Source: Nitrospirales bacterium LBB_01
Lineage (GTDB): Bacteria > Nitrospirota > Thermodesulfovibrionia > Thermodesulfovibrionales > Magnetobacteriaceae
Assembly (NCBI GenBank): GCA_004376055.2
Contig: CP049016.1
Span: 2,728,001 to 2,792,000, forward strand
Length of the DNA: 64,000 bases
Direction of reading: 5' to 3'
In this document: piece by piece, positions 1 to 64,000 of the stretch
Position numbering within the stretch: position 1 is the first letter of the stretch
Layout of the letters: every line of letters starts with the position of its first letter
Notes under the pieces: generated by a model
The model's input: only the letters and a program-made list of their open reading frames with translations
Database searches by the model: none
What the model was told of the DNA's origin: nothing
Translations under genes and position numbers: made by a program

Positions 1-140
1 CATGTCCTATGGGAGTCAGGATATTTGGAGACCTTAACGACCCGGACAGTGCGCTTGTCAAAGCTCTTGTTAAAACCAATCATCTCCAATTGCTTAAAGA
101 GCTAAATACAAAACCATCGGTTTATTACGTTATACGATGA
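1..140 (+). CDS. 4Fe-4S ferredoxin-type subunit of a membrane oxidoreductase, 3' end only
   Basis: The frame is open from the window edge to the TGA at 138-140. The visible residues begin CPMGVRIFGDLNDPDS, which resembles the end of the last cysteine cluster of electron-transfer beta subunits in the NrfC/PhsB/PsrB/DmsB family, where CP.GAR.FGDL.D is common. Such subunits carry electrons between a catalytic molybdopterin or heme subunit and a membrane quinol subunit. An NrfD-like membrane gene follows at 431, which supports this. The catalytic subunit would lie upstream, so the substrate cannot be told. Only about 45 residues are visible; the call rests on that motif and on the neighbour. Confidence 0.72.
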   Translation, partial: CPMGVRIFGDLNDPDSALVKALVKTNHLQLLKELNTKPSVYYVIR

Positions 141-153
141 AAGAGGAGTTTTT

Positions 154-387
154 ATGAAAAAAGGCATTATAACAGGAGTTTTCTTTACGGTGATAGTAGT
201 GGTGTTTCTTGTTTTAACCGGTTATCATCCAAAGAGCAGTGGATTGCCTTCAAATGCTTCAACGTATGACGCTGCGCTTTGGAAAGAGACTAAAGATGTG
301 CCGCTTAGTGTGGATAATTTAACAAAATTTAAGGATATGTCATTGGCTACCGGCACGGATGCGGCGCCTAAGATGGCACAAAGCTGA
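154..387 (+). CDS. Small membrane-anchored protein between Fe-S and NrfD-like subunits, function unknown
   Basis: This 77-residue protein starts at an ATG preceded by a good ribosome binding site (AAAGAGGAG, 140-148). Residues 4-23 form one hydrophobic segment (signal anchor or uncleaved signal peptide) followed by a polar tail of about 50 residues without cysteines or histidines, so it does not look like a heme or Fe-S carrier. It sits 13 bp after the Fe-S subunit and 43 bp before the NrfD-like gene, so it is probably co-transcribed and may be an accessory subunit or assembly factor. I do not recognise the family. Confidence 0.7.
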   Translation: MKKGIITGVFFTVIVVVFLVLTGYHPKSSGLPSNASTYDAALWKETKDVPLSVDNLTKFKDMSLATGTDAAPKMAQS

Positions 388-430
388 AGTTAGTCACGTT
401 GACTCTCTTAGGTTAAGAGAGAAGGAAAAC

Positions 431-1333
431 ATGAACCATATATATTGGAATTACATAATAGCGTTTTATTTATTTACTGCTGGAATAAGCGCTGGGGCTG
501 TGTTGGTTGGCTCAATTGCAAAATTTATAGACAGCGGCAAATATCGGCTGACTATAAAAACAGCCGCCCTTACTGCGCCATTTCCTATAATGGTCGGTAT
601 GCTTGGGCTTGTATATGATTTGGAAAAACCTATGTACTTTTGGCGGCTTTTTACTGTCTTTGAAATAACCTCAGTTATGTCTGTTGGCGCATGGATAATA
701 TTTCTTTTTTCTATTATCTGTGGTATTAATTTTATTGCTGAGTTACCTGATAAATATGACTTTTTAAAACTGAGGAATTTGTTTAAAAGTCCTTCAGTAA
801 AAAATCTGTTAAATGTGTCAGGATTTGTTTTGGCCTTTTCTACTGCGACTTACACGGGGGTTCTATTGTGTTGTCTTTCAGCACGGCCTTTTTGGAATTC
901 TCCGATGTTGCCTCTGATGTTTATGTTTTCAGCCGTCATAGACGGTATAGCAGTCATTCGTTTAATAGCACTGTTTTCAAAACCAGACGAGGTTAAGCAA
1001 AACAATCACCTGCTTCACATCATGGATATGGTGCTGGTGCCGTTTTTGGCTTTATCAATTATTTTATTTTTGTTTGGACTGTATAATTCAACCGATTATG
1101 CTCGGAGTTCAGTTTCTTTAGTGTTAAGCGGAGAGCTTAGGATTTCATTTTTTGCAGGTGTACTGTTAATCGGCATAATTGTTCCCGTTTTATTTGGGAT
1201 TTATGAGTTTTTTAGCGGATACAAACTTAGCGTTAATCTGAAGATTGTTGTGTTGCTGTCAACACTAATTGGCGGCTATATGTTAAGGTATGTCGTTATA
1301 TATGCGGGTCAGATAGCAGACGCTGTGTTTTAA
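431..1333 (+). CDS. NrfD/PsrC-like integral membrane quinol-interacting subunit
   Basis: The product (300 residues from the ATG at 431) is very hydrophobic, with about eight predicted transmembrane helices. The start has the pattern of NrfD family proteins: a short N-terminal segment, then YLFTAGISAGAVL in helix 1, and a cytoplasmic DLEKPMYFWRLF motif after helix 2, which matches the D.GRP.RF/W region of NrfD/PsrC. These subunits exchange electrons with menaquinol or ubiquinol in polysulfide, thiosulfate, nitrite or related reductases. An upstream in-frame ATG at 359 would overlap the previous gene; 431 is chosen because GAAGGAAAAC directly precedes it. It completes an Fe-S/small protein/NrfD operon whose catalytic gene is outside the window. 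Confidence 0.82.
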   Translation: MNHIYWNYIIAFYLFTAGISAGAVLVGSIAKFIDSGKYRLTIKTAALTAPFPIMVGMLGLVYDLEKPMYFWRLFTVFEITSVMSVGAWIIFLFSIICGINFIAELPDKYDFLKLRNLFKSPSVKNLLNVSGFVLAFSTATYTGVLLCCLSARPFWNSPMLPLMFMFSAVIDGIAVIRLIALFSKPDEVKQNNHLLHIMDMVLVPFLALSIILFLFGLYNSTDYARSSVSLVLSGELRISFFAGVLLIGIIVPVLFGIYEFFSGYKLSVNLKIVVLLSTLIGGYMLRYVVIYAGQIADAVF

Positions 1334-1341
1334 TTAGAGTA

Positions 1342-1536
1342 AATGCTTATTGAGTTAACTCCTGCAATTTTTTTTCAGTCAGCAAATGATACAGTTAAAA
1401 GGACTGGATTCCCGCTCGTAGGCGGGAATGACAAAGGGGGGTAATTTCTTTTTCTTGTCATTCCTTTTTTTCTTGTCATTCCTGCGAAAGCAGGAATCTA
1501 TTTTTTTGTTTGCGGAGCTAACTGCATATGCAATTT
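1342..1536. repeat. R-family palindromic repeat, copy 1
   Basis: Left arm AATGCTTATTGAGTTAACTC, then hairpin module GGATTCCCGC..GCGGGAATGAC, then GTCATTCCTGCG..GCAGGAATC, and a right arm ending in GCGGAGCTAACTGCATATGCAATT. The two hairpin modules are also inverted repeats of each other. The right end runs into the nadC stop codon at 1535-1537. Confidence 0.9.
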
Positions 1537-2374
1537 AGAGTATCTTCATGCTTATATCCACGGCCTGTGCCGAGTGGGTGATAAACCCTGTAGAAATCAC
1601 ATCAACTCCGGTTTCTGCAATTGAGCGCACATTTTGAAGCGTCACATTGCCTGAGGCCTCTATTAAAATATTGTTGCCGGAGCTTCTGACAACTCCGACC
1701 GCCTCTTTCATTTGCTCTATATTCATATTGTCCAGCATCACAGCATCTACGCCGCAACTGAGAGCTTCATTGAGTTCTGAGAGGGTTTGCACTTCAACCT
1801 CTATTTTGGTAAGAAACGGGATATTCTTTTTTGCTCTGGCTACTGCCCTTGTAATTCCGCCACAGGCTTTAATATGATTGTCTTTAATCAACATGCCATC
1901 ATAAAGCCCAAACCTGTGATTTGAGCCGCCGCCCACCGTTACCGCATACTTTTCCAACTGCCGCATGTTGGGAGTTGTCTTTCTTGTATCAAGAATTTTA
2001 ACGCCAAGACCTTTGACCTCACCCACAAATTTTGAGGTCAATGTCGCTATCCCTGACAACCGCTGCAAAATGTTTAGGGCTACGCGTTCCCCTATAAGTA
2101 ATGAGGCGGTTTTGCCGGTAAGTGAGGCAATTTTGCTGCCGCTTTGCACCACTGCGCCATCATATGCCAATATGCTCACGGTTACTCCCTGGTTGAGAGT
2201 GTCAAACACCTCTTTAAACATCATTATGCCGGCTAAGACCATTGTCTCTTTGGCAAACACCACGGCTTCTGATACGGAGGCATCATCAATCGTGCTGTTT
2301 GTGGTTATATCCCCATGCCCAATGTCCTCGGCTAAGGCATTTCTTATGAATTCCTTGATTTGTGGAGTTATCAT
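1535..2374 (-). CDS. nadC: Nicotinate-nucleotide pyrophosphorylase (carboxylating)
   Basis: The enzyme converts quinolinate and phosphoribosyl pyrophosphate to nicotinate mononucleotide, CO2 and pyrophosphate in de novo NAD synthesis, in the cytoplasm. The 279-residue length is normal for NadC. Visible family motifs are the N-terminal ALAEDIGHGDITT, ERVALNILQRLSGIAT, the phosphate/quinolinate-binding DTRKTTPNMRQLEKYAV, and GGGSNHRFGLYDGMLIKDNH, with the Arg, Lys and His residues expected in the active site. Its ATG overlaps the last bases of valS by 4 nt (ATGA), so the two are translationally coupled. No nadA or nadB is in the window. The gene ends in an R-family repeat. Confidence 0.97.
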   Translation of the reverse strand: MITPQIKEFIRNALAEDIGHGDITTNSTIDDASVSEAVVFAKETMVLAGIMMFKEVFDTLNQGVTVSILAYDGAVVQSGSKIASLTGKTASLLIGERVALNILQRLSGIATLTSKFVGEVKGLGVKILDTRKTTPNMRQLEKYAVTVGGGSNHRFGLYDGMLIKDNHIKACGGITRAVARAKKNIPFLTKIEVEVQTLSELNEALSCGVDAVMLDNMNIEQMKEAVGVVRSSGNNILIEASGNVTLQNVRSIAETGVDVISTGFITHSAQAVDISMKIL

Positions 2375-5226
2375 TTTATTTCTTTAAGTTTACTGATGTT
2401 TTCCACTATCCGCTCTCTTTTTGAAAGATGCTCACTATACTTAAGTTTTTCCTTATCAACGACATCCTTTGGTGCTCGCTCTATGAAATCCTCATTTGAG
2501 AGTTTGATGTTTAATCCGTGTATGGCCATATCAACCTTTTTAAGCTCCGCATCAAGCCTCTTTGTCTCTGCGTCAATGTCAAACAGTCCGCTTAGTGGAA
2601 CATATATTTCCATTTCAGTCTTTACCGAAGTAACCGAACCCTTTGGTTTTTGCACATTCTCACCTATTTCAAGGTTTTCCCCGCACTTAGTAAGCGCTGA
2701 GATATAATCTTTATGTTCTAACAAATTAATGAGCGCAGCATCCGAAAAAGTCCTGATTAAAGCAGAAATCCTCTTTGACGGCGAAATATTAAACTCCCCG
2801 CGGATACTTCTTATGCCGGTTATGGCGTTTATTACAAAATCCATCCGCTCTTGCGCCTCAGGGTCCTGTGTCAGCATGTCTGGATATGAAGTAAGCATTA
2901 TGGTTTTTCCACTGTGGGGGTATGAATTCCAAATCTCTTCTGTCACAAAAGGCATAAAGGGGTGCAAAAGTCGCACAGAGGAGTCAAGTACATAAAGAAG
3001 ACATTTAAGCGCAGCCTCACAATCACTTTTACTCTTTTCAAATGAGGTCTTAGAAAGCTCAATGTACCAATCGCAAAGCTCATACCACACAAACTGATAT
3101 GCTGCGTTTGCTGCATCATTAAACCTATACTCATCAAGTCCCTTATTGACGTCAGTTGCGGCAACAGACAGTCTGCTTAGAATCCACCTATCAGGTATGC
3201 GCATCAATGCTCTGTCTGCCGTAAGCAGCTCTTTTTCAATCTCCTCTATTGTTAATCCCTTGTTAAATCCATACTTTTCTATGTTAAGAGTAATAAACCG
3301 TGAAGCATTCCAGAGCTTATTAATGAAGTGCTTATACCCCTCTACTCTTTCTGAGGAAAACCTGATGTCTCTGCCCTGAGCGGCAAATGCAGCCAGCGAA
3401 AATCTGAAAGAATCCGCCCCATACTCATCTATCATAATCAGGGGGTCAATCACGTTGCCCTTAGACTTACTCATCTTCTGCCCGCTTTCGTCTCTTATGA
3501 GCGCATGAATGTAAACATCGTTAAACGGGCGGTCTTTCATAAATTTTAAACCCATCATTATCATTCGTGCTACCCAAAAAAACAATATGTCAAATGCCGT
3601 GACAAGTACGCTTGTCGGGTAGTATTCACTGAGGTCTTTCGTTTTATCAGGCCAGCCCATAGTGGAAAAAGGCCAAAGCGCTGAGGAAAACCATGTGTCA
3701 AGGACATCAGGGTCACGGATAATGTCAACGCATCCGCACTGTGGGCAGCTTGTTGGATCACTGCTGCCGGAAAACGGCTTAACTGATATTCCTACTGTCA
3801 AAGTTCGCACATTTTGGATTATATCTGCGTGCTTAACTCCCGCCTCTGTCAGTTGCCTATATGTTCCCTCGTTAAGTCCCCTGAGTTTTTTTGAAAGCAC
3901 TACAAAAATGGATTCACTGTTAGAGAATCCCTGATTGTCTGTGCACTTTGGACAGTACCAGACGGGTATCCTGTGGCCCCACCATATTTGTCTTGATATA
4001 CACCAGTCTCTTATGTTTTCCATCCACGAGTAATAATTATTTTTCCACCCGTCAGGGATAATGCGGATATTCCCGTCTTTTACCGCAGCAATTGCGTCTT
4101 TTGCCATTTCAGAGACACTGACATACCACTGAGCGGTAGGGAGCGGCTCTATTATGGTCTTACATCTATAACAACTGGCTATTGAGTGGACATGTTTTTC
4201 TTCTTTTTGAATAAATCCTTTTTCCTTAAGGTCAGAGACGACAAGTTTTCTGCACTCGTATCTGTCAAGACCAGCGTATCTGCGTCCAGCATCGGCTGTC
4301 ATTGAGCCGTCAAGCCCTATGACTGTTATAAAGGGCAGATTTGGCTTTTGCCGCTTTGCTATGGCCTCATCGTTAAAGTCATGTGATGGGGTTACCTTTA
4401 CGGCACCCGTGCCAAAGGACTGATCAACCTCCGTATCGGTAACTATGGGAATAATGCGGTTGGTAAGCGGGAGTTTCAATTTCTTTCCCGCCAATTGCTG
4501 ATACCTTACATCTAAGGGGTTAACGGCAACTGCGGTATCCCCAAGCATTGTTTCTGGGCGTGTGGTTGCAACCACTATATGACCGGAGCCGTCCTCAAGC
4601 GGGTATTTGATGTAGGTGAGTCTCCCCTCAAGTTCCTCGTGTTCGGTCTCAAGGTCTGAAAGCGCAGTGTAACAACGAGGACACCAATTGATTAATCTCA
4701 GCGCTCTGTATATAAGCCCTTCGTCAAACAACGAGACAAACACCTCACGCACAGCATTAGATAGTCCCTCATCAAGGGTGAACCGCTCTTTGGTCCAATC
4801 GCAGGAGGCGCCAATTTTTTTTAATTGGTGGATTATCTGTCCGCCATAACTATTTTTCCACTCCCATACTCTTTTAATGAACTCATCACGACCAAGAGTG
4901 TGGCGGGTTAAACCCTCGTTAGCAAGCATTTTTTCCACGACATTTTGAGTGGCTATGCCTGCGTGGTCGGTGCCAGGTACCCACAGCACCTTATACCCCT
5001 TCATACGTTTCCATCTGCAAAGCATGTCCTGCAGCGTTGCGTTTAGAGCGTGTCCCATGTGAAGAGTTCCAGTAACGTTAGGCGGTGGGATTACTATTGA
5101 AAATGACGGACGCTCACTGTCACACTCAGAGCTAAAGAGGTTATTTTTTAACCAAAAATTGTACCATTTATCTTCTATTTCTGAGGGAATATATCCCTTT
5201 GAAGGCTCTTTCTTCACATCTTCCAT
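2371..5226 (-). CDS. valS: Valyl-tRNA synthetase
   Basis: Class I aminoacyl-tRNA synthetase that charges tRNA-Val and edits mischarged threonine. The 951-residue protein has the HIGH-type signature HMGH at residues 56-59 within PPPNVTGTLHMGHALN, the DHAGIATQ motif, the CP1 editing domain (TTRPETMLGDTAVAV) and the KMSKS loop (QKMSKSKGNVIDPL). The last ~70 residues form the lysine- and glutamate-rich coiled coil that is typical of bacterial ValS. It is upstream of nadC in a tight leftward operon. No T-box leader is apparent in the 150 bp upstream, which instead holds CATCTGCG-type repeats. Confidence 0.98.
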   Translation of the reverse strand: MEDVKKEPSKGYIPSEIEDKWYNFWLKNNLFSSECDSERPSFSIVIPPPNVTGTLHMGHALNATLQDMLCRWKRMKGYKVLWVPGTDHAGIATQNVVEKMLANEGLTRHTLGRDEFIKRVWEWKNSYGGQIIHQLKKIGASCDWTKERFTLDEGLSNAVREVFVSLFDEGLIYRALRLINWCPRCYTALSDLETEHEELEGRLTYIKYPLEDGSGHIVVATTRPETMLGDTAVAVNPLDVRYQQLAGKKLKLPLTNRIIPIVTDTEVDQSFGTGAVKVTPSHDFNDEAIAKRQKPNLPFITVIGLDGSMTADAGRRYAGLDRYECRKLVVSDLKEKGFIQKEEKHVHSIASCYRCKTIIEPLPTAQWYVSVSEMAKDAIAAVKDGNIRIIPDGWKNNYYSWMENIRDWCISRQIWWGHRIPVWYCPKCTDNQGFSNSESIFVVLSKKLRGLNEGTYRQLTEAGVKHADIIQNVRTLTVGISVKPFSGSSDPTSCPQCGCVDIIRDPDVLDTWFSSALWPFSTMGWPDKTKDLSEYYPTSVLVTAFDILFFWVARMIMMGLKFMKDRPFNDVYIHALIRDESGQKMSKSKGNVIDPLIMIDEYGADSFRFSLAAFAAQGRDIRFSSERVEGYKHFINKLWNASRFITLNIEKYGFNKGLTIEEIEKELLTADRALMRIPDRWILSRLSVAATDVNKGLDEYRFNDAANAAYQFVWYELCDWYIELSKTSFEKSKSDCEAALKCLLYVLDSSVRLLHPFMPFVTEEIWNSYPHSGKTIMLTSYPDMLTQDPEAQERMDFVINAITGIRSIRGEFNISPSKRISALIRTFSDAALINLLEHKDYISALTKCGENLEIGENVQKPKGSVTSVKTEMEIYVPLSGLFDIDAETKRLDAELKKVDMAIHGLNIKLSNEDFIERAPKDVVDKEKLKYSEHLSKRERIVENISKLKEIK

Positions 5227-5294
5227 TTAGTATGATTCCTTTTGTATAAAATATTTATCACACACAGTAGAAACTTATTTTAAAAAGATTTTTT

Positions 5295-5340
5295 CCGCAG
5301 ATTGTTTTCTTTCATCTGCGTCCATCTGCGTCATCTGCGG
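5295..5340. repeat. CATCTGCG-type repeat with an 8-bp stem, between valS and the receiver gene
   Basis: CCGCAGAT (5295-5302) pairs with ATCTGCGG (5333-5340), with CATCTGCGTC repeated in the loop. Related CATCTGCG tracts occur near 19700, 27550, 36740 and 58940. It lies downstream of the leftward receiver gene and could help end its transcript, but the following T-rich tract is interrupted, so terminator function is uncertain. Confidence 0.6.
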
Positions 5341-5377
5341 ATTATTCTTTTATCAGTTGTAGTTAGAAAACTATATG

Positions 5378-6985
5378 TTACATGAATTCCGATTTTATCT
5401 GCTCTATTTCTATTTTTATCAGTTTTTCCGCCATCTGTGGAACTGTCTCCCATATTACCTTTTCTACCTCCTCTCTGAGTGTTGGGATGTTTTCCTCCAG
5501 AGTATTTTTAATGACACGTTCGGTTATTTCCTTTGTCATCTTAAACATCTCACTGACTGTGTTGGATAAAATCCCTTTTATGGTTGAGGATATTACCTGA
5601 CTTATTATGGCGTCAAGATTAATCTGCCCTACAACGTCATTTATTTTCCTGTTTATAGCCTCAGAAACTCGATCATCAAGACCTATGCTTATATCTCTGA
5701 AATTTTCCTTAACATATAGATTGACCGATTCCTGAAATACGGAAAGAATACGACCCTCGTCAAAAAGCATATCAATCTTATGGTCAAGGCTTCTTTTAAG
5801 AATGCTGATTACATCAAAAGAGGTAAGGAGGACATCCCCCTGCGGTCTTAAACCGGCATCCATAGGAATTTCCCTGTATCTGTCCTCTTTAGGAGCATAG
5901 GAAACTGTGTCTTTAGTCTCAGAGTCTAATTGCTTATTTTTTTCAAAGAAGCTGCCGGTGAGTTCTTGCAAATCCTCCGAACTCTCCTCGCTGCTTAAGG
6001 ATGTATCCACATTATCCAAAAACTCGGTTGCACCTATATCATCGATATCATCTCCTAAAATATCCTGGGTTGGGTCAGGGTCACCCTCTTTAAGGTCATC
6101 AAAAAGCGATGAGACAGAGTCATCGCCGTTGTATTTACCCTCTTTCGCTCCCTGAGTTATGTCCGCAGTGATGTCAAACTCATCAAAGGATAGCTCTTCA
6201 AGCTGTGACTCCTCCAGTTTTCTTGCATCGCCTTCAAAGGAGACGGTCTCCTCAACCATCGTTTCATTAAGCAGGGCCTCTATGTCGGCATCGCTCATCA
6301 TAGATGTGTTATCAAGCTCCATAGGCTCATCCTGTATCTCACCCATAGAGTCCTCATTGTCGTCACCTGTCAGACTCTCCAGAACATCTTTAAGTTCCCG
6401 TGTGGTTAAATCATTATCCGTAAAATCCTGAAAATCGTCCTTTTCGTCATGTAGAGAATCCTCAAACACTGCCGTTTCCTCTACATGGGTCTCTTCAAAC
6501 AGGCTGTCAATGTCTTTTTCGTCCATAATGGAGGTCTCACCAAGTTCAATAGGTTCCTCATCCTTTTGGGGGTCGTCCTGAGCGCCACTGTCCATATCTA
6601 CAGCTGGAGCAGCGGCAGAGGGTTTTACGTAAGTATGTATCTTATTTAAGAACTCTTTGGAATCAAATGGTTTAAAGAGGTAATCATTAGCTCCAACCTC
6701 CTTAATCTTTTGTTCATTTAGGGCTTCAAATGCTCCAATAAGTAAAACAAAGGGCACATCTTTAAGAGCCTTATTAGCTTTTACCTGCTTACAGAGCTCG
6801 TAGCCGCCAAGCTTAGGAAGCTCTACATCGGCAAGAATAATGTCTGGAACGAATGACTTTAATTTGGAAAGAGCCTCCTCCCCGTCGTTTACAAAAACAA
6901 CTTCATAATCCTCTTCAGAGAGAATCAGCTCAACCACTTTCAGAATGGTTACACTGTTATTTACCAACAAAAGCTTATTAGCCAC
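5378..6985 (-). CDS. Receiver-domain protein with acidic linker and amphipathic helical C-terminus
   Basis: Residues 1-120 form a CheY-like receiver with the phospho-acceptor Asp in DIILADVELPKLGGYE and the conserved Lys in LFKPFDS. Residues ~140-350 are strongly acidic and low-complexity, and contain two copies of a motif: PIELGETSIMDEKDIDSLFE..VEETAVFED and PMELDNTSMMSDADIEALLN..VEETVSFEG. The C-terminal ~150 residues are predicted amphipathic helices ending in PQMAEKLIKIEIEQIK, which recalls the C-terminal oligomerization helices of PopZ-type polar organizers; this is a loose resemblance. There is no DNA-binding or enzymatic output domain, so it may act as a scaffold or adaptor. It is the last gene of a leftward run that includes fmdB-like and carB genes. 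Confidence 0.8.
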   Translation of the reverse strand: MANKLLLVNNSVTILKVVELILSEEDYEVVFVNDGEEALSKLKSFVPDIILADVELPKLGGYELCKQVKANKALKDVPFVLLIGAFEALNEQKIKEVGANDYLFKPFDSKEFLNKIHTYVKPSAAAPAVDMDSGAQDDPQKDEEPIELGETSIMDEKDIDSLFEETHVEETAVFEDSLHDEKDDFQDFTDNDLTTRELKDVLESLTGDDNEDSMGEIQDEPMELDNTSMMSDADIEALLNETMVEETVSFEGDARKLEESQLEELSFDEFDITADITQGAKEGKYNGDDSVSSLFDDLKEGDPDPTQDILGDDIDDIGATEFLDNVDTSLSSEESSEDLQELTGSFFEKNKQLDSETKDTVSYAPKEDRYREIPMDAGLRPQGDVLLTSFDVISILKRSLDHKIDMLFDEGRILSVFQESVNLYVKENFRDISIGLDDRVSEAINRKINDVVGQINLDAIISQVISSTIKGILSNTVSEMFKMTKEITERVIKNTLEENIPTLREEVEKVIWETVPQMAEKLIKIEIEQIKSEFM

Positions 6986-7072
6986 CAGCCATTTCGTCCT
7001 TTAATCCGGCACTTGAGAGAGGCGCCATATTTTAATAAACGTTAAACACACGGTTTAACAGGAGGAAACACC

Positions 7073-7270
7073 TCATGTGCCGCCAAAACCGCCTGAGGGC
7101 ATGGGATTATTTGCAAAACCTGATGAGCTGTCCGCACAACTAAAGGTGGAAATTTGTTTTTTCACGTTTTTAGAAGTACAAAATATACAAACAGCAGCAT
7201 CTTCTCCCATCTTTTGAATCACCGAAAAAAGACTCTTACAGTCCTCACACACATATTCATATATCGGCAT
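7073..7270 (-). CDS. FmdB-type small zinc-ribbon regulatory protein
   Basis: The 65-residue protein begins MPIYEYVCEDC, the diagnostic start of the FmdB/CxxC_CxxC_SSSS family, with paired CEDC and CIFC motifs forming a zinc ribbon. The C-terminal tail is serine- and glycine-rich (ADSSSGF, MPSGGFGG), as in family members. The family is named after a protein linked to formamidase expression, but the molecular role is not settled. It lies 85 bp downstream of another small zinc-ribbon gene. The ATG at 7268-7270 is preceded by AAAAAAGGAGCGACAA, a good ribosome binding site. Confidence 0.9.
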   Translation of the reverse strand: MPIYEYVCEDCKSLFSVIQKMGEDAAVCIFCTSKNVKKQISTFSCADSSSGFANNPMPSGGFGGT

Positions 7271-7355
7271 TTGTCGCTCCTTTTTTTGGTCTTTTCCTAA
7301 ATGTTTTGCCTATATTAACATAAAATAATAGTTTTGTTAACTGTTTTACCGATAA

Positions 7356-7655
7356 TTATTCCTCTATAATCTGCCCTTTCAGTCCCTCTGGGCTGTAAAC
7401 GCATAAGGCGTCTTTGTTTCCACTGTCGGGATAAATCATACACCGATATGAGGCAGTCTTTCCGTAGTTTACCTTTATCTGTTCCCATCCATCTACGTAA
7501 AACTTGCATTCGTCATTAAAACATACGTACAAAAACGGGGTACACCAGCCAAGCCCATCACTTAAATTGAATGTGGGAGGCTCCATCTTGCTCATCTTCT
7601 GTCCACAGTAGGGGCACTGCGGCGCCTCAGTTAATTTCATCATTGTATCCGGCAT
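7356..7655 (-). CDS. Small zinc-ribbon protein, function unknown
   Basis: This 99-residue protein has an N-terminal CPYCGQKMSKM motif (CxxC) and later cysteines in WCTPFLYVCFNDEC, consistent with a zinc ribbon resembling the Ogr/Delta-like finger, followed by a short mixed C-terminal part (WEQIKVNYGKTASYRCMIYPDSG). It lies between carB and the fmdB-like gene on the same strand and is probably co-transcribed with them. An AAAGGAG lies about 14 bp before the ATG at 7655; internal ATGs four and five codons later are alternatives. I cannot assign a function. Confidence 0.8.
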   Translation of the reverse strand: MPDTMMKLTEAPQCPYCGQKMSKMEPPTFNLSDGLGWCTPFLYVCFNDECKFYVDGWEQIKVNYGKTASYRCMIYPDSGNKDALCVYSPEGLKGQIIEE

Positions 7656-7720
7656 ATGCTTTCATATCTCCTTTAAAATACCAACGCACTAATCGTTGTC
7701 TGTCTTTCGTTTATATTTCT

Positions 7721-10700
7721 TCACTGCCCTGATGTCATCCTGTGGTACTCCTGGATAGATTTAATCCCAACCTTTTTGAATTTTAACATTTCCACGGCAT
7801 TTGCTACAGCCCTTGCTGCTGAAATAGTAGTTGCGTAGGGAACCTTATAGGTGAGCGCCGATGTTCTTATTGATTGAGAGTCTTGTTTGGATTTTGAATC
7901 TGATATGGTGTTAATTATAAAGCTGATTTCTTTGCTCTTTATCAGATCAACTATGTGTGGTCGTAGTCCCTCATTTACTTTATTAACCGGCTCAGCCTCA
8001 ATTCCGCGCTCCTGTAAAAATTCCGTAGTGCCCTTTGTAGCTGCAATTGAAAAACCGTTTTTAATGAAGGTGCGCGCAATTTCCACGCATGAGTGCTTGT
8101 CTTTATCCCGCACGCTTATAAAAATCTTACCCTCCACAGGGATCCTGTTATAAGCTGAGGCCTGAGATTTTGCATAGGCCAAACCAAAATCCACATCTAT
8201 TCCCATGACCTCGCCGGTTGATTTCATCTCCGGGCCCAGTATCGTATCAACTCCAGGAAACCTACCAAATGGCAGCACCGATTCCTTTACCGCAATATGT
8301 CTGACTACCGGCTCCTTTGTGACACCCAACTCATCAAGAGTTCTTCCTGCCATTACCTTTGCTGCCAATTTAGCAATTGATACCCCTGTGGTTTTACTGA
8401 CAAAGGGAACTGTGCGGCTTGCTCTGGGGTTTACCTCAAGTATATATATCTCACCCTCTTTTACGGCAAACTGCACGTTCATAAGCCCAATTACGTTAAG
8501 CTCAAGGGCCAACGATTTCGTTTGTTTTTTTATCTCATCCACTATGCTGTAGTGTAAAGAGTAGGGCGGCAGCGAACACGCCGAATCGCCTGAGTGAATC
8601 CCGGCCTCTTCAATGTGCTCCATCACTCCGCCTATTATGACCCTTATCCCGTCCGATATGGCGTCCACATCAACCTCTATAGCGTCCTCCAGATACTTAT
8701 CTATCAACACCGGTTTTTCATGAGATACCTTAACTGCACGCCCCATGTAGTCATACAACGATTCGCTGTCATAGACAATTTCCATAGCGCGTCCGCCTAA
8801 GACATACGAGGGCCTTACCATAACCGGAAACCCGATCTCATCCGCCGTCTTTACCGCCTCCTCTACGGAGCGTGCTATGCCGCTTAACGGCTGCTTGAGA
8901 TTTAGTTTATGCAGGAGGTCTTTAAATCTTGACCTGTCCTCGGCTCTGTCAATAGCATCGGGAGAAGTGCCCAGCACCTTGACTCCGGCTTTCTCAAGCG
9001 GCACGGCAAGTTTAAGCGGCGTCTGCCCTCCAAATTGCACTATCACTCCCTCCGGCTTTTCCACATCTATGATTGAAAGCACATCTTCAATAGTAAGAGG
9101 TTCAAAATATAAGCGGTCTGATGTGTCGTAGTCTGTGCTGACAGTTTCCGGGTTACAGTTTATCATGATGGTTTCATAGCCAAGCTCCTTAAGCGCATAA
9201 ACCGCCTGCACACAGCAGTAGTCAAACTCTATTCCCTGACCAATTCTATTTGGGCCTGAGCCAAGAATCACAATCTTTTTCCGCTGTGTTGGATTAGCCT
9301 CACAAGCCGATACGGTTATTTTACCTTCTTCGGTTATTTTATAAAACGGTCTTTCGTAAGTTGAATAGAGATATGGTGTGCGTGCCTTAAACTCGGCTCC
9401 GCAGGTGTCAACGATTTTATATACAGGCACTATTCCCATCTGTTTTCTCAATGCTCTGACTGTGTCCTCATCTGTTTTCAGAAGCTCTGAAAGCCGTCTG
9501 TCTGAAAAGCCATACTCTTTTGCTTTTCTGAGCAGCCCGGAGTCTATATCAAGAGCTGCTTTAGCTATGGATTTTTCCAAATCTATAATTTCTTTAATAT
9601 TATTTAAAAACCATGGATCCATTTTTGTTACGTCTCTTACCGCTTCAACCGTATAACCTCTTCTAAGAGCCTCACCGATAAACCAGAGTCTGTCGGAATT
9701 TGGCACCTTAAGTTTCAGCATGAGGGCTTTCTCACTTATGGTTTTATCAAGCTCTTCAAAGCCATAGGTGTCTGCTTCAAGGCTTCTTATCGCTTTTTGA
9801 AGTGATTCCTTAAAAGTCCTCCCAATTGCCATAACCTCACCGACCGATTTCATTGCTATGGTTAAAACAGGCTCAGCCTCTGGAAATTTCTCAAACGCAA
9901 AGCGCGGAATTTTTGTTACAACGTAATCTATGGTTGGCTCAAAAGAAGCAGGCGTTTCACGGGTTATATCATTGGGAATTTCATCAAGCCTTAATCCAAC
10001 GGCAAGTTTTGCCGCGATTTTTGCTATCGGAAACCCGGTTGCTTTGCTGGCAAGCGCTGAGCTTCTTGACACTCTTGGGTTCATCTCAATGACAAGCATT
10101 CTGCCTGTTTCCGGACTCACTGCAAACTGAATATTGCTCCCTCCGGTATCAACCCCAATCTCACGGATAATTGCGATGGATGCGTCCCTCATCCTCTGAT
10201 ACTCTTTGTCGGTAAGGGTTTGAGCCGGAGCCACCGTTATGGAATCTCCGGTATGCACGCCCATTGGGTCAAAGTTTTCTATTGAGCAAATTATAACCAC
10301 ATTGTCGGCATTGTCTCGCATTACCTCAAGCTCATATTCTTTCCAGCCTATGACCGATTCCTCTATCAGCACCTGAGTGACAGGGCTAAGGTCAAGCGCA
10401 TTTTTAAGAAGTGCGGCGTACTCTTCAAGGTTATATGCAACCCCGCCTCCGGTGCCTCCCAAAGTAAAGGCAGGACGCAAAATTGCTGGAAACCTCACAT
10501 ACTCTACCGCCCGCATCCCCTCCTCTACAGTTTTTACTGCAACACTGCGTGGAATTTCAAGCCCGATTCGTTCCATGGAGTGTTTAAACTGCTCTCTGTC
10601 TTCAGCCTTAACTATTGCTTCAAGCCCTGCCCCTATCAGTTTTATCCCGTATTTATCAATCACACCAAGCTCACACAGTTCCACAGTAAGATTGAGTGCC

Positions 10701-10981
10701 GTTTGCCCGCCCATCGTTGGCAACAGGGCATCGGGGCGTTCCTTTTCGATTATCATCTCAAGGATTTCACTGGTAAGCGGCTCGATGTAGGTTACATTGG
10801 CCATATCCGGGTCGGTCATTATGGTAGCTGGGTTAGAGTTTACTAAAACCACCTCGTATCCCTCTTCTCGTAATGCCTTACAAGCCTGAGTACCGGAATA
10901 ATCAAACTCGCACGCCTGACCTATCACTATAGGCCCTGAGCCTATGATCAGAATTTTTTTAATATCGTCTCTTTTTGGCAC
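7721..10981 (-). CDS. carB: Carbamoyl-phosphate synthase large subunit
   Basis: CarB makes carbamoyl phosphate from ammonia (delivered by the CarA glutaminase), bicarbonate and two ATP for pyrimidine and arginine synthesis. The 1086-residue length matches the family (~1070). Two homologous halves are visible: [20 protein letters not shown] at the N-terminus and [20 protein letters not shown] near residue 560, each followed by an ATP-grasp domain ([37 protein letters not shown]), and a C-terminal MGS-like allosteric domain. The start codon is GTG at 10979-10981, one base after the stop of the upstream membrane protein gene. carA is not in the window. Confidence 0.98.
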
Positions 10982-10982
10982 G

Positions 10983-11519
10983 TTATTCCTCTTGTTCTAT
11001 GTAATTCAATACGTTATCTGCTAATTCCTGAGCCTCTTTCTCACTGTTACTGCTGTATATTATTATGTTTTCAGGTGAGTCACCAATGTGTTCAAAAATA
11101 CACTCTACACTATAAATATGCTCGGAAAGACCAAAGCCCGGTATCACTGTACCGTGGCCAAGCGCAATTTTTCTAACAAATTCAACCCCGTCAGGGTTAG
11201 ACATCTTAAACTCCGTGTGTTTAATCGTGACACCGTGAAGACTGTTAAAAGGCTTTTCCAAAACATTGGTTTTAAATATCCCATTTTTGGTAAACTTTAT
11301 TAATCCGACGTCTTTATCTATTAACACATTAAGAGCCGGTTCCTTAAAAAGCAGAACCCTTGACAGTGGAAATGAGATAATTACCAACACTAAAGCTATA
11401 ACATAGTGGATAAGCGTCAGAGCGCCAACTCTGTATATTATAAACACGTATAACAGAGCAACCCCTCCTGAGACAAATGCCGCTGACATTTCAGCGTTAA
11501 ATATCCCCACATGCAGCAC
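10983..11519 (-). CDS. Membrane protein of unknown function upstream of carB
   Basis: From the GTG at 11517-11519 the product has 178 residues: two hydrophobic helices near residues 13-50, then a soluble mostly beta part ([32 protein letters not shown]) and a short acidic C-terminal helix. The frame stays open upstream to a TAG at 11646-11648, and the strongest ribosome-binding sequence (AGGGAGG at 11627-11633) lies there without an ATG, GTG or TTG at the right distance, so the true N-terminus may be longer than annotated by up to ~35 residues. Only one base separates it from carB. No family is recognised. Confidence 0.7.
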
Positions 11520-11656
11520 ACTGGTCTTTTCAGACTTAAAGGATTTGGAGATTATGAGCAGCCGCTTGCCCTCATGGTATATGTCATAGTTCTGCCCGCT
11601 ATAATTATTATCTTTTAAAACTGAGACCTCCCTTGCTGGGTGAAACTATGTTGTGA

Positions 11657-12121
11657 TTATAACAGCCCGACGTGTTTAAGAGCCTCTTTGATGGCGGGGT
11701 CTGTAAGGGATGCTTCTTTGAGAGCTTTTTCAAGCAATTCAGTCCGCTCTTCAACTTCTTTAGTTTTTCGTATGGCTGGGGCAAGCGCTGTACGTCTGTC
11801 CCATAATACAAATCCCATTAAAAGCCCCATACTGCCAAACAGCATTCCAAAGCCCCAAAGCATGAAAGTTGTCATCTGTTCGAACCTTTTATTCATGTCA
11901 GCTTTTAGGTCGTCAATCCTTTGGTTTGTGCTTCGCAGTCCATCATCAATCTTTTGGTTTGCAGCCTTAAGCCCCTCCTCGATCCTCTGGTTTGTAGCCT
12001 TAAGCCCCTCCTCAATACGAACCATTCGCTCCCTGTCCGCCTGCGTAAAGGATGACTCTGTTGCAAAGGCAGCGGTTGACAGACAGAGCAAAGAGAATAC
12101 GGTTATCGCTATGAATTTCAT
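11657..12121 (-). CDS. Exported coiled-coil, membrane-anchored protein with repeated RIEEGLKATNQ units
   Basis: The product (154 residues from the ATG at 12121) has an N-terminal signal sequence (MKFIAITVFSLLCLSTAAFA), then about four 11-residue units of the type RIEEGLKATNQ that form a coiled coil, one transmembrane helix (FMLWGFGMLFGSMGLLMGFVL) and a charged cytoplasmic-looking tail. Similar short coiled-coil/TM proteins are common in Nitrospirota and cyanobacteria but have no assigned role. A longer start at 12136 is possible. A collapsed copy of this gene lies at 12851-13027, on the other side of the HEPN/MNT pair, with matching upstream DNA (CAATATGTTACAAT before both). Confidence 0.75.
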   Translation of the reverse strand: MKFIAITVFSLLCLSTAAFATESSFTQADRERMVRIEEGLKATNQRIEEGLKAANQKIDDGLRSTNQRIDDLKADMNKRFEQMTTFMLWGFGMLFGSMGLLMGFVLWDRRTALAPAIRKTKEVEERTELLEKALKEASLTDPAIKEALKHVGLL

Positions 12122-12163
12122 ATTTGATTGTAACATATTGAGCGTATTGCTCGCAATACCATT

Positions 12164-12454
12164 TCAAATCACCTCATAGTGCTGTTCGGTGATTTCTCTG
12201 AACTCCGGGGAGCATCTGTGCCAGTCAACAATATCCACCCTGAAAGATACCGGAGCGTCCTCAAGGTCTTCTTTTAGACGGATAAGCGTCATACGGTCAA
12301 TCTTGTCAGATGCTTTTATCACAAGGTCTAAGTCTGAAAGCGCAGTGGCAGCTCTCGTCAGTCGTGAACCAAAGGCTCTTACCTCCGCCTCAGGTACATG
12401 TTTTGCCATGACGGCCTTGATTGTCAGAAGTTCCTCATTGGTAATATCAATCAT
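12164..12454 (-). CDS. MNT-type minimal nucleotidyltransferase of a HEPN/MNT toxin-antitoxin pair
   Basis: The 96-residue product has the polymerase-beta-like signature AFGSRLTRAATALSDLDLVI, that is GSRx9DxD, plus a later aspartate in FRVDIVDWHR. MNT proteins in HEPN/MNT modules are generally antitoxins; several add AMP to the HEPN partner. The start is placed at the ATG 12452-12454 because it overlaps the HEPN gene by 8 nt; the frame is open further upstream, but that part overlaps the HEPN coding region and does not look like the family. The pair is flanked by the coiled-coil membrane gene and its collapsed copy. Confidence 0.9.
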   Translation of the reverse strand: MIDITNEELLTIKAVMAKHVPEAEVRAFGSRLTRAATALSDLDLVIKASDKIDRMTLIRLKEDLEDAPVSFRVDIVDWHRCSPEFREITEQHYEVI

Positions 12455-12866
12455 TTCTTGCTTCAAGGGCAGTAAGCAGTTCGTTTGCTTTTTTATAGAA
12501 ATCCACAGCGACGTTAAAAATCTCCTGAGCCGTTTCAGAATCATAACTGTGCGATGTGTTATTCCTTGCATCATGATAAGCCATCCACGAATCAATATCC
12601 GTAATCAGGCGATTTTCCCTTGCATATCGAAACAGCTCCCGACGCGTAAGTCCCTCCATATTAGCCTTGCCTACGTTAAGGCCCAGCCACCGCCTAACGA
12701 ATTTCCATGACAATTCATACGTAAACTCAAAATTCTGGATGACCCCTGCCCTGATAACATCCCGTTCCGTCTCGGAAAACATCGCTGCCTTTTCGCCTCC
12801 TGCAAAATTAAGCGCTCTTTCCAATGACAACACCGCTTTCCTTAAACTGCTTAAATCCAACAACAT
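12447..12866 (-). CDS. HEPN-like nucleotidyltransferase substrate-binding protein (HI0074 type)
   Basis: The 139-residue all-helical protein has FEFTYELSWKFVRRWL and YHDARNNTSHSYD, which match the HI0074 / TIGR01987 family of nucleotidyltransferase substrate-binding proteins, a branch of the HEPN fold. In such pairs the HEPN member is the candidate toxin and MNT the antitoxin; the strict RNase motif RxxxxH is not obvious here (RNNTSH is the closest, R-N-N-T-S-H). The 3' end overlaps the MNT start. Its own start region overlaps the tail of the collapsed coiled-coil gene, which suggests a recombination joint there. Confidence 0.9.
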   Translation of the reverse strand: MLLDLSSLRKAVLSLERALNFAGGEKAAMFSETERDVIRAGVIQNFEFTYELSWKFVRRWLGLNVGKANMEGLTRRELFRYARENRLITDIDSWMAYHDARNNTSHSYDSETAQEIFNVAVDFYKKANELLTALEARND

Positions 12867-13027
12867 CGAACATCTCGCCTGTTCAATAATACAAACCCTA
12901 CTAAAAATAAAGACAACTCAAACAGTATTCCATAGCTCAAGAGCATGAAAAAGGACGAATCCACGACTGCCACAGTAACCGTTGACAGACAAAACAACTC
13001 AAACACGGTTATCGCTGCGAGCTTCAT
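12851..13027 (-). pseudogene. Collapsed copy of the coiled-coil membrane protein gene
   Basis: The 58 codons read MKLAAITVFELFCLSTVTVA.. then FMLLSYGILFELSLFLVGFVLLNRR, matching MKFIAITVFSLLCLSTAAFA and FMLWGFGMLFGSMGLLMGFVLWDRR of the gene at 11657-12121. The coiled-coil part and everything after the RR are missing; the last codons run into the HEPN start. The DNA just upstream is also shared (CAATATGTTACAAT at 13034-13047). It is read here as a decayed duplicate, not a working gene. Confidence 0.75.
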
Positions 13028-13095
13028 GTCTAAATTGTAACATATTGTGCATATTGTCCACAACACGTCGGACTGCCAATTGTAACTCAATTATA

Positions 13096-13125
13096 TTGAC
13101 AAGCTGGATACCTTAAATCTATACT
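13096..13125 (+). promoter_or_regulatory. Sigma70-type promoter abutting mazG
   Basis: TTGACA (13096-13101), 18-bp spacer, TATACT (13120-13125). The -10 box ends one base before the first ATG of mazG (13127), so the predicted transcript start is near 13132, at the second in-frame ATG (13133). No ribosome binding site is seen, which fits a leaderless mRNA. Confidence 0.65.
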
Positions 13126-13126
13126 T

Positions 13127-13906
13127 ATGCCCATGACTTTTGAACAACTTGCTGCAATCGTAGAAAGGCTTCGCTCAAAAGACGGCTGCCCGTGGGATAA
13201 AGAGCAAACACCTGAAACCATTATTAATTTTCTGATAGAGGAGTCCTATGAAGTAGTTGACTCCATAGAGGAAAAAGACCATGCTAAGATTAAAGAGGAG
13301 CTTGGCGACCTGCTGTTTCAAATACTTTTCATTGCTCAAATAGGGAAAGAGGATGGGCATTTTACCATAGAGGATGTAATTGACGGCATAGGCACAAAGA
13401 TGATTTCGCGGCATCCGCATGTGTTTGGCGACAAGGTTTGTGCCGACTCCGATGAGGTGCTAAAACAGTGGTATGACATCAAAAAAAGTGAAGGCAGACA
13501 CGATGATTCCATATTAAACGGTGTGCCAAAATCGCTGCCATCGCTTTTGCGCGCTCATATGATTCAATCACGCGCTTCAAGAGTTGGGTTTGACTGGGCT
13601 GCAATCAACGATGTCTCAGAAAAACTGGATGAGGAAATCGCCGAATTTAAATCCGCTCTCACCGAAGCCGAATTGTCATCGGAAAGAGTTGAGGATGAGC
13701 TTGGCGATCTGCTCTTTACAATAGTCAACATTTCAAGGTTTTTAAAGCTTAATCCTGACGCCGCTTTACGAAAAACCACAAACCGGTTTATCCGGCGCTT
13801 TAACTACATTGAAGACAGAGCTAAGGCGCTTGGAAAATCACTTGATGATATGCCGCTGACTGAAATGGACAACCTTTGGGAGATGGCAAAAGGGTCGGGA
13901 CTTTAA
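13127..13906 (+). CDS. mazG: Nucleoside triphosphate pyrophosphohydrolase MazG
   Basis: MazG hydrolyses (d)NTPs to monophosphates and pyrophosphate and also influences ppGpp-linked stress responses. The 259 residues contain two tandem MazG domains: the first with KDGCPWDKEQTPETI, EESYEVVDSIEE and EELGDLLFQILF, the second with EDELGDLLFTIVNISRF, giving the EExxE and ExxD metal-binding residues. Start could be ATG 13127 or, given the abutting promoter, ATG 13133. lipA begins one base after its stop, so the two are an operon. It should not be confused with MazG adjoined to MazEF toxin genes; none are adjacent. Confidence 0.95.
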   Translation: MPMTFEQLAAIVERLRSKDGCPWDKEQTPETIINFLIEESYEVVDSIEEKDHAKIKEELGDLLFQILFIAQIGKEDGHFTIEDVIDGIGTKMISRHPHVFGDKVCADSDEVLKQWYDIKKSEGRHDDSILNGVPKSLPSLLRAHMIQSRASRVGFDWAAINDVSEKLDEEIAEFKSALTEAELSSERVEDELGDLLFTIVNISRFLKLNPDAALRKTTNRFIRRFNYIEDRAKALGKSLDDMPLTEMDNLWEMAKGSGL

Positions 13907-13907
13907 C

Positions 13908-14771
13908 ATGAAAACAGAAAGACTGCCAGAGTGGCTTAAAACAAACACATTTGAAGACCTCAGAGACACCAAAGTGCTGCTGAGAAAGAAAAGGCTAAGG
14001 ACAGTATGTGAGGAGGCAAGATGCCCTAACAAGGGCTATTGTTTTAATAAGCCTACTGCCACGTTTATGATTTTAGGGGATAGCTGCACAAGAAACTGCG
14101 GGTTTTGCTCGGTCTCGCACACTGGGGCACAGCCTTTGGATGCCGATGAGCCGGAAAGAGTGGCAGAGGCAGCTTTTGAGATGCGATTAAAACACGTAGT
14201 AATAACCTCAGTCACACGAGATGATTTACCAGACGGAGGCGCCGCTCATTTTGCTAAAACGGTTCTTGCCGTAAGACAGCGGCTTCCTCAGTCGGTTATT
14301 GAAGTTCTGACTCCTGATTTTAAAGGAGACGTCGGCGCTCTAAAAATTGTAACAGACTCAGCACCTGACGTGTTTAATCACAACGTGGAAACTGTGCCCT
14401 CACTATATTCTATTGTCAGGCCAGAGGCTGACTATGAAATGTCGCTTACTGTGTTAAGAAACGCTCGTGAGCTTCTTAATGGCAGCCGCACAAAGTCCGG
14501 TTTGATGGTGGGTTTAGGCGAGAGGTTTGACGAGGTGATAGCAGTGCTCAAGGACTTACGGGCTGTTGGCTGCAATTATGTAACCATAGGTCAGTATCTG
14601 AGACCCAAAAAGTCAAATCTACCGGTTGTTCAATATGTGCATCCCGATATATTTTTAAAGTACAAGGAGGAGGCGCTGCTTTTAGGGTTTGAAGCCGTTG
14701 CCTCAGCTCCACTCGTTAGAAGCTCTATGGACGCTTTTGAGCTAAACGCAAAGCAACAGCTGCCAAGCTAA
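13908..14771 (+). CDS. lipA: Lipoyl synthase
   Basis: Radical SAM enzyme that inserts two sulfurs into octanoyl groups on lipoyl domains. The 287 residues include both required cluster motifs: the auxiliary-cluster motif CEEARCPNKGYC (Cx4Cx5C) and the radical-SAM motif CTRNCGFC (Cx3Cx2C), followed by ITSVTRDDLPDGGA and HNVETVPSLY, and the C-terminal RSSM serine that ligates the auxiliary cluster. One base separates it from mazG. lipB is not in the window. Confidence 0.97.
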   Translation: MKTERLPEWLKTNTFEDLRDTKVLLRKKRLRTVCEEARCPNKGYCFNKPTATFMILGDSCTRNCGFCSVSHTGAQPLDADEPERVAEAAFEMRLKHVVITSVTRDDLPDGGAAHFAKTVLAVRQRLPQSVIEVLTPDFKGDVGALKIVTDSAPDVFNHNVETVPSLYSIVRPEADYEMSLTVLRNARELLNGSRTKSGLMVGLGERFDEVIAVLKDLRAVGCNYVTIGQYLRPKKSNLPVVQYVHPDIFLKYKEEALLLGFEAVASAPLVRSSMDAFELNAKQQLPS

Positions 14772-14801
14772 TCGCACTATCACAGCCCCAATTGTATAAC
14801 T

Positions 14802-17699
14802 CTATCGCTGCCTCACGACCGCTATTGGGAAATTCGGTACAGTGATGGGTATAGAGCCTACAGGGGTTTGCTCTCCGTTGGTCAGTTTTGTCACTGTTTC
14901 TGTTATGTGAACGTACATCATGCCTATAGTCACCCTGCCTGTTTTCTTAGTATCAGCTTCTCCTTTTATTCCATCAACTACAGCTTTTGTAAATGCACCG
15001 TTTTGCCACTCTGAGCTTTCCTGAGAAAGCTGTTTGCCGGTTGATGAGGCAAAAACAATTACTCCGTTTTCTGCACTCGTTAAATTGTTTATTATTCCAT
15101 TTAGGTTAAAACTGAATCCCTTTGCTATTCCGGTTACGTTTCCAGCGTGGCATGTATCCATAAAAAGCACAATCTTGCCTGGCAATGTACCTAACGTACT
15201 TGTAATATCACTAAAAGCAACAGCAGTCGCTTTAAGTCTATAAGGGTCGGTATCTGTTGAGATGTAATAATATAAACCCTTTGTATCGTTGTCACCATGA
15301 CCGGAAAGTAATATCATAACAGTATCATTAGGGGTTATTTTGCTGTTACTCAACCAGTCCAAGCCATCCATAATATGTTCTCTTGTAGCGTTATCATCTA
15401 AAACAAAATTGATATAAACTTTTCTATAAAGCTGCCCCTCTTGTTCTCTTACTGTTTCTACAAAGTCAGTAGCGTCTTTTACTGCATAATGTAAACTTGT
15501 TATGTTTTTATAGTTATTTATTCCAATAGCTAATATGTAGAGATTTGGTTTTGACTGTGGTACTTTAATATTCCCTGTCTGATTAACTGCAACCATAGCG
15601 GGAACGCTTGCGGCGTTTTTATTTTCAGCTATTACGGCAATATTGTTGCTGCCTTCAGTAATTGCGGTCGTTACTTCATAAACATTCGCTTTTTTTAGCG
15701 TTACTTCATTTTTAATTAAGCGCTTTACACCGTTTACTACAACTGTAACACCGATAACCGGAGCATCATCAGGAGTGCGAATCTCGTATTGAATCGTTAC
15801 TTCTGAACCACCAATCTGAGTGCCGTCTTTGGGCGAAAGGATTCTAACAACCGGAGGCAGTGTTTCGGTAATGTCAACTGCTTTCTTTTTTATATTAGAC
15901 TGCGCATTAGCCTGTTCTATTGCCTTATCCTCGTCAAGCGTATCGAGAACTGTTGAGACGATATCAGGTCTGTAATATGTATCGCGGAATTTTGATACGG
16001 GGAAGAAATCAGCTTCTTTGTCTTTGCCTCTGTTTACGTGCCAGCCTACTAAATCATCGCCGCCTACAGAGGCATCGTAATAACCTTTTGGAGTCCACAA
16101 CACCCATCTCTTTCGGTCTTTGTGCGGGAAGAATGCCAAAAGCTCCTTACCGTTACTTACATTATACCAACGGATAGTTCCGTCTCCAAATGCCGCCACA
16201 GCTATTTTCCCATTTTGCGATACGTTTACATCCCATGCTATACTTGGTGTGGCAACTTCCCTCTTTTCCTTTCCGTCACTGTCAAATAGTCTTAACCACC
16301 ATTCTGTGCCGAGTAAAAAACCGCTGTTGTCCGGTAATATCGCAAGGCTCCTTGACGTTTCGTACTGTTTTAGGTATAAGGCTGTTCCATTTAATTTTGG
16401 GTCAGTTTCATTAAGCCAGTCTATAATATTTAATTTATCAGATTTAAAAATCGGTTTAAACAGGTTCTCTTTTGAATTGGAAACATCTGACAATTCTCTT
16501 TCCATTAGTGAAAAGACTTTAGGAGATTTACACTGATTTTCATACCAAAACCTTATAGTCTTAGCATCTTTTGATATTTGAAACTCCTCTCTATTTCCTC
16601 TGTAATCTGCAATATTACTTTGTTTAAAAACAATCTTTTTATCATTTTTATCAAAAATGCCAAAGGCCGGGTCTTGAGAGCCAAAAACAATGCCGCCGTT
16701 TTTAAGCGGGATGATTTGCATTATGGTGTTAAAAGAATCAATTAATATGTCTTTATGTTGGCCTTTTCCAGCATTTGACCTTTTTCTGATATATTTTTGA
16801 TAATTGGCAACTTGAAACGTTCCACCAGCATAGAGGTCGTTGCCGTCAAGTGAAAAGGAAACAGCATTTAAAATATTATTAGCGTCGGACGTAGCAGGAG
16901 AGTATTTATAAGAAAGGTCAGTGCCGGATAGTATTTCCACTTTGTTTGTATCAACAAACCCAACGGCTATCTTTGAGCCATCAGGTGAGAAAGCTACTGA
17001 GAAAGGTTGCTTGCCTCCCTGTGGCTTTTCCTTCTTGATTAGTTTAAAGTGTTTGTCATAAAGCCTGATATAGCCATCCCATGATGATGTAACAAGCCTG
17101 CCGTCTTTGGAAAAATCAGCACCTTAACTCTCGCCACCGTAATCACTGTCTGATGCAGCCTGTGAATAATCTGTGGTTTCATAAATCCGTATGCCTCCTT
17201 CTCCCAATGTTGCCACAAGAAACCTGCCGTCTTTAGAATATACAAGATGATGTATAACATTAGGCAGCCCTGTAATTTGCTTTATTAGTTTTCCTGTCTG
17301 CCGCTCAAATATGTAGATAGAATGAGAATGTTCCCCGTCACTACCAGTCCACCCGCTGCAGACAATAGTCTTACCATCAGGGGATATGGCAACCGAATAT
17401 ATCATACCTTCTTTGCCCTCGCCTATCGGAACTCTGAGCGTTTGCAGAAGTTTGCCAGATGAAATATCCCACACTTTTATAGTTTTGTCGTCTGAGGCGG
17501 TGACAAGATATTTATTTTCGGCGTCAACACCAATTCTATTAATCGGCGCAGTGTGCATTTCGGTATTGATACGGAGGATCGGCTCAGATGGCGGCTCAGC
17601 GGCAGAGGTTAGAGTGTTTAGTCCGAATGCTGTTATAAACGCAATGACGACAGCTATTAATTTTATGAAATATCTTTTACTTTTAGCTAACTTAACCAT
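14802..17699 (-). pseudogene. WD40-repeat/caspase-like (peptidase C14) protein gene split by one in-frame TAA
   Basis: Two open stretches on the minus strand (17699-17124 and 16940-14802) are in the same frame, separated by a single TAA at 17124-17126 (codon 192). The codons beyond the stop read GADFSKDGRLVTSSWDGYIR and SVAFSPDGSKIAVGF, which are normal WD40 blades, so the gene is continuous apart from this codon. The intact protein would have a signal sequence or anchor (MVKLAKSKRYFIKLIAVVIA), WD40 repeats, a linker with an Ig-like stretch, and a caspase-like domain with catalytic His in ILLSGHGDND and Cys in LFMDTCHAGN. Start chosen at ATG 17699, preceded by GGGAGGGCGGAA. The downstream piece could only restart at GTG 16940 and would lack the export signal. 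Either a recent nonsense mutation, a sequencing error, or readthrough. Confidence 0.85.
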
Positions 17700-17863
17700 T
17701 TCCGCCCTCCCATAATCTTGCCACACTATATGACCTAAACGCCGTAACGCTTCAAGTAAAACACAACAGAAAATAGTTTGTCAACACACTATGAAACTTG
17801 ACCACGGGAGGCGCATTTCAGCGGGAAAGAATATACGGCTTAGAATTTTAACTCCGGTAGATG

Positions 17864-18044
17864 GTCAACTGATGTCTTATAAGAAAAGACTGGATTCCCG
17901 CTCGGAGGCGGGAATGACAAAGGGTGTAGCCTCTTCTTCAGTCATTCCTAATGACAAAGGATGTGGGCTCTTCTTTAGTAATTCCTTTTCCTTTTGTCAT
18001 TCCTGCGAAGGCAGGAATCCAGTTCCTTAATAACTAAGTCAACT
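17864..18044. repeat. R-family palindromic repeat, copy 2 (diverged arms)
   Basis: Contains GGATTCCCGCTCGGAGGCGGGAATGAC and, 70 bp on, GTCATTCCTGCGAAGGCAGGAATCC modules, with a partly duplicated middle (ATTCCTAATGACAAAGG). The AT-rich arms are less like the other copies; GTCAACT occurs near both ends. The rest of the 476-bp gap between the caspase-like gene and the phasin-like gene shows nothing clear. Confidence 0.8.
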
Positions 18045-18176
18045 ATAATGGCAATAGTAATATTTTCTTCTAATACGATTGCCACGCTCTACTAAACTTG
18101 ACAAAAGCACACTCTAAAATGTAGCATACACCCTAAGGGTTGACGTATAACTATATCGGAGGGTTAATAAAGGTTT

Positions 18177-18446
18177 ATGAGTGAAAGAAAAGATGTGAGC
18201 GTTGATTTGATGCAGTTTTTGAGTTTTATAAAATCCTCTTTTTACGCTACCTTAGACAACATTTATGAAATTCACGAGCTAAGCGAAAAAGTGCTCCTTG
18301 AGATGACAAACTCAGGGAAGGTTATTCAGAATGAGGGAGAGAAAGTAATCCGGGAGTTTTTTGAAACTTCACGGAAAAGCAGAGATGAGTTTAAAAAAGC
18401 ACTTGACGATGGTTTTAAAAAACTTGACGAGACTCTCAAGCCATAA
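18177..18446 (+). CDS. Small phasin-like coiled-coil protein
   Basis: The 89-residue protein is helical and charged, with FIKSSFYATLDNIYEIHELSEKVLLEM and a C-terminal amphipathic segment ending in FKKALDDGFKKLDETLKP. This pattern resembles phasin-like or polyhydroxyalkanoate-synthesis regulator proteins, but the similarity is only in general helical character. GGAGGG lies 10 bp before the ATG. It is six bases from trpB and probably co-transcribed with it; a functional link to tryptophan synthesis is not obvious. Confidence 0.65.
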   Translation: MSERKDVSVDLMQFLSFIKSSFYATLDNIYEIHELSEKVLLEMTNSGKVIQNEGEKVIREFFETSRKSRDEFKKALDDGFKKLDETLKP

Positions 18447-18452
18447 TCATAA

Positions 18453-19643
18453 ATGAAAGAAGGATATTTTGGCATATACGGGGGCAGATATGTCCCCGAA
18501 ACTCTGATACCAGCTCTTAGCGAACTTGAAGCGGCGTATAACAAATCAAAAGACAATGCCGATTTCCAGAGCGAATTAAAAGAGATTCAGAGCACATACG
18601 TTGGGAGGCCTACGCCTCTTTATTTTGCAAGGAGACTCACTAAGCAACTTGGCGGAGCTAAAATATATCTTAAACGTGAGGATTTGGCTCACACAGGAGC
18701 GCATAAGATAAACAATGCCGTTGGGCAGGCGCTGCTTGCTAAGAAAATGGGCAAGAAGCGTCTGATAGCCGAAACCGGAGCCGGTCAGCACGGTGTTGCA
18801 ACAGCCACAGGTGCGGCACTGTTTGGATTAGACTGTGAAATTTACATGGGCTCTGAGGATATGGAACGGCAGTCGCTTAATGTATTCAGAATGCGGCTTC
18901 TCGGCGCCCGCGTTAAAGAGGTATCACTTGGTTCTAAAACCCTAAAAGATGCCATTAATGAGGCTCTAAGGGATTGGACAACCAATGTCAGAGAGACTCA
19001 CTACGTGCTGGGAACCGTCTTTGGGCCGCACCCTTTTCCAGCCATGGTGCGCGATTTTCAATCGGTAATCGGCATTGAAGCAAAGGAGCAGATTCTTAAA
19101 GCCGAAGGGCGCCTTCCCGACTACCTGATAGCTTGTGTAGGCGGTGGCAGTAATGCGATGGGGCTTTTCAACGCTTTTTTAAAAGACAGAAAGAAAAAAC
19201 ACATGGAATTTATCGGCGTTGAGGCGGGCGGCTTAGGAATTGAGACAGGTAAACATGCAGCCCGTTTTTCAGGCGGCTCTGTGGGAGTGTTTCAGGGCTG
19301 TAAGAGCTATCTGTTACAAGATGATAATGGAAATGTCCTAAGCACACACTCTGTTTCAGCCGGACTTGATTACGCATCCGTAGGCCCAGAGCACGCCTAT
19401 CTTCATGACACTGAAGCCGTGCAGTACTCCTTTGCGCTTGACACTGAGGCGCTTGCAGCGTTTGAGACTCTCTCCAAAGTGGAGGGTATTATACCGGCTC
19501 TTGAGTCCGCTCATGCTGTGGCTGAGGTCATTAAACTTGCTCCCACTTTGTCAAAAGACGCCGTCATTATCGTTAACTTATCAGGACGCGGTGATAAGGA
19601 TGTTCAGCAGGTTGCAAAGATAAAAGGTATTGAACTAAAGTAA
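18453..19643 (+). CDS. trpB: Tryptophan synthase beta chain
   Basis: PLP enzyme that joins indole and serine to give tryptophan. The 396 residues match the TrpB1 class: N-terminal [15 protein letters not shown], the PLP lysine in [35 protein letters not shown], the phosphate-binding GGGSNAMG loop and the C-terminal SGRGDKD. No ribosome binding site stands out before ATG 18453. trpA does not follow; instead a long accessory region starts, so the normal trpB-trpA arrangement is either absent in this lineage or was separated. Confidence 0.97.
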
Positions 19644-19754
19644 GACCGAGCAGCGCCACTTCCAGTATCATATTGTTATATTGCCTATTTTAGTAATTCT
19701 TTCATCTGCGAAAATCTGCGTCATCTGCGGATAGTCCTTTTGTCTTTTAATCAT

Positions 19755-19782
19755 GTAGGGGCGAATAATTATTCGCCCCTAC
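19755..19782. repeat. 28-bp perfect palindrome, copy 1
   Basis: Each arm reads GTAGGGGCGAATAA from its own 5' end. An identical 28-bp copy is at 51149-51176. Both follow a rightward gene end and could act as terminators or REP-like sites, but no T-run follows. A CATCTGCG-type tract precedes it at ~19700-19732. Confidence 0.8.
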
Positions 19783-19807
19783 GAAAAACATCCACGCATC
19801 TCCTCCC

Positions 19808-19862
19808 TTGCACCCTACCCCTCTATCCCTGCACTCTTTAATGCCTGTGAAATTTCATAACT
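19808..19862 (-). repeat. Isolated copy of the 3' end of the CHAT gene (tail remnant A)
   Basis: On the minus strand this stretch encodes SYEISQALKSAGIEG followed by TAG, almost identical to the last codons of the CHAT-STAND gene (SYEISQALKRAGIEG, TAG at 21092). No upstream part of the CHAT gene is present here. It lies just before the RelE-type pair. Confidence 0.8.
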
Positions 19863-19892
19863 TACAGAACCACAGATTTCATGGTTTTTATG

Positions 19893-19915
19893 TATAATAG
19901 TTTATAAACAAACTA
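19893..19915 (+). promoter_or_regulatory. -10 box and inverted repeat before the RelE-type pair
   Basis: TATAAT (19893-19898) overlaps an inverted repeat TAGTTT (19898-19903) / AAACTA (19910-19915). An inverted repeat overlapping the promoter just upstream of an antitoxin gene is the usual place for autorepression. No good -35 box is seen. Confidence 0.5.
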
Positions 19916-19929
19916 ATGGCGGGGGTACT

Positions 19930-20142
19930 ATGAATATAAGCATACCGGAAAGCAAAAGAGTGATGGATATGACGGCAAAAGACTTGAGGGAGATAATCCG
20001 AGATGTTGTTTATGAGCTGACAGACCCGGATTACGGTCTTACATTGACAACAGAGACAGAGGGCAAACTAAAAGATTCCCTAGAATCGAAAGAAAGGGTT
20101 TCTGTGGAAAAAGTAGCCGAAAGACTTGGGTTTAATTGGTGA
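19930..20142 (+). CDS. Antitoxin of a RelE/ParE-type pair
   Basis: The 70-residue protein (MNISIPESKRVMDMTAKDLRE..) is small, charged and precedes a RelE-like gene with which its stop overlaps, which is the normal antitoxin position. Its C-terminal half ends VSVEKVAERLGFNW, a likely toxin-binding or DNA-binding segment. GGCGGGGG lies 8 bp before the ATG. I cannot place it in a named antitoxin family with certainty. Confidence 0.75.
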   Translation: MNISIPESKRVMDMTAKDLREIIRDVVYELTDPDYGLTLTTETEGKLKDSLESKERVSVEKVAERLGFNW

Positions 20143-20399
20143 CATATACGCTTGAGTTTACGCCGCAAGGTGAAAAATCATTTAACGCATTAGACAGAGA
20201 AACCGGACAGAGAGTTTTAAATAAGCTTAAATGGTTTATAAACAATATAGATTCTGTAGCTCTTGTGCCGCATTACGGAACGCTTGAGGGATTATTCAAA
20301 CTAAAAGTGGGAGACTATCGGGTCATTTACAATATTAACACTGAAAGGACAATCATAACGATACACTTGGTAGGACACAGAAAAGAAATATACAGATAA
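20139..20399 (+). CDS. RelE/ParE-family toxin
   Basis: The product (86 residues from GTG 20139) has the core of the RelE/ParE fold: LEFTPQGEKSFNALDRETGQRVLNKLKWF, then LFKLKVGDYRVIYNIN and IHLVGHRKEIYR at the end. Arg in GDYRVIY and the RKEIY tail are typical of RelE-like ribosome-dependent mRNA interferases. The start is GTG 20139 (GTGA overlap with the antitoxin) or TTG 20136. The pair is bracketed by two isolated copies of the CHAT gene tail, at 19808-19862 and 20410-20466. Confidence 0.88.
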   Translation: MTYTLEFTPQGEKSFNALDRETGQRVLNKLKWFINNIDSVALVPHYGTLEGLFKLKVGDYRVIYNINTERTIITIHLVGHRKEIYR

Positions 20400-20409
20400 T
20401 TGACAATCC

Positions 20410-20466
20410 ACTCACCCCTCTATCCCTGCACTCTTTAACGCCTGTGACACATCATAAACTCTTTAC
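20410..20466 (-). repeat. Isolated copy of the 3' end of the CHAT gene (tail remnant B)
   Basis: The stretch matches the complement of the last ~50 bp of the CHAT gene (ACCCCTCTATCCCTGCACTC, then TTTAACGCCTGTGA), with a one-base insertion and a TGA in place of TAG at the end. It lies between the RelE-type pair and the DUF4258/DUF2283 pair. Confidence 0.78.
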
Positions 20467-20529
20467 TGAGTATTTACATTTGAGTTAAGATAACGTAATG
20501 GTTTATGATGGCAACATTTGGGGCGGTTA

Positions 20530-20778
20530 ATGATAATATTTCATCCTCATGCAAAGGAGCGGTTAGTAGAGCGGGGAGCTACTGAACAAGAGGCGATTTT
20601 AACGGTTCAAAATGGCGAGATGTTTATAGCAAAGTTCGGGCGTACCGGTTTCAGGCGGAATTTTAATTTCGCAGGACTGTGGCGTGGTAAGTATTATGAG
20701 ATTAAGCAGGTTGAGGTCTATGCCGTAAAAGATGATGGTAACTGGATAATCGTCACAATAATAACCCGTTATTTCTAA
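20530..20778 (+). CDS. DUF4258 family protein, likely toxin-like member of a small pair
   Basis: The 82-residue product (from ATG 20530, preceded by GGGGCGG) shows HPHAKERLVERGATEQEAI, the HA.ER...RGIs..ev start of DUF4258, and ends with VEVYAVKDDGNWIIVTIITRYF, the family's beta-strand end. DUF4258 proteins have a RelE/BrnT-like look and are often paired with DUF2283 or short antitoxin-like genes, as here (20798). Function is not established. Confidence 0.82.
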   Translation: MIIFHPHAKERLVERGATEQEAILTVQNGEMFIAKFGRTGFRRNFNFAGLWRGKYYEIKQVEVYAVKDDGNWIIVTIITRYF

Positions 20779-20797
20779 TGACAAAGGAGCTTTTTTT

Positions 20798-21052
20798 ATG
20801 AAAATAACCTATGATCCGCGATATAACATTGCGTATTTACGTCTGCATGAAGGTGTAGGGGGGGAGGAAAAGGCAGCTGGTGTGGAGACTATAAAAATGA
20901 GCGATGAAATTAACATTGATATGGCGCCTGATGGTACAATTTATGGCATAGAACTATTAAATGCCAATGAACAGCTTAATAAAGCGGACAAAGGGAAACT
21001 TCTTGTGGTTAATGAGGCAACGGGAAAGGAATCCGAGATTGCTATTTTTTAG
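20798..21052 (+). CDS. DUF2283 family protein
   Basis: The 84-residue protein begins MKITYDPRYNIAYLRL and continues with EEKAAGVETIKMSDEINIDMAPDGTIYGIELLNA, the signature of DUF2283 (YD...D.lYi.l; in..Dy...G...GIEil.A). Its start is 19 bp after the DUF4258 gene with a GACAAAGGAGCT site before ATG. The two families are frequent neighbours and may form an antitoxin/toxin-like pair; that role is an inference. Confidence 0.85.
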   Translation: MKITYDPRYNIAYLRLHEGVGGEEKAAGVETIKMSDEINIDMAPDGTIYGIELLNANEQLNKADKGKLLVVNEATGKESEIAIF

Positions 21053-21091
21053 GCGTTTGGTAATCTTGTAGATGGCCCCGCAACGTTTGCC

Positions 21092-24085
21092 CTACCCCTC
21101 AATCCCTGCGCGCTTTAACGCCTGTGAAATTTCATAACTCTTTAACGTCTTATTGATTTCTTTCACCTCGGTCAGGCACTGTGCCGATTCAGTTGGTTTG
21201 CCGGTTGCATCGTATAACATCGCAAGGTTAAAAAGGGTAGTTGCCTCCCCCTGTTTATCGCCAATCCCTCTCGTTATTTTTAAACTCTCAGTCAGATACT
21301 TTAGCGCGTTCTCATAATTGCCTTTGGCATAATATATCCCATAGATATTATTTAAGATTGTCCCTTCCCAATTTCTTTTGCCCTCTGCCCTCGCTATTTT
21401 CTCAATATCTAAATAAATCTTTAGTGCCCCGTCAAGATCGCCATATAATTGCAAAATTAAACCCATCCTGTTTAAAACATTTAAATCCGACTCCAACTTA
21501 AGCAAGTCGTAAACGGCTTTGCAATAATGGAACGCTGTTGCATACAACGAGCTGTTATAATAATAGCGAGACAATCTTGCACCGATTTCATTAATCTTAT
21601 CCTTCACTCCGGCTTTGTGATAGTGATAGAATGCCTCCTCACGTTCTGTTAAACCACCGCCTGAATGCTTTACGAAATCGTCGTAATAATCACCGGCGAT
21701 TTTATTGGAAAAGTTGACTTTAAGGGACTGGATTCCTGCCTTCGCAGGAATGACAGTGGAAGACGGAATAACTGAAGAGGACTGTGTTACTGAAGAGGAC
21801 GCCCCCTCTTTGTCATTCCCGCCCCCGAGCGGGAATCCAGTCTTTTTCAATATATCCTCTTCTGCAATTGAGCCGTCATGCTCTTTCAACAAATCTTTGA
21901 TTATCGGCGTTACGAAGTAGTATTTAACTACGTCTGTGTCGCTTGTCTTAACCGTTGAAATCTCAATGAGTGTCAGATTGCCCAGATGCAAAAGGGCAGC
22001 ATCAAAGTTAATTAAACCATCATTCTCCGGCTGTGTTGTAAGCGCCTTCATCTGCACCGGAATCCTGAAATTAGACAGCAGATACAGCGCCCGCCTTTGA
22101 TCAAAACTAACCAGTTTTAATAACTCATTAAACACAAGATTCAGCGCCATCTCAGACCTAACGTCTTTAACTTTGGCGGCTAAATCGGCTTTCATATCCT
22201 TAATCGTCTTTAACGATTCTTTAATTTCAAACTTCTTTGCTTTATATATCTCATTAAAGAATTCAAGCGCACGGAAATTCCCGCCCAAATTCTCATGTAG
22301 AAATCGCACCAAATCAACAAACTCTGCCTCTTGCTTGTCAAAAATCGTATCTAAATAGAATTTCTTGTTTAGTTCGTGGTGAATTTCAAACAATTCCAGA
22401 TATTGGCACTTTTTCCAGTAATCGTTAAACCCAATGTTGTTTAAGTTGACCTCAATTAAATTCGCAAGCCCCGGAATCACATACCGACCAGTTAAAACCA
22501 ACTGTACTATTTTTTCACTGCACAGATGTTTTATTGTCTCGTAAATATCATTATATTCCGGTAGAAACTCGCCGGTAGAAACATCCTGAAACGTCTCAAG
22601 ATTGTCAAACACTAAAACGGGTTTGAAGTCTGGCGAGAACATTCTTAACATTGAATCAACCCGAAGTATTGCCTCAGGTATAGCTCTTGTTGAAATAGTC
22701 GCATTAAGCATTTTTTCAGAGCTGGTTTTTAACATGGCAGCTTCAATCACTTTTAAAATATCGTCAAACGAGCGTACTTTATCCGTGATAATTACCGGGA
22801 CAGTTTTAGCTGGATTTTTTGTTATAGCCCGTTGAACCATATACTCAGCCATTGTGCTTTTGCCGACACCTCCCTGACCTTTTAAAAATATCGGTTTTTT
22901 ACCAAAAAACGGCTCAAACACTTTCGCCTTCGTTTCTCTGCGCCCGACAAACATGAAGCCCGCCTTATGAGACATCGAGATTTGTTTTCCTTCGGTCACA
23001 TACTGATACGTTGTTAATTCCAGAGGCGCAGGTGCGCTATCCCAATCAACGATATTTTCAATCTGCCGTGAGACGTATAAATTTGGAATCATCCATTGCT
23101 GTGTTGCATGGCTGCTCTTGAGGGCTTGCTGCTGCTCATAAACTTTTAGCCGATTTAATGCTGTTGAAAATGCCTCCGGTATAGACTGCCCGTTTGACAG
23201 CTCCGTATAGAGCGCTGCCGTAAACAATATTGCGTGCCTGTCTAACACCGACATCCCCATAGAGACGACAGCCGGAGTTTCAACGTTTAAGAGCTTACCG
23301 GTGACGCCGCTTAAAATCGCATCGGAGCCGCCCTGCGCGGTTTGACACGAGGACAGCACAACAAGCGGGATTTTGTAGCCGGAATTACTGTTGACCGCTT
23401 TTGCAAAATCGTCTTCATTTACGCGTTCACCTTTTAACGTGTAGTGATTCTCTAAGTGCAAAGAACCCTTGCCGTCTTTAAACACGCCGTGTCCGGAAAA
23501 GTGGAGGATATGGTATTGGTTGGCTTTGATTTTTGATTTCAGAGCCTCAATGGAGCCGTCATCGGTGTAGTCAATCTGCAGATGACCGGTTTTAAGCAGC
23601 GGTTCAAAGGCTTTTAGTATTTCGTATTCTTCGTCTTCTTGAGCAAGACGCGATTTATAACTTAAATCAATCGGAGAGGAAATCATAATCAGGATTTTTA
23701 ACGGAGCTGCCTTCGGTGTAAAATCAGCGGATTTCTTGTTGTTTATTGCAGTCGGCGTTTTTAATATGTGCAAGGTTTCTATGTCGCCAAGCCGAGTGTT
23801 GGTATCGGATTCAACGGCAAGCGACCACGGGAGGTTTAGGATCTCGTTGTCGTTATCAAGCAGCCGCAGGACATGATGACTGCCTTTTGTAACTGCGTCT
23901 TTAAGAATGGTTTTGACATCGGAGTCGGCATTGATAATTTTGGACATTTCAATTTTCAGAGGTTCAATGATTTTATTGTCGGCGGTTCCATCTTTTTCCA
24001 TCGCCTCGGTAAATTTTGAGCCGAGTTCTTTTAATTCTTTTTTCTTATCGTCAGGAATATTAAGTGTAACGTTTGTCCATTGCAT
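21092..24085 (-). CDS. CHAT protease - STAND (NB-ARC-like) ATPase - TPR protein
   Basis: From ATG 24085 (site GGAGGACACGAGCT) the protein has 997 residues. Residues ~1-340: CHAT caspase-like domain with catalytic His199 in ILHFSGHGVFKDG and Cys247 in LSSCQTAQGGSDA. Residues ~395-640: STAND NTPase with P-loop GQGGVGKS (403-410) and Walker B PVLVFDNLE (~489-497). Residues ~800-980: tetratricopeptide repeats (GDLDGALKIYLDIEKIAR, GNYENALKYLTESLKITRG). This is the plan of NLR-like sensors: TPRs sense, the ATPase oligomerizes, the protease acts. Similar proteins occur in bacterial immunity and regulated cell death; the trigger and substrate here are unknown. An R-family repeat is embedded in frame at residues ~745-790. 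Two isolated copies of its 3' end lie downstream. Confidence 0.92.
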   Translation of the reverse strand: MQWTNVTLNIPDDKKKELKELGSKFTEAMEKDGTADNKIIEPLKIEMSKIINADSDVKTILKDAVTKGSHHVLRLLDNDNEILNLPWSLAVESDTNTRLGDIETLHILKTPTAINNKKSADFTPKAAPLKILIMISSPIDLSYKSRLAQEDEEYEILKAFEPLLKTGHLQIDYTDDGSIEALKSKIKANQYHILHFSGHGVFKDGKGSLHLENHYTLKGERVNEDDFAKAVNSNSGYKIPLVVLSSCQTAQGGSDAILSGVTGKLLNVETPAVVSMGMSVLDRHAILFTAALYTELSNGQSIPEAFSTALNRLKVYEQQQALKSSHATQQWMIPNLYVSRQIENIVDWDSAPAPLELTTYQYVTEGKQISMSHKAGFMFVGRRETKAKVFEPFFGKKPIFLKGQGGVGKSTMAEYMVQRAITKNPAKTVPVIITDKVRSFDDILKVIEAAMLKTSSEKMLNATISTRAIPEAILRVDSMLRMFSPDFKPVLVFDNLETFQDVSTGEFLPEYNDIYETIKHLCSEKIVQLVLTGRYVIPGLANLIEVNLNNIGFNDYWKKCQYLELFEIHHELNKKFYLDTIFDKQEAEFVDLVRFLHENLGGNFRALEFFNEIYKAKKFEIKESLKTIKDMKADLAAKVKDVRSEMALNLVFNELLKLVSFDQRRALYLLSNFRIPVQMKALTTQPENDGLINFDAALLHLGNLTLIEISTVKTSDTDVVKYYFVTPIIKDLLKEHDGSIAEEDILKKTGFPLGGGNDKEGASSSVTQSSSVIPSSTVIPAKAGIQSLKVNFSNKIAGDYYDDFVKHSGGGLTEREEAFYHYHKAGVKDKINEIGARLSRYYYNSSLYATAFHYCKAVYDLLKLESDLNVLNRMGLILQLYGDLDGALKIYLDIEKIARAEGKRNWEGTILNNIYGIYYAKGNYENALKYLTESLKITRGIGDKQGEATTLFNLAMLYDATGKPTESAQCLTEVKEINKTLKSYEISQALKRAGIEG
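21720..21850 (-). repeat. R-family palindromic repeat, copy 3, in frame inside the CHAT gene
   Basis: Both hairpin modules are present (GGATTCCTGCCTTCGCAGGAATGAC and GTCATTCCCGCCCCCGAGCGGGAATCC), inverted relative to the + strand copies. In the gene's frame it reads LKKTGFPLGGGNDKEG..VIPAKAGIQS, about 45 residues, with no stop and no frame change. Confidence 0.92.
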
Positions 24086-24153
24086 AGCTCGTGTCCTCCA
24101 TCCCGTAAATATACTATTGAAATTATAACTCAGACTGTGGTGGGGATTGCAAG

Positions 24154-24241
24154 GGGGCAGCCACAGTGGGCTGCCCCTACAAGACGTTGCAAAGGTCTGC
24201 GGCAATTCCAAACACTGTGGTGCAATCTACAAGGTTGCACC
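24154..24241. other. Two short hairpins between the CHAT gene and hicB
   Basis: GGGGCAGCC (24154-24162) pairs with GGCTGCCCC (24169-24177), and GGTGCAA (24219-24225) with TTGCACC (24235-24241). They fill the 225-bp divergent gap. After them, TGCTATAAT (24268-24276), an extended -10 box, is the likely hicBA promoter. Confidence 0.55.
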
Positions 24242-24311
24242 AACGCGGGGTTTTAATTCTTAAAAGATGCTATAATAAACAGATGGTAACAACATATCAT
24301 GGGAGTGTGCG

Positions 24312-24557
24312 ATGAATTACAGGTTAACAGCGTTTATAGAGAAAGAGGGCACAGGGTATGTCTCTTTGTGCCCGGAACTTGATGTTGTTAGTCAGGGGGA
24401 GAGCATTGAGTCTGCCCGTGCTAATCTGAAAGAGGCTCTCGAATTGTTTTTAGAAACTGCCTCAACTCAGGAAATTCAAGACCGCCTGCATAAAGAAGTT
24501 TACATTACTCACGTTGAGGTTGACGTTGCCGAAGAAACTGCGTGTTCATTCGGGTAA
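24312..24557 (+). CDS. hicB: HicB-type antitoxin
   Basis: The 81-residue protein starts MNYRLTAFIEKEGTGYVSLCPELDVVSQGESIESA, the partial RNase H-like HicB fold (Y.a.ie.e..gyva.cPel.v.sqGdt.eEA). HicB binds and blocks HicA and represses its own operon. No C-terminal DNA-binding domain is visible, as in short HicBs. The hicA frame starts inside its 3' end, giving an overlap of about 30-45 nt. ATG is preceded by GGGAGTGTGCG. Confidence 0.92.
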   Translation: MNYRLTAFIEKEGTGYVSLCPELDVVSQGESIESARANLKEALELFLETASTQEIQDRLHKEVYITHVEVDVAEETACSFG

Positions 24558-24747
24558 AAATGTCTGTGAGATTCTTTCAAAGCATGGTTTCGTAAAGATA
24601 AGACAAAAAGGAAGCCATGTGGTAATGCAAAAGAGCATTTACCAGAGCACAATCACAGTTGTTGTTCCAAACCATAGAGAGTTACAAGCTGGCACTCTGC
24701 AGTCTGTTATTCGTCAATCTGGAATACCCCGCAGTGAATTTGAGTAA
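24526..24747 (+). CDS. hicA: HicA-type mRNA interferase toxin
   Basis: The ~73-residue product has SGKNVCEILSKHGFVKIRQKGSHVVM, the HicA double-stranded-RNA-binding-like fold with the catalytic His in GSH, and ends VVPNHRELQAGTLQSVIRQSGI, matching the family (vP.H.el..gTlr.IlkqagI). There is no ATG; TTG codons at 24514, 24520 and 24526 are possible starts, and 24526 is closest to family length. All lie inside hicB, so translation is coupled. HicA cleaves mRNA independently of ribosomes. Confidence 0.92.
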   Translation: MPKKLRVHSGKNVCEILSKHGFVKIRQKGSHVVMQKSIYQSTITVVVPNHRELQAGTLQSVIRQSGIPRSEFE

Positions 24748-24897
24748 CACCCTGTGCGGCGGTTATATAGGTCTGCGTAAATAACTTGTATTTGAATGAT
24801 GCTAATTCCATGCTATGGATAATTCCTGTTTTTTTGTGATAAACTACCGGTGGTTTAATTGATTAACTAACTAATATTTGGCAGGGGGTGTATCACA

Positions 24898-26523
24898 ATG
24901 GCATACAAGAACGCTTCGGAGTGCTGGAAAGACATAATGTCGGACGTAAAGAAAAATGCAGGACTTCTTTCCGAAATTGAGAAAATTGCTAAAGAAAACA
25001 CAGAGCCCACAAATGTTGTCTTTGGCACATCAGGTTGGCGCGGAGAGATAGGGTTTGATTATACGTACAATAACTTTAAGATAGTCACTACGGCAATCAT
25101 AGAAATGTTTAAAGAACAGTCGCCTGATGTAATGAAAGCGCTTGGAGTCAAAGATTTTAACGAGGTCAAAACAAGAGGCGTGATAGTAGGGCATGACAAC
25201 CGCTTTCTGGGCCCCGACTTTGCTAAAATTGCAATAGCTCTCCTAAGCAAAGAAGGCATCAAGACATACTACTCTGGTGAAACTACAACTCCTGAGTTTT
25301 CCGCCGCAATTGAGGAAACAGGAGCTGCGTGTTCCATAAATCTGACGCCGTCTCATAATCCCGCTCAGTGGGCAGGGTTTAAATTTAACCCCTCTGACGG
25401 AGGCCCCGCAGGCAGTGAGATTACTAAAGTTATTGAAAAATTTGCTAATTCTATGATGAGTCAAAAACGTACAATCCCAAACCCTGACAACACAGCATCT
25501 TTTGAGACAATTGACCCGATAGCGCTGTATGAAAAGTTTATAAACAAGCGGGGAACTCTCAACACTAAAGAGTTAAAGAAATTTATAGACGAAAACGACT
25601 GTCTTATCTGCATTGACCACGTTCACGGCTCAACTCGGACACGTCCTCAGAGGCTGTTAGGCCAATCGCCTAAGATAAAATATTTCAGAACCGAGGACGA
25701 TTACCTCTTTGGAGGGATTGCTCCTGAGCCGTCCTCTGAAAACATGAAGAAGGTAACTGAGGCGCTGAGAAGCTCCAATGCAAAGTTTAAACTTGGCGTT
25801 ATCATGGATCCCGACGGCGATAGGATACGATTTACCGATGGCACCACAGAGCTTCCCATGAACTATTTTGGAGCGCTTGCGTTTCACTTTTTCTATAAAT
25901 ACAAGGGATTCAAAGGCGTTGTGACAAAGTCCGTTGCAACAAGCAATTTTGTAAACGCTATAGCTGAAAAACTAGGGGCCGGTATAAAAGAGACCATGGT
26001 CGGGTTTAAAAATTTCAGACCCTATCTATTATCAACATCTTCAGAGCGCGCTATCATAGCGTTTGAGGAAAGCGATGGAATATCGGGCTACAACCATACG
26101 CTTGAGAAAGACTCCATATTCGGATTTCTGGTAGCTTTGGAGATGATGGCAAAAACCGGCAAAAATATCGGAGATTACTTTAAAGACGTGCAGGAAGAGT
26201 TTGGGTACTTTTATCCAGATAGATCCGGCATAGTGGTTGATCGCTCACTGGTGGGTAAGCCTCTTGTTGAGAAATTATCTAAAATTCGGGAAACCATGCA
26301 GCCAGGCTCTAAGGTTACATTTGGAGACGCTACTAAAACTATTAAAACTGTAATTACGGTTGACGGCACAAAAATCGTCTTTGATGACGACTCGTGGCTT
26401 CTGATAAGACCCTCGGGCACAGAGCCAAAGGTCAGATTTTATATTGAAACCCGCTCTGAGGCTGAAAAAGACGTAATGTTTAAAAAAGCCGGGGAGATTA
26501 CCAAAAACGCTATTGCCTCTTAG
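24898..26523 (+). CDS. Alpha-D-phosphohexomutase (phosphoglucomutase-like)
   Basis: The 541-residue enzyme belongs to the superfamily that interconverts hexose 1- and 6-phosphates. Motifs in order: FGTSGWRGEIG near the N-terminus, the phosphoserine loop in LTPSHNPAQWAGFKFNPSDGGPA, the metal loop MDPDGDRIRF (DxDxD), the sugar-binding FEESDGISG, and the C-terminal phosphate-binding RPSGTEPKVRFYIE. The SHNP loop followed by GG.KFNPsdGGPA is closest to the Pgm type. It feeds nucleotide-sugar synthesis together with the convergent UDP-sugar gene that ends 4 bp after it. Substrate (glucose or mannose phosphate) cannot be fixed from sequence alone. Confidence 0.9.
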   Translation: MAYKNASECWKDIMSDVKKNAGLLSEIEKIAKENTEPTNVVFGTSGWRGEIGFDYTYNNFKIVTTAIIEMFKEQSPDVMKALGVKDFNEVKTRGVIVGHDNRFLGPDFAKIAIALLSKEGIKTYYSGETTTPEFSAAIEETGAACSINLTPSHNPAQWAGFKFNPSDGGPAGSEITKVIEKFANSMMSQKRTIPNPDNTASFETIDPIALYEKFINKRGTLNTKELKKFIDENDCLICIDHVHGSTRTRPQRLLGQSPKIKYFRTEDDYLFGGIAPEPSSENMKKVTEALRSSNAKFKLGVIMDPDGDRIRFTDGTTELPMNYFGALAFHFFYKYKGFKGVVTKSVATSNFVNAIAEKLGAGIKETMVGFKNFRPYLLSTSSERAIIAFEESDGISGYNHTLEKDSIFGFLVALEMMAKTGKNIGDYFKDVQEEFGYFYPDRSGIVVDRSLVGKPLVEKLSKIRETMQPGSKVTFGDATKTIKTVITVDGTKIVFDDDSWLLIRPSGTEPKVRFYIETRSEAEKDVMFKKAGEITKNAIAS

Positions 26524-26526
26524 AGA

Positions 26527-27465
26527 TTATTGATTTAGGAGAGACTCAAAAAACGCTATAGTTTTGACAAGTCCCTCCTCAAGAGGGATTCCTGGCTCCC
26601 AGTTGAGTACCTTTTTAGCAAGTGTTATATCCGGCTGCCTTTGTGTGGGATCATCCGGGGGCAGCGGTTTATAGACAATTTCTGATTTTGAACCGGTAAG
26701 CTGGATGATTTTTTCAGCAAGTTCTAAAATTGTGAATTCTCCAGGGTTGCCAAGATTAACCGGGCCGGTAAAGTCATCAGGGGAGTTCATGAGTCTGACG
26801 AAACCGTCAACGAGGTCGTCAACGTAGCAGAAACTTCTTGTCTGGTTTCCTGCCCCATAGACAGTAATATCATCTCCTCTGAGAGCTTGCACGATAAAGT
26901 TACTTACCACACGTCCGTCGTTTTTGAGCATTCTGGGGCCGTATGTGTTAAATATCCTTGCAACTTTAATGTTTAGATTATGCTGTCTGTTATAGTCAAA
27001 AAATAGTGTTTCTGCGCAGCGTTTTCCCTCGTCATAACATGCCCTTATTCCAATAGTATTAACGTTTCCCCAATAGGACTCCGGCTGGGGATGAATTGTG
27101 GGGTCGCCATAGACCTCAGAGGTTGACGCCTGAAGGATTTTTATTTTAAGTCGCTTTGCTAACCCCAACATATTTATTGCGCCGTGCACTGACGTCTTAG
27201 TCGTCTGCACTGGATCAAACTGGTAATGCACAGGGGAGGCCGGACAGGCTAGATTATATATCTCATCCACCTCGACATAGATGGGAAAGCAGACGTCGTG
27301 TCTTAAAATCTCAAAAAAGTGATTACTCATCAGGTGGACTACGTTTTCTTTCCTGCCTGTGTAGAAGTTATCCAGACAAATTACCTCATTCCCTTCATTT
27401 AGCAGCCTCTCACACAGGTGAGAACCCAAAAAACCAGCCCCGCCTGTTACCATTATTCGCTTCAT
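26527..27465 (-). CDS. UDP-glucuronate decarboxylase-like extended SDR (UDP-xylose synthase type)
   Basis: The 312-residue protein has the NAD-binding [14 protein letters not shown] at residues 8-21, the STSEVYGDP motif with the catalytic Ser/Thr, and [10 protein letters not shown] containing Tyr and Lys of Yxxx[19 protein letters not shown] and [11 protein letters not shown] are the usual marks of the UXS/decarboxylase branch rather than of UDP-glucose epimerases. It would convert UDP-glucuronate to UDP-xylose for polysaccharide synthesis. The convergent phosphohexomutase supports a sugar-nucleotide role. Confidence 0.9.
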
Positions 27466-27580
27466 ATTATTTAATCCTCTCGTTCTTTTTTATTAGTCTA
27501 TACTTTAAGAAAGAAAAAATCAATGTTAGGAGTGTAAAAAATACTAATCTGTGAAAATCTGCGGGGAAATATTTATTTTT

Positions 27581-27756
27581 AATGCTTATTGACTTAACTC
27601 CGGCAGAGAGTTTTTCTATCAACAAATAATACATTTAAAGGACTGGATTCCCGCTCGTAGGCGGGAATGACAAGAGGGGGGCTTTCTTTTTTTTTGTCAT
27701 TCCTGCGGAGGCAGGAATCCAATTTTTTATTAGCGGAGTTAACTGCATAGGCAATT
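27581..27756. repeat. R-family palindromic repeat, copy 4
   Basis: Left arm AATGCTTATTGACTTAACTC, both hairpin modules, right arm AGCGGAGTTAACTGCATAGG then CAATT. Here the short reading frame of the left arm is broken by a one-base change in phase (AACAAATAA). The repeat fills most of the 294-bp gap between two leftward genes; a CATCTGCG-like tract is just upstream. Confidence 0.9.
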
Positions 27757-27760
27757 ATTT

Positions 27761-29839
27761 TTATAAGGATTGATGCACATTCAGCGCTATGGTAAACTTA
27801 GCGCCTTCTCCCTCATTTTCAGCAGATAGCCGCCCGTTCATGTTATTTTCTATTATCACTTTTGACATGTATAGTCCTATGCCTGTCCCCTCATTAGCGT
27901 CCTTAGTTGTAAAGTACGGCTCAAATAACCTCTCTATCGCATCTTCGCCAATTCCACCGCCGTTGTCTTTTATCTCTATCAGCGCCTTACCGTTTACCTC
28001 TGAAACTACAATCCGTATATCTCCTTTTAATTTCGGGGTTTCTTTGAGTCTGACGACTATCGCATCTTTAGAGTTGCTAATTATATTCATTACCACGTGC
28101 TTAAACTCATTGGGATAACCCAGCACAACTATCTCGTCATGAGTGCCTGACGGCATGTCTGTTATATTAACAATTGTGTCTTTCAGTTTACGGAAAAACT
28201 GTATTTTAATCACAAACTTTACTGACTGAACGGTCAAAAAGGTCAGAAGGTCCTTTATTGCCGTTACAATATCGAAAGGAACTTTCTCTTTGCTTGGTTT
28301 GAAAAAATTCCTGAAATCATCTATTGTGCGAGACATGAAGGTGATTTGTTCCATACATTTGTTGACGGAATCTGACATATTGGGGCTGTCAAGTTCTCCA
28401 AACCTATGAGCCTCCTCCATCTCCTGAACCATCAAACCAAGAGCATTAAGCGGCTGTCTCCACTGGTGTGCTATAGCGGCAAGCATCTCCCCCATTGCAG
28501 CCATTTTAGACTGTTGAATTAATAGCTGCTCTTTTTTCCTGCCTCTGTCTATCTCCTCTGTGACTCGTGTGTTGAGGTTTTGATTTAAATCCTCAAGTTC
28601 CTTGGTTTTCCAATTAAGTTTATTCTCTGCCTCTTTTCTTCCGCTTATATCAGTACACAGACCGATGTAGCCAGAAAAATCCTCATCTGGCAAGGTAAAC
28701 GGCACTCCACGATTTAAAAACCAGATATATTCCCCATCATGTCTTCTCAGTCTGAATTCTAATTCAAAGGGTTTTGAGTGTTTAAAGGCATCTGCATAGA
28801 CCTCCCTTGTTCTTTCAAAATCGTCGGGATGTAATGGTTCTTTTAAACACTCACCTAAGTTGTCATCAATCGGAATGCCGGTAAACTCCTGCCACTGCTT
28901 GTTTACGTAAGTGCAGCCTCCCTCCATATCGGACATCCAAACAAGGGATGGTATGCCGTCAGAGATCATCTTAAAATGCTTAACCGCTTCAAGCAGCGCA
29001 TCTTCAGTCTTTTTTCTTATTGTTATATCCCTTATAACACCCACTGTTCCTATTGATTGAGGCAGCAGCGGCTTAATTATTCCTATCGTGCCGGCAAGCT
29101 CCCTTCTCATAGTTGAACAGTCCACGTCATAGACGCCAGAGCTGTTTACCTCAGCTATCATACGGTCGGCATTGGCGATGTCTGATTCACCATCGGATTT
29201 TTTTAGAATATAAACTTCAAGTCCGCTTGTCCCACGCGAGCCTGCCCTTCTTTCGTCAAATAATTTGGGCGCTTCTTTGTCGCCGGTTTTAACGCCGGTT
29301 AATTTAGGCAGTACATTTGTTCTGCTTATATTGTCAACATACTCTGATGATACAATTACACTAAAGTGCTGACCAATCAGCTCATCTATGGTAAATCCAA
29401 GCTTTTCTACCGTACTGTTTAAATATGTAAATCTCCCCTCGGCATCAAGTCTGTAAACAATATCAGGGATAGTGTCAACCAGAGTTTTAAAATGTTCCTC
29501 AGACGTTGCAAGTTCGCAGACTTTTACGTTTAGCTCTGCGTTGAGGTCGCGAAGCCTTTGCTTTGCCTTGCAGCACTCCATAATTTGAACCTTAAGCGGC
29601 CGCAGAAGGAAAAAGTACAGCCCAGGCAGCACCAGTATTACCAAAGTGGTGGAATCTACAGCGCTTTTTGCAAAATCGGACAGGTCTCTTAATTGCGGAA
29701 TGAACAGCATGATAAGCCACTCGGATATAAAAATGGATACGACGATAAATATAGAGAACATAACAGGCGAGTTAAGACTTAAATGCCGGAGAGCCTTTTC
29801 GCTAAACAGCCCTGAAATTGACCACTTAGAGTGCTTCAA
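27761..29839 (-). CDS. PAS-domain sensor histidine kinase
   Basis: The 692-residue protein has two hydrophobic helices near the N-terminus (residues ~27-50 and ~67-85), two PAS domains (LVDTIPDIVYRLDAEGRF; ISDGIPSLVWMSDMEGG with a PAC tail IWFLNRGVPF), a coiled coil, a phosphoacceptor box IAHQWRQPLNALG, and an ATPase domain with DNGGGIGEDAIERLFEPYFTTK and GTGIGLYMSKVI. The HQWRQPL box and the FEPYFTTK form define a kinase subgroup also seen at 39200-41065. No receiver gene is adjacent, so it is an orphan kinase here. The signal is not predictable. Confidence 0.93.
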   Translation of the reverse strand: MKHSKWSISGLFSEKALRHLSLNSPVMFSIFIVVSIFISEWLIMLFIPQLRDLSDFAKSAVDSTTLVILVLPGLYFFLLRPLKVQIMECCKAKQRLRDLNAELNVKVCELATSEEHFKTLVDTIPDIVYRLDAEGRFTYLNSTVEKLGFTIDELIGQHFSVIVSSEYVDNISRTNVLPKLTGVKTGDKEAPKLFDERRAGSRGTSGLEVYILKKSDGESDIANADRMIAEVNSSGVYDVDCSTMRRELAGTIGIIKPLLPQSIGTVGVIRDITIRKKTEDALLEAVKHFKMISDGIPSLVWMSDMEGGCTYVNKQWQEFTGIPIDDNLGECLKEPLHPDDFERTREVYADAFKHSKPFELEFRLRRHDGEYIWFLNRGVPFTLPDEDFSGYIGLCTDISGRKEAENKLNWKTKELEDLNQNLNTRVTEEIDRGRKKEQLLIQQSKMAAMGEMLAAIAHQWRQPLNALGLMVQEMEEAHRFGELDSPNMSDSVNKCMEQITFMSRTIDDFRNFFKPSKEKVPFDIVTAIKDLLTFLTVQSVKFVIKIQFFRKLKDTIVNITDMPSGTHDEIVVLGYPNEFKHVVMNIISNSKDAIVVRLKETPKLKGDIRIVVSEVNGKALIEIKDNGGGIGEDAIERLFEPYFTTKDANEGTGIGLYMSKVIIENNMNGRLSAENEGEGAKFTIALNVHQSL

Positions 29840-30000
29840 ATAAATGACCCCTTATAGCAAAAAGTGTCTGTCACCTGATAGATAATATCACTATCGCAGA
29901 CAATATGTCTATAGATTAAACGAAATACGAGAGAAAAAATAAGTTTTACTAGTTTTCGCTCTTTTTGGGATTCTCTATGTCGGCTTGTGTCAGCATACTT

Positions 30001-30031
30001 TTGACAACCTATATAGGCTGCATGTTATAAT
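30001..30031 (+). promoter_or_regulatory. Promoter with palindromic operator before the MNT/HEPN pair
   Basis: TTGACA (30001-30006) and TATAAT (30026-30031), spacer 19 bp. The spacer contains the perfect palindrome CCTATATAGG (30009-30018), placed like the TGTATATACA palindrome in the brnTA promoter at 36931. It probably drives the MNT gene 76 bp downstream. Confidence 0.55.
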
Positions 30032-30106
30032 CAATTTACCATACAATGGAGTAATCCTGTTTGCTCTTATGAGGTCAATAACGAGAGCTTCATGAGGAGG
30101 TTAAAA

Positions 30107-30442
30107 ATGACTCCCGTTACAGAAAAGGTATTGAGGGAAATAATTAGCGCTATTGTTGATTCGGTGCATCCGTTGAAGGTAATTCTGTTTGGTTCATACG
30201 CACAGGGTCATGAAAAGGCTGATTCTGACCTTGATTTTCTTGTCGTTGAGGATGAGCCATTTGGAACTCTCAGGAGCAGAGCAAGGCAAATTGGCAACAT
30301 TTACCGTAGTCTTCCGCCTTATATAATCCCAGTTGATATTGTACTTTATAGCAAGGATGAATCTGATAAGTGGAAAAACGGGATAAACCATGTCATTGCA
30401 AGGGCTTGCAGGGAGGGTAAAGTGGTGTATGAGAGGAGTTGA
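30107..30442 (+). CDS. MNT-type nucleotidyltransferase of a second HEPN/MNT pair
   Basis: The 111-residue product (from ATG 30107, seven bases after GAGGAGG) has ILFGSYAQGHEKADSDLDFLVV, the GSx10DxD nucleotidyltransferase signature, and a third acidic residue in IPVDIVLYS. It is of the class paired with HEPN proteins and overlaps the HEPN start by about 14 nt. An ATG at 30092 lies before the ribosome binding site and is not used. The partner gene is frameshifted, so this antitoxin-type protein may persist without a full-length partner. Confidence 0.9.
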   Translation: MTPVTEKVLREIISAIVDSVHPLKVILFGSYAQGHEKADSDLDFLVVEDEPFGTLRSRARQIGNIYRSLPPYIIPVDIVLYSKDESDKWKNGINHVIARACREGKVVYERS

Positions 30443-30832
30443 AGAGGCAAAGTTAGTGCTGACAATGGCAGGCAAAGACCTGCGCGCACTGCACATAATG
30501 TGCAACCCTGAGTCAGTTGACGATGAAATATTCGGTTTCCATGCCCAGCAAGCTGTTGAAAAATCACTAAAAGCATGGATTACAGCACTTGGGCATGAAC
30601 ATACGTATAAGCATGACCTGCGTCCTCTAATAGTTAAACTTCAGAGTCTTAACTGCGATGTAAACGGCTTATGGGAGTTCGTTGACCTAAATATCTTTGC
30701 TGTCCAATACAGATACGAGACATACTATATACTGATGTACCCCTTGACAGACAGAATATCATCAATAAAACTCAGTCATTGTACGACAGAGTAAACACTG
30801 TTATCGATGAGATTCAGAGACAGGAGCCTTAA
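30429..30832 (+). pseudogene. HEPN-domain protein gene with a C-terminal frameshift
   Basis: The start (ATG 30429) gives VEEAKLVLTMAGKDLRALHIM, DEIFGFHAQQAVEKSLKAWI and LGHEHTYKHDLRPLI, typical of the HEPN domain partners of MNT. After YRYETYY (30726-30728) the frame changes: the original frame ends at 30794 with an unlikely tail, while the frame two bases on reads TDVPLDRQNIINKTQSLYDR and VNTVIDEIQRQEP to a TAA at 30830, which looks like a normal HEPN C-terminus. Two extra bases (30729-30730) in the short TA run CTATATACT explain this. The HEPN core is intact, so partial activity is possible. Confidence 0.78.
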
Positions 30833-30943
30833 TAAGCGCCTATACCTATAAAAAAATGTTGGAAAAAACACAGGACATTATGCTACAATCGTTGGAGGCT
30901 GTAACTTAATAAGCGACCTAATAACAAAAGGAGTGAATAGATA

Positions 30944-31387
30944 ATGAAGGTGATACTGAGAGAGGACGTAGGTAATGTAGGGGAGATGGGCATGATTGTT
31001 AGTGTTGCCCGCGGATATGCAAGGAACTATCTTATCCCAAAAAAGTTTGCAGTTGAAGCAAACCCTAAGAACATGAAACTCTTGCAGCATGAGACACGTC
31101 TAATTGCTGAGAAGGTTAAAAAGTTGAAAGTAAGCGCCGAGGATTTTGCCAAAAAGGTTGCGGCAACTCCGGTTACTATTACTGCAAAGGCGGGCGAGGA
31201 GGGAAAGCTCTTTGGCTCTGTTACCAATAAAGACATTGCAGATGCGCTTCTTGCAATGGGATTTAGCATTGACAAAAGAAAAATTCTCCTTGATGCTCCC
31301 ATAAAAAGAACTGGTGAGCACATCGTGAAAATCAGAATACACCCCGAGGTGCAGGCTGATTTAAAAGTGGATGTAGTGCCGGAATAA
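30944..31387 (+). CDS. rplI: 50S ribosomal protein L9
   Basis: The 147-residue protein begins MKVILREDVGNVGEMGMIVSVARGYARNYLIPK, the L9 signature, has the long connecting helix, and the C-terminal RNA-binding domain (GKLFGSVTNKDIADAL). L9 binds domain V of 23S rRNA. GGAGTG precedes the ATG, and TGCTACAAT (30881-30889) is a possible extended -10 box. dnaB follows 66 bp later, an arrangement common in bacteria; rpsF, ssb and rpsR, which often come first, are absent here. Confidence 0.97.
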   Translation: MKVILREDVGNVGEMGMIVSVARGYARNYLIPKKFAVEANPKNMKLLQHETRLIAEKVKKLKVSAEDFAKKVAATPVTITAKAGEEGKLFGSVTNKDIADALLAMGFSIDKRKILLDAPIKRTGEHIVKIRIHPEVQADLKVDVVPE

Positions 31388-31453
31388 AGCGCCGGATAGC
31401 ATATAATTTATGCCATACAGCCTCTTAATAGTGGGTATTATTAGGAGGTTTTT

Positions 31454-32842
31454 TTGTTGGCAGGGGGCACATTGAAAGCAGCAGATACAGTTACAGACAA
31501 ATTACAGCCGCAAAACCTTGAGGCGGAAATGTTTGTTCTTGGCGCCATCATGCTTGATAACGAGGCCATATATAAAGTCCTTGATTTAATAGCTACAGCG
31601 GATTTTTATAAAGATGCACATCGTCGGATTTTCTCAGCAATTTTAACCCTGCTTGATAAAACTGAGCCTATTGACTTAGTAACAGTATCAAACTATCTCA
31701 GAAATAAAAAAGAAATAGAACAGGCAGGTGGGGAATCGTATTTATCGCAGCTTCTGAACTCTGTTCCAACTGCCGCCAACATCGTTTATCACGCTAAAAT
31801 CCTCAGAGAAAAGGCCCTGATGAGAAGCCTGCTAAGAGCGTCAACCGATATAATCGACAAAGTTTACGCTCACGACGGAGAGGCAGATGAGTTAGTGGAC
31901 TTTGCTGAGAAATCAGTTTTTGAAATAGCAGAATTTAGAATTAAGCCGTCTTTTTCCTCATTTAACGAGGTGATAAAAGACAGCATGTTAATGATAGAGA
32001 CACTCTATGACCGGAAAGAGATTATAACCGGGGTGTCCTCCGGGTTTAAGGACCTGGATAATTACACAACCGGATTTCAGCCAGGAGACTTGATAATAAT
32101 AGGGGGGCGTCCCTCAATGGGTAAAACCGCCTTTTGTTTAAATATAGCGCAGCATGTAGGAATCAACGTAAAGGAGCCGGTGGCTATTTTTAGTCTTGAG
32201 ATGTCAAAAAAACAGTTAGCAGTGAGGATGCTTTGTGCTGAGGCTATGGTTGACGCAAACCGGATAAGAAGAGGGCACTTAGAAAAGAACGATTGGCCAA
32301 AACTGACAGCTGCTGCTGGTAAATTAGCAGATGCACCTATATATATAGACGACTCATCAGACATTGGGGCACTTGAGATGCGCTCAAAGGCAAGAAGATT
32401 AAAAAAAGAGCGGGGACTGGGATTAGTTGTGGTTGACTATCTTCAACTTATGAGAGGCCGCTCGGGTGTGGATAGAAGAGAGCAGGAGATTTCAGAAATC
32501 TCACGCTCCTTAAAAGGGCTTGCCAAAGAGCTTGAGATACCTGTGATAGCGCTTAGTCAGCTTAACAGGCTTGTTGAGCAGCGTCGTCCTCCCATTCCCA
32601 CACTTGCCGATTTAAGGGAATCAGGAGCTATTGAACAGGATGCGGATGTTATCCTTTTTCTATACCGTGAGGAGGTCTATAACCGTAAGGATGATTCGGT
32701 TAAGGGCAAAGCCGAACTCCATATAGCCAAGCAACGTAATGGTCCGGCTGGGATTCATGTGAATTTGTCATTCCTTGCAGCATACACAAAGTTTGCCGAT
32801 TACACGGAGGGCTTTTACGAAGAGGCGGAGGAAAAATTCTAA
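31454..32842 (+). CDS. dnaB: Replicative DNA helicase DnaB
   Basis: The 462-residue hexameric helicase has the N-terminal DnaB domain (LQPQNLEAEMFVLGAIMLD), a Walker A motif in GGRPSMGKTAFCLNIA, Walker B-type LVVVDYLQLM, and the DnaB/RecA-like ALSQLNRLVEQR and LRESGAIEQDADVILFLYR motifs. It unwinds DNA at the replication fork with DnaG. The start is TTG 31454, five bases after AGGAGG; no ATG lies nearby. No intein or insertion interrupts the ATPase domain. Confidence 0.97.
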   Translation: MLAGGTLKAADTVTDKLQPQNLEAEMFVLGAIMLDNEAIYKVLDLIATADFYKDAHRRIFSAILTLLDKTEPIDLVTVSNYLRNKKEIEQAGGESYLSQLLNSVPTAANIVYHAKILREKALMRSLLRASTDIIDKVYAHDGEADELVDFAEKSVFEIAEFRIKPSFSSFNEVIKDSMLMIETLYDRKEIITGVSSGFKDLDNYTTGFQPGDLIIIGGRPSMGKTAFCLNIAQHVGINVKEPVAIFSLEMSKKQLAVRMLCAEAMVDANRIRRGHLEKNDWPKLTAAAGKLADAPIYIDDSSDIGALEMRSKARRLKKERGLGLVVVDYLQLMRGRSGVDRREQEISEISRSLKGLAKELEIPVIALSQLNRLVEQRRPPIPTLADLRESGAIEQDADVILFLYREEVYNRKDDSVKGKAELHIAKQRNGPAGIHVNLSFLAAYTKFADYTEGFYEEAEEKF

Positions 32843-32868
32843 GACAGCGATGAATGGAGGTGAGTGCT

Positions 32869-33675
32869 ATGATAAAAAGACTGCCTGTTGTAGCCGGTCA
32901 ATTTTATAAGGGCGGGGCGGCGGCTTTAGAGGCTGAGGTAAGAAGTTACACAACGGAGGTCAGCGAAAAAGTTAGAGCCATAGGCGTAATAAGCCCTCAT
33001 GCCGGCCTTATGTATTCGGGAGCTGTGGCAGGGCTTGTGTACTCTAACATAGAATTCCCCGATACGTTTATAATGTTAGGACCAAATCACACCGGATTAG
33101 GACAGAAAGCGGCAGTTATGAAAGAGGGCAGGTGGGAGATTCCAACAAATTCCTTTGAAATAGATACTGATTTAGCATCGGCAATTTTAAACAGCACTCC
33201 TTTTTTTACAGAGGATATACTGGCACACCGATATGAACATTCACTTGAGGTGCAATTACCATTTATAGCGCATTTTTCAAAGGCGGTAAAAATCATACCG
33301 ATTTGTTTTATGTATGCCTCAGTGGATCAATGTAAGGAAGCTGGCGAGGCGCTTGCCAAAGTGATACAGAACTCGGGGAAAACCGTGACAATCGTGGCAA
33401 GCTCTGATATGAGCCACTACTTACCTGATGCCATAACCAGAAGGCAGGACGGGCTTGCAATGGATAGAATCACAGCGCTTGACCCAGCAGGTCTATATGA
33501 TGTTGTAAAGAAAGAGGATATAACCATGTGCGGAGTGATACCGGCAGCCATAATGATGTTTGCCGCACTAAAGTTGGGTGCTCAAACTTCAGAAGTCATC
33601 AAGTATGCCACATCTGGGGATGTAAGCGGAGACTATGACAGGGTTGTAGGTTATGCCGGTGTTGTAATCAGATAA
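32869..33675 (+). CDS. MEMO1-family / AmmeMemoRadiSam system protein B
   Basis: The 268-residue protein (from ATG 32869, after GGAGGTGA) has RLPVVAGQFYKGGAAALEAEV, ISPHAGLMYSGAVAG, GPNHTGLG, HRYEHSLEVQLPF and SSDMSHYLP, all MEMO family marks; the His residues resemble the metal site of related class III dioxygenases. In many bacteria MEMO is encoded with an AMMECR1 domain and a radical SAM protein, giving the AmmeMemoRadiSam name; neither is adjacent here. Biochemical role unknown. Confidence 0.93.
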   Translation: MIKRLPVVAGQFYKGGAAALEAEVRSYTTEVSEKVRAIGVISPHAGLMYSGAVAGLVYSNIEFPDTFIMLGPNHTGLGQKAAVMKEGRWEIPTNSFEIDTDLASAILNSTPFFTEDILAHRYEHSLEVQLPFIAHFSKAVKIIPICFMYASVDQCKEAGEALAKVIQNSGKTVTIVASSDMSHYLPDAITRRQDGLAMDRITALDPAGLYDVVKKEDITMCGVIPAAIMMFAALKLGAQTSEVIKYATSGDVSGDYDRVVGYAGVVIR

Positions 33676-33718
33676 TTCTGAGATTAAGCATTTAGAACAA
33701 TTTATAATTTTAAAACAA

Positions 33719-33911
33719 AATGCTTGTATACTTAACTCAGGTACATAGTTTTATGTCAGCTAAGGATACCTTAAAAAGGACTGGATTCCCGCTCGGGGGC
33801 GGGAATGACAGAGGAGGGGATTTTCTTTTTCTGTCATTCCTTTTTTTCTTGTCATTCCTGCGAAGGCAGGAATCCAGTTTTTTCTTTGCGGAGCTAATGG
33901 CATAAGCAATT
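33719..33911. repeat. R-family palindromic repeat, copy 5
   Basis: Left arm AATGCTTGTATACTTAACTC, both hairpin modules separated by a T-rich middle, right arm GCGGAGCTAATGGCATAAGC then AATT. The left arm keeps an ATG-led reading frame (LKRTGFPLGGGNDRGG). Confidence 0.9.
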
Positions 33912-33933
33912 AACACAAATTGACTTAAGCAAA

Positions 33934-33965
33934 AAAATGGGGAGTTTTTACAAACTCCCCATTTT
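33934..33965 (-). terminator. Rho-independent terminator of the cytochrome gene
   Basis: A perfect 14-bp stem, AAAATGGGGAGTTT (33934-33947) with AAACTCCCCATTTT (33952-33965), four-base loop. On the minus strand it is followed by a run of T (complement of 33931-33937). It ends the leftward transcript from 34290; in the other direction it may also stop transcripts from the MEMO gene. Confidence 0.88.
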
Positions 33966-34035
33966 CATTATCAGGGATGGGGTCACATCCCAATTGGGTG
34001 CAAAGGTTCCAGAAAAAATACTTAACTAACTGTGT

Positions 34036-34290
34036 TTATTTAAGTCCTATCTCACCGGCTGCTGCCTTAAGCTCGTCGCCTTTGTCTAAGAAAGACTTCA
34101 TCATAGGACTCTTTGAGGCCTGAGCTGCCTTTACAAAGTCATCGGCTGTTTTGAACTTCTCCAACATCTTTGCTTTGTCAGGTGATGTTTTACCATTGTG
34201 ACACTTTGCACACTTGTCGTCATAACCTGCCATTGCTACAGTTGCAAAAGCAAACACGACGATAAGCGCTAATACTATTACTTTCTTCAT
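34036..34290 (-). CDS. Small exported monoheme c-type cytochrome
   Basis: From ATG 34290 (after GAAAGGAGGTGAAAG) the product has 84 residues: a signal peptide MKKVIVLALIVVFAFATVAMA, then one heme-binding CAKCH motif close to the mature N-terminus, and a helical lysine-rich rest (DKAKMLEKFKTADDFVKAAQ). There are several Met residues (MMKSF) that could supply the distal ligand. It likely works as a periplasmic electron carrier. It stands alone with its own terminator. Confidence 0.9.
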   Translation of the reverse strand: MKKVIVLALIVVFAFATVAMAGYDDKCAKCHNGKTSPDKAKMLEKFKTADDFVKAAQASKSPMMKSFLDKGDELKAAAGEIGLK

Positions 34291-34514
34291 TTTTCTTTCA
34301 CCTCCTTTCACAATTAATAAATTACTTGAGCTATTTTGCAATATCAAGTTCTACGTTGATTTGCAAATTCCTGACATATTTCTACTTTATGCTTGCATTT
34401 GCTATGCCAAAACTCATTTACCCATTTTTCTTGCGAGTTTTAACATATTAGCTCTAAAATTGTTTAATACTCATATAAAGAACTATTTCCTTATTTGAGG
34501 ATTTCAATAATCCC

Positions 34515-34542
34515 TTGACATGCTGATTTTAATAAATATACT
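34515..34542 (+). promoter_or_regulatory. Sigma70-type promoter for the murJ operon
   Basis: TTGACA (34515-34520), 16-bp spacer, TATACT (34537-34542). The first gene starts at 34590 after an AAGGAG site. The rest of the 300-bp divergent gap to the cytochrome gene shows no other clear signal. Confidence 0.65.
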
Positions 34543-34589
34543 CTATCTAAGTCAATATACCAAGACTGCACAAGGAGACTAATATAACA

Positions 34590-35012
34590 ATGGAATGGAA
34601 TTTTACACCTTTTGAGGTACTTGCCGGTAAGGTAATTTACACATTAGAGCAGTACAGAGCTGATCTTAGAGAGGATGTCGCCGAAACCCTGTCAGCATTA
34701 AATCTTGATGAGACGAGCATGGAGTTTTATAATAATTTTGTCTTTGTTTTCTTTTACTGGATAGCCACAAATCAAAGTATTCTTTCATACAAAAAACTTG
34801 TGGAGCAAAACCTTCCTGAGGATTCTCCGGTCAGGCAGGCTCTTACTGATATGGTTTTTCTTGAGTCTATGAAACAGGACAATGAAAACCTGATAGATAT
34901 GCTGAGGGCTCTTATGGCTATGTTTACGGTTAACTGCTTGAAGTCAGGCTCTGATATTGAACAAGCAAAAAAAGACCTCCAGTTGGAAATCGGTTTTGCA
35001 AGAACTCTCTAA
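34590..35012 (+). CDS. Helical protein of unknown function upstream of murJ
   Basis: The 140-residue protein has no signal peptide and is predicted mostly helical (EVLAGKVIYTLEQYRADLRE; NNFVFVFFYWIATNQSILSY). The middle is quite hydrophobic but short for a membrane anchor. The 3' end overlaps the murJ frame by 17 nt or more, so the two are coupled. I do not recognise a family; a role near cell-wall synthesis is only suggested by position. Confidence 0.75.
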   Translation: MEWNFTPFEVLAGKVIYTLEQYRADLREDVAETLSALNLDETSMEFYNNFVFVFFYWIATNQSILSYKKLVEQNLPEDSPVRQALTDMVFLESMKQDNENLIDMLRALMAMFTVNCLKSGSDIEQAKKDLQLEIGFARTL

Positions 35013-36612
35013 TGAGGGTAACACAGTAAGGGCAGTTGAACCATCATCGTCAGGTAAAATAGCCCGCAGCGCTCTTTCCATGTCGGCAGCCACATCTTTT
35101 AGCAGACTGGTCGGATTTGTGCGGGATATGCTTGTGGCAAGGGTGCTGGGTGCTTCTGACCTTTCTGACTCTTTTTTCGTTGCCTTCAGAATCCCCAACC
35201 TTATGCGTGAACTCTTTGCCGAGGGCTCCATGTCATCGGGTCTGATTCCGGTTCTTACAGAAATCCGAACTAAAGAGGGGGATGCTGAGGCTGCTCTTGT
35301 TGTCAGAAAGGCTTTCACATTTGTCGTTATATTTATAGGGATTTTTTGTGTTTGCGGGATTGTTTTTGCCCCTCAGATTGTGGCTGCCATAGCGCCCGGA
35401 TTTTTACAAAATATTGTGAAATTTAAAACCACAGTTATACTTACCCGAATTATGTTTCCATTTTTACTCTGTGTCAGTCTTGCGGCTCTTGTTATGGGGG
35501 CACTTAACACAAAAAGGGTGTTTTTTATTCCTGCCCTTGCCTCAGCCTGGTTTAACATTGCTATAATTGCCGCAATTGTAGGATTTATCGCCTTAAAAAT
35601 ATCACCGGTTACGGCGGTTGCTCTTGGCGTTACAATTGGTGGCGTAGTACAATTTCTGTGGCAGCTTCCAACATTCTTTAAACACAATTATTCCCTTAAA
35701 CCCAGTATTGGTTTTAATCACAAGGGGTTAAAACGTATGGGAAAACTGATTTTGCCTGCAACAGTGGGAACCGCGGTGGCTCAGATAAACATTTTTGTAA
35801 GCACCATATTGGCCTCATTTTTGCCTGTTGGCAGCATAACCTATCTGTATTATTCTATGAGACTGATACAGTTTCCGGTTGGCGTTTTTGGTGTGGCAGT
35901 CGGTATGGCAGCTCTTCCGGCACTATCAGAACATGCCGCAAAAAAAGATTATGAAGCTCTTGCCGAAGATTTTGCGTTCTCTTTAAAGCTCCTGTTTTCC
36001 GTTACTGTGCCTTCAATGCTTGGTCTCATTGCGCTTTCAAGACCTATTGTGGCAGCCCTGTTTGAGCATGGCAAGTTTGGCCCTGAGGCTGTTAAAGGAA
36101 CTTCAACTGCGCTTATTTGCTACTCGCTGGGAATATGGGCAATGGTGGGAGTTAGGGTGTTGACGTCGTCCTTTTACTCCATGCAGGACACGAAAACTCC
36201 GGTTAAATCTGCGGTCTTTTCTTTGACTCTTAACGTGCTCTTAAGCATAATTCTAATGGGACCCTTTAGCTATGCAGGGCTTGCGCTGGCTAATGCCGGA
36301 GCCTCTGCGTTTAACTTTTCAATGTTGTTTTTTCTGCTAAAGAGACGTCTTTCACACATTGACTTTAAAGGGATTGCGGTTTCATTTGTAAAAACCCTTG
36401 CCGCATCGGTTATAATGGGACTATTCGGGTATTTTCTGATGGCTTTTTTTGAAAGATTTAAGGTAGAAAGTCATTTGCTTAAAGGAGGGTTTCTTTTTGC
36501 AGCTATAGCCGTTTGTACTGCTGTTTATTTTGGGGCAGCACTAATGCTTAAAAGCGATGAGGTGCGATATTTTCTAAAAACATTAAAACGCAGGTGGAGC
36601 AAGAAGCGTTAA
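34957..36612 (+). CDS. murJ: Lipid II flippase MurJ (MviN)
   Basis: The protein is a polytopic membrane protein of the MOP superfamily with about 14 helices, which moves lipid II across the inner membrane for peptidoglycan synthesis. The start of the conserved part, SFSRLVGFVRDMLVARVLGA..SDSFFVAFRIPNLMRELFAEGS, is diagnostic of MurJ. The frame opens at TTG 34957; TTG 34996 is a second possible start and gives ~538 residues. Both overlap the upstream gene. A partial duplicate of its 3' end is found at 37565-37640, beyond the brnTA locus. Confidence 0.95.
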   Translation: MNKQKKTSSWKSVLQELSNEGNTVRAVEPSSSGKIARSALSMSAATSFSRLVGFVRDMLVARVLGASDLSDSFFVAFRIPNLMRELFAEGSMSSGLIPVLTEIRTKEGDAEAALVVRKAFTFVVIFIGIFCVCGIVFAPQIVAAIAPGFLQNIVKFKTTVILTRIMFPFLLCVSLAALVMGALNTKRVFFIPALASAWFNIAIIAAIVGFIALKISPVTAVALGVTIGGVVQFLWQLPTFFKHNYSLKPSIGFNHKGLKRMGKLILPATVGTAVAQINIFVSTILASFLPVGSITYLYYSMRLIQFPVGVFGVAVGMAALPALSEHAAKKDYEALAEDFAFSLKLLFSVTVPSMLGLIALSRPIVAALFEHGKFGPEAVKGTSTALICYSLGIWAMVGVRVLTSSFYSMQDTKTPVKSAVFSLTLNVLLSIILMGPFSYAGLALANAGASAFNFSMLFFLLKRRLSHIDFKGIAVSFVKTLAASVIMGLFGYFLMAFFERFKVESHLLKGGFLFAAIAVCTAVYFGAALMLKSDEVRYFLKTLKRRWSKKR

Positions 36613-36773
36613 TGCCGAGTTGCTGTCTAACAAGGATATTCTTTGTCAAAACGTGCAGGTAAAACCAAGCAAATCTGGTTTTATTAAATTTCTTACCCAC
36701 AATACATGGAAAGTAACCATTAAAAGACAAAGACTTTTATCCGCAGATTGCACAGATGAACGCAGATAAAAGC

Positions 36774-36800
36774 AATAAGGAGTGCGTAGCACTCCTTATT
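36774..36800 (+). terminator. Hairpin after murJ
   Basis: Perfect 12-bp stem AATAAGGAGTGC (36774-36785) / GCACTCCTTATT (36789-36800), three-base loop. Only a weak T tract follows (ATTATT). A CATCTGCG-type tract (36740-36770) precedes it. Likely stops murJ transcription before the brn locus. Confidence 0.65.
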
Positions 36801-36924
36801 ATTCCGGTGCTGGGATGGATTGCTCCAATGCAAAATCATTATGTTAATAAATTTTAAAGGTGTTGGCAATTACCGTAACACAAAGACAAAACGTTGAAGG
36901 TCACTGCTTTCGCCCCATGCCGAC

Positions 36925-36953
36925 TTGACATGTATATACAAATTGTCTATAAT
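36925..36953 (+). promoter_or_regulatory. Consensus promoter with palindromic operator at the brn locus
   Basis: TTGACA (36925-36930), exactly 17 bp, TATAAT (36948-36953): both boxes match consensus fully. The spacer starts with the perfect palindrome TGTATATACA (36931-36940), a likely BrnA binding site for autorepression. Confidence 0.75.
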
Positions 36954-37225
36954 ATGTTACGTTTGAGTGGGATGAAGCAAAACGGCAAAAGAACCTCGAT
37001 AAACATCGCCTTGACTTTCGCGATGCGCGGCTGGTGTTTGATGGGCGAAAAGTGGTTCATGTGCCAGCCTTCAAAAATGCTGAGTCCCGTTTTGCTTCTG
37101 TCGCTATTTTTGGCGAGAAGTTTTACACGGTTGTGTGGACGTGACGGGAAGATTGCCGCCGTATAATATCTTTCAGGAGGTCGCGCGATGGCGAGGAAAG
37201 TGCATATCGTCAAATACACGGATAA
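36954..37225 (+). pseudogene. brnT: BrnT-family toxin gene, decayed
   Basis: The frame starting at TTT 36962 reads FEWDEAKRQKNLDKHRLDF, RDARLVFDGRKVV.., RFASVAIFGEKFYTVVWT, then TGA (37142-37144), then REDCRRIISFRRSRDGEESA to TAA 37223. This is a full BrnT ribonuclease in which the tryptophan expected between VVWT and RED has become a stop (TGG to TGA). The start is also damaged: the ATG at 36954 is in another frame (ATGTTACG where ATGGTTACG would be expected), and no other in-frame start exists. With two lesions the toxin is probably not made. Confidence 0.82.
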
Positions 37226-37526
37226 GGAATTGAGCAAGCTCATCAAGCGGGAGGGAACGTTTTCCGATTGGGATAAGGCCGCCGGCATGACGCAGGCAGA
37301 GATAGAGACCTGTATTGCCTCTGATTCTGATGAGGCAGAAATGCTCATGGATTGGGATAACGTCACAGTAGAATTGCCGCACCCTAAGGCCGTTCTGAAC
37401 ATGCGAATTGACAAGGACGTGCTTGACTACTTCCGTAAGACCGGCAGAGGGTATCAATCCCTCATCAATGCTGTTTTGCGGTCTTATGTTCAACGGCGAG
37501 ACACCCAGCAGCACCACAAGGGATAA
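37188..37526 (+). CDS. brnA: BrnA-type antitoxin
   Basis: The 112-residue protein has an N-terminal toxin-binding part (VHIVKYTDKELSKLIKREGT) and a C-terminal ribbon-helix-helix region (KAVLNMRIDKDVLDYFRKTG, YQSLINAVLRSYV) as in BrnA. BrnA neutralizes BrnT and represses the operon. ATG 37188 is preceded by AGGAGGTCGCGCG and lies within the end of the brnT frame. The gene is intact although brnT is broken, so it may survive as a stand-alone repressor. Base composition is more GC-rich than its neighbours, which suggests transfer. Confidence 0.9.
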   Translation: MARKVHIVKYTDKELSKLIKREGTFSDWDKAAGMTQAEIETCIASDSDEAEMLMDWDNVTVELPHPKAVLNMRIDKDVLDYFRKTGRGYQSLINAVLRSYVQRRDTQQHHKG

Positions 37527-37527
37527 C

Positions 37528-37564
37528 AAGCTGATGCGTTTGCCGCAGACCCAAGCATCAGCTT
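37528..37564 (+). terminator. Hairpin directly after brnA
   Basis: Perfect 10-bp stem AAGCTGATGC (37528-37537) / GCATCAGCTT (37555-37564) with a 17-base loop, starting two bases after the brnA stop. A short T tract follows. Likely the terminator carried by the brn cassette. Confidence 0.6.
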
Positions 37565-37640
37565 CATTTGGAAAAATCCTTGCGGTATCGGTTATAATGG
37601 GTAGTGCCGGAAATACTTATAAACATTAAAACGCAGCTGG
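37565..37640 (+). repeat. Partial duplicate of the murJ 3' end
   Basis: TTGCGGTATCGGTTATAATGGG (37580-37601 region) matches murJ near 36398-36420, and AAACATTAAAACGCAGCTGGA (37620-37640 region) matches the last murJ codons near 36578-36598. About 145 bp between the two blocks are missing compared with murJ. The brn locus therefore lies between murJ and this remnant, and the next gene starts inside it. Confidence 0.8.
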
Positions 37641-37644
37641 AACC

Positions 37645-38802
37645 GTGAAAGTAAGCGATAGTCTTTTTAATTGGATGGTGGAAATCAGGCGCACTATCCA
37701 TAAAACGCCAGAGCTTGGGTTTAAAGAACATGAAACCAGCGCTCTTATCTGTAAAAGGCTCAGAGAGCTGGGGCTTGATTACACAGCAGGAATTGCAGGC
37801 ACGGGTGTGCTTGGCAGAATTACTACCAGCCCTAATGCAAAGACTGTAGCTGTGAGAGCCGATATGGATGCCCTTCCGGTATTTGAGGAAACCAGACTTG
37901 AGTTTGCCTCATGTGTGCCCGGAGTAATGCACGCCTGCGGTCACGACGGACACGTGGCTATAGCTTTGGGAGCAGCAGCTCTTCTAAGGGAAAACCCTCC
38001 GCCCGGTAATGTTCTTTTTGTGTTTCAACCCGATGAGGAGGGAACAGGGGGAGCAAAACCAATGGTGGATGCCGGAGTGCTAAACGGAGTAAGCGCCATA
38101 TTTGGAGGTCATCTGGATTTACACTATAAGACCGGAGAGATAGCGATGAAACCCGGCGTTAACACCGCTTTTACAAACGGCTTCGATGTCGAGATAACCG
38201 GCCGGGGCGGCCATGCGGCAAGGCCCCACGAAGCGGTTGACTCGGTGTTGATAGCCTGCCAGATGGTTGTGCAAACTCAGGCCATAGTCTCAAGAATGAT
38301 TGACCCGCTTGTGCCTGCCGTTATAACTATCGGTAAAATTGAGGCCGGCACGGTTAATAATGCTATAGCGGAAAGCGCTCTCATACAAGGAACAATCCGA
38401 ACTATAGATACCTCAACACGTGAAACAATTTTCAATAAACTTCAAATATTAGCTGTGAGTCTTTCTGTGTTTTACGATGCGGAAATTAAGGTTACCATTC
38501 ACAGCGGTTATCCCTCAGTGGTTAATGATTCGCATATTTATGAAATAGCAAAGGATGCAGCAGTAATGACTGTCGGCAGGGAAAACGTTGTTGAGTATCC
38601 AAATCCGGTTATGGGCGGTGAGGATTTCTCCTTTTTTGCAGAGATTGTGCCAGCGTGTTTTGTGCGGTATGGCGCCCGTGGCAGTGTTAATGAACATGCA
38701 GGCTCAGCCCACAGCAGCCGTTTTGACTTTGATGAGACATCTATGATTACCGCAGCTGAGTTTATGGCTAATGCTGTTACTATAGCATTGAAAAAACTAT
38801 AA
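37645..38802 (+). CDS. M20-family amidohydrolase (aminoacylase/hippurate hydrolase-like)
   Basis: The 385-residue protein shows the M20D pattern: RRTIHKTPELGFKEHET, HACGHDGHVAIALGAA with metal-binding Cys/His, FQPDEEGTGGAKPMVDAG with the catalytic Glu pair, FGGHLD, the dimerization domain GRGGHAARPHEAVDS and the C-terminal VMGGEDFSFFAE. Relatives hydrolyse N-acyl amino acids; the substrate here is unknown. The start is GTG 37645, within the murJ tail remnant, so before the brn insertion this gene probably followed murJ directly. Confidence 0.93.
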   Translation: MKVSDSLFNWMVEIRRTIHKTPELGFKEHETSALICKRLRELGLDYTAGIAGTGVLGRITTSPNAKTVAVRADMDALPVFEETRLEFASCVPGVMHACGHDGHVAIALGAAALLRENPPPGNVLFVFQPDEEGTGGAKPMVDAGVLNGVSAIFGGHLDLHYKTGEIAMKPGVNTAFTNGFDVEITGRGGHAARPHEAVDSVLIACQMVVQTQAIVSRMIDPLVPAVITIGKIEAGTVNNAIAESALIQGTIRTIDTSTRETIFNKLQILAVSLSVFYDAEIKVTIHSGYPSVVNDSHIYEIAKDAAVMTVGRENVVEYPNPVMGGEDFSFFAEIVPACFVRYGARGSVNEHAGSAHSSRFDFDETSMITAAEFMANAVTIALKKL

Positions 38803-38813
38803 CTAAAACCAAC

Positions 38814-39203
38814 TTAAGAGTCGTCTCTCCTTGCCCCCATACAAAACAAAATACTCTCAGATAGATGGTCCAGATTTATCGGTTTAAATATATTTCTGCA
38901 AACTCTGTCACTGGTGTGAGCCTCATCTTTATAGGCTGTAGTTATTATAATTGGCTGGGCGTCATCTTGTTTTAGGATTTCCTCTATCATTGTCATCCCA
39001 TCCATAATTGGCATTTGGATATCGGTTATCACTAAATCAATCTCAGACTTGTTTGATATGTAAATATCCAAACCTTCTTTGCCGTTATAAGCCCCATAAA
39101 CGACTGCCACCCGTCTTTTCAAAAAACGTGTAACCAATTCCATTATTTGCGGCTCATCTTCAACGTACAACACTGTTAGTTTTTTTAGAAACTCATCTGT
39201 CAT
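38814..39203 (-). CDS. Single-domain response regulator
   Basis: The 129-residue protein is a stand-alone receiver: acidic pair in VLYVEDEPQ, phospho-acceptor Asp in DLVITDIQMPIMDGMT, Thr/Ala switch region IIITTAYKD and a conserved Lys in IFKPINLD. It overlaps the kinase gene by 4 nt (ATGA) and is surely its partner. There is no output domain, so it may pass the signal to another protein or act in a phosphorelay. Confidence 0.95.
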   Translation of the reverse strand: MTDEFLKKLTVLYVEDEPQIMELVTRFLKRRVAVVYGAYNGKEGLDIYISNKSEIDLVITDIQMPIMDGMTMIEEILKQDDAQPIIITTAYKDEAHTSDRVCRNIFKPINLDHLSESILFCMGARRDDS

Positions 39204-41065
39204 ATCTCAATCCTAAACTCACACCATCCATCAATGTTTCTGACAGAAATTGTGCCTTTCATGTTTTGCTCCACTATCACCTTTGCCATGTATAACCCCA
39301 TTCCTGTTCTCAGTGCCATACCCTTGGTGGTAAAATACGGCTCAAAAATCTTATTTATTATATCATTTTGGATCTCACCACCGTTATCCGAAATAGATAT
39401 AATTGCTTTGCCTGCAGCGGCATCCTTATACAGTTTCACTCTGACAATTCCATCTGTGATTTTTCTTTCTTCAAATTTATCCTTAGCATTTGTCAAAATA
39501 TTTAAAATTACCTGTGCAAACTCGTGTGGATAACCTTTTGCCGTTAAACTTTCGTCTAATTCTTTTTCTATGATAATGCTCCTACTGATGTTGTAATCTT
39601 CAAGAATAGCTTCTGCGCTGTTTATATCATCTGCTATGTTAAACTCTGTTAGGTCTTCTCCTTGAACATAAAAATTCCTGAAATTATCTATTGTCTCAGA
39701 TAGAGTTATAAGTTCATTCATGGCATTGTTAACATTGTTAGCTATATATGCCTCATCCAACTCACCATGTCGATACGCATCCTCTATGTCCTGAATAGCA
39801 CACCCCACTGCACACAACGGCTGTCTCCAATGATGAGAGATGTTCATAAGCAGTTCACCCATGGATACATGACGAGACTGTTCAAACATTAACTGATCCT
39901 TGGTGCGATTTTTTGCCACCTCCTCATCCACTCTTTTTTGCAGGTTCTTATTTATTAATTGTATTTCACTCTCCATTTGCTTGCGCTTTGTTATGTTTCG
40001 TATAAATGCAAAAAGTATGTTATCTGCTTTAATATAATTAACACCTATCTCTACATCAATAATCTCACCGTATTTGCATCTGTGCTTTGTTTCAAATCTA
40101 TCTCCACCTGTCTCCATTATCTTTTTTATGCGTTTTTTCGTTTCCTCCGGTGACTCTATATCCTCAATATCATTTATTGTCATTTGTAACAACTCTTGTT
40201 GGGTATATTCAGTCATATTACAGTATGCGTCATTTACTTGTATCAGTTTTCCTTCAAGGCTTACCATCCAAAAACCATCAATAGATGTGGATAGTATTGT
40301 TTCATGTTGTTGTTTTATTTTTGTTCTTTCTGTTATCAGTTTTTTACCTTTTTTGAGAATAACGGATAGACCAGCAAACCCTAAACACAAAAACAAAAAG
40401 TGGGATAGTATCATTAAAATGATTGAACGTCTTTCTATATTATAATAAGGCGTCAACGGGACTGACACACTTATACCGCCACGAATGTCCCCAACTTTAT
40501 ATCCTTGAAAGGCATGGCATTTTAAGCAGTTTTCATTTGTTATCATAGGGCGCATTAAACGATAATAGGGCTTATCGTTAAGGTTGGCGACCTCAGATAC
40601 CTCATTCTTGCCGGATTCAAATGCCTTTAGTACCTTAGTCTCCCACTCGTCAGGCTTATTTATTGGGTTTAAGTACTTAAAACTTGTGATACGCCCTCTT
40701 ACGCCGTATAGTTCAGAGTACTCCTCCATCATCTGCCGTAACATATAGGCAGGATTCATAAGTGTCAGCGCTTTTCCTGTATTTGTTACTACATCTCTGT
40801 CCGGAATATGAGCAAGATGAGGGTTTGGCGGAGTTCTTTTGTCAGGAGGAACGTAAATACCTCCATGTCTGGATGCCCAATGTCTAAACGCTAAATCTTT
40901 GTCTAAGTTTGAAACCGCTTCCTTCCTTGCAACATAAATAACATTCCTGTGTTCATTAAAAATATTCCAAGCAAGTGAGGCAGATACCACGATTATCCAC
41001 ACAATGGAAAGCAAAATTATCGTTCTATGGAGATAACTATAGTTAGATTTGCCGTTATCTTTCAT
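39200..41065 (-). CDS. Histidine kinase with periplasmic heme-binding (DUF3365/Tll0287-like) sensor and PAS domain
   Basis: The 621-residue protein has an N-terminal transmembrane helix (residues ~12-34), a ~180-residue periplasmic domain with the c-type heme motif CLKCH (in NENCLKCHAFQGYKVGDIRG) typical of DUF3365/Tll0287-like sensors, a second helix (ILSHFLFLCLGFAGLSVIL), a PAS domain (DGFWMVSLEGKLIQVNDAYC), the H-box ISHHWRQPLCAVG and an ATPase domain with DNGGEIQNDIINKIFEPYFT. Such sensors probably report redox state or small ligands. Paired with the receiver at 38814. Confidence 0.93.
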   Translation of the reverse strand: MKDNGKSNYSYLHRTIILLSIVWIIVVSASLAWNIFNEHRNVIYVARKEAVSNLDKDLAFRHWASRHGGIYVPPDKRTPPNPHLAHIPDRDVVTNTGKALTLMNPAYMLRQMMEEYSELYGVRGRITSFKYLNPINKPDEWETKVLKAFESGKNEVSEVANLNDKPYYRLMRPMITNENCLKCHAFQGYKVGDIRGGISVSVPLTPYYNIERRSIILMILSHFLFLCLGFAGLSVILKKGKKLITERTKIKQQHETILSTSIDGFWMVSLEGKLIQVNDAYCNMTEYTQQELLQMTINDIEDIESPEETKKRIKKIMETGGDRFETKHRCKYGEIIDVEIGVNYIKADNILFAFIRNITKRKQMESEIQLINKNLQKRVDEEVAKNRTKDQLMFEQSRHVSMGELLMNISHHWRQPLCAVGCAIQDIEDAYRHGELDEAYIANNVNNAMNELITLSETIDNFRNFYVQGEDLTEFNIADDINSAEAILEDYNISRSIIIEKELDESLTAKGYPHEFAQVILNILTNAKDKFEERKITDGIVRVKLYKDAAAGKAIISISDNGGEIQNDIINKIFEPYFTTKGMALRTGMGLYMAKVIVEQNMKGTISVRNIDGWCEFRIEI

Positions 41066-41158
41066 GTTTGGCTCTTTCTCCCTACATTAAATTTACCACA
41101 AACTCAGTTTCTTAAGCAATGCTATAAGTTTTTGAGTACCTTTCGTATCTTTCACAAT

Positions 41159-41368
41159 AATGCTTATTGAGTTAACTCTTGTAGATTTTTTTCAGTCAGC
41201 AAATAATACAGTTAAAAGGACTGGATTCCCGCTCGTAGGCGGGAATGACAAAGGGGGGCAATTTTACAGGGGAATTCCCTTTAGGGGAGGTCATTCCTTT
41301 TTTTCTTGTCATTCCTGCGAAGGCAGGAATCCATTTTTTTGTTTGCGGAGCTAACTGCATAGGCAATT
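41159..41368. repeat. R-family palindromic repeat, copy 6
   Basis: Arms nearly identical to copy 1 (AATGCTTATTGAGTTAACTC; GCGGAGCTAACTGCATAGG then CAATT). Between the two main modules it carries an additional palindrome CAGGGGAATTCCCTTTAGGGG-like block, shared only with copy 7. It occupies most of the gap before lpxK. Confidence 0.9.
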
Positions 41369-41397
41369 TCACAATTATACTAATGTTGATAATCTGC

Positions 41398-41403
41398 TAT
41401 AAT
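41398..41403 (+). promoter_or_regulatory. Extended -10 box of lpxK
   Basis: TGC precedes TATAAT (41398-41403), an extended -10 element; no clear -35. The predicted start of transcription (~41410) is only about five bases before the lpxK ATG (41415), so the message would be almost leaderless. Confidence 0.5.
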
Positions 41404-41414
41404 TCATAAGACAT

Positions 41415-42494
41415 ATGAACATTGCTGAATACGTTTACTATGCCGGATATAGGCTAAGCCAAAAGAGGGGACTTCGTAAGCAAAGGCAGCTGCCTCATAA
41501 AACCATAAGTGTGGGAAATCTCACACTTGGCGGAACTGGCAAAACCCCCCTTGTCATAGCGTTAGCTGAGGAGGCAAAAAAACTTGGATACTCCCCGTGT
41601 ATATTAACAAGAGGGTACAAGGGCAAAGCTAAGACCCCGATTTTTGTCTCAAAAGGCAACGGCCCGCTTATAGACTATCGCCAAAGCGGCGATGAGCCAT
41701 ATTTAATGGCTCAGCGGCTTAAAGGGGTTGAAATCATAAAGGGGGCGCGTAGATATGAAGCAGGTTTAATGTCAGAGAGAGCTAACCTCTTTATAATTGA
41801 TGACGGATTTCAACACTGGCGGCTCAAGCGGGATATAGATGTGGTTTTAGTTGATTCAGTGTCGGGTTTTGGTAATGGCAGACTGTTTCCTATGGGGCCT
41901 CTGAGAGAGCCAATTACTGAGCTAAAGCGCGCCTCAGTGATTGTGCTGACAAAAAGCGCTTCAAATGAAAAAGCCTCAAAAGACGATCTGTACCGCCTTG
42001 ATAATACCGATAGTTTAAGAAATATAAAAATAACTGACCAGATATACAAAGCCTCTCACAGAGCGGCTTATTTGATAACGCCGCACGGAGAGAAGTTGCC
42101 GCCTACCATGCTAAGCGGTAAAGACGTATATGCCTTTTGCGGGATAGCACATCCTCAGTCGTTTTTAAACTCTCTGAAAGCACATGGCGCAGATGTCATT
42201 AAACTCAGGACATTTCGTGACCATTATGACTATAAAGCCTCAGATATTAAAAGCATTATAGATGAGGCACGCTCATTAGCCGCTGAGGCAGTTATCACTA
42301 CCGAAAAGGATTTAATAAAACTCAGGGATGCTAACATCAAGAACCTTTTTGCTCTTGGAATTGATTTTATAATTGATGAGGAATTCTATAAAAAAATTCT
42401 GATTGACATTGCTCACTATAGTGGACCCCATTGTCAAGACCACTTTTTAGTGGACTTAAGGTATAGCCCTCTAAGAGGGTATTTAGTCTGTTAG
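41415..42494 (+). CDS. lpxK: Tetraacyldisaccharide 4'-kinase, C-terminus rewritten by an IS insertion
   Basis: LpxK phosphorylates the lipid A precursor at the inner membrane. Motifs: ISVGNLTLGGTGKTPLV with the P-loop, ILTRGYKGK, the catalytic-region DDGFQHWRLKRDIDVVLVD, GNGRLFPMGPLREP and ITTEKDLIKL. The IS3-family element enters after codon 334 (CAC 42414-42416). The original gene would have ended H-S-V-L-stop, as the bases after the element (CACAGCGTTCTTTAG, 43728-43742) show. Now the frame runs 25 more codons into the element to TAG. The enzyme core is untouched and it is likely still active. Lipid A synthesis confirms an outer membrane. Confidence 0.95.
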   Translation: MNIAEYVYYAGYRLSQKRGLRKQRQLPHKTISVGNLTLGGTGKTPLVIALAEEAKKLGYSPCILTRGYKGKAKTPIFVSKGNGPLIDYRQSGDEPYLMAQRLKGVEIIKGARRYEAGLMSERANLFIIDDGFQHWRLKRDIDVVLVDSVSGFGNGRLFPMGPLREPITELKRASVIVLTKSASNEKASKDDLYRLDNTDSLRNIKITDQIYKASHRAAYLITPHGEKLPPTMLSGKDVYAFCGIAHPQSFLNSLKAHGADVIKLRTFRDHYDYKASDIKSIIDEARSLAAEAVITTEKDLIKLRDANIKNLFALGIDFIIDEEFYKKILIDIAHYSGPHCQDHFLVDLRYSPLRGYLVC

Positions 42495-42524
42495 TATAAG
42501 GGTAAGGGATAGGGTAATGCATCC

Positions 42525-43352
42525 TTACGCCGCCATCGCAAAATCAGAGCTTTTATAAACCTCGGCAGGTGTTTTGCCTCTAAGCGTAGAATGCGGACGC
42601 TCATTGTTATAAAAATCAAAATAGCTCCTTAGCGCTTTAATCAACTCATCAACAGTTTCATAATCTTTTATATAAACCTCCTCATACTTGACACTGCGCC
42701 ACAGCCGCTCAATCATGATATTATCCATAGCCCGTCCTCTGCCATCCATACTTATCCGAATCCCATTGCTCTGAAGCACATTGATAAACGCTGCCCCTGT
42801 ATACTGGCTGCCTTGATCTGTGTTGAATATCTCAGGACTGCCATAGAGCCTAAGGGCTCGCTCAAGGCTACTTACGCAAAAACCATCATCCATTGTCACT
42901 GACACCTCCCATGACAGCACATAGCGGCTATACCAGTCCATTACTGCTGTCAGATACACAAAGCCATGTCTCATTCGAATATACGTTATATCACTGCACC
43001 AGACTTGGTTGATGATAGTAATATCTAATAATCGCAGTAGATAAGGGTAAACTTTATGTTGCTTATTCCGTACTGTCGTTCTTTTTCTGGGTGCTATAGA
43101 TACAAGACCCATCAACATCATCAAACGCTTTACTCGCTTGCGATTTACTTTATATCCTGCTCGGAAAAGAATGTAAACCATTGTGCGGCTTCCATACCAT
43201 GGATGCATTGTGTACTGCTCATCTATTGCCCTCATCACCTTCAAATTCTCCTCGCTCTCCGGTACTGCCTGACGATAATAACTGGAGCGTGGAAGGCTTA
43301 GCAGGTTACACTGCTGACGAATACTCAATTCCTTATTTGCTGGCTCTATCAT
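42525..43352 (-). CDS. IS3-family transposase OrfB (DDE domain)
   Basis: The 275-residue integrase-like protein has the HTH_21 region (MHPWYGSRTMVYILFRAGYKVN) and the DDE triad: Asp in WCSDITYIR, Asp in FNTDQGSQYTG and Glu in IMIERLWRSVKYEEVY, followed by YFDFYNNERPHSTL. In IS3 elements the active enzyme is an OrfAB fusion made by -1 ribosomal frameshifting; upstream of ATG 43352 the frame is open to the A8 slippery tract of orfA, which supports this. Confidence 0.95.
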   Translation of the reverse strand: MIEPANKELSIRQQCNLLSLPRSSYYRQAVPESEENLKVMRAIDEQYTMHPWYGSRTMVYILFRAGYKVNRKRVKRLMMLMGLVSIAPRKRTTVRNKQHKVYPYLLRLLDITIINQVWCSDITYIRMRHGFVYLTAVMDWYSRYVLSWEVSVTMDDGFCVSSLERALRLYGSPEIFNTDQGSQYTGAAFINVLQSNGIRISMDGRGRAMDNIMIERLWRSVKYEEVYIKDYETVDELIKALRSYFDFYNNERPHSTLRGKTPAEVYKSSDFAMAA

Positions 43353-43366
43353 CGCTCGTTTCTCAC

Positions 43367-43660
43367 TTACCGTTGCGCAAGTAACAGGCTCTTTTTTTTT
43401 AGCCAGTCCACTTCTACTTGCAACTTCCCTATTTGACTATATAACCGCTCTCGCTCTGATTCATATGCCGCCTGAGAATTTTCTTGCACTCCATTAAATA
43501 ACGTTGACGCCCCTTCTACTAAATGCTTTTTCCATTCATTCACCTGGTTCACATGAATATCAAATTCCTGCGCTATCTCATTGGCTGTCCTCTGACCTTT
43601 GAGCGCTTCTATTGCTACTTTTGCTTTGTACTCTTTGCCAAACTTCCGTCTGTTTTTCAT
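43367..43660 (-). CDS. IS3-family transposase OrfA (HTH, leucine zipper)
   Basis: The 97-residue protein begins MKNRRKFGKEYKAKVAIEAL, then a helix-turn-helix (TANEIAQEFDIHVNQVNEWKK) and a C-terminal leucine-zipper-like helix (RERLYSQIGKLQVEVDWL). It binds the inverted repeats. Near its 3' end eight A residues (complement of 43390-43397 region, in WLKKKS) form the likely -1 frameshift site for OrfAB. Confidence 0.95.
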   Translation of the reverse strand: MKNRRKFGKEYKAKVAIEALKGQRTANEIAQEFDIHVNQVNEWKKHLVEGASTLFNGVQENSQAAYESERERLYSQIGKLQVEVDWLKKKSLLLAQR

Positions 43661-43745
43661 TTTATCCTCCCATTCATTACAACCAGCTCTATCTTAACTG
43701 ATTGTCTCATATTTGGGATCCACTATACACAGCGTTCTTTAGCGT

Positions 43746-44162
43746 TCAATATCTGAGTACATTTAATATATATTCTCTGCCCAATCTGTTATAAGTTACT
43801 CCAAACTCAATCCTGTAGAGCGTCAATGAGTAGTCTTTCATAGGATTAATTATCAAAGAAGGTTTCCCTTCTCTTATTGGTGTTGCTCTCCATGTAAGTA
43901 TGACGTCATCACCCATATCAACGCTGGTTTTAGTCTGGCTTAAGTCGGCATTTTTGAGAAAATCTATTATTTCCGGCATTTTTGCCGAGATCATATTAGA
44001 ATCCCGCGCACGGGAGAGGCTTTCGTATCCAATCCTGACAAGATACATGCTGGCCGCTATGGAGGCTGTAAGAATGAGACCGGAAATCAGAATCTCTATT
44101 ACAAGAAACCCTTTATTTGTCAGCTGTTTTTTTATAAGAAGACCATTTAACTGCTTAAACAT
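43746..44162 (-). CDS. Pseudopilin, GspI/J-like
   Basis: The 138-residue protein has a short positive leader and a type IV prepilin cleavage/helix motif KGFLVIEILISGLILTASIAAS with Glu at +5 after the G/F cut, then a small soluble domain (WRATPIREGKPSLIINPMKD). It is probably a minor pseudopilin of the same system as gspG, E, F, H to its right, but is separated from them by the TumE/TumA-type module. Before the IS arrived it would have been convergent with lpxK, only a few bases apart. Confidence 0.82.
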   Translation of the reverse strand: MFKQLNGLLIKKQLTNKGFLVIEILISGLILTASIAASMYLVRIGYESLSRARDSNMISAKMPEIIDFLKNADLSQTKTSVDMGDDVILTWRATPIREGKPSLIINPMKDYSLTLYRIEFGVTYNRLGREYILNVLRY

Positions 44163-44237
44163 TTAAAAGATTATACACCGTATGGTTTTTTATTTCAAGA
44201 ATACCAACCGGATACGACAGTGAAATTATAATTAAAA

Positions 44238-44612
44238 TCACACTGGTATTTCTACTAAAATATTATCATAACTTACTTTCGGAGTTGTTTTTTCTCTGCC
44301 ATCTTTTGTTTTTTTAAGTTCAATGAGTCCCATTTCAGCAAGGAATTGAACATCATCAAAAGTATTTTTAATATCCCTGTCGAGAATTTTAGCGAGTTCG
44401 TAGATTGATTGAGGATTATATTTCTTTATTCCCTTAAGTATTTTCATACGTCCATCTGTGAGAATTTTTCTCAGTGTATCTATATCATCAAATGCTATTT
44501 CTTCATGTTTTTTTATTTTTTCGTTTTGTTCAATCTTTCTTACAACTTCTTTGACTTCATTAAAAATATCTTCGTCGGATTTAATTACTATCTTTATAGT
44601 TTTTACTTTCAT
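44238..44612 (-). CDS. TumA-like winged-helix antitoxin (HVO_A0114 type)
   Basis: The 124-residue protein has a central winged-helix segment: ILTDGRMKILKGIKKYNPQS, IYELAKILDRDIKNTFDDVQ, FLAEMGLIELKKTKDG, as in HVO_A0114-type regulators that serve as antitoxins of TumE-type toxins. Its start overlaps the toxin gene stop by 4 nt. Very A+T-rich compared with the secretion genes around it, which suggests acquisition. Confidence 0.82.
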   Translation of the reverse strand: MKVKTIKIVIKSDEDIFNEVKEVVRKIEQNEKIKKHEEIAFDDIDTLRKILTDGRMKILKGIKKYNPQSIYELAKILDRDIKNTFDDVQFLAEMGLIELKKTKDGREKTTPKVSYDNILVEIPV

Positions 44613-44896
44613 GAATCGTCCTCTTTATAGTCTTTTATATCAGTTTCAAAGTCCGCCCAAAGTTTGTCTAAATCCTGAAAGTTGTATGGATACTCTATTC
44701 CCTTAAAATGCCTGTGATCCCCTTTGCCTTCAGAATTATCATACCCGACAATTCGCTCACCACTTACAATATAAACAAGGGAATATTTATAGCCAAATGG
44801 CTTATCCTCTGACTTGGGAACTTTCCATATTTTTATTTCTTTAATAGCATTATCACTATAATATTTCTTTTCATGATAAACAAGCTCTGCCATCAT
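44609..44896 (-). CDS. TumE-like toxin (DUF6516)
   Basis: The 95-residue protein contains YYSDNAIKEIKIWKVPKS, KYSLVYIVSGERIVGYDN and EGKGDHRHFKG, closely following the DUF6516/TumE pattern (Y.DG.i.EmkiW.vp; Y.LvyV..g.RvvGYDNE.GkGDHrH). The toxin is first and the antitoxin second in this family, as here. The pair sits inside the pseudopilin operon. Mode of action is not well established. Confidence 0.85.
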   Translation of the reverse strand: MMAELVYHEKKYYSDNAIKEIKIWKVPKSEDKPFGYKYSLVYIVSGERIVGYDNSEGKGDHRHFKGIEYPYNFQDLDKLWADFETDIKDYKEDDS

Positions 44897-45002
44897 ATAT
44901 TAGTAGTATGATACCATATATTGAGATTAAAGTCAACTCATCGAATTGCCTTTGTTTAGCCAAAGTTCAAATGTCCCATAAGTGGAAATCAAATATTTCT
45001 AC

Positions 45003-45461
45003 TTATGTGTTATGAGCCTCCATGCGGATTTCGCCATAGGGCGGGGTTATCTTAACAGCGAAAATAAAATCCTTTACATAGACCATCACAATGCCTCCGC
45101 CGGTTGTGCCGTTTGTAAAAAACAGTATCGGGGTAGGGATATAGACGAAGTTATTTTTTGTTTTACCGGTTTTTGATTCCTGATGCGGCCCTTCTGACTT
45201 AGCAGTGAACTCTTCTGAGAACTTTTGTGCAACTCCGTTAACAGTTATAAGCCCCGTGTCGGTTTCAACTAGTTTTTCCTCTCCGTCAAGGAATGACTCT
45301 CTTTGGAGCTTAAACATAAAGAGCATGACCTTTTCAGCTTCAAGAGAAGCCATATACCTGTTATACATCCTGACTGAGACCGGCACTGTCACGGCAAAAA
45401 TCAGTCCTATGATTACTATTACGATAAGCAGCTCTATGAGTGTAAAACCCTTTTGTCTCAT
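45003..45461 (-). CDS. Pseudopilin, GspH-like
   Basis: The product (152 residues from ATG 45461) starts MRQKGFTLIELLIVIVIIGL, the canonical prepilin motif with Glu at +5, followed by a ~120-residue soluble domain without the GspG calcium-site pattern. The ATG lies at the edge of a MITE-like element that fills the space to gspF; the open frame upstream is entirely element sequence, so earlier ATGs (45473, 45503) are unlikely to be the ancestral start. Part of the leftward G-E-F-H operon. Confidence 0.85.
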   Translation of the reverse strand: MRQKGFTLIELLIVIVIIGLIFAVTVPVSVRMYNRYMASLEAEKVMLFMFKLQRESFLDGEEKLVETDTGLITVNGVAQKFSEEFTAKSEGPHQESKTGKTKNNFVYIPTPILFFTNGTTGGGIVMVYVKDFIFAVKITPPYGEIRMEAHNT

Positions 45462-45583
45462 GCCAAGTTGCATTCTATCGCCTAACTGCGTTGGCATCGT
45501 CAAAAACTCCTCAACGTACTAAAAGTACGCCTCCGTCGCTTTCTCCTTGCCGCCTTGTTATACTTCTGACTGCTACTTGGTCT
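45460..45583 (-). repeat. MITE-like element M, copy 1, between gspF and the gspH-like gene
   Basis: 124 bp, ends AGACCAAG.. and ..CTTGGCAT (minus strand), internal hairpin CGTACT TTT AGTACG. Flanked by a direct repeat ATGAGAC. It begins on the last base of the gspF stop codon and ends on the second base of the next ATG. Confidence 0.88.
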
Positions 45584-46788
45584 CATAGTTTTATGTTTCC
45601 TACATTCATTACGGTTAGAATTAGTGAAATCACGATAAACCCCACAATTATACCCATCAGAATTATTATAGCAGGCTCTATCAAAATCACAATTCTCTTA
45701 ACCGCTCGTTTAAATCGGTCGTCAAAGACATTAAATAGCTCAAGGAAAATCTCTTTCATATTGCCGCTTTTCTCGCCAACAGTTACCATGCTGGGGACAA
45801 TATCAGGGAGCATCTCAATTCCAGAGAACACCTCCCCGATAGAGCGCCCCTCTTTTATCAGCTTCAGCGCTGGTTGAAACACGTTTCGTATTCTTTCGTT
45901 TTGAATCAAATCTATCGAATATTTAAGGGCTTTAATAAACTCTATCCCGCTGCTAAGCATTGTGTGCATGGAGTAGGAAAATCTGGAAAGCTCCAGGTTT
46001 AATATCAGGGTTCTAAACACCGGGAGGGAAAGTGCTCGGGCATAAGCGCTATGAAAGAGCTTCTTGACTCCGACATATTTAAAAAACAACACAATTGCTA
46101 TGATAACGCCAAAAATTACATAAAGATTTAGATATTCGCTCATTGCAAACAGCATTTTTGAAACAGCAGGCAGGTTTTTAATTTGATCAGCCCCAAAAAC
46201 GCTAAAAAACCGTGGGATTATGAATTTAAATATGATAAACAGTGTTACCATGCTGGCAAGAATTAAGAAAACAGGATATGTCAAATTGTTTTTGATTTCT
46301 GCCTTAAATTGAATCTGAAACTGAAGATTTCCTGCTATTTGTTCAAATGACATCTTAAGATCGCCCACACTCTCGCCTACTCTGATAACTGAAAGCATGA
46401 GGTTATTGAATGTGCCGGTTTTTTCAAATGCGTCGGCTACACTTTTACCGGCTCTGATTTCTTTCACCGCACTTCGCAGACACGCTTTTAGCGCCTGATT
46501 TGACGCCGTTTGTGTCACAATTTCAAGAGAGTTGTCAATGCGGAGTCCGGCTCGTAAGAGCACACTGAGTTCTTTGGCCATGTTATAGAGATCGGCCTCT
46601 CCGACTGTTGTTTTTTTTACAGAAAACGATGAAAACGGTGACTTGATAGATACCGACTCAGCAATTGAGACAACCTTAAGCCCCTTGTCTTTAAGCACAG
46701 TCCGTGCTTCAGAGATAGTGGAAGCTGTGAGAGTGCCGCTTGTTTCTTTACCTGTGAGATCAACACACTGATACTTAAAGCTGCTCAC
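45583..46788 (-). CDS. gspF: Type II secretion / type IV pilus inner-membrane platform protein
   Basis: The 401-residue protein has the two T2SSF domains: residues ~70-190 (LYNMAKELSVLLRAGLRIDNSLEIV, GKSVADAFEKTGTFNNLMLSVIRVGE) and ~270-395 (LELSRFSYSMHTMLSSGIEFIKAL, MVTVGEKSGNMKEIFLELFN), with three transmembrane helices. GspF/PilC anchors the ATPase and pseudopilus assembly. Starts 4 nt inside gspE's end. Its TGA stop is TG plus the first base of a MITE-like element. Confidence 0.93.
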   Translation of the reverse strand: MSSFKYQCVDLTGKETSGTLTASTISEARTVLKDKGLKVVSIAESVSIKSPFSSFSVKKTTVGEADLYNMAKELSVLLRAGLRIDNSLEIVTQTASNQALKACLRSAVKEIRAGKSVADAFEKTGTFNNLMLSVIRVGESVGDLKMSFEQIAGNLQFQIQFKAEIKNNLTYPVFLILASMVTLFIIFKFIIPRFFSVFGADQIKNLPAVSKMLFAMSEYLNLYVIFGVIIAIVLFFKYVGVKKLFHSAYARALSLPVFRTLILNLELSRFSYSMHTMLSSGIEFIKALKYSIDLIQNERIRNVFQPALKLIKEGRSIGEVFSGIEMLPDIVPSMVTVGEKSGNMKEIFLELFNVFDDRFKRAVKRIVILIEPAIIILMGIIVGFIVISLILTVMNVGNIKL

Positions 46789-48566
46789 GAAACCCTGAGC
46801 ACCTCCTCAATTGTCGTTATACCGGAGATTACCTTAATCAGTCCGTCTTCTCTGAGGGTTCTAAAGTTATGCGCCTCAACGAGCCGCCTCTTCAGTGAAA
46901 CAATTGAGTGCTCTTTTATAAACAGCTCCTTAAGGTCTTCGGTATATTTAAACACCTCGTAAATGGCAAGCATCCCTCGATAACCGGTGCCGGAGCATTT
47001 TTTGCAGCCATTTCCTTTTTTTAGATTAAGAGAGAGATTTAGACTGCCAAACCGCCTAATCAGCTCATCAAGGTTATATTTTTTAACTATATGCGGCTGC
47101 GCTTCTATTGCAACGGAGCAGTGCGGGCAATTCCTTCTGACAATTCTTTGGGCGATAATGCCAAGCACGGAGGCGTTCAGCAGGTAGTCCTCAAGTCCCA
47201 TCTCAATTAGACGAAATAAACTGCTTGGGGCATCGTTTGTGTGCAGTGTTGAAAGCACAAGATGCCCTGTCAAAGCCGATTGCACGGCTACCTCTGCGGT
47301 TTCTGGGTCTCTGATTTCACCAACCATTATGACATCCGGGTCATGTCTTAAAATAGAGCGAAGAGCGGCGGCAAAGGTCAGGGCGATTTCCGATTTGACC
47401 TGTATCTGGTTTATTCCGTCAAGTTTGTACTCAACTGGGTCTTCTACTGTGATAATCTTTTTTTCTTTCCTGTCCAGTGTGCTAATCATTGAGTATAGGG
47501 ATGTGGTTTTCCCTGAACCTGTTGGGCCGGTAACAAGTAAAATCCCAAAGGGCACATTAATCATCTCCAAAATCAGAGGTGCGACATCTGGCTCAATACC
47601 AAGCTTTGTAATGTCAAAAGTGAGGCGCTCTCTATAAAGAAGCCTCATTACGACACCCTCGCCTATGGCAAACGGAATTGAGGACACTCTGATATCAATC
47701 AGCGCCGATGCGATTTTAGTGCTGAATTTGCCGTCTTGAGGCAGTCTTTTTTCTGCAATATCAAGCCCTGCAAGGAGTTTTATTCTTGAAATTATAGCAA
47801 GATAGAGTTTATCCTCGACATCCTGCGTTTCATGGAGGACTCCGTCTATACGCATCTTTATACGATGAGCGCTCTCTGATGGCTCTATGTGAATGTCTGA
47901 GGCTCTAAGTTCAACGGCGGAGCTTAACAGATTATTTAAAAACTTAATAACTGGGGCTTCTGAGGCCATTTCCTTAAGCAACTCAGGGTTATCGTCGATA
48001 CTCAATGATACGAGGTCTTTGTCGGACACTCTGAAGGGTCTTGAAAACTCGTTTATGGTCTGCTCTGTGGCAAGGAGCACTGTGACATCGGCATTTAGTG
48101 CCATAGTAATGTAGTCAATGACTGGAGCATTAAGGGGATCATTTGTTATGAGTGTGACAGACAATCCTGTAAGAGTTTGTTTCAACTCAATGGGAACAAA
48201 GCGGCTTTTTATCAGGTAGTCAACATTAAGTTTTCCGGTAAGCGTTTGAACGAGATCGTCTTTTGGCTCTCCAAAGGAATCTCTGTCAAAGATTTCAATT
48301 CCAAGCTGAAAGGAGAGGCTTTCAATCAGTTGGTAGTCGGTAATGGCGCCGGTGCTGATAAGAATCTGACCGATGAAGCCGCCGATTTCCTTCTGTACAT
48401 CAAGTGCCTTAGCTATCTCCTCTTGTCTGATACCAAGCTTATCAACAAGTATTTGCCCTATAAGCTGTGAGGATGAGAAAAGCATGTGGGAGGTTTCATC
48501 GCCGGTTGTGCTATGCGATTGCAAATCAGCTGCTTGCGTTGTGTCTGATAAAATTTCGTTTACCAA
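46785..48566 (-). CDS. gspE: Type II secretion / type IV pilus assembly ATPase
   Basis: The 593-residue ATPase has two N-terminal MshEN/GspE-N-type domains (IGQILVDKLGIRQEEIAKAL; LISTGAITDYQLIESLSFQL), Walker A GPTGSGKTTSLYS, Asp and His boxes (TVEDPVEYKLDGINQ; STLHTNDAPSSLFRL), Walker B DVIMVGEIRDPETA and a zinc-binding tetracysteine (NCPHC..GCKKC). It powers pseudopilus growth. The start is TTG 48566, overlapping the gspG stop; ATG codons later in the N-terminal region are alternatives. Confidence 0.95.
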   Translation of the reverse strand: MVNEILSDTTQAADLQSHSTTGDETSHMLFSSSQLIGQILVDKLGIRQEEIAKALDVQKEIGGFIGQILISTGAITDYQLIESLSFQLGIEIFDRDSFGEPKDDLVQTLTGKLNVDYLIKSRFVPIELKQTLTGLSVTLITNDPLNAPVIDYITMALNADVTVLLATEQTINEFSRPFRVSDKDLVSLSIDDNPELLKEMASEAPVIKFLNNLLSSAVELRASDIHIEPSESAHRIKMRIDGVLHETQDVEDKLYLAIISRIKLLAGLDIAEKRLPQDGKFSTKIASALIDIRVSSIPFAIGEGVVMRLLYRERLTFDITKLGIEPDVAPLILEMINVPFGILLVTGPTGSGKTTSLYSMISTLDRKEKKIITVEDPVEYKLDGINQIQVKSEIALTFAAALRSILRHDPDVIMVGEIRDPETAEVAVQSALTGHLVLSTLHTNDAPSSLFRLIEMGLEDYLLNASVLGIIAQRIVRRNCPHCSVAIEAQPHIVKKYNLDELIRRFGSLNLSLNLKKGNGCKKCSGTGYRGMLAIYEVFKYTEDLKELFIKEHSIVSLKRRLVEAHNFRTLREDGLIKVISGITTIEEVLRVS

Positions 48567-48997
48567 TTTTTTATAATTTGGTCATCCACTTTGCCGTTAG
48601 GGCCAAGGGAGTAGAGGTCAAAAGTTCCGTGTTCGCCGGGACACTTGTACTGGTAGGCTCTGTGCCATGGGTCTTCGGGAATAATCTTTTTAGAGAGATA
48701 CGGCCCTCTCCACAGTTTTTCAGTTGAAACAATAAGTTCGTTTAAATCAGCCGGACAGCGCCCAATATCAAGATAGAAGGACTGTACGGAGGACGAAAGC
48801 ATTTCCACTTGCGCTTTGGCTATTTCCTCCTGACTCCTTGCAAATCTGCCCATAATATTAGGGGCTATCAAAGAGGCAATAAGACCTATAATCATAACCA
48901 CTATCAGGATTTCCATAAGCGTGAAACCTTTTGTATTATTAGCCACACACTTGGTCAATAAAAGAGACAATCTTTTATTTGTGCTTTTTTCTGTCAT
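48560..48997 (-). CDS. gspG: Major pseudopilin GspG
   Basis: From ATG 48997 (site ATTGGAGC) the product has 145 residues: a 22-residue leader with an unusual length, cleavage motif KGFTLMEILIVVMIIGLIASLIAP with Glu +5, and a domain with the GspG pattern FYLDIGRCPADLNELIV, WRGPYLSKKIIPEDPWHRAYQYKCPG and DLYSLGPNGKVDD, which carries the calcium-binding Asp residues. First gene of the leftward G-E-F-H operon; GspD, C, K, L, M are not in the window. Confidence 0.93.
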   Translation of the reverse strand: MTEKSTNKRLSLLLTKCVANNTKGFTLMEILIVVMIIGLIASLIAPNIMGRFARSQEEIAKAQVEMLSSSVQSFYLDIGRCPADLNELIVSTEKLWRGPYLSKKIIPEDPWHRAYQYKCPGEHGTFDLYSLGPNGKVDDQIIKNW

Positions 48998-49164
48998 TGT
49001 GTTTGCTCCAATCATTTATAAAGTCTTTTTTTATCAAATATAAGCATCCTCTGTATTGAACCATTTTTACAGGTAAAGCGTCAATGTTTAAAGTTTGGAG
49101 AAGAGATTTGTTAAGTTGACGGCAGAGGCCGCAATAAAATATAATCTAATGCCAGTAGGCAGCT

Positions 49165-50844
49165 ATGCTTGATTTCAACCAATTATTTGAAATAAAAAAA
49201 GGGTTAACCGTCCTCTATGTTGACGATGAGGCGGCGCCGTGGCTTATCAGAAAGCTGATGCGCATATTTAAAGACGTCATTGTGGCTGAGGACGGTATAA
49301 AAGGACTCATGAAGTTTAATCAAAACCACGTTGACCTCATCCTTACCGATTACATGATGCCGGAGCTAAACGGTCTTGATCTGATAAGGAAAATCCGTAA
49401 GATTAACCAGCGGATTCCTATAATTCTGATAACCGGTCATGTTGATACAGACTTCTTAATTGAATCAATTAATCTCGGGGTAACACAGTTTGTCATAAAG
49501 CCAATTAAAATGCCAGCCCTGATTGATGCCATTGAAATGTCTGTTTCACAGTACGTGGTAGAGGATATGGTGCAGAAAAATCAGGCTCAGGAGCTTGAAA
49601 TTCTCCGGTATAAGGAAAAATATCACTCGACACAGCAGGAGATGGCTTTTCTTAAAGAGATTAAGATAATTAAAAACGAGTTCGGCCACAAAACGATTGA
49701 ATCCCCTGACGGTAGTTTATGGTTTGCAGGGGTTTGCTATGTGCCGCTTGATATACTAAGCGGCGACAGCTACTCTATAAGAGAAGTGTCCAGACAGAAA
49801 TACCTGTTTTTCATATCGGATGCTATGGGTAAGGGGCTCTCAGCCTCAGTTACCACTATTCTTACAACCTCTTTCATTAATCACATGATTGACCAAAGTA
49901 AATATAATGACAGCTTTGATTTTAAAGACTTTGTCGTAAACTATACGGAGTTTATAAAAAAAGAACTTCTTGCTGAGGAAATCCTGTGTGCGGCTTTTGC
50001 TTTTTTTGATTTTCAGAATGAGACTATGGACTATGCCCTATATTCTATGCCGCCTGTACTTATAGAAAAATCAGACGGCTCACTGCTTAAATTAAAATGT
50101 AATAACCTGCCAATTATGAGATACCTCAACTCTCACGTTATTAACAGTTGCCCTCTTACAGACGCTAAAAAAATCCTCATATATAGTGACGGCTTAAACG
50201 AATGCCACACCCTGAATAAGAGCGGCATCTACATGGAGCAGCTTGAAGAGGATTTCATCAACTCTGCGTTCACAAACGATTTATACGAAAAATTCAAAGC
50301 AGCAACTGATAAATCCGAGGACGATGTTACCTTTATCCTGCTTCAGAGATTTAGCGAGCCTCATGAAAACCAAAAGACTTTCGTAATAGAGAGCCGAATT
50401 GAACAGGTTAACTCTCTTGTCCCTGAGGTGGAAACATATCTGACGTCTCTGAGTTTAAATGATAAACTAAAAGCTGCGATTATAAGCTCTTTTAATGAAC
50501 TCCTGATAAATGCCTATGAACACGGCAATTTGAACATAAAATCAAGAGAAAAAGATGATATGGTTGTTAAGGGCATTTACGAGGAGTTCTTGCTTGAGAA
50601 AGAAACGCATATTGACAAAAAAATAACAGTCACCATTAATACCATTAAAAATAAGCTGCGAGAGTTCTTAGCGATAAAAGTTGAGGATGAGGGTTTGGGT
50701 TTTGATGTTTCCACACTTAATGATACAAACCCTGACAATAAACAATTCTCCGGCCGCGGAATTAAAATTGCAAAAACCCTTTCAAATAAGGTATTATATA
50801 ATGAACTGGGTACCATGGCGGTACTGATAAACACGATAAGATGA
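49165..50844 (+). CDS. Receiver - PP2C (SpoIIE/RsbU) phosphatase - GHKL ATPase protein
   Basis: The 559-residue protein has a receiver (VLYVDDEAAPW, Asp in DLILTDYMMPELNGLD, Lys in VIKPIKMP; residues ~14-125), a coiled coil, a PP2C domain (GVCYVPLDILSGDSY, ISDAMGKGLSASV, ILIYSDGLNECH; ~190-390) and a C-terminal histidine-kinase-like ATPase (FNELLINAYEHGNL, VEDEGLGFDV, SGRGIKIAKT) resembling anti-sigma kinases such as RsbW. All the parts of a partner-switching pathway except the antagonist are in one chain; the STAS-like gene downstream supplies that. Output (sigma factor or other target) unknown. Confidence 0.92.
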   Translation: MLDFNQLFEIKKGLTVLYVDDEAAPWLIRKLMRIFKDVIVAEDGIKGLMKFNQNHVDLILTDYMMPELNGLDLIRKIRKINQRIPIILITGHVDTDFLIESINLGVTQFVIKPIKMPALIDAIEMSVSQYVVEDMVQKNQAQELEILRYKEKYHSTQQEMAFLKEIKIIKNEFGHKTIESPDGSLWFAGVCYVPLDILSGDSYSIREVSRQKYLFFISDAMGKGLSASVTTILTTSFINHMIDQSKYNDSFDFKDFVVNYTEFIKKELLAEEILCAAFAFFDFQNETMDYALYSMPPVLIEKSDGSLLKLKCNNLPIMRYLNSHVINSCPLTDAKKILIYSDGLNECHTLNKSGIYMEQLEEDFINSAFTNDLYEKFKAATDKSEDDVTFILLQRFSEPHENQKTFVIESRIEQVNSLVPEVETYLTSLSLNDKLKAAIISSFNELLINAYEHGNLNIKSREKDDMVVKGIYEEFLLEKETHIDKKITVTINTIKNKLREFLAIKVEDEGLGFDVSTLNDTNPDNKQFSGRGIKIAKTLSNKVLYNELGTMAVLINTIR

Positions 50845-50851
50845 GGAGAAG

Positions 50852-51145
50852 ATGGAAATTCAGGTAATCAGTGACTCGGAGCTGGCTGTAACCGGACACA
50901 TCAAAACAATAGATGATTATTTAAAAATCAAAGGCTCTCTCAGCGGTCTTTTGGAAAAGGGAATTAACAGCTTGTCAATAAAGGTCATTGACTCTGTCTC
51001 GATACCATCCTCGTTAATAGGTTATTTGCTGAAAATAGTATTGGAAAATAAAAAAGAAATTAGAATTTTAGTGAAAGATGAGAGGCTGTTCGGTTTGCTT
51101 GAGACACTAAATCTGGTAGATGTACTCAAAGTAAAGAAAATCTAA
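50852..51145 (+). CDS. STAS-like anti-sigma factor antagonist
   Basis: The 97-residue protein has the alternating beta/alpha pattern of STAS domains: LAVTGHIKTIDDYLKIKGSL, INSLSIKVIDSVSIPSSLIGYLLK, IRILVKDERLFGLLETLNL. The phosphorylatable serine would be within DSVSIPSS. It starts 7 bp after the PP2C/ATPase gene and is its natural partner: dephosphorylated by the PP2C part, bound by the ATPase part. Confidence 0.82.
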   Translation: MEIQVISDSELAVTGHIKTIDDYLKIKGSLSGLLEKGINSLSIKVIDSVSIPSSLIGYLLKIVLENKKEIRILVKDERLFGLLETLNLVDVLKVKKI

Positions 51146-51148
51146 TAG

Positions 51149-51176
51149 GTAGGGGCGAATAATTATTCGCCCCTAC
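51149..51176. repeat. 28-bp perfect palindrome, copy 2
   Basis: Identical to 19755-19782. It follows the STAS gene by 3 bp; ends with ACAAGACTG, not a T-run. Confidence 0.8.
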
Positions 51177-51223
51177 AAGACTGCTCCAACGCAAGAAAGT
51201 GGCTCCTCAACAAAGCGTATTTT

Positions 51224-52732
51224 ATGGAAAGCAGACTCATAGGACTTAAAGAGATCCGCATTGGAGTGCCGCTGGATCACCCGGTTTACGACGCCAATGG
51301 AAAGCTCATGCTGCGGCGAGGGTATGTGGTAAAGAGCAATGGCGAGCTCAAACTGTTAAACGAGCTGATGAGTCCTTACGTAAAGACAGTTTATCACGAG
51401 TTTGAGCAGGATTTATCGGCGGGCGAGGGCAGCTCATTGATTGAGACCCCGTTTGAGATAATCAAAAGTGTAACGGATAAATATAACAACCTCGTAGAAG
51501 ATACCTCTGAAAAGTTAAATATGCTGCACCATACCGGTCAGATAACAGACGGCATTGTGCAGTGCTGCTATGATGACGAGGATTTATCATTAGGAACACT
51601 CTATATGGATAAAACTCTTCCATACACAGTAAAACATCCAATTCATGCTGCAACAGTAGCAGAGATTATAGCTAAGAAACTCAACAAAAGCGCACAGTGG
51701 CGAAAATCCCTGATAGCTGCCGTCCTTACCATGAATATATCAATTATAGAACTTCAAAACGCACTGATGCGCCAGAGTCTTCCTCTAACGGATACCCAGC
51801 GCAAGGAAATAGAAAACCACCCTGCTAAAAGTGTTGAAATGCTGAGACTCCGCGGTGTAACAGATGAACTATGGCTGCGCACTGTCATAGAACACCATGA
51901 ATCTTATGACGGAGGCGGTTACCCTAATGGACTTAAGGGAGATGAAATCTCAGAAAGCGCCCGGGTTGCACGCCTTGCCGACATATACTGCACTATGGTG
52001 TCTGAGAGAAACTACAGAGGGCCGCTTTATGCTAATGAGGCTATGAAGAGGATTTTCCTGCAAAAAGGCCAGGGAGTGGATGAGACCCTGGCAATGTTGT
52101 TTATAAAACATCTGGGGATTTACCCTCCCGGCTCTTTTGTGAAACTTAAAAATAAAGAGGTTGCAGTCGTTACAGAAAGAGGAAAACTTGCAAACACCCC
52201 TATAGTTAAAACCATACTGAGAGCAAATGGATTTCCATCATCTAATCCAATAAAACGCGACACATCAGAGCCTGACTACGCTGTTGTGGAAATGCTTTTG
52301 TACTCAGACATTAACCTTCACGTAAATCCGCACAAACTTTGGGGATTTTCAGACTTTGAGAAGTCTCCTGTAATGAAAAGACGTCACAGCAGGTTTATCG
52401 CTAACTGTCCAGCTGATGTTACTGAGCGGGATATAGGGTTTTCAGTTCGTTCTCTTATACTTAACTTCAGTGTCGGCGGCTGTTTGCTTAAGATTTCAAA
52501 TAAGTCTTTTAAAACAGGCCACAAAGCACTGAAGGTAAAGCATGTGTATGAACTCCAGTTTGAGATTTTTGACAAACACCTTAAAAACATTAGGCTTCAG
52601 ATAAGAAACTCTAAAATCACCGGAGGTTACCAATTTGCAGGAGGACAGTTTCTTGACCTTACAGACGATGAAAAATCCCTCATTCGTCTATACGTAGAAA
52701 TCAAAGGTAACGATAAGAACAACAGCGATTAA
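51224..52732 (+). CDS. HD-GYP-like domain protein with C-terminal PilZ domain
   Basis: The 502-residue protein has an N-terminal segment common before HD-GYP domains (GVPLDHPVYDANGKLMLRRG), an HD-GYP-like domain (HPIHAATVAEIIAKKL; VIEHHESYDGGGYPNGLKGDEISE; ARLADIYCTMVSERNYRGPL) and a C-terminal PilZ-like domain (RRHSRFIANCPADV; LNFSVGGCLLKIS). The HD dyad, expected around AAVLTMNISIIE, is replaced by MN, so phosphodiesterase activity is doubtful, while HHE..DG.GYP remains. PilZ has R...R and a variant of D/NxSxxG. Likely a c-di-GMP sensor rather than a degrading enzyme. Confidence 0.88.
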   Translation: MESRLIGLKEIRIGVPLDHPVYDANGKLMLRRGYVVKSNGELKLLNELMSPYVKTVYHEFEQDLSAGEGSSLIETPFEIIKSVTDKYNNLVEDTSEKLNMLHHTGQITDGIVQCCYDDEDLSLGTLYMDKTLPYTVKHPIHAATVAEIIAKKLNKSAQWRKSLIAAVLTMNISIIELQNALMRQSLPLTDTQRKEIENHPAKSVEMLRLRGVTDELWLRTVIEHHESYDGGGYPNGLKGDEISESARVARLADIYCTMVSERNYRGPLYANEAMKRIFLQKGQGVDETLAMLFIKHLGIYPPGSFVKLKNKEVAVVTERGKLANTPIVKTILRANGFPSSNPIKRDTSEPDYAVVEMLLYSDINLHVNPHKLWGFSDFEKSPVMKRRHSRFIANCPADVTERDIGFSVRSLILNFSVGGCLLKISNKSFKTGHKALKVKHVYELQFEIFDKHLKNIRLQIRNSKITGGYQFAGGQFLDLTDDEKSLIRLYVEIKGNDKNNSD

Positions 52733-52751
52733 TTCGTTTAGAAGAGACAAC

Positions 52752-52988
52752 TTAAGAACATGATCTTGGTTTGGTTTTAAGCCAGGCAGGCACAACTACT
52801 CCCTTGTCTTCTAAGCTCTCAATGATAATATCCCGTGTTGAGGGTCTAACACCGCCGCAATAAAGCCTGCTGTAACCTTTACTTAAATTAACAGCTGCAA
52901 ACAGGTATATCAAAGCTATTGGCAGCAAAATAGGCACAAGCGGCAATAAAAGAACCACAACCGTTATTATAAATGCTTTTTTCTTCAT
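52752..52988 (-). CDS. Small membrane protein, function unknown
   Basis: The 78-residue protein has one long hydrophobic stretch (residues 5-35), then a polar C-terminus (CGGVRPSTRDIIIESLEDKG, VVPAWLKTKP). It lies in the convergent space after the PilZ gene. No strong ribosome binding site precedes ATG 52988. No family recognised. Confidence 0.6.
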   Translation of the reverse strand: MKKKAFIITVVVLLLPLVPILLPIALIYLFAAVNLSKGYSRLYCGGVRPSTRDIIIESLEDKGVVVPAWLKTKPRSCS

Positions 52989-53041
52989 GTCTTATTTCTT
53001 AATCATTGTAGCATTAAATAATATTTATTTCAACTTAATCA

Positions 53042-53614
53042 CTAATATTTTAATCCGATTTCTTTAAAAACTATCTTTCGCCATCTTCTGAAAGAGTCAA
53101 ACCGCCTTTTCCAGTAATAATCCCACGCATCTGAGTTAGTAGAGCTCTCTACGACTCCAACCTGTGACGATGCCTGCACAAAATACACCGTTGCCCTGTG
53201 TATCCTTGTGATTAATCCTACATGGTTTTGACTACTTTTACTGTCTGTGAAAAACATTAAATCACCAGGCCGGATTTCGCTTTTTTCAATCTCATAAGAC
53301 ATGTCATATATCTTGTCGGCGGGCAGGTAATATGGCTTAAACTCAAAGCCGCTGCCTTTAAGCGATTTTCTTGTCACAGCGCATATAAGGTTAGAGCAAT
53401 CGGAGTACTGAGATTTATCTGGATTAGCCCCTTCTTTGTATTGCTTTCCGATGAAGGGCTTGGAAGAACTGTATATGTTTTTCTCTAAGACATCGTATGG
53501 TGTTTTTATCTCCTGCTCCAGAGGTTCCGGCGTCCGCACTACCTGCTGCTTAGCGCACCCTGCAGCCAAAAGCAATACAACCACCACGAGGGTCATCTCA
53601 GTCAGCCGTCTCAT
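53042..53614 (-). CDS. NlpC/P60 family lipoprotein, probable cell-wall endopeptidase
   Basis: From ATG 53614 the product has 190 residues: signal sequence with lipobox LLAAGC, a short linker, and an NlpC/P60 domain with catalytic Cys in YSDCSNLICAV, RPGDLMFFTDS and catalytic His in QNHVGLITRI. Such enzymes cleave peptide stems of peptidoglycan. The frame is open to 53671 but that part overlaps the MITE-like element. Follows the receiver gene at 53772 across this element. Confidence 0.88.
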   Translation of the reverse strand: MRRLTEMTLVVVVLLLAAGCAKQQVVRTPEPLEQEIKTPYDVLEKNIYSSSKPFIGKQYKEGANPDKSQYSDCSNLICAVTRKSLKGSGFEFKPYYLPADKIYDMSYEIEKSEIRPGDLMFFTDSKSSQNHVGLITRIHRATVYFVQASSQVGVVESSTNSDAWDYYWKRRFDSFRRWRKIVFKEIGLKY

Positions 53615-53647
53615 GCCGTAGCCCCCCTCAAAAGTACTTACCCTCTC

Positions 53648-53772
53648 ATACCAAGCTGCAGGCAGAAGCATAACGAGGCGGCAAGGAGAAAGCGACGCAG
53701 GCGTACTTTTAGTACGTTGAGGAGCTTTTGACGCATGCCAACAAAGTTAGGCGATAAAATGCAGCTTGGTAT
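53648..53772 (+). repeat. MITE-like element M, copy 2, between the receiver and NlpC genes
   Basis: 125 bp, ends ATACCAAGCTGCA.. and ..TGCAGCTTGGTAT (13-bp perfect terminal inverted repeats in this copy), core GCGGCAAGGAGAAAGCGAC and hairpin CGTACT TTT AGTACG. TCAT adjoins both ends. Its last base is the A of the TGA stop of the leftward receiver gene. Confidence 0.9.
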
Positions 53773-54149
53773 CATGTAAGGCCAAGGACTTCTTTAGCCT
53801 TATTTTTCAACTCCCTCGGACTGAATGGTTTTGTCACGTACTCATCACAGCCGCTCTCTATGCCCTTTTCTTTGTCAAATTCCTGACCCTTAGCAGTCAG
53901 CATTATGATATACACTCCTTTAATGCCAAGCACATTCTTAATCGTATTGCATACGTCAAAGCCGTTCATCTTTGGCATCATCACGTCAAGAAAAACAAGT
54001 TCGGGATGCTTTTCCTTAACTATTTCAAGCGCCTCAGCGCCGTTTTCTGCCGTAAGAATCTCCACTCCGTCGTCCTCCAGAGCTTCGAGGGTCTGTTCAA
54101 TTAACATCCGTATATGCTGCTCATCATCTGCTATAAGAATTATCGGCAT
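53772..54149 (-). CDS. Single-domain response regulator
   Basis: The 125-residue receiver has IILIADDEQHIR, Asp in LVFLDVMMPKMNGFD, MLTAKGQ and Lys in VTKPFSPREL. It follows the GAF-HD-GYP gene by ~20 bp and likely works with it. The stop codon is formed at the border of a MITE-like element. Confidence 0.93.
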   Translation of the reverse strand: MPIILIADDEQHIRMLIEQTLEALEDDGVEILTAENGAEALEIVKEKHPELVFLDVMMPKMNGFDVCNTIKNVLGIKGVYIIMLTAKGQEFDKEKGIESGCDEYVTKPFSPRELKNKAKEVLGLT

Positions 54150-54170
54150 TATTGCTGTCCCCCCTTTAAT

Positions 54171-55526
54171 TTATTTCCCCGATTCGGCGGGTTTAATCTT
54201 GTTTTCGTCACATGCTTTAAAAAAGGCCTCTACAACATCGGCGTCAAACTGAGTGCCGGAACATTTTCTTAATTCATCTATTGCAACTTCAAAAGGCAGT
54301 CCCTTTCTGTAGGGTCTGTCTGAGGTCATTGCATCAAAGGAATCGGCAACGGCTATTATCCGCGCTATCAGGTCAATGTCTGTGCCAATCAGCCCTTCAG
54401 GATAACCCTTGCCGTCAAAGCGCTCGTGGTGAGATTTAACCCCAGGTATTATATCTTTGAGCTCCTCTATGTAGGACAGTATCTGCTTCCCGCTGGCCGG
54501 GTGGGTTTTAATCTCCTCAAATTCCTCATCGGTGAGCTTTGACGTCTTCCGAAGCACGTTATCACTGACCCCTATTTTCCCTATGTCGTGAAGCACTGAG
54601 GCAAGCTCAAGTCTCTCTCTCTCTTTTGGGGATAATCCAAGGGTTTCCGCTATCGCTATGCAGTAGCTCATCACACGCTTTGTGTGTCCTCCGGTGTATG
54701 GATCCCTCTGTTCAATTGTTTCGGCAAGGGTATGGACCGTCTTAATAAAAGCTCCCTTAAGTGATTCGTAAAGCCTTGCGTTATCAATTGCAAACGCCGC
54801 CTGAGACACCAAAGTGCAGAAAAACCTTAGATCATCAGCACAGTAGTTGTACGATTCACTTGTGCTTGCAGTTACCACACCAAGGGTCTTTTCTTTTGCT
54901 TTTAACGGAGCACAAATCATGGAGTTTACGTTGTCTGCACCCAACACACAACTTGAGTCTGAGCGGCAGTCATTTATTATCGCAGCCTTGCCGCTAAGCA
55001 TAACGTCACACACTAAACCTGTTTCTTGCGGCAGTTCCCTGGACGTGCCACAGTTTGTGCCGTATTCGGCTGCTATCTCAAGTTTACCGCTTATTTCGTT
55101 TTTAAGAATTACCAACACGTTGTCAGCCCTGATTTGTTCCAGTATCTGATTTATGAGAAAGTTTGCTATCTCCTTAACGTTAAATGTGTTGACTTTCTCC
55201 ACAAAATCATAGAGCATTGTAATTTCATTGTACTTATCAAGAGTCTCAGTTGCCAGCGCTTTTCTTTCTATCTCTGTTTTTACCATGTGATGAAGCAGTG
55301 AGACTATCGCTGCCTTTTTGCCGGTATCCTGCCCATAGACCCACCCTACGGCTGTATCATTGACCGTTACCGGAAGCCCTGAGTGATTGCGGATATCAGC
55401 TCCGTATATGACAGTGTCAGTGCTGTCCGCTATGCAGACGCTTATCCCCAAAGAGTCGGTAAGCGTGTCTATCAGCTTAATCGTGTCTTTTTTCTGAAGG
55501 AATTTTCGCAAATTAAAGAGATCCAC
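54171..55526 (-). CDS. GAF-domain HD-GYP c-di-GMP phosphodiesterase
   Basis: The 451-residue protein has an N-terminal PAS/GAF-like region, a GAF domain (LINQILEQIRADNVLVIL; APLKAKEKTLGVVTAST) and a full HD-GYP domain: GHTKRVMSYCIAIAE, HDIGKIGV (HD dyad), HPASGKQIL, HHERFDGKGYPEGL and ADSFDAMTSDRPYRKGL. All metal and GYP residues are present, unlike the protein at 51224. Likely degrades c-di-GMP. Confidence 0.95.
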   Translation of the reverse strand: MDLFNLRKFLQKKDTIKLIDTLTDSLGISVCIADSTDTVIYGADIRNHSGLPVTVNDTAVGWVYGQDTGKKAAIVSLLHHMVKTEIERKALATETLDKYNEITMLYDFVEKVNTFNVKEIANFLINQILEQIRADNVLVILKNEISGKLEIAAEYGTNCGTSRELPQETGLVCDVMLSGKAAIINDCRSDSSCVLGADNVNSMICAPLKAKEKTLGVVTASTSESYNYCADDLRFFCTLVSQAAFAIDNARLYESLKGAFIKTVHTLAETIEQRDPYTGGHTKRVMSYCIAIAETLGLSPKERERLELASVLHDIGKIGVSDNVLRKTSKLTDEEFEEIKTHPASGKQILSYIEELKDIIPGVKSHHERFDGKGYPEGLIGTDIDLIARIIAVADSFDAMTSDRPYRKGLPFEVAIDELRKCSGTQFDADVVEAFFKACDENKIKPAESGK

Positions 55527-55675
55527 TTACCCTCCTGTTTCTAAATATTATACGTTAACTCTCTAAGTTTAATGAAGCCTTTACGATAGGCGGTAGTGTC
55601 TCAGTTTAAGAGTTTATCACTTATTCTTTTGAATTTATGATACTATCGGTTGGCGAAATTCTCACTATTTGTTTC

Positions 55676-56194
55676 TTATAACAACTCAAATATGGTAGTT
55701 AAATCTTTATAACTTGGGTTTCTCCACATAAAAACATACAAAAGATTATTAATATTATTATTTTCATGAATCGTTTCATTAGTATTAACAATTGATTTAC
55801 CTTCTTCCTTCCATTTAATCTCTAAACCAACTGAAAGTGCAATAAACGCATTTAAAAATACATAATCACCATTATCATTTCCCTCTATAATTTGAATAGG
55901 TTTTAATCTGTTAAACCATGAAGCTATTGAAGCCCCCTTTTTTGAAGGTGAAGGATTATCATTTTTCATATCATGAATATGGTTTGATGAATATAAATCA
56001 ATACACGCTGATGCTGATGCCGTATATAATAAATGTGCATCCAATCTTGTTTTACATGTAAAATTACTTTCATTTTCTTTGTGTGTTTTTGCACATGCCC
56101 TCATAAATAAATATATACGATTTTTAGTTTTTTCATTTGTTAATATTTGTTTAGCTTTTTCACTGAAATATAATTTATTTATAATACTATCCAT
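55676..56194 (-). CDS. AT-rich gene of unknown function, second of a pair
   Basis: The 172-residue protein is Asn-, Lys- and Ile-rich with mostly helical segments (KAKQILTNEKTKNRIYLFMRAC; TRLDAHLLYTASASACIDLY; NAFIALSVGLEIKWKEEG). It has no signal peptide. The start is 2 bp after the 69-residue gene, so the two are coupled. Base composition is clearly lower in GC than the flanking signalling genes, suggesting transfer. No family recognised. Confidence 0.7.
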   Translation of the reverse strand: MDSIINKLYFSEKAKQILTNEKTKNRIYLFMRACAKTHKENESNFTCKTRLDAHLLYTASASACIDLYSSNHIHDMKNDNPSPSKKGASIASWFNRLKPIQIIEGNDNGDYVFLNAFIALSVGLEIKWKEEGKSIVNTNETIHENNNINNLLYVFMWRNPSYKDLTTIFELL

Positions 56195-56196
56195 AA

Positions 56197-56406
56197 CTAT
56201 TTTTTATTATTTTCAAAAAAAGATTTATATAATCCAGTTACTACTGTTTTGATTAACTCATCGTCGGGCATCATATCTGCTACACCATTATTTACTGTAG
56301 CATGTGTCGCTGCATTATTCCCAAAATTAACCAAAGATGCAGCTATATCTCTTTCACTAGTATCTAAAAAATCAAAATCATTGGCACTATACAACTTTTC
56401 ATTCAT
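56197..56406 (-). CDS. Small acidic protein, first of an AT-rich pair
   Basis: The 69-residue protein (NDFDFLDTSERDIAASLVNF, ATVNNGVADMMPDDELIKTV) follows a strong GGGGGGAG site. Acidic, no membrane segment. Small acidic first gene plus larger second gene fits, but does not prove, an antitoxin/toxin or immunity layout. No family recognised. Confidence 0.65.
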   Translation of the reverse strand: MNEKLYSANDFDFLDTSERDIAASLVNFGNNAATHATVNNGVADMMPDDELIKTVVTGLYKSFFENNKK

Positions 56407-56657
56407 ACTCCCCCCTTTTTCGTGTCTTTTTTAAAGTTATTTATAAAAATCCTTCACCTGTTGCATCTCTAATTAATATTATATTTAGATATTTTCTTCT
56501 TGTCAAGCGTATCATTTTGAAATTTATAGTAATTTAGACAACTTATCTTAATCATTTTAGTTAAATGCACTTTGTTTTAGCTATTATCCCAACGATAAGA
56601 ATAATGGCAGCTTTGTGGGTTATTCATTAGGTTGTTTAGGAGTTAACTCAATAGACA
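56407..56657. other. AT-rich intergenic stretch
   Basis: No gene, repeat of the families described here, or clear promoter was seen, beyond the ribosome binding site of the small acidic gene at its left edge. Confidence 0.5.
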
Positions 56658-58739
56658 TTAAGAAAAATTATTTTTTAAATTGATACAATACACAACAGGC
56701 AATGTGAAAGAAAAGGTGCTCCCCTTTCCGTGCGCGCTTTTAACCCATATGTGTCCCCCGTGGTGCTCTACAATTTCCTTGCTTATAGGAAGTCCAAGCC
56801 CTGAGCCTTTTGGTTTGTCTGTAAGAGTGTCGCCGATTTGTTTAAATTTCTCAAAGACCAAATCCAATTCCTCTTTTGGAATCCCTATCCCGTTATCGGT
56901 TACAGAAACCAATATTTCTTTCCTGCTGTCATCGTATGAGGCTCTTATGATTATATCGCCATCATTGCTGAATTTTATGGCGTTTGAAATCAGATTTATC
57001 ACTACCTGCAAAATTCGGCCGTAATCACCAATGGTGTCAGGCACATTTTCCTCTGTCTCAACAATAAATTTAAGAGTGTCATTTTTTCTTAGAAGTGAAG
57101 CAGTTGCCTTGACTGCGTGGTTTAGAAGCTGCTGGATATTAATATTATCCTTTTTCCAGACCATCTTACCAGACTCCATCTTTGTTATATCCAACACATC
57201 GTTTATAAGAGCCGTAAGACGCTCACTTTCCGATATTATGATAGCAATGTTTTCGTTTATGCGTTTGACTGAGCGCTCCACCTTTTTGTTTTCCATGTTA
57301 ACATGAGGGATAACAGTGTTTTCAAAAGATTCCTTTATGATTTCTGCAAACCCGAGCACTGAGGTCAAAGGAGTTCTCAGTTCGTGGGAGACGTTGGAAA
57401 GAAACGCTGATTTCATCTCATCAAGCGCCTTTAGTTTGTCGTATGCAGTCTGAAGCTCAGAGGTTCGCTCGTTGACCTTGGTATCCAGTGACATGATGTT
57501 TTCCTTAAGCTCCTCCACCATACTGTTAAAAGCGTCGGCAAGTATGCCTATCTCATCATTTCGGTTAAGAGTAATTGTGGCAGTTAAATCCCCTCCCTTA
57601 ATGCGCAGTGCGGTTTCTGCAAGTTTTCTCAGAGGGGCTGCCATTTTCTTTGAAAATATATATCCGAAAGAAATTAAAAATATAAGGCTTAAAGAGGCAA
57701 TTGTTAAAATACGGTTACCAAGTATGCGGGAGCTGCTCTCAAGCTCATCCACATAAACAGAAGAGCCGATGTACCATCCAAGAGGCTTATAGTAGCGCAC
57801 CCATGCAATTTTGTCATACACGTAATGTCCCGGGTCAGTGGGTCTGTCCCACTTATATCTTAAGCCATTGGGGTTATCTACAACTGCAATAAGTGCTTTA
57901 TCTATTGACACATTGGTCCCAGGAACTATCTCCAGCTCCATACTTGTGCCCTCTTTTTTCCTATTTGGATGAATTATCCTGTGGTGACCTTGCTTTGAGT
58001 CAAAAATAAATACATATCCTGTTTTTGCCAGTTTCACGTCCTTTAGTATTTGGCGCAGATTGTCAGTGGCTGTTTTCCTCATAGAATCCACTGCCTTTTC
58101 AATGTCGTCAATGTAAACTCCTGTAGCGATTACCCATTTACGCTCTGGCAGGTTTTTGAAAAACGTTAACTTTTCTAGAGGCATATCTCCGCTGTCAAGC
58201 CTTCTCCACATGTAGGTATGGTACCCTTCGCCGTCTTTTTGTGCTCCTTCAACAATAGGATACACTACAAGCTTACCCGTAACATCGGCTAACTTTGAGC
58301 AGTCTGTGTGAAGAACCTTCGGGTCAGGGTGGGCAAGTATATATGAATTATAATCAGTGACAAAGATGTAATCATTATTTCCATATTTAATATTACTAAG
58401 AGCCTCTAAAATTTTATTTTCAACATTGACACGGGATATAGCGCCTGCCTTAGATTGTGACTCTATGATATTGATGTAGCTCTCAGCCATCATAATGATA
58501 TTTTTAAGTTCCCTCTTTTTTGCAGCAAGTGCCGACTCTCTGTACAATTCTATTCCGTGATCAATTGTGCGCACAATTTCATAAACATTGTTAAGTGTTG
58601 TCAGTGCCGATGATTTTTCTATCTCATAAACTCTCTCTCTGATAAAGTCTCTTGAGAAAAAATATAGAACTGCTGTAAAGGCGGCAATAACAACAACTAT
58701 TGTGGAAAAATATTTTATGAAGAGTTTTGATTTAAACAT
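56658..58739 (-). CDS. Double-Cache, HAMP sensor histidine kinase
   Basis: From ATG 58739 the protein has 693 residues: N-terminal helix, two Cache-type periplasmic domains (NNDYIFVTDYNSYILAHPDP..KWVIATGVYIDD; TGYVFIFDSKQGHHRIIHPN..GWYIGSSVYVDE), a second helix, HAMP (PLRKLAETALRIKGGDLTAT), a coiled coil, H-box FLSNVSHELRTPLTSVLG and an ATPase domain (VTDNGIGIPKEELDLVFEKF; GSGLGLPISKEIV). The start lies right at the edge of an R repeat; the longer frame (to 58766) is repeat sequence. Orphan kinase here; similar architecture to the next gene's kinase core. Confidence 0.94.
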   Translation of the reverse strand: MFKSKLFIKYFSTIVVVIAAFTAVLYFFSRDFIRERVYEIEKSSALTTLNNVYEIVRTIDHGIELYRESALAAKKRELKNIIMMAESYINIIESQSKAGAISRVNVENKILEALSNIKYGNNDYIFVTDYNSYILAHPDPKVLHTDCSKLADVTGKLVVYPIVEGAQKDGEGYHTYMWRRLDSGDMPLEKLTFFKNLPERKWVIATGVYIDDIEKAVDSMRKTATDNLRQILKDVKLAKTGYVFIFDSKQGHHRIIHPNRKKEGTSMELEIVPGTNVSIDKALIAVVDNPNGLRYKWDRPTDPGHYVYDKIAWVRYYKPLGWYIGSSVYVDELESSSRILGNRILTIASLSLIFLISFGYIFSKKMAAPLRKLAETALRIKGGDLTATITLNRNDEIGILADAFNSMVEELKENIMSLDTKVNERTSELQTAYDKLKALDEMKSAFLSNVSHELRTPLTSVLGFAEIIKESFENTVIPHVNMENKKVERSVKRINENIAIIISESERLTALINDVLDITKMESGKMVWKKDNINIQQLLNHAVKATASLLRKNDTLKFIVETEENVPDTIGDYGRILQVVINLISNAIKFSNDGDIIIRASYDDSRKEILVSVTDNGIGIPKEELDLVFEKFKQIGDTLTDKPKGSGLGLPISKEIVEHHGGHIWVKSAHGKGSTFSFTLPVVYCINLKNNFS

Positions 58740-58932
58740 AATTGTCTTTGTGGGTAACTCTGCCAATAGAAACTGGATTCCTGCCTTCGCAGGAATGACA
58801 CTCCACTAAAGGGGATTCCCCTGTAAAATAGTCCCCTCCTTTGTCATTCCCGCCTACGAGCGGGAATCCAGTTCTTTTAAATATATCATATGCTGACATA
58901 AAACCCTCTGCCTGAGTTAACACAATAACCAT
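58738..58932. repeat. R-family palindromic repeat, copy 7
   Basis: Inverted relative to copies 1 and 4-6. Carries both hairpin modules and the additional CAGGGGAATCCCCTTTAGTGG block shared with copy 6. A short CATCTGTGTCATCTGCGG tract follows at 58940. Confidence 0.9.
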
Positions 58933-58959
58933 TTTTATTTCATCTGTGTCATCTGCGGG

Positions 58960-61146
58960 TTAATCTTTTTTAAGATTCTGCTGCCCGTATAGATATATAA
59001 AATACACGTTTTCAAGGCCTTTTTCAAACCGCAGGGTTTTAACCAATTGATCCCGTTCTGAAAGCAGAGCGTCAACTATGATAATGTCAGGTCTTTCGGC
59101 TTTTGCCTTTTCAATGCTGTCGGGGCCGTCTGTGGCTGATACTACTGTGTAACCTTTTGCTTTAAGCACATCTGACAGCGATTTGACGTTGGACTCGTCC
59201 TCATCCACAACCAGAATTTTCTTTCGTGATGTGCCATCTGCTAACAGTGTTTTAATATCATTAAACAGGAGTTCTTTATTAATTGGTTTTGTCAGGTAGC
59301 GGTCAACTCCAAGACGGCGGCCGCGCTCGGAGTCCTCAACAACTGAAAGTATAATGATAGGCACATCGGCTGTTGCAGGGTCGCCTTTAATAACGGCTGC
59401 AACATCAAAACCGTTCATCTCTGGCATCATGACGTCCAGAATTATGAGGTGCGGACACCTTTCTTTTATGCTCTTTATAGCCTGCAAACCGTCTTTTGCT
59501 GTTTCAACATTGTAGCCGGCGTTATGAAGCTCCTGAGAGAGAAGCTCACGTATGCTCTCATCGTCATCAACCACTAAAACTGTTTTTGACTCTGAGTCAA
59601 CGGGTAATGCGCTCTCTGCTAAGCGGCGGGCGCCGCCGCGTATCGTTTTCATCAGAGTTTCAAGGTCTGTGCTGGTCAGCCTATAAGTACCCTCGGCATG
59701 AACAGGAAGCGTAAAATAAAATGTGCTGCCTTTGCCGGGCTCACTTTCAACCCAGATGCGCCCCTGGTGGTGGGTAATAATCTGTTTAGATATGGGCAAC
59801 CCAAGCCCGGTTCCTTTTGGTTTGTCTGTAAGAGTGTCGCCGACCTGTTTAAACTTTTCAAACACTGATTCAAGGTCTTTTGCATCAATTCCCACACCAG
59901 TATCTGTAATGTTTATTAATACATCTGAATCAACCTGCTTGGCAGTGCACGTAACAGAGCCCTCTTTGGTAAACTTGACGGCATTGGAGATAAGGTTAAT
60001 TATTACCTGAACAAGTCTGTCGGGGTCGCCGGTAATTTGGGGCAAATCTGGTTCTATATCTTTTATAAACTCAAGCCCTGCCTTGCCACAAAGCGATTGC
60101 GTAGACTGACAGGCTCTATTTATAATGTCCTCTATGTGGATGGTTTCCCTTTTCCAGTCAACCTTACCGGCCTCCATTTTTGCAATATCCAGCACATCAT
60201 TTATTAAATTGGTAAGGCGCACACCCTCGCCTATAATTATGTTTAAGTTATCGTTGATTAGCTTTACGGATTTATCCGTTTTTTTAGAACCAGTGGGGAG
60301 AGCGGGGAAAACCTGATCTTGCAGACGTTCCTGAATGATTTCGGTGAAGCCCAGGATGGAGGTTAACGGGGTTCTAAGCTCATGAGAGACAGTTGAAATA
60401 AAATCGGTTTTCATTCTATCAACATTTCTCTCTTTTGTGACGTCCTGTACTATAATGACAACACCGTCAGCGCTCTTAGGCTGCTCCTGCGTGCCCCCTG
60501 CCTTATGGATAACTGAGGAGGACGCTTTGATGACCATTGATGAGGGCAGTTCGATGTCTGTGGTTATGACCTCCAATGAGTTCTGAGCTACACTTTGTTT
60601 TAGCAGAGCCGTCATAGAGGCGCCAAAAACCTCCTCTACAGGTTTACCGGCAACATTATAGGGATCAATGCCAAAGAGCTTGGCAAGCGGTTTATTTATA
60701 CGCGTTATGCTACCATTGGCATCCGCTACCAGCAGGCCGTCAGCCATAGTGTTGATAACGGCTTTTAGGTAGTTAAGAGTAGCCGTAATTTCAAACTCCT
60801 TCTCCGCCAACCCTCCGGCTACCTCCTCAAAGCGGGTAAAAATCTCTGAGATGTCAATTGCCATAAATTGAAGAATGCTTGAAAGCGCATCAAACTCATC
60901 GCCCGTGTTTATGTCAATTTTAGCGTCATACTCGTGGTCAAGAAGCTTTTTTGAATAATCAATTACAGCATTTAATGGCTCATCTATGGTACTCCTGAGA
61001 AATACAGCTGAAGCAACTGAAATAATTGCAAACACGATAAGATGTAACCAAAAGCTGTCAAAGAGATAATTTGCTACAGAAGTGACTGCAAGCGAAACAA
61101 CAGTAACCAGCAGTACCTTTTTGAAAAGTGACGATGCTCTCATCAC
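58960..61146 (-). CDS. Hybrid histidine kinase with two C-terminal receivers
   Basis: The 728-residue protein has two N-terminal helices, HAMP-like segment (LDHEYDAKIDINTGDEFDAL), PAS domain (VINTMADGLLVADANGSITR), H-box FISTVSHELRTPLTSILG, ATPase domain (INITDTGVGIDAKDLESVFE; GTGLGLPISKQII) and two receivers. The first is complete (VLVVDDDES, Asp in LIILDVMMPEMNGFD, Lys in LTKPINKE). The second has VVDEDESN and Asp in IIIVDALLSERD but no canonical Lys, so it is likely degenerate. Signal unknown. Confidence 0.94.
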   Translation of the reverse strand: MMRASSLFKKVLLVTVVSLAVTSVANYLFDSFWLHLIVFAIISVASAVFLRSTIDEPLNAVIDYSKKLLDHEYDAKIDINTGDEFDALSSILQFMAIDISEIFTRFEEVAGGLAEKEFEITATLNYLKAVINTMADGLLVADANGSITRINKPLAKLFGIDPYNVAGKPVEEVFGASMTALLKQSVAQNSLEVITTDIELPSSMVIKASSSVIHKAGGTQEQPKSADGVVIIVQDVTKERNVDRMKTDFISTVSHELRTPLTSILGFTEIIQERLQDQVFPALPTGSKKTDKSVKLINDNLNIIIGEGVRLTNLINDVLDIAKMEAGKVDWKRETIHIEDIINRACQSTQSLCGKAGLEFIKDIEPDLPQITGDPDRLVQVIINLISNAVKFTKEGSVTCTAKQVDSDVLINITDTGVGIDAKDLESVFEKFKQVGDTLTDKPKGTGLGLPISKQIITHHQGRIWVESEPGKGSTFYFTLPVHAEGTYRLTSTDLETLMKTIRGGARRLAESALPVDSESKTVLVVDDDESIRELLSQELHNAGYNVETAKDGLQAIKSIKERCPHLIILDVMMPEMNGFDVAAVIKGDPATADVPIIILSVVEDSERGRRLGVDRYLTKPINKELLFNDIKTLLADGTSRKKILVVDEDESNVKSLSDVLKAKGYTVVSATDGPDSIEKAKAERPDIIIVDALLSERDQLVKTLRFEKGLENVYFIYLYGQQNLKKD

Positions 61147-61232
61147 AGCTATTGTAAAGCTAAACTGCCGGCAATGTCAATGTTTACAGTACATTTAGCC
61201 GCTGCAGAGAGCACCTTCATTTACCGATTAAC

Positions 61233-61694
61233 TTACACCTTGTAGTAATAGACTTTTAGAGTTTGCCGTCCAAAATCAATAGCCTCATCAGTAGTGTCAA
61301 AAAACACGTCTATCATTTTACCTTTAATCTTGCTGCCCGTGTCTTCAGCTATACGCCATCCAATACCCTCTATGTAAACGAGAGAACCAATCGGTATTAT
61401 TGCGGGGTCAACTGCCACTGTTCTATACTTGTGAGGTGTTGTTCCGCTTTTTGTCAAACGATAGCGGGTCCACTTGCCCGTACTTTTCAAAGACACATCG
61501 TAAGCGGTTACCTCAAACTCTCCCTTCTCTAAATCGGTGAGAAATGCCGACTCTAAAACATTTATCTTTCTTGATAGCTGCTCATTTTTTTGCTTTAGGT
61601 GTGACACCGTGTCAAAGTAGTGCATACCGCCCAAAAATAGAGCTATTGCCATCACTCCAGCAGACAATGAAAAACAACTTAACCTTACTTGCAT
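61233..61694 (-). CDS. 3D-domain protein (MltA-like beta-barrel), cell-wall associated
   Basis: The 153-residue protein has an N-terminal membrane anchor, a short coiled coil, and a 3D domain: FEVTAYDVS, YRTVAVDPAIIPIGSLVYIEG, WRIAEDTGSKIKGKMIDVFF, with the three conserved aspartates that name the domain. Such domains occur in lytic transglycosylases and resuscitation-promoting proteins and may cleave glycan strands. Confidence 0.9.
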   Translation of the reverse strand: MQVRLSCFSLSAGVMAIALFLGGMHYFDTVSHLKQKNEQLSRKINVLESAFLTDLEKGEFEVTAYDVSLKSTGKWTRYRLTKSGTTPHKYRTVAVDPAIIPIGSLVYIEGIGWRIAEDTGSKIKGKMIDVFFDTTDEAIDFGRQTLKVYYYKV

Positions 61695-62023
61695 AACCTT
61701 TTTACCTCCTTTTTGTGACTACACAGACATAACTTAGTGTGCAACTACATAACAATTGAAGTTCACTCTCTGTGTTTTAATACTTCAGAAATCTTTGTTT
61801 ATTGCAGTTACTGTTATAGTTGCAATATTTGTGCCAAAACCTGAATACTCCGATAGTTAAGTTGTAAATCTATATTTTGTTAAGATTTTTAAAAGACACA
61901 TATATAAAAAAAATAGTTAAACATGAGGCTTTTTTACAACAATTGTGCAACCCGTATAGAATAAGGATAAACCAGCCTCAAGATTGACTATAACAGGCAA
62001 ATACAGCTAAAGCAGGAAATCAC

Positions 62024-62049
62024 TTTGTGTTGCTTTTTTGCAACACAAA
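62024..62049. other. Hairpin in the rplM upstream region
   Basis: TTTGTGTTGC (62024-62033) and GCAACACAAA (62040-62049), 10-bp perfect stem with a T6 loop. It lies in the 495-bp gap before rplM, about 75 bp before the promoter; the gap otherwise shows only AT-rich DNA. Confidence 0.65.
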
Positions 62050-62124
62050 TGTTATCACAGGGAGCTGAAAACAGTGTTTACGGAAATCATTTGAGTTTTT
62101 TAATTTTTTTTTACTATTCATAGG

Positions 62125-62154
62125 TTGACATACAGGTATGTTTTATTTTATACT
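62125..62154 (+). promoter_or_regulatory. Promoter of rplM-rpsI
   Basis: TTGACA (62125-62130), 18-bp spacer, TATACT (62149-62154). It gives a leader of about 30 nt with AAGGTGG before ATG 62191. Confidence 0.75.
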
Positions 62155-62190
62155 TTTTAGGAAATCATTAAAACTTAAGGTGGAACATAA

Positions 62191-62619
62191 ATGAAGACCA
62201 GATATGTTACGAAAGACGAGGCAGATAGAAAGTGGTTTGTTGTGGATGCCGACGGCAAAATTCTTGGCAGGATGGCAGCTAAAATAGCTGTGTATTTAAG
62301 GGGTAAGCATAAACCTACTTTTACGCCAAACGCTGACACTGGTGATTTTGTTGTAGTGGTTAACGCTGAGAAGGTAAAACTGACCGGCGATAAGCTAACC
62401 GATAAGATTTACTATCACCACAGCGGCTACATCGGGGGCATCAAGGCAGAGGCCGCAAAAGACCGTATAAAGAGACAGCCCGAGGCCATGCTCAAGGACG
62501 CCGTGTGGGGGATGCTGCCAAAAAACAGACTTGGCCGCGCTCTTATAAAAAAACTAAAGGTTTACTCAGGAAAAGAGCATCCGCATTCCGCACAGAAACC
62601 TGAACTATTGAACTTATAG
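62191..62619 (+). CDS. rplM: 50S ribosomal protein L13
   Basis: The 142-residue protein shows the L13 pattern: [60 protein letters not shown] and [19 protein letters not shown]. Normal length. First gene of the usual rplM-rpsI operon. Confidence 0.98.
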
Positions 62620-62640
62620 CCTGAGAAGGAGACGCAAAAG

Positions 62641-63033
62641 ATGGCAGATATAAAGTATGCGGCAACGGGTAAGAGAAAAACCTCTGTAGCGCGTGTTACA
62701 TTAAAAAAAGGAACCGGCGATATTACTGTTAACTCAAGAACTTTTGAAAATTACTTCACAAGAGAGACCCTCAGAATGATAATCAAACAGCCGCTTGAGA
62801 TATCCGGTATGATTGGCAAATACGATGTGCTGGCAAAGGTTAGCGGCGGCGGCCCCGCAGGGCAGGCCGGAGCAGTCAGACACGGTATTACAATAGCCCT
62901 CATTAAATCAGACTCGGACTTACGCCCTAAACTTAAAAAAGAAGGGCTTGTCACCAGAGACCCCAGAGAGAAGGAAAGAAAGAAGTACGGACAGAAGGGC
63001 GCAAGAAAACGCTTCCAGTTCTCTAAGAGATAA
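62641..63033 (+). CDS. rpsI: 30S ribosomal protein S9
   Basis: The 130-residue protein has [39 protein letters not shown] and ends with the invariant [11 protein letters not shown] tail that reaches the P-site tRNA. 21 bp after rplM with AGAAGGAGACG. A MITE-like element starts two bases after its stop. Confidence 0.98.
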
Positions 63034-63034
63034 T

Positions 63035-63159
63035 ATACCAAGATGCCAGTCAGAAGTATAACAAGGCGGCAAGGAGAAAGCGACGGAGGCGTACTTTTAG
63101 TACGTTGAGGAGCTTTTGACGATGCCAACGAAGTTAGACGATTGAATGCGGCGTGGTAT
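63035..63159 (+). repeat. MITE-like element M, copy 3, between rpsI and argC
   Basis: 125 bp, ends ATACCAAG.. and ..GTGGTAT, same core and hairpin as the other copies. It starts two bases after the rpsI stop and its last two bases, AT, are the A and T of the argC start codon. Confidence 0.9.
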
Positions 63160-64000
63160 GAGTGGAAAAATACGTGCTGTAATATGTGGCGCAAGTGGTT
63201 ATACGGGTGCAGAGCTTTTACGGATTCTCTGCAGCCATCCTAAAGTTGAAGTAGTAGCAGCAACATCAGAAAAGTCGGCAAACAAGCCTGTTACGGACTT
63301 GTTTCCGCACTTATCACAGTATTCCAGTCTAACCCTTGAACCCCTCAACATTGAACCACTTCTGGACAAGGGCGATGTGTTTTTCATGGCTTTGCCTCAC
63401 GGAGCTTCTCAAAAAGCGGTCAATTCATTATATGAACATGGTAAACGGATTATTGATTTATCGGCTGATTTCAGACTAAGAGACCCTGTTGTTTATGAGA
63501 AATGGTACAAAGAAAAACACGGTTATCACACAGCCCTTTCATCTGCTGTTTACGGACTTCCTGAGCTTTACAGAGAATCCATTAAAAATGCAAAGCTGGT
63601 AGCTAATCCCGGTTGTTATCCAACATCGGCGATTTTAGCGCTTTTCCCTGCCCTTACTCAGAAAATTGTCAACACCGCAGACATTGTGATTGATTCAAAA
63701 TCGGGAGTTTCAGGGGCCGGTCGCAAAGCTGACCTTGCTCTTTCCTTTTGTGAGGTAAATAACGGATTTAAGGCTTATGGCGTCAGCACTCACAGACACA
63801 CGCCGGAGATTGAGCAGGAACTTTCGGTTATTGCCGGAACCGATATAAAAGTCAGCTTCACCCCGCATCTGATTCCTGTAAATCGCGGAATGCTGAGCAC
63901 TGTGTATGCCAAACTTAAAACTGATATTGCAATAGATGATGTAAGTGCTATTTATAATGACGCATATAAGAATGAGCCTTTTGTAAAAGTGCTGCCAAAG
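63158..64000 (+). CDS. argC: N-acetyl-gamma-glutamyl-phosphate reductase, 5' part
   Basis: ArgC makes N-acetylglutamate semialdehyde in arginine synthesis. The 281 visible codons start MSGKIRAVICGASGYTGAELL (Rossmann loop GASGYTGAEL), include FMALPHGASQKAV, IIDLSADFRLRD, the catalytic Cys in VANPGCYPTS, and SGVSGAGRKA. The gene continues past the window edge; expected full length is ~345. The ATG at 63158 is formed at the edge of a MITE-like element, and no other start fits the family. Confidence 0.96.
   Translation, partial: MSGKIRAVICGASGYTGAELLRILCSHPKVEVVAATSEKSANKPVTDLFPHLSQYSSLTLEPLNIEPLLDKGDVFFMALPHGASQKAVNSLYEHGKRIIDLSADFRLRDPVVYEKWYKEKHGYHTALSSAVYGLPELYRESIKNAKLVANPGCYPTSAILALFPALTQKIVNTADIVIDSKSGVSGAGRKADLALSFCEVNNGFKAYGVSTHRHTPEIEQELSVIAGTDIKVSFTPHLIPVNRGMLSTVYAKLKTDIAIDDVSAIYNDAYKNEPFVKVLPK

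Follow-up and report, generated by a model that had tools for sequence, protein, structure and literature searches.

The gene for a CHAT-STAND-TPR protein in the window, the stretch of 64,000 nucleotides analysed here (G000:C1:2728001-2792000, from a source genome of 3.27 Mb in one contig), carries an in-frame insert of about 47 codons that derives from the R family of palindromic repeats. The insert (21725..21868 (-)), delimited by the empty sites of homologues and by HMM comparison, is an internal fragment of an R-family MITE without terminal inverted repeats (TIRs). It is best read as selfish DNA that became fixed as a neutral flexible linker, and it is quite probable that a MITE inserted once, before the divergence of the congeners, and that its TIR-less remainder was kept because the linker tolerates differences in length. 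We infer that the insert is translated, flexible, and neutral, and that it lost its ends after insertion.

CHAT-STAND-TPR proteins are immune-receptor-like. The open reading frame at 21092-24211(-) would give 1039 aa if read from a TTG at 24211; the start codon is likely Met43 at 24085, since stop codons precede the equivalent of Met43 in homologues, resulting in a probable CDS at 21092..24085 (-) with 997 open codons. Domain searches assigned residues 118-373 to a CHAT domain (PF12770; 23093..23860 (-), E 7.5e-27) and residues 951-1019 to TPR_12 (PF13424; 21155..21361 (-), E 1.5e-14), the latter 3' of the insert and in the same reading frame. Between them lies a STAND-like P-loop ATPase region (22481..22903 (-)) with the motif GQGGVGKS and a match to AAA_22 (PF13401) slightly under the curated cut-off. 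PADLOC returned a generic TPR match and nothing more, and the gene was therefore assigned to no named defence system. Its 50-nt 3' end is present three times in the window (19813-19862, 20410-20459, and 21090-21139), the copies alternating with small toxin-antitoxin-like gene pairs; perhaps they are what is left of paralogues since lost, or mark a site of cassette insertion.

The insert corresponds to residues about 782-829, following the helical region on the ATPase side and preceding the TPR part, and reads in context ...DGS-IAEEDILKKTGFPLGGGNDKEGASSSVTQSSSVIPSSTVIPAKAGIQS-LKVNFSN.... Inspection of the sequence and its frame revealed neither stops nor frameshifts and, together with the empty homologues, bears out the preliminary description of an in-frame, stop-free insertion between STAND and TPR; its extent, given there as 21720-21850 with ~45 residues, had to be corrected to the coordinates and length above. 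A first palindrome (ATTCCCGCTCGGGGGCGGGAAT, 21815..21836 (-)) is separated by a spacer coding for GNDKEGASSSVTQSSSVIPSS (21752..21814 (-)), which shows a 12-residue tandem expansion in a G002 allele, from a second palindrome (ATTCCTGCGAAGGCAGGAAT, 21732..21751 (-)). Against an HMM of the full-length family, the gene copy scored 101 bits over model positions 33-163 of 188; with this score, and with 237 exact occurrences of the family core in the genome vs. 0 for a reversed control, the match is not due to chance. With positions 33-163 matched, the copy has no terminal repeats of its own, and no target duplication could be demonstrated at its site; just five elements have this form, with both ends missing. 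The added residues are mostly low-complexity, and AlphaFold rendered them as a coil with the lowest confidence of the chain. This model was poor overall (mean pLDDT 55.5, 8 sequences), says little on the flexibility of the insert, and was judged unfit for a fold search.

The R family as a whole is a MITE, as evidenced by its terminal inverted repeats and by eight matching flank positions. Alignment of full-length copies revealed an element of ~190 bp with imperfect TIRs of ~22 bp (AATGCTTATTGAGTTAACTCCG / CGGAGCTAACTGCATAGGCAAT), and the A/T-rich target site duplication of 8 bp was measured in 100 full-length copies, where, with two bases per side counted as element, exactly eight flank positions match at 0.76-0.84 and adjoining positions at 0.2-0.6 (z 18 for this offset, at most 3.9 for any other). 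Element lengths of 160-241 bp are too short for a transposase of their own. Full-length elements make up 113 of 267, and 65 terminal-repeat sites were listed. The consensus contains the palindromes ATTCCC(N10)GGGAAT and ATTCCT(N8)AGGAAT; the original designation as a palindromic repeat needs correcting, the family being a MITE and the gene copy an internal fragment of it. An intergenic full-length copy at 1342..1534 (+) served as reference. Further full-length copies in the window lie at 27581..27755 (+), at 33719..33910 (+), at 41159..41367 (+), the last with an 8-bp target duplication, and at 58743..58930 (-), shortly 5' of a 715-codon open frame; the copy at 17850..18060 (+) has diverged ends.

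Counts across genus, family, and order show that the core palindrome is widespread: congeners possess 45 (G002), 4 (G003), and 1 exact cores, up to 212 occur in other genera of the family, and at least one is present in 57 of 100 genomes from the order. The TIR-bearing MITE form was seen in the host genus. A search of Rfam gave nothing at gathering scores, no similar DNA turned up in a plasmid collection, and a literature search on the encoded peptides (VIPAKAGIQ and others) found none. A second repeat family, of about 90-116 nt with copies 89-95% alike, occurs in the window at 45457-45588, 53643-53733, and 63047-63162.

Homologues of the gene were found in three genomes of the same genus (G001, G002, and G003) and one of the same family (G008), among 60 related genomes searched. 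Five of them are empty (G002 C20, G003 C101, G003 C37, G001 C10, and G008 C51), with LLKEHDGQ running straight into VxVxFSN; of these, C37 (1112 aa) and C10 (1124 aa) are intact, and the full set of TPR matches is present in C37. The TPR part, checked for disruption or absence in homologues, was present, and homologues without the insert keep it; the insert behaves like the tolerated linker that had been suggested at the outset.

Filled homologues (G002 C27, G003 C118, and G002 C51/C33) carry the insert at the identical site and in the identical frame. C27 and C118 are 99.8% identical and were counted as one allele, and C51 and C33 of G002 probably represent opposite ends of a single gene, at whose repeat the contigs break. 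Since all filled homologues have the site in common, as well as LKKTGFPL as left arm and LKVNFS as right flank (the latter missing from the empty ones), a single insertion event is likely behind the filled alleles. In a tree of the part upstream of the insert, the filled G002 C51 is sister to the empty C20 with 100% support, and a single insertion would thus require recombination among paralogues or precise loss. All length differences between the inserts of filled alleles are multiples of three and preserve the frame (in the alignment, about +15 and -33 nt in C27, +18 and +21 nt in C51, and +3 nt in C33), and the 12-residue repeat SSVTPSLSNTQS is expanded in frame in the G002 C51/C33 allele. 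By comparison, no more than 36 of 162 non-coding copies stay in phase and free of stops from palindrome to palindrome. Comparison of the window gene with its homologues gave dN/dS values of about 0.12-0.18 for the part before the insert and 0.24-0.42 for the part after it, alike against filled and empty partners, showing that the coding sequence on either side is under purifying selection.

From these observations we propose that a MITE of a genus-level family would have entered the coding stretch for the linker between STAND ATPase and TPR part once, before the sampled congeners split. Its terminal repeats may have been lost afterwards or never brought in, and the remaining fragment, read in the open frame of the family, would supply about 47 extra residues. 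The insert could then have been carried and reshuffled among CHAT-STAND-TPR paralogues, its frame-keeping length changes being those seen, and it would persist because its site is a flexible, length-tolerant linker. Selection would remove nearly all genic insertions, with few in-phase ones in a linker or cleaved leader surviving.

The survey of coding insertions covered 267 distinct elements from stretches around the listed copies, including 219 of the 237 exact cores. The window copy is the only one with at least 50 conserved-protein codons on both sides, and the genome holds in-frame coding insertions in two cases, namely the CHAT-STAND-TPR gene and a prepilin leader; the latter answers the question of whether at least one other in-frame insertion exists in this genome. 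Two candidates for internal insertions, L101 and L131, proved to be spurious short frames that encode no conserved protein and were rejected; L026/L232, L231, L230, and others, in which the frame enters a gene with its own downstream start or adds a tail, were likewise kept out of the count of internal insertions. At L230 (about 2982500 of the genome) and L040, one frame gains about 55 residues at its C-terminus from the R-family element, and the right end of the element forms a possible ATG start for a signal-peptide protein. The 45 cores of G002 yielded convincing in-frame cases in the CHAT-STAND alleles and the prepilin only.

In the prepilin (PF07963 motif), a nearly full-length R-family MITE lies in frame within the leader and makes up most of it (G000:C1:782260-782507; L105:1166-1414, L269), and ATG, GTG, and TTG are all absent between the element and GFTLIEA. 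In G002 and G003, the element occupies the same site (L260, L261, L270, and L271; leader of 76 vs. 83 residues), and the orthologue of G001 is without it. In G005, a member of another genus in which 25 cores were examined, the orthologous prepilin (L285/L331, G005:C105:86525-86887) has a core in its leader, MNNINESVIPAKAGIQSSEN-GFTLVEA, and its start codon may be the ATG of the repeat itself. Though related to the R family by its core, the repeat of this leader is judged a different element, because flanks like its own, reading MSNINKSVIPAKAGIQ, recur at other copies in G005. G005 also encodes a kinase-like/zinc-ribbon/TPR protein (C97, L330:279-2036) with a core in the linker from kinase to zinc ribbon, the palindrome being read in the antisense frame (WIPAFAGMT). 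All four in-frame cases (CHAT-STAND-TPR, two prepilin leaders, and the kinase linker) are at sites tolerating extra residues, and it is this length tolerance of the other cases that speaks for reading the window insert as a tolerated linker. That palindromic repeats in this family of the Nitrospirota might go further and serve as recurrent raw material for length-tolerant protein segments is an idea to which we give a rather small chance. In one genus, the MITE would have provided a tunable hinge for the CHAT-STAND-TPR protein and the greater part of a prepilin leader; in another, a related MSNINKSVIPAKAGIQ-like repeat with an ATG-led frame of its own would independently have given rise to the leader of the orthologous prepilin, its start codon perhaps included.

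Improbable, too, and somewhat more so, is an adaptive role, in which the insert would provide a longer hinge between TPR sensor and STAND switch, a repeat-prone and tunable spacer kept by selection. The frame is kept in all filled alleles, the in-frame growth of SSVTPSLSNTQS in G002 C51/C33 is strong, and the two coding inserts of G003 account for half of the only four exact cores there, as though coding copies outlast others; however, such retention is equally expected from the rarity of frame-disrupting or precise loss in a coding site, the empty homologues of 1112 and 1124 aa are intact, and of the four filled sequences in the sample (C27/C118 taken as one), the three other than that of the window are damaged elsewhere. 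In C27/C118, a -1 frameshift near residue 724 splits the gene, by fission or decay, into two parts that in G002 C27 (L265:1787-5136) form frames of 695 and 428 aa with a 25-nt overlap, a split common to G003 C118. G002 C51 has a frameshift near residue 305, and in G002 C33, the frame is broken by a 149-nt insertion at residue 913. This insertion (L064/L268, about 526-674) is another repeat, with the ends ATACCAAGTAGC...GCTACTTGGTAT. Since every other filled allele is damaged elsewhere, the insert may be mildly harmful, yet the empty allele G002 C20 has a nonsense codon.

The frameshifts, nonsense codon, and further insertions in several paralogues and filled alleles, together with pieces of the 3' end of the gene scattered downstream, could also point to a pseudogene in decay, with the insert harmless and its frame left open by luck. 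We regard this as quite unlikely: the reading frame of the window gene runs open for 997 codons, dN/dS is well below 1 both before and after the insert, and insert length differences are frame-keeping across alleles.

As proposed earlier from a comparison of copies, the frame used by the gene is one that the family shares: the consensus is open in it across the whole element (LIELTPVDGFLSANDTFKRTGFPLVGGNDKGG...VIPAKAGIQ...), and it is also open in one antisense frame. Taken alone, the open frame is weak evidence, because dinucleotide shuffles of the consensus also produce open frames (at least one fully open in 26%, at least two in 3.6%) and because an in-phase, stop-free stretch from one palindrome to the other occurs in only 36 of the 162 non-coding copies that have both. 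Nor does the shared open frame testify to selection for coding in the element, given that lengths modulo 3 are spread almost evenly among elements (21/28/32). A specialised protein-coding palindrome, whose ATG-led frame was selected to add a harmless peptide, is accordingly the least credible reading and a very improbable one, despite the two open frames of the consensus, which shuffles match in 3.6%, and the identical element frame of both coding insertions in the genome, given that in-frame coding elements are just 2 of 267, that lengths modulo 3 show no preference, and that the frame used is open from end to end in only 18 of 81 full-length copies.

With a neutral linker as the preferred reading, the insert belongs to a known kind of event, of which it is a fresh example and a far rarer case than in Rickettsia. 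Rickettsia palindromic elements and ERIC demonstrate that open-frame MITEs can become joined in frame to conserved proteins (PMC2229807, PMC10969869), and orthologues share the position of Rickettsia inserts (PMC3767692). Like the R family, these elements (RPE-1, -2, and -3) are short and palindromic, have an open frame, and occur in frame in conserved genes, and the CHAT-STAND and prepilin sites in G002 and G003 are likewise common to orthologues. In contrast, the R family is a Nitrospirota MITE with measured 8-bp target duplications, likened to them by description; its gene copy lacks ends, and coding insertion is very rare. The parallel drawn earlier therefore applies to the kind of event and not to its frequency, which is 2 of 267 here vs. 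nearly half of the R. conorii copies in ORFs, as reviewed (PMC10969869).

With our case, selfish palindromic DNA inserted in frame, a phenomenon known best in Rickettsia, is seen in a genome of free-living type in the Nitrospirota as well. The case offers empty and filled alleles for comparison, a MITE family defined together with its target duplication, and a denominator (2/267). It suggests that survival is decided by the tolerance of the protein site, such as a linker or cleaved leader, and not by a special design of the element, and the independent repeat in the orthologous prepilin leader of another genus makes this idea testable.

Other families resemble the R family in part, again by description. 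ERIC (IRU, RU-1), a 127-bp enterobacterial MITE with contiguous open frames fused to conserved proteins, as reviewed (PMC2229807), is like it in in-frame fusion and belongs to another taxon. The Coxiella families QMITE1 and QMITE2 overlap or adjoin ORFs; QMITE2, with 150-190 bp and direct repeats of 7-11 nt, is similar in length but differs in holding a GTAG REP and in its location, being reported chiefly from 3' untranslated and intergenic regions (PMC5896051). The neisserial dRS3, ATTCCC(N8)GGGAAT (PMC3898611), has the same kind of ATTCC...GGAAT palindrome, but the R family does not fit its pattern, having ten and eight spacer positions in its two palindromes, the latter flanked by ATTCCT and AGGAAT, and both lying within a MITE that has terminal repeats. 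A sequence that does fit the dRS3 pattern, ATTCCCGCGCAGGCGGGAAT, is carried by some relatives in the order.
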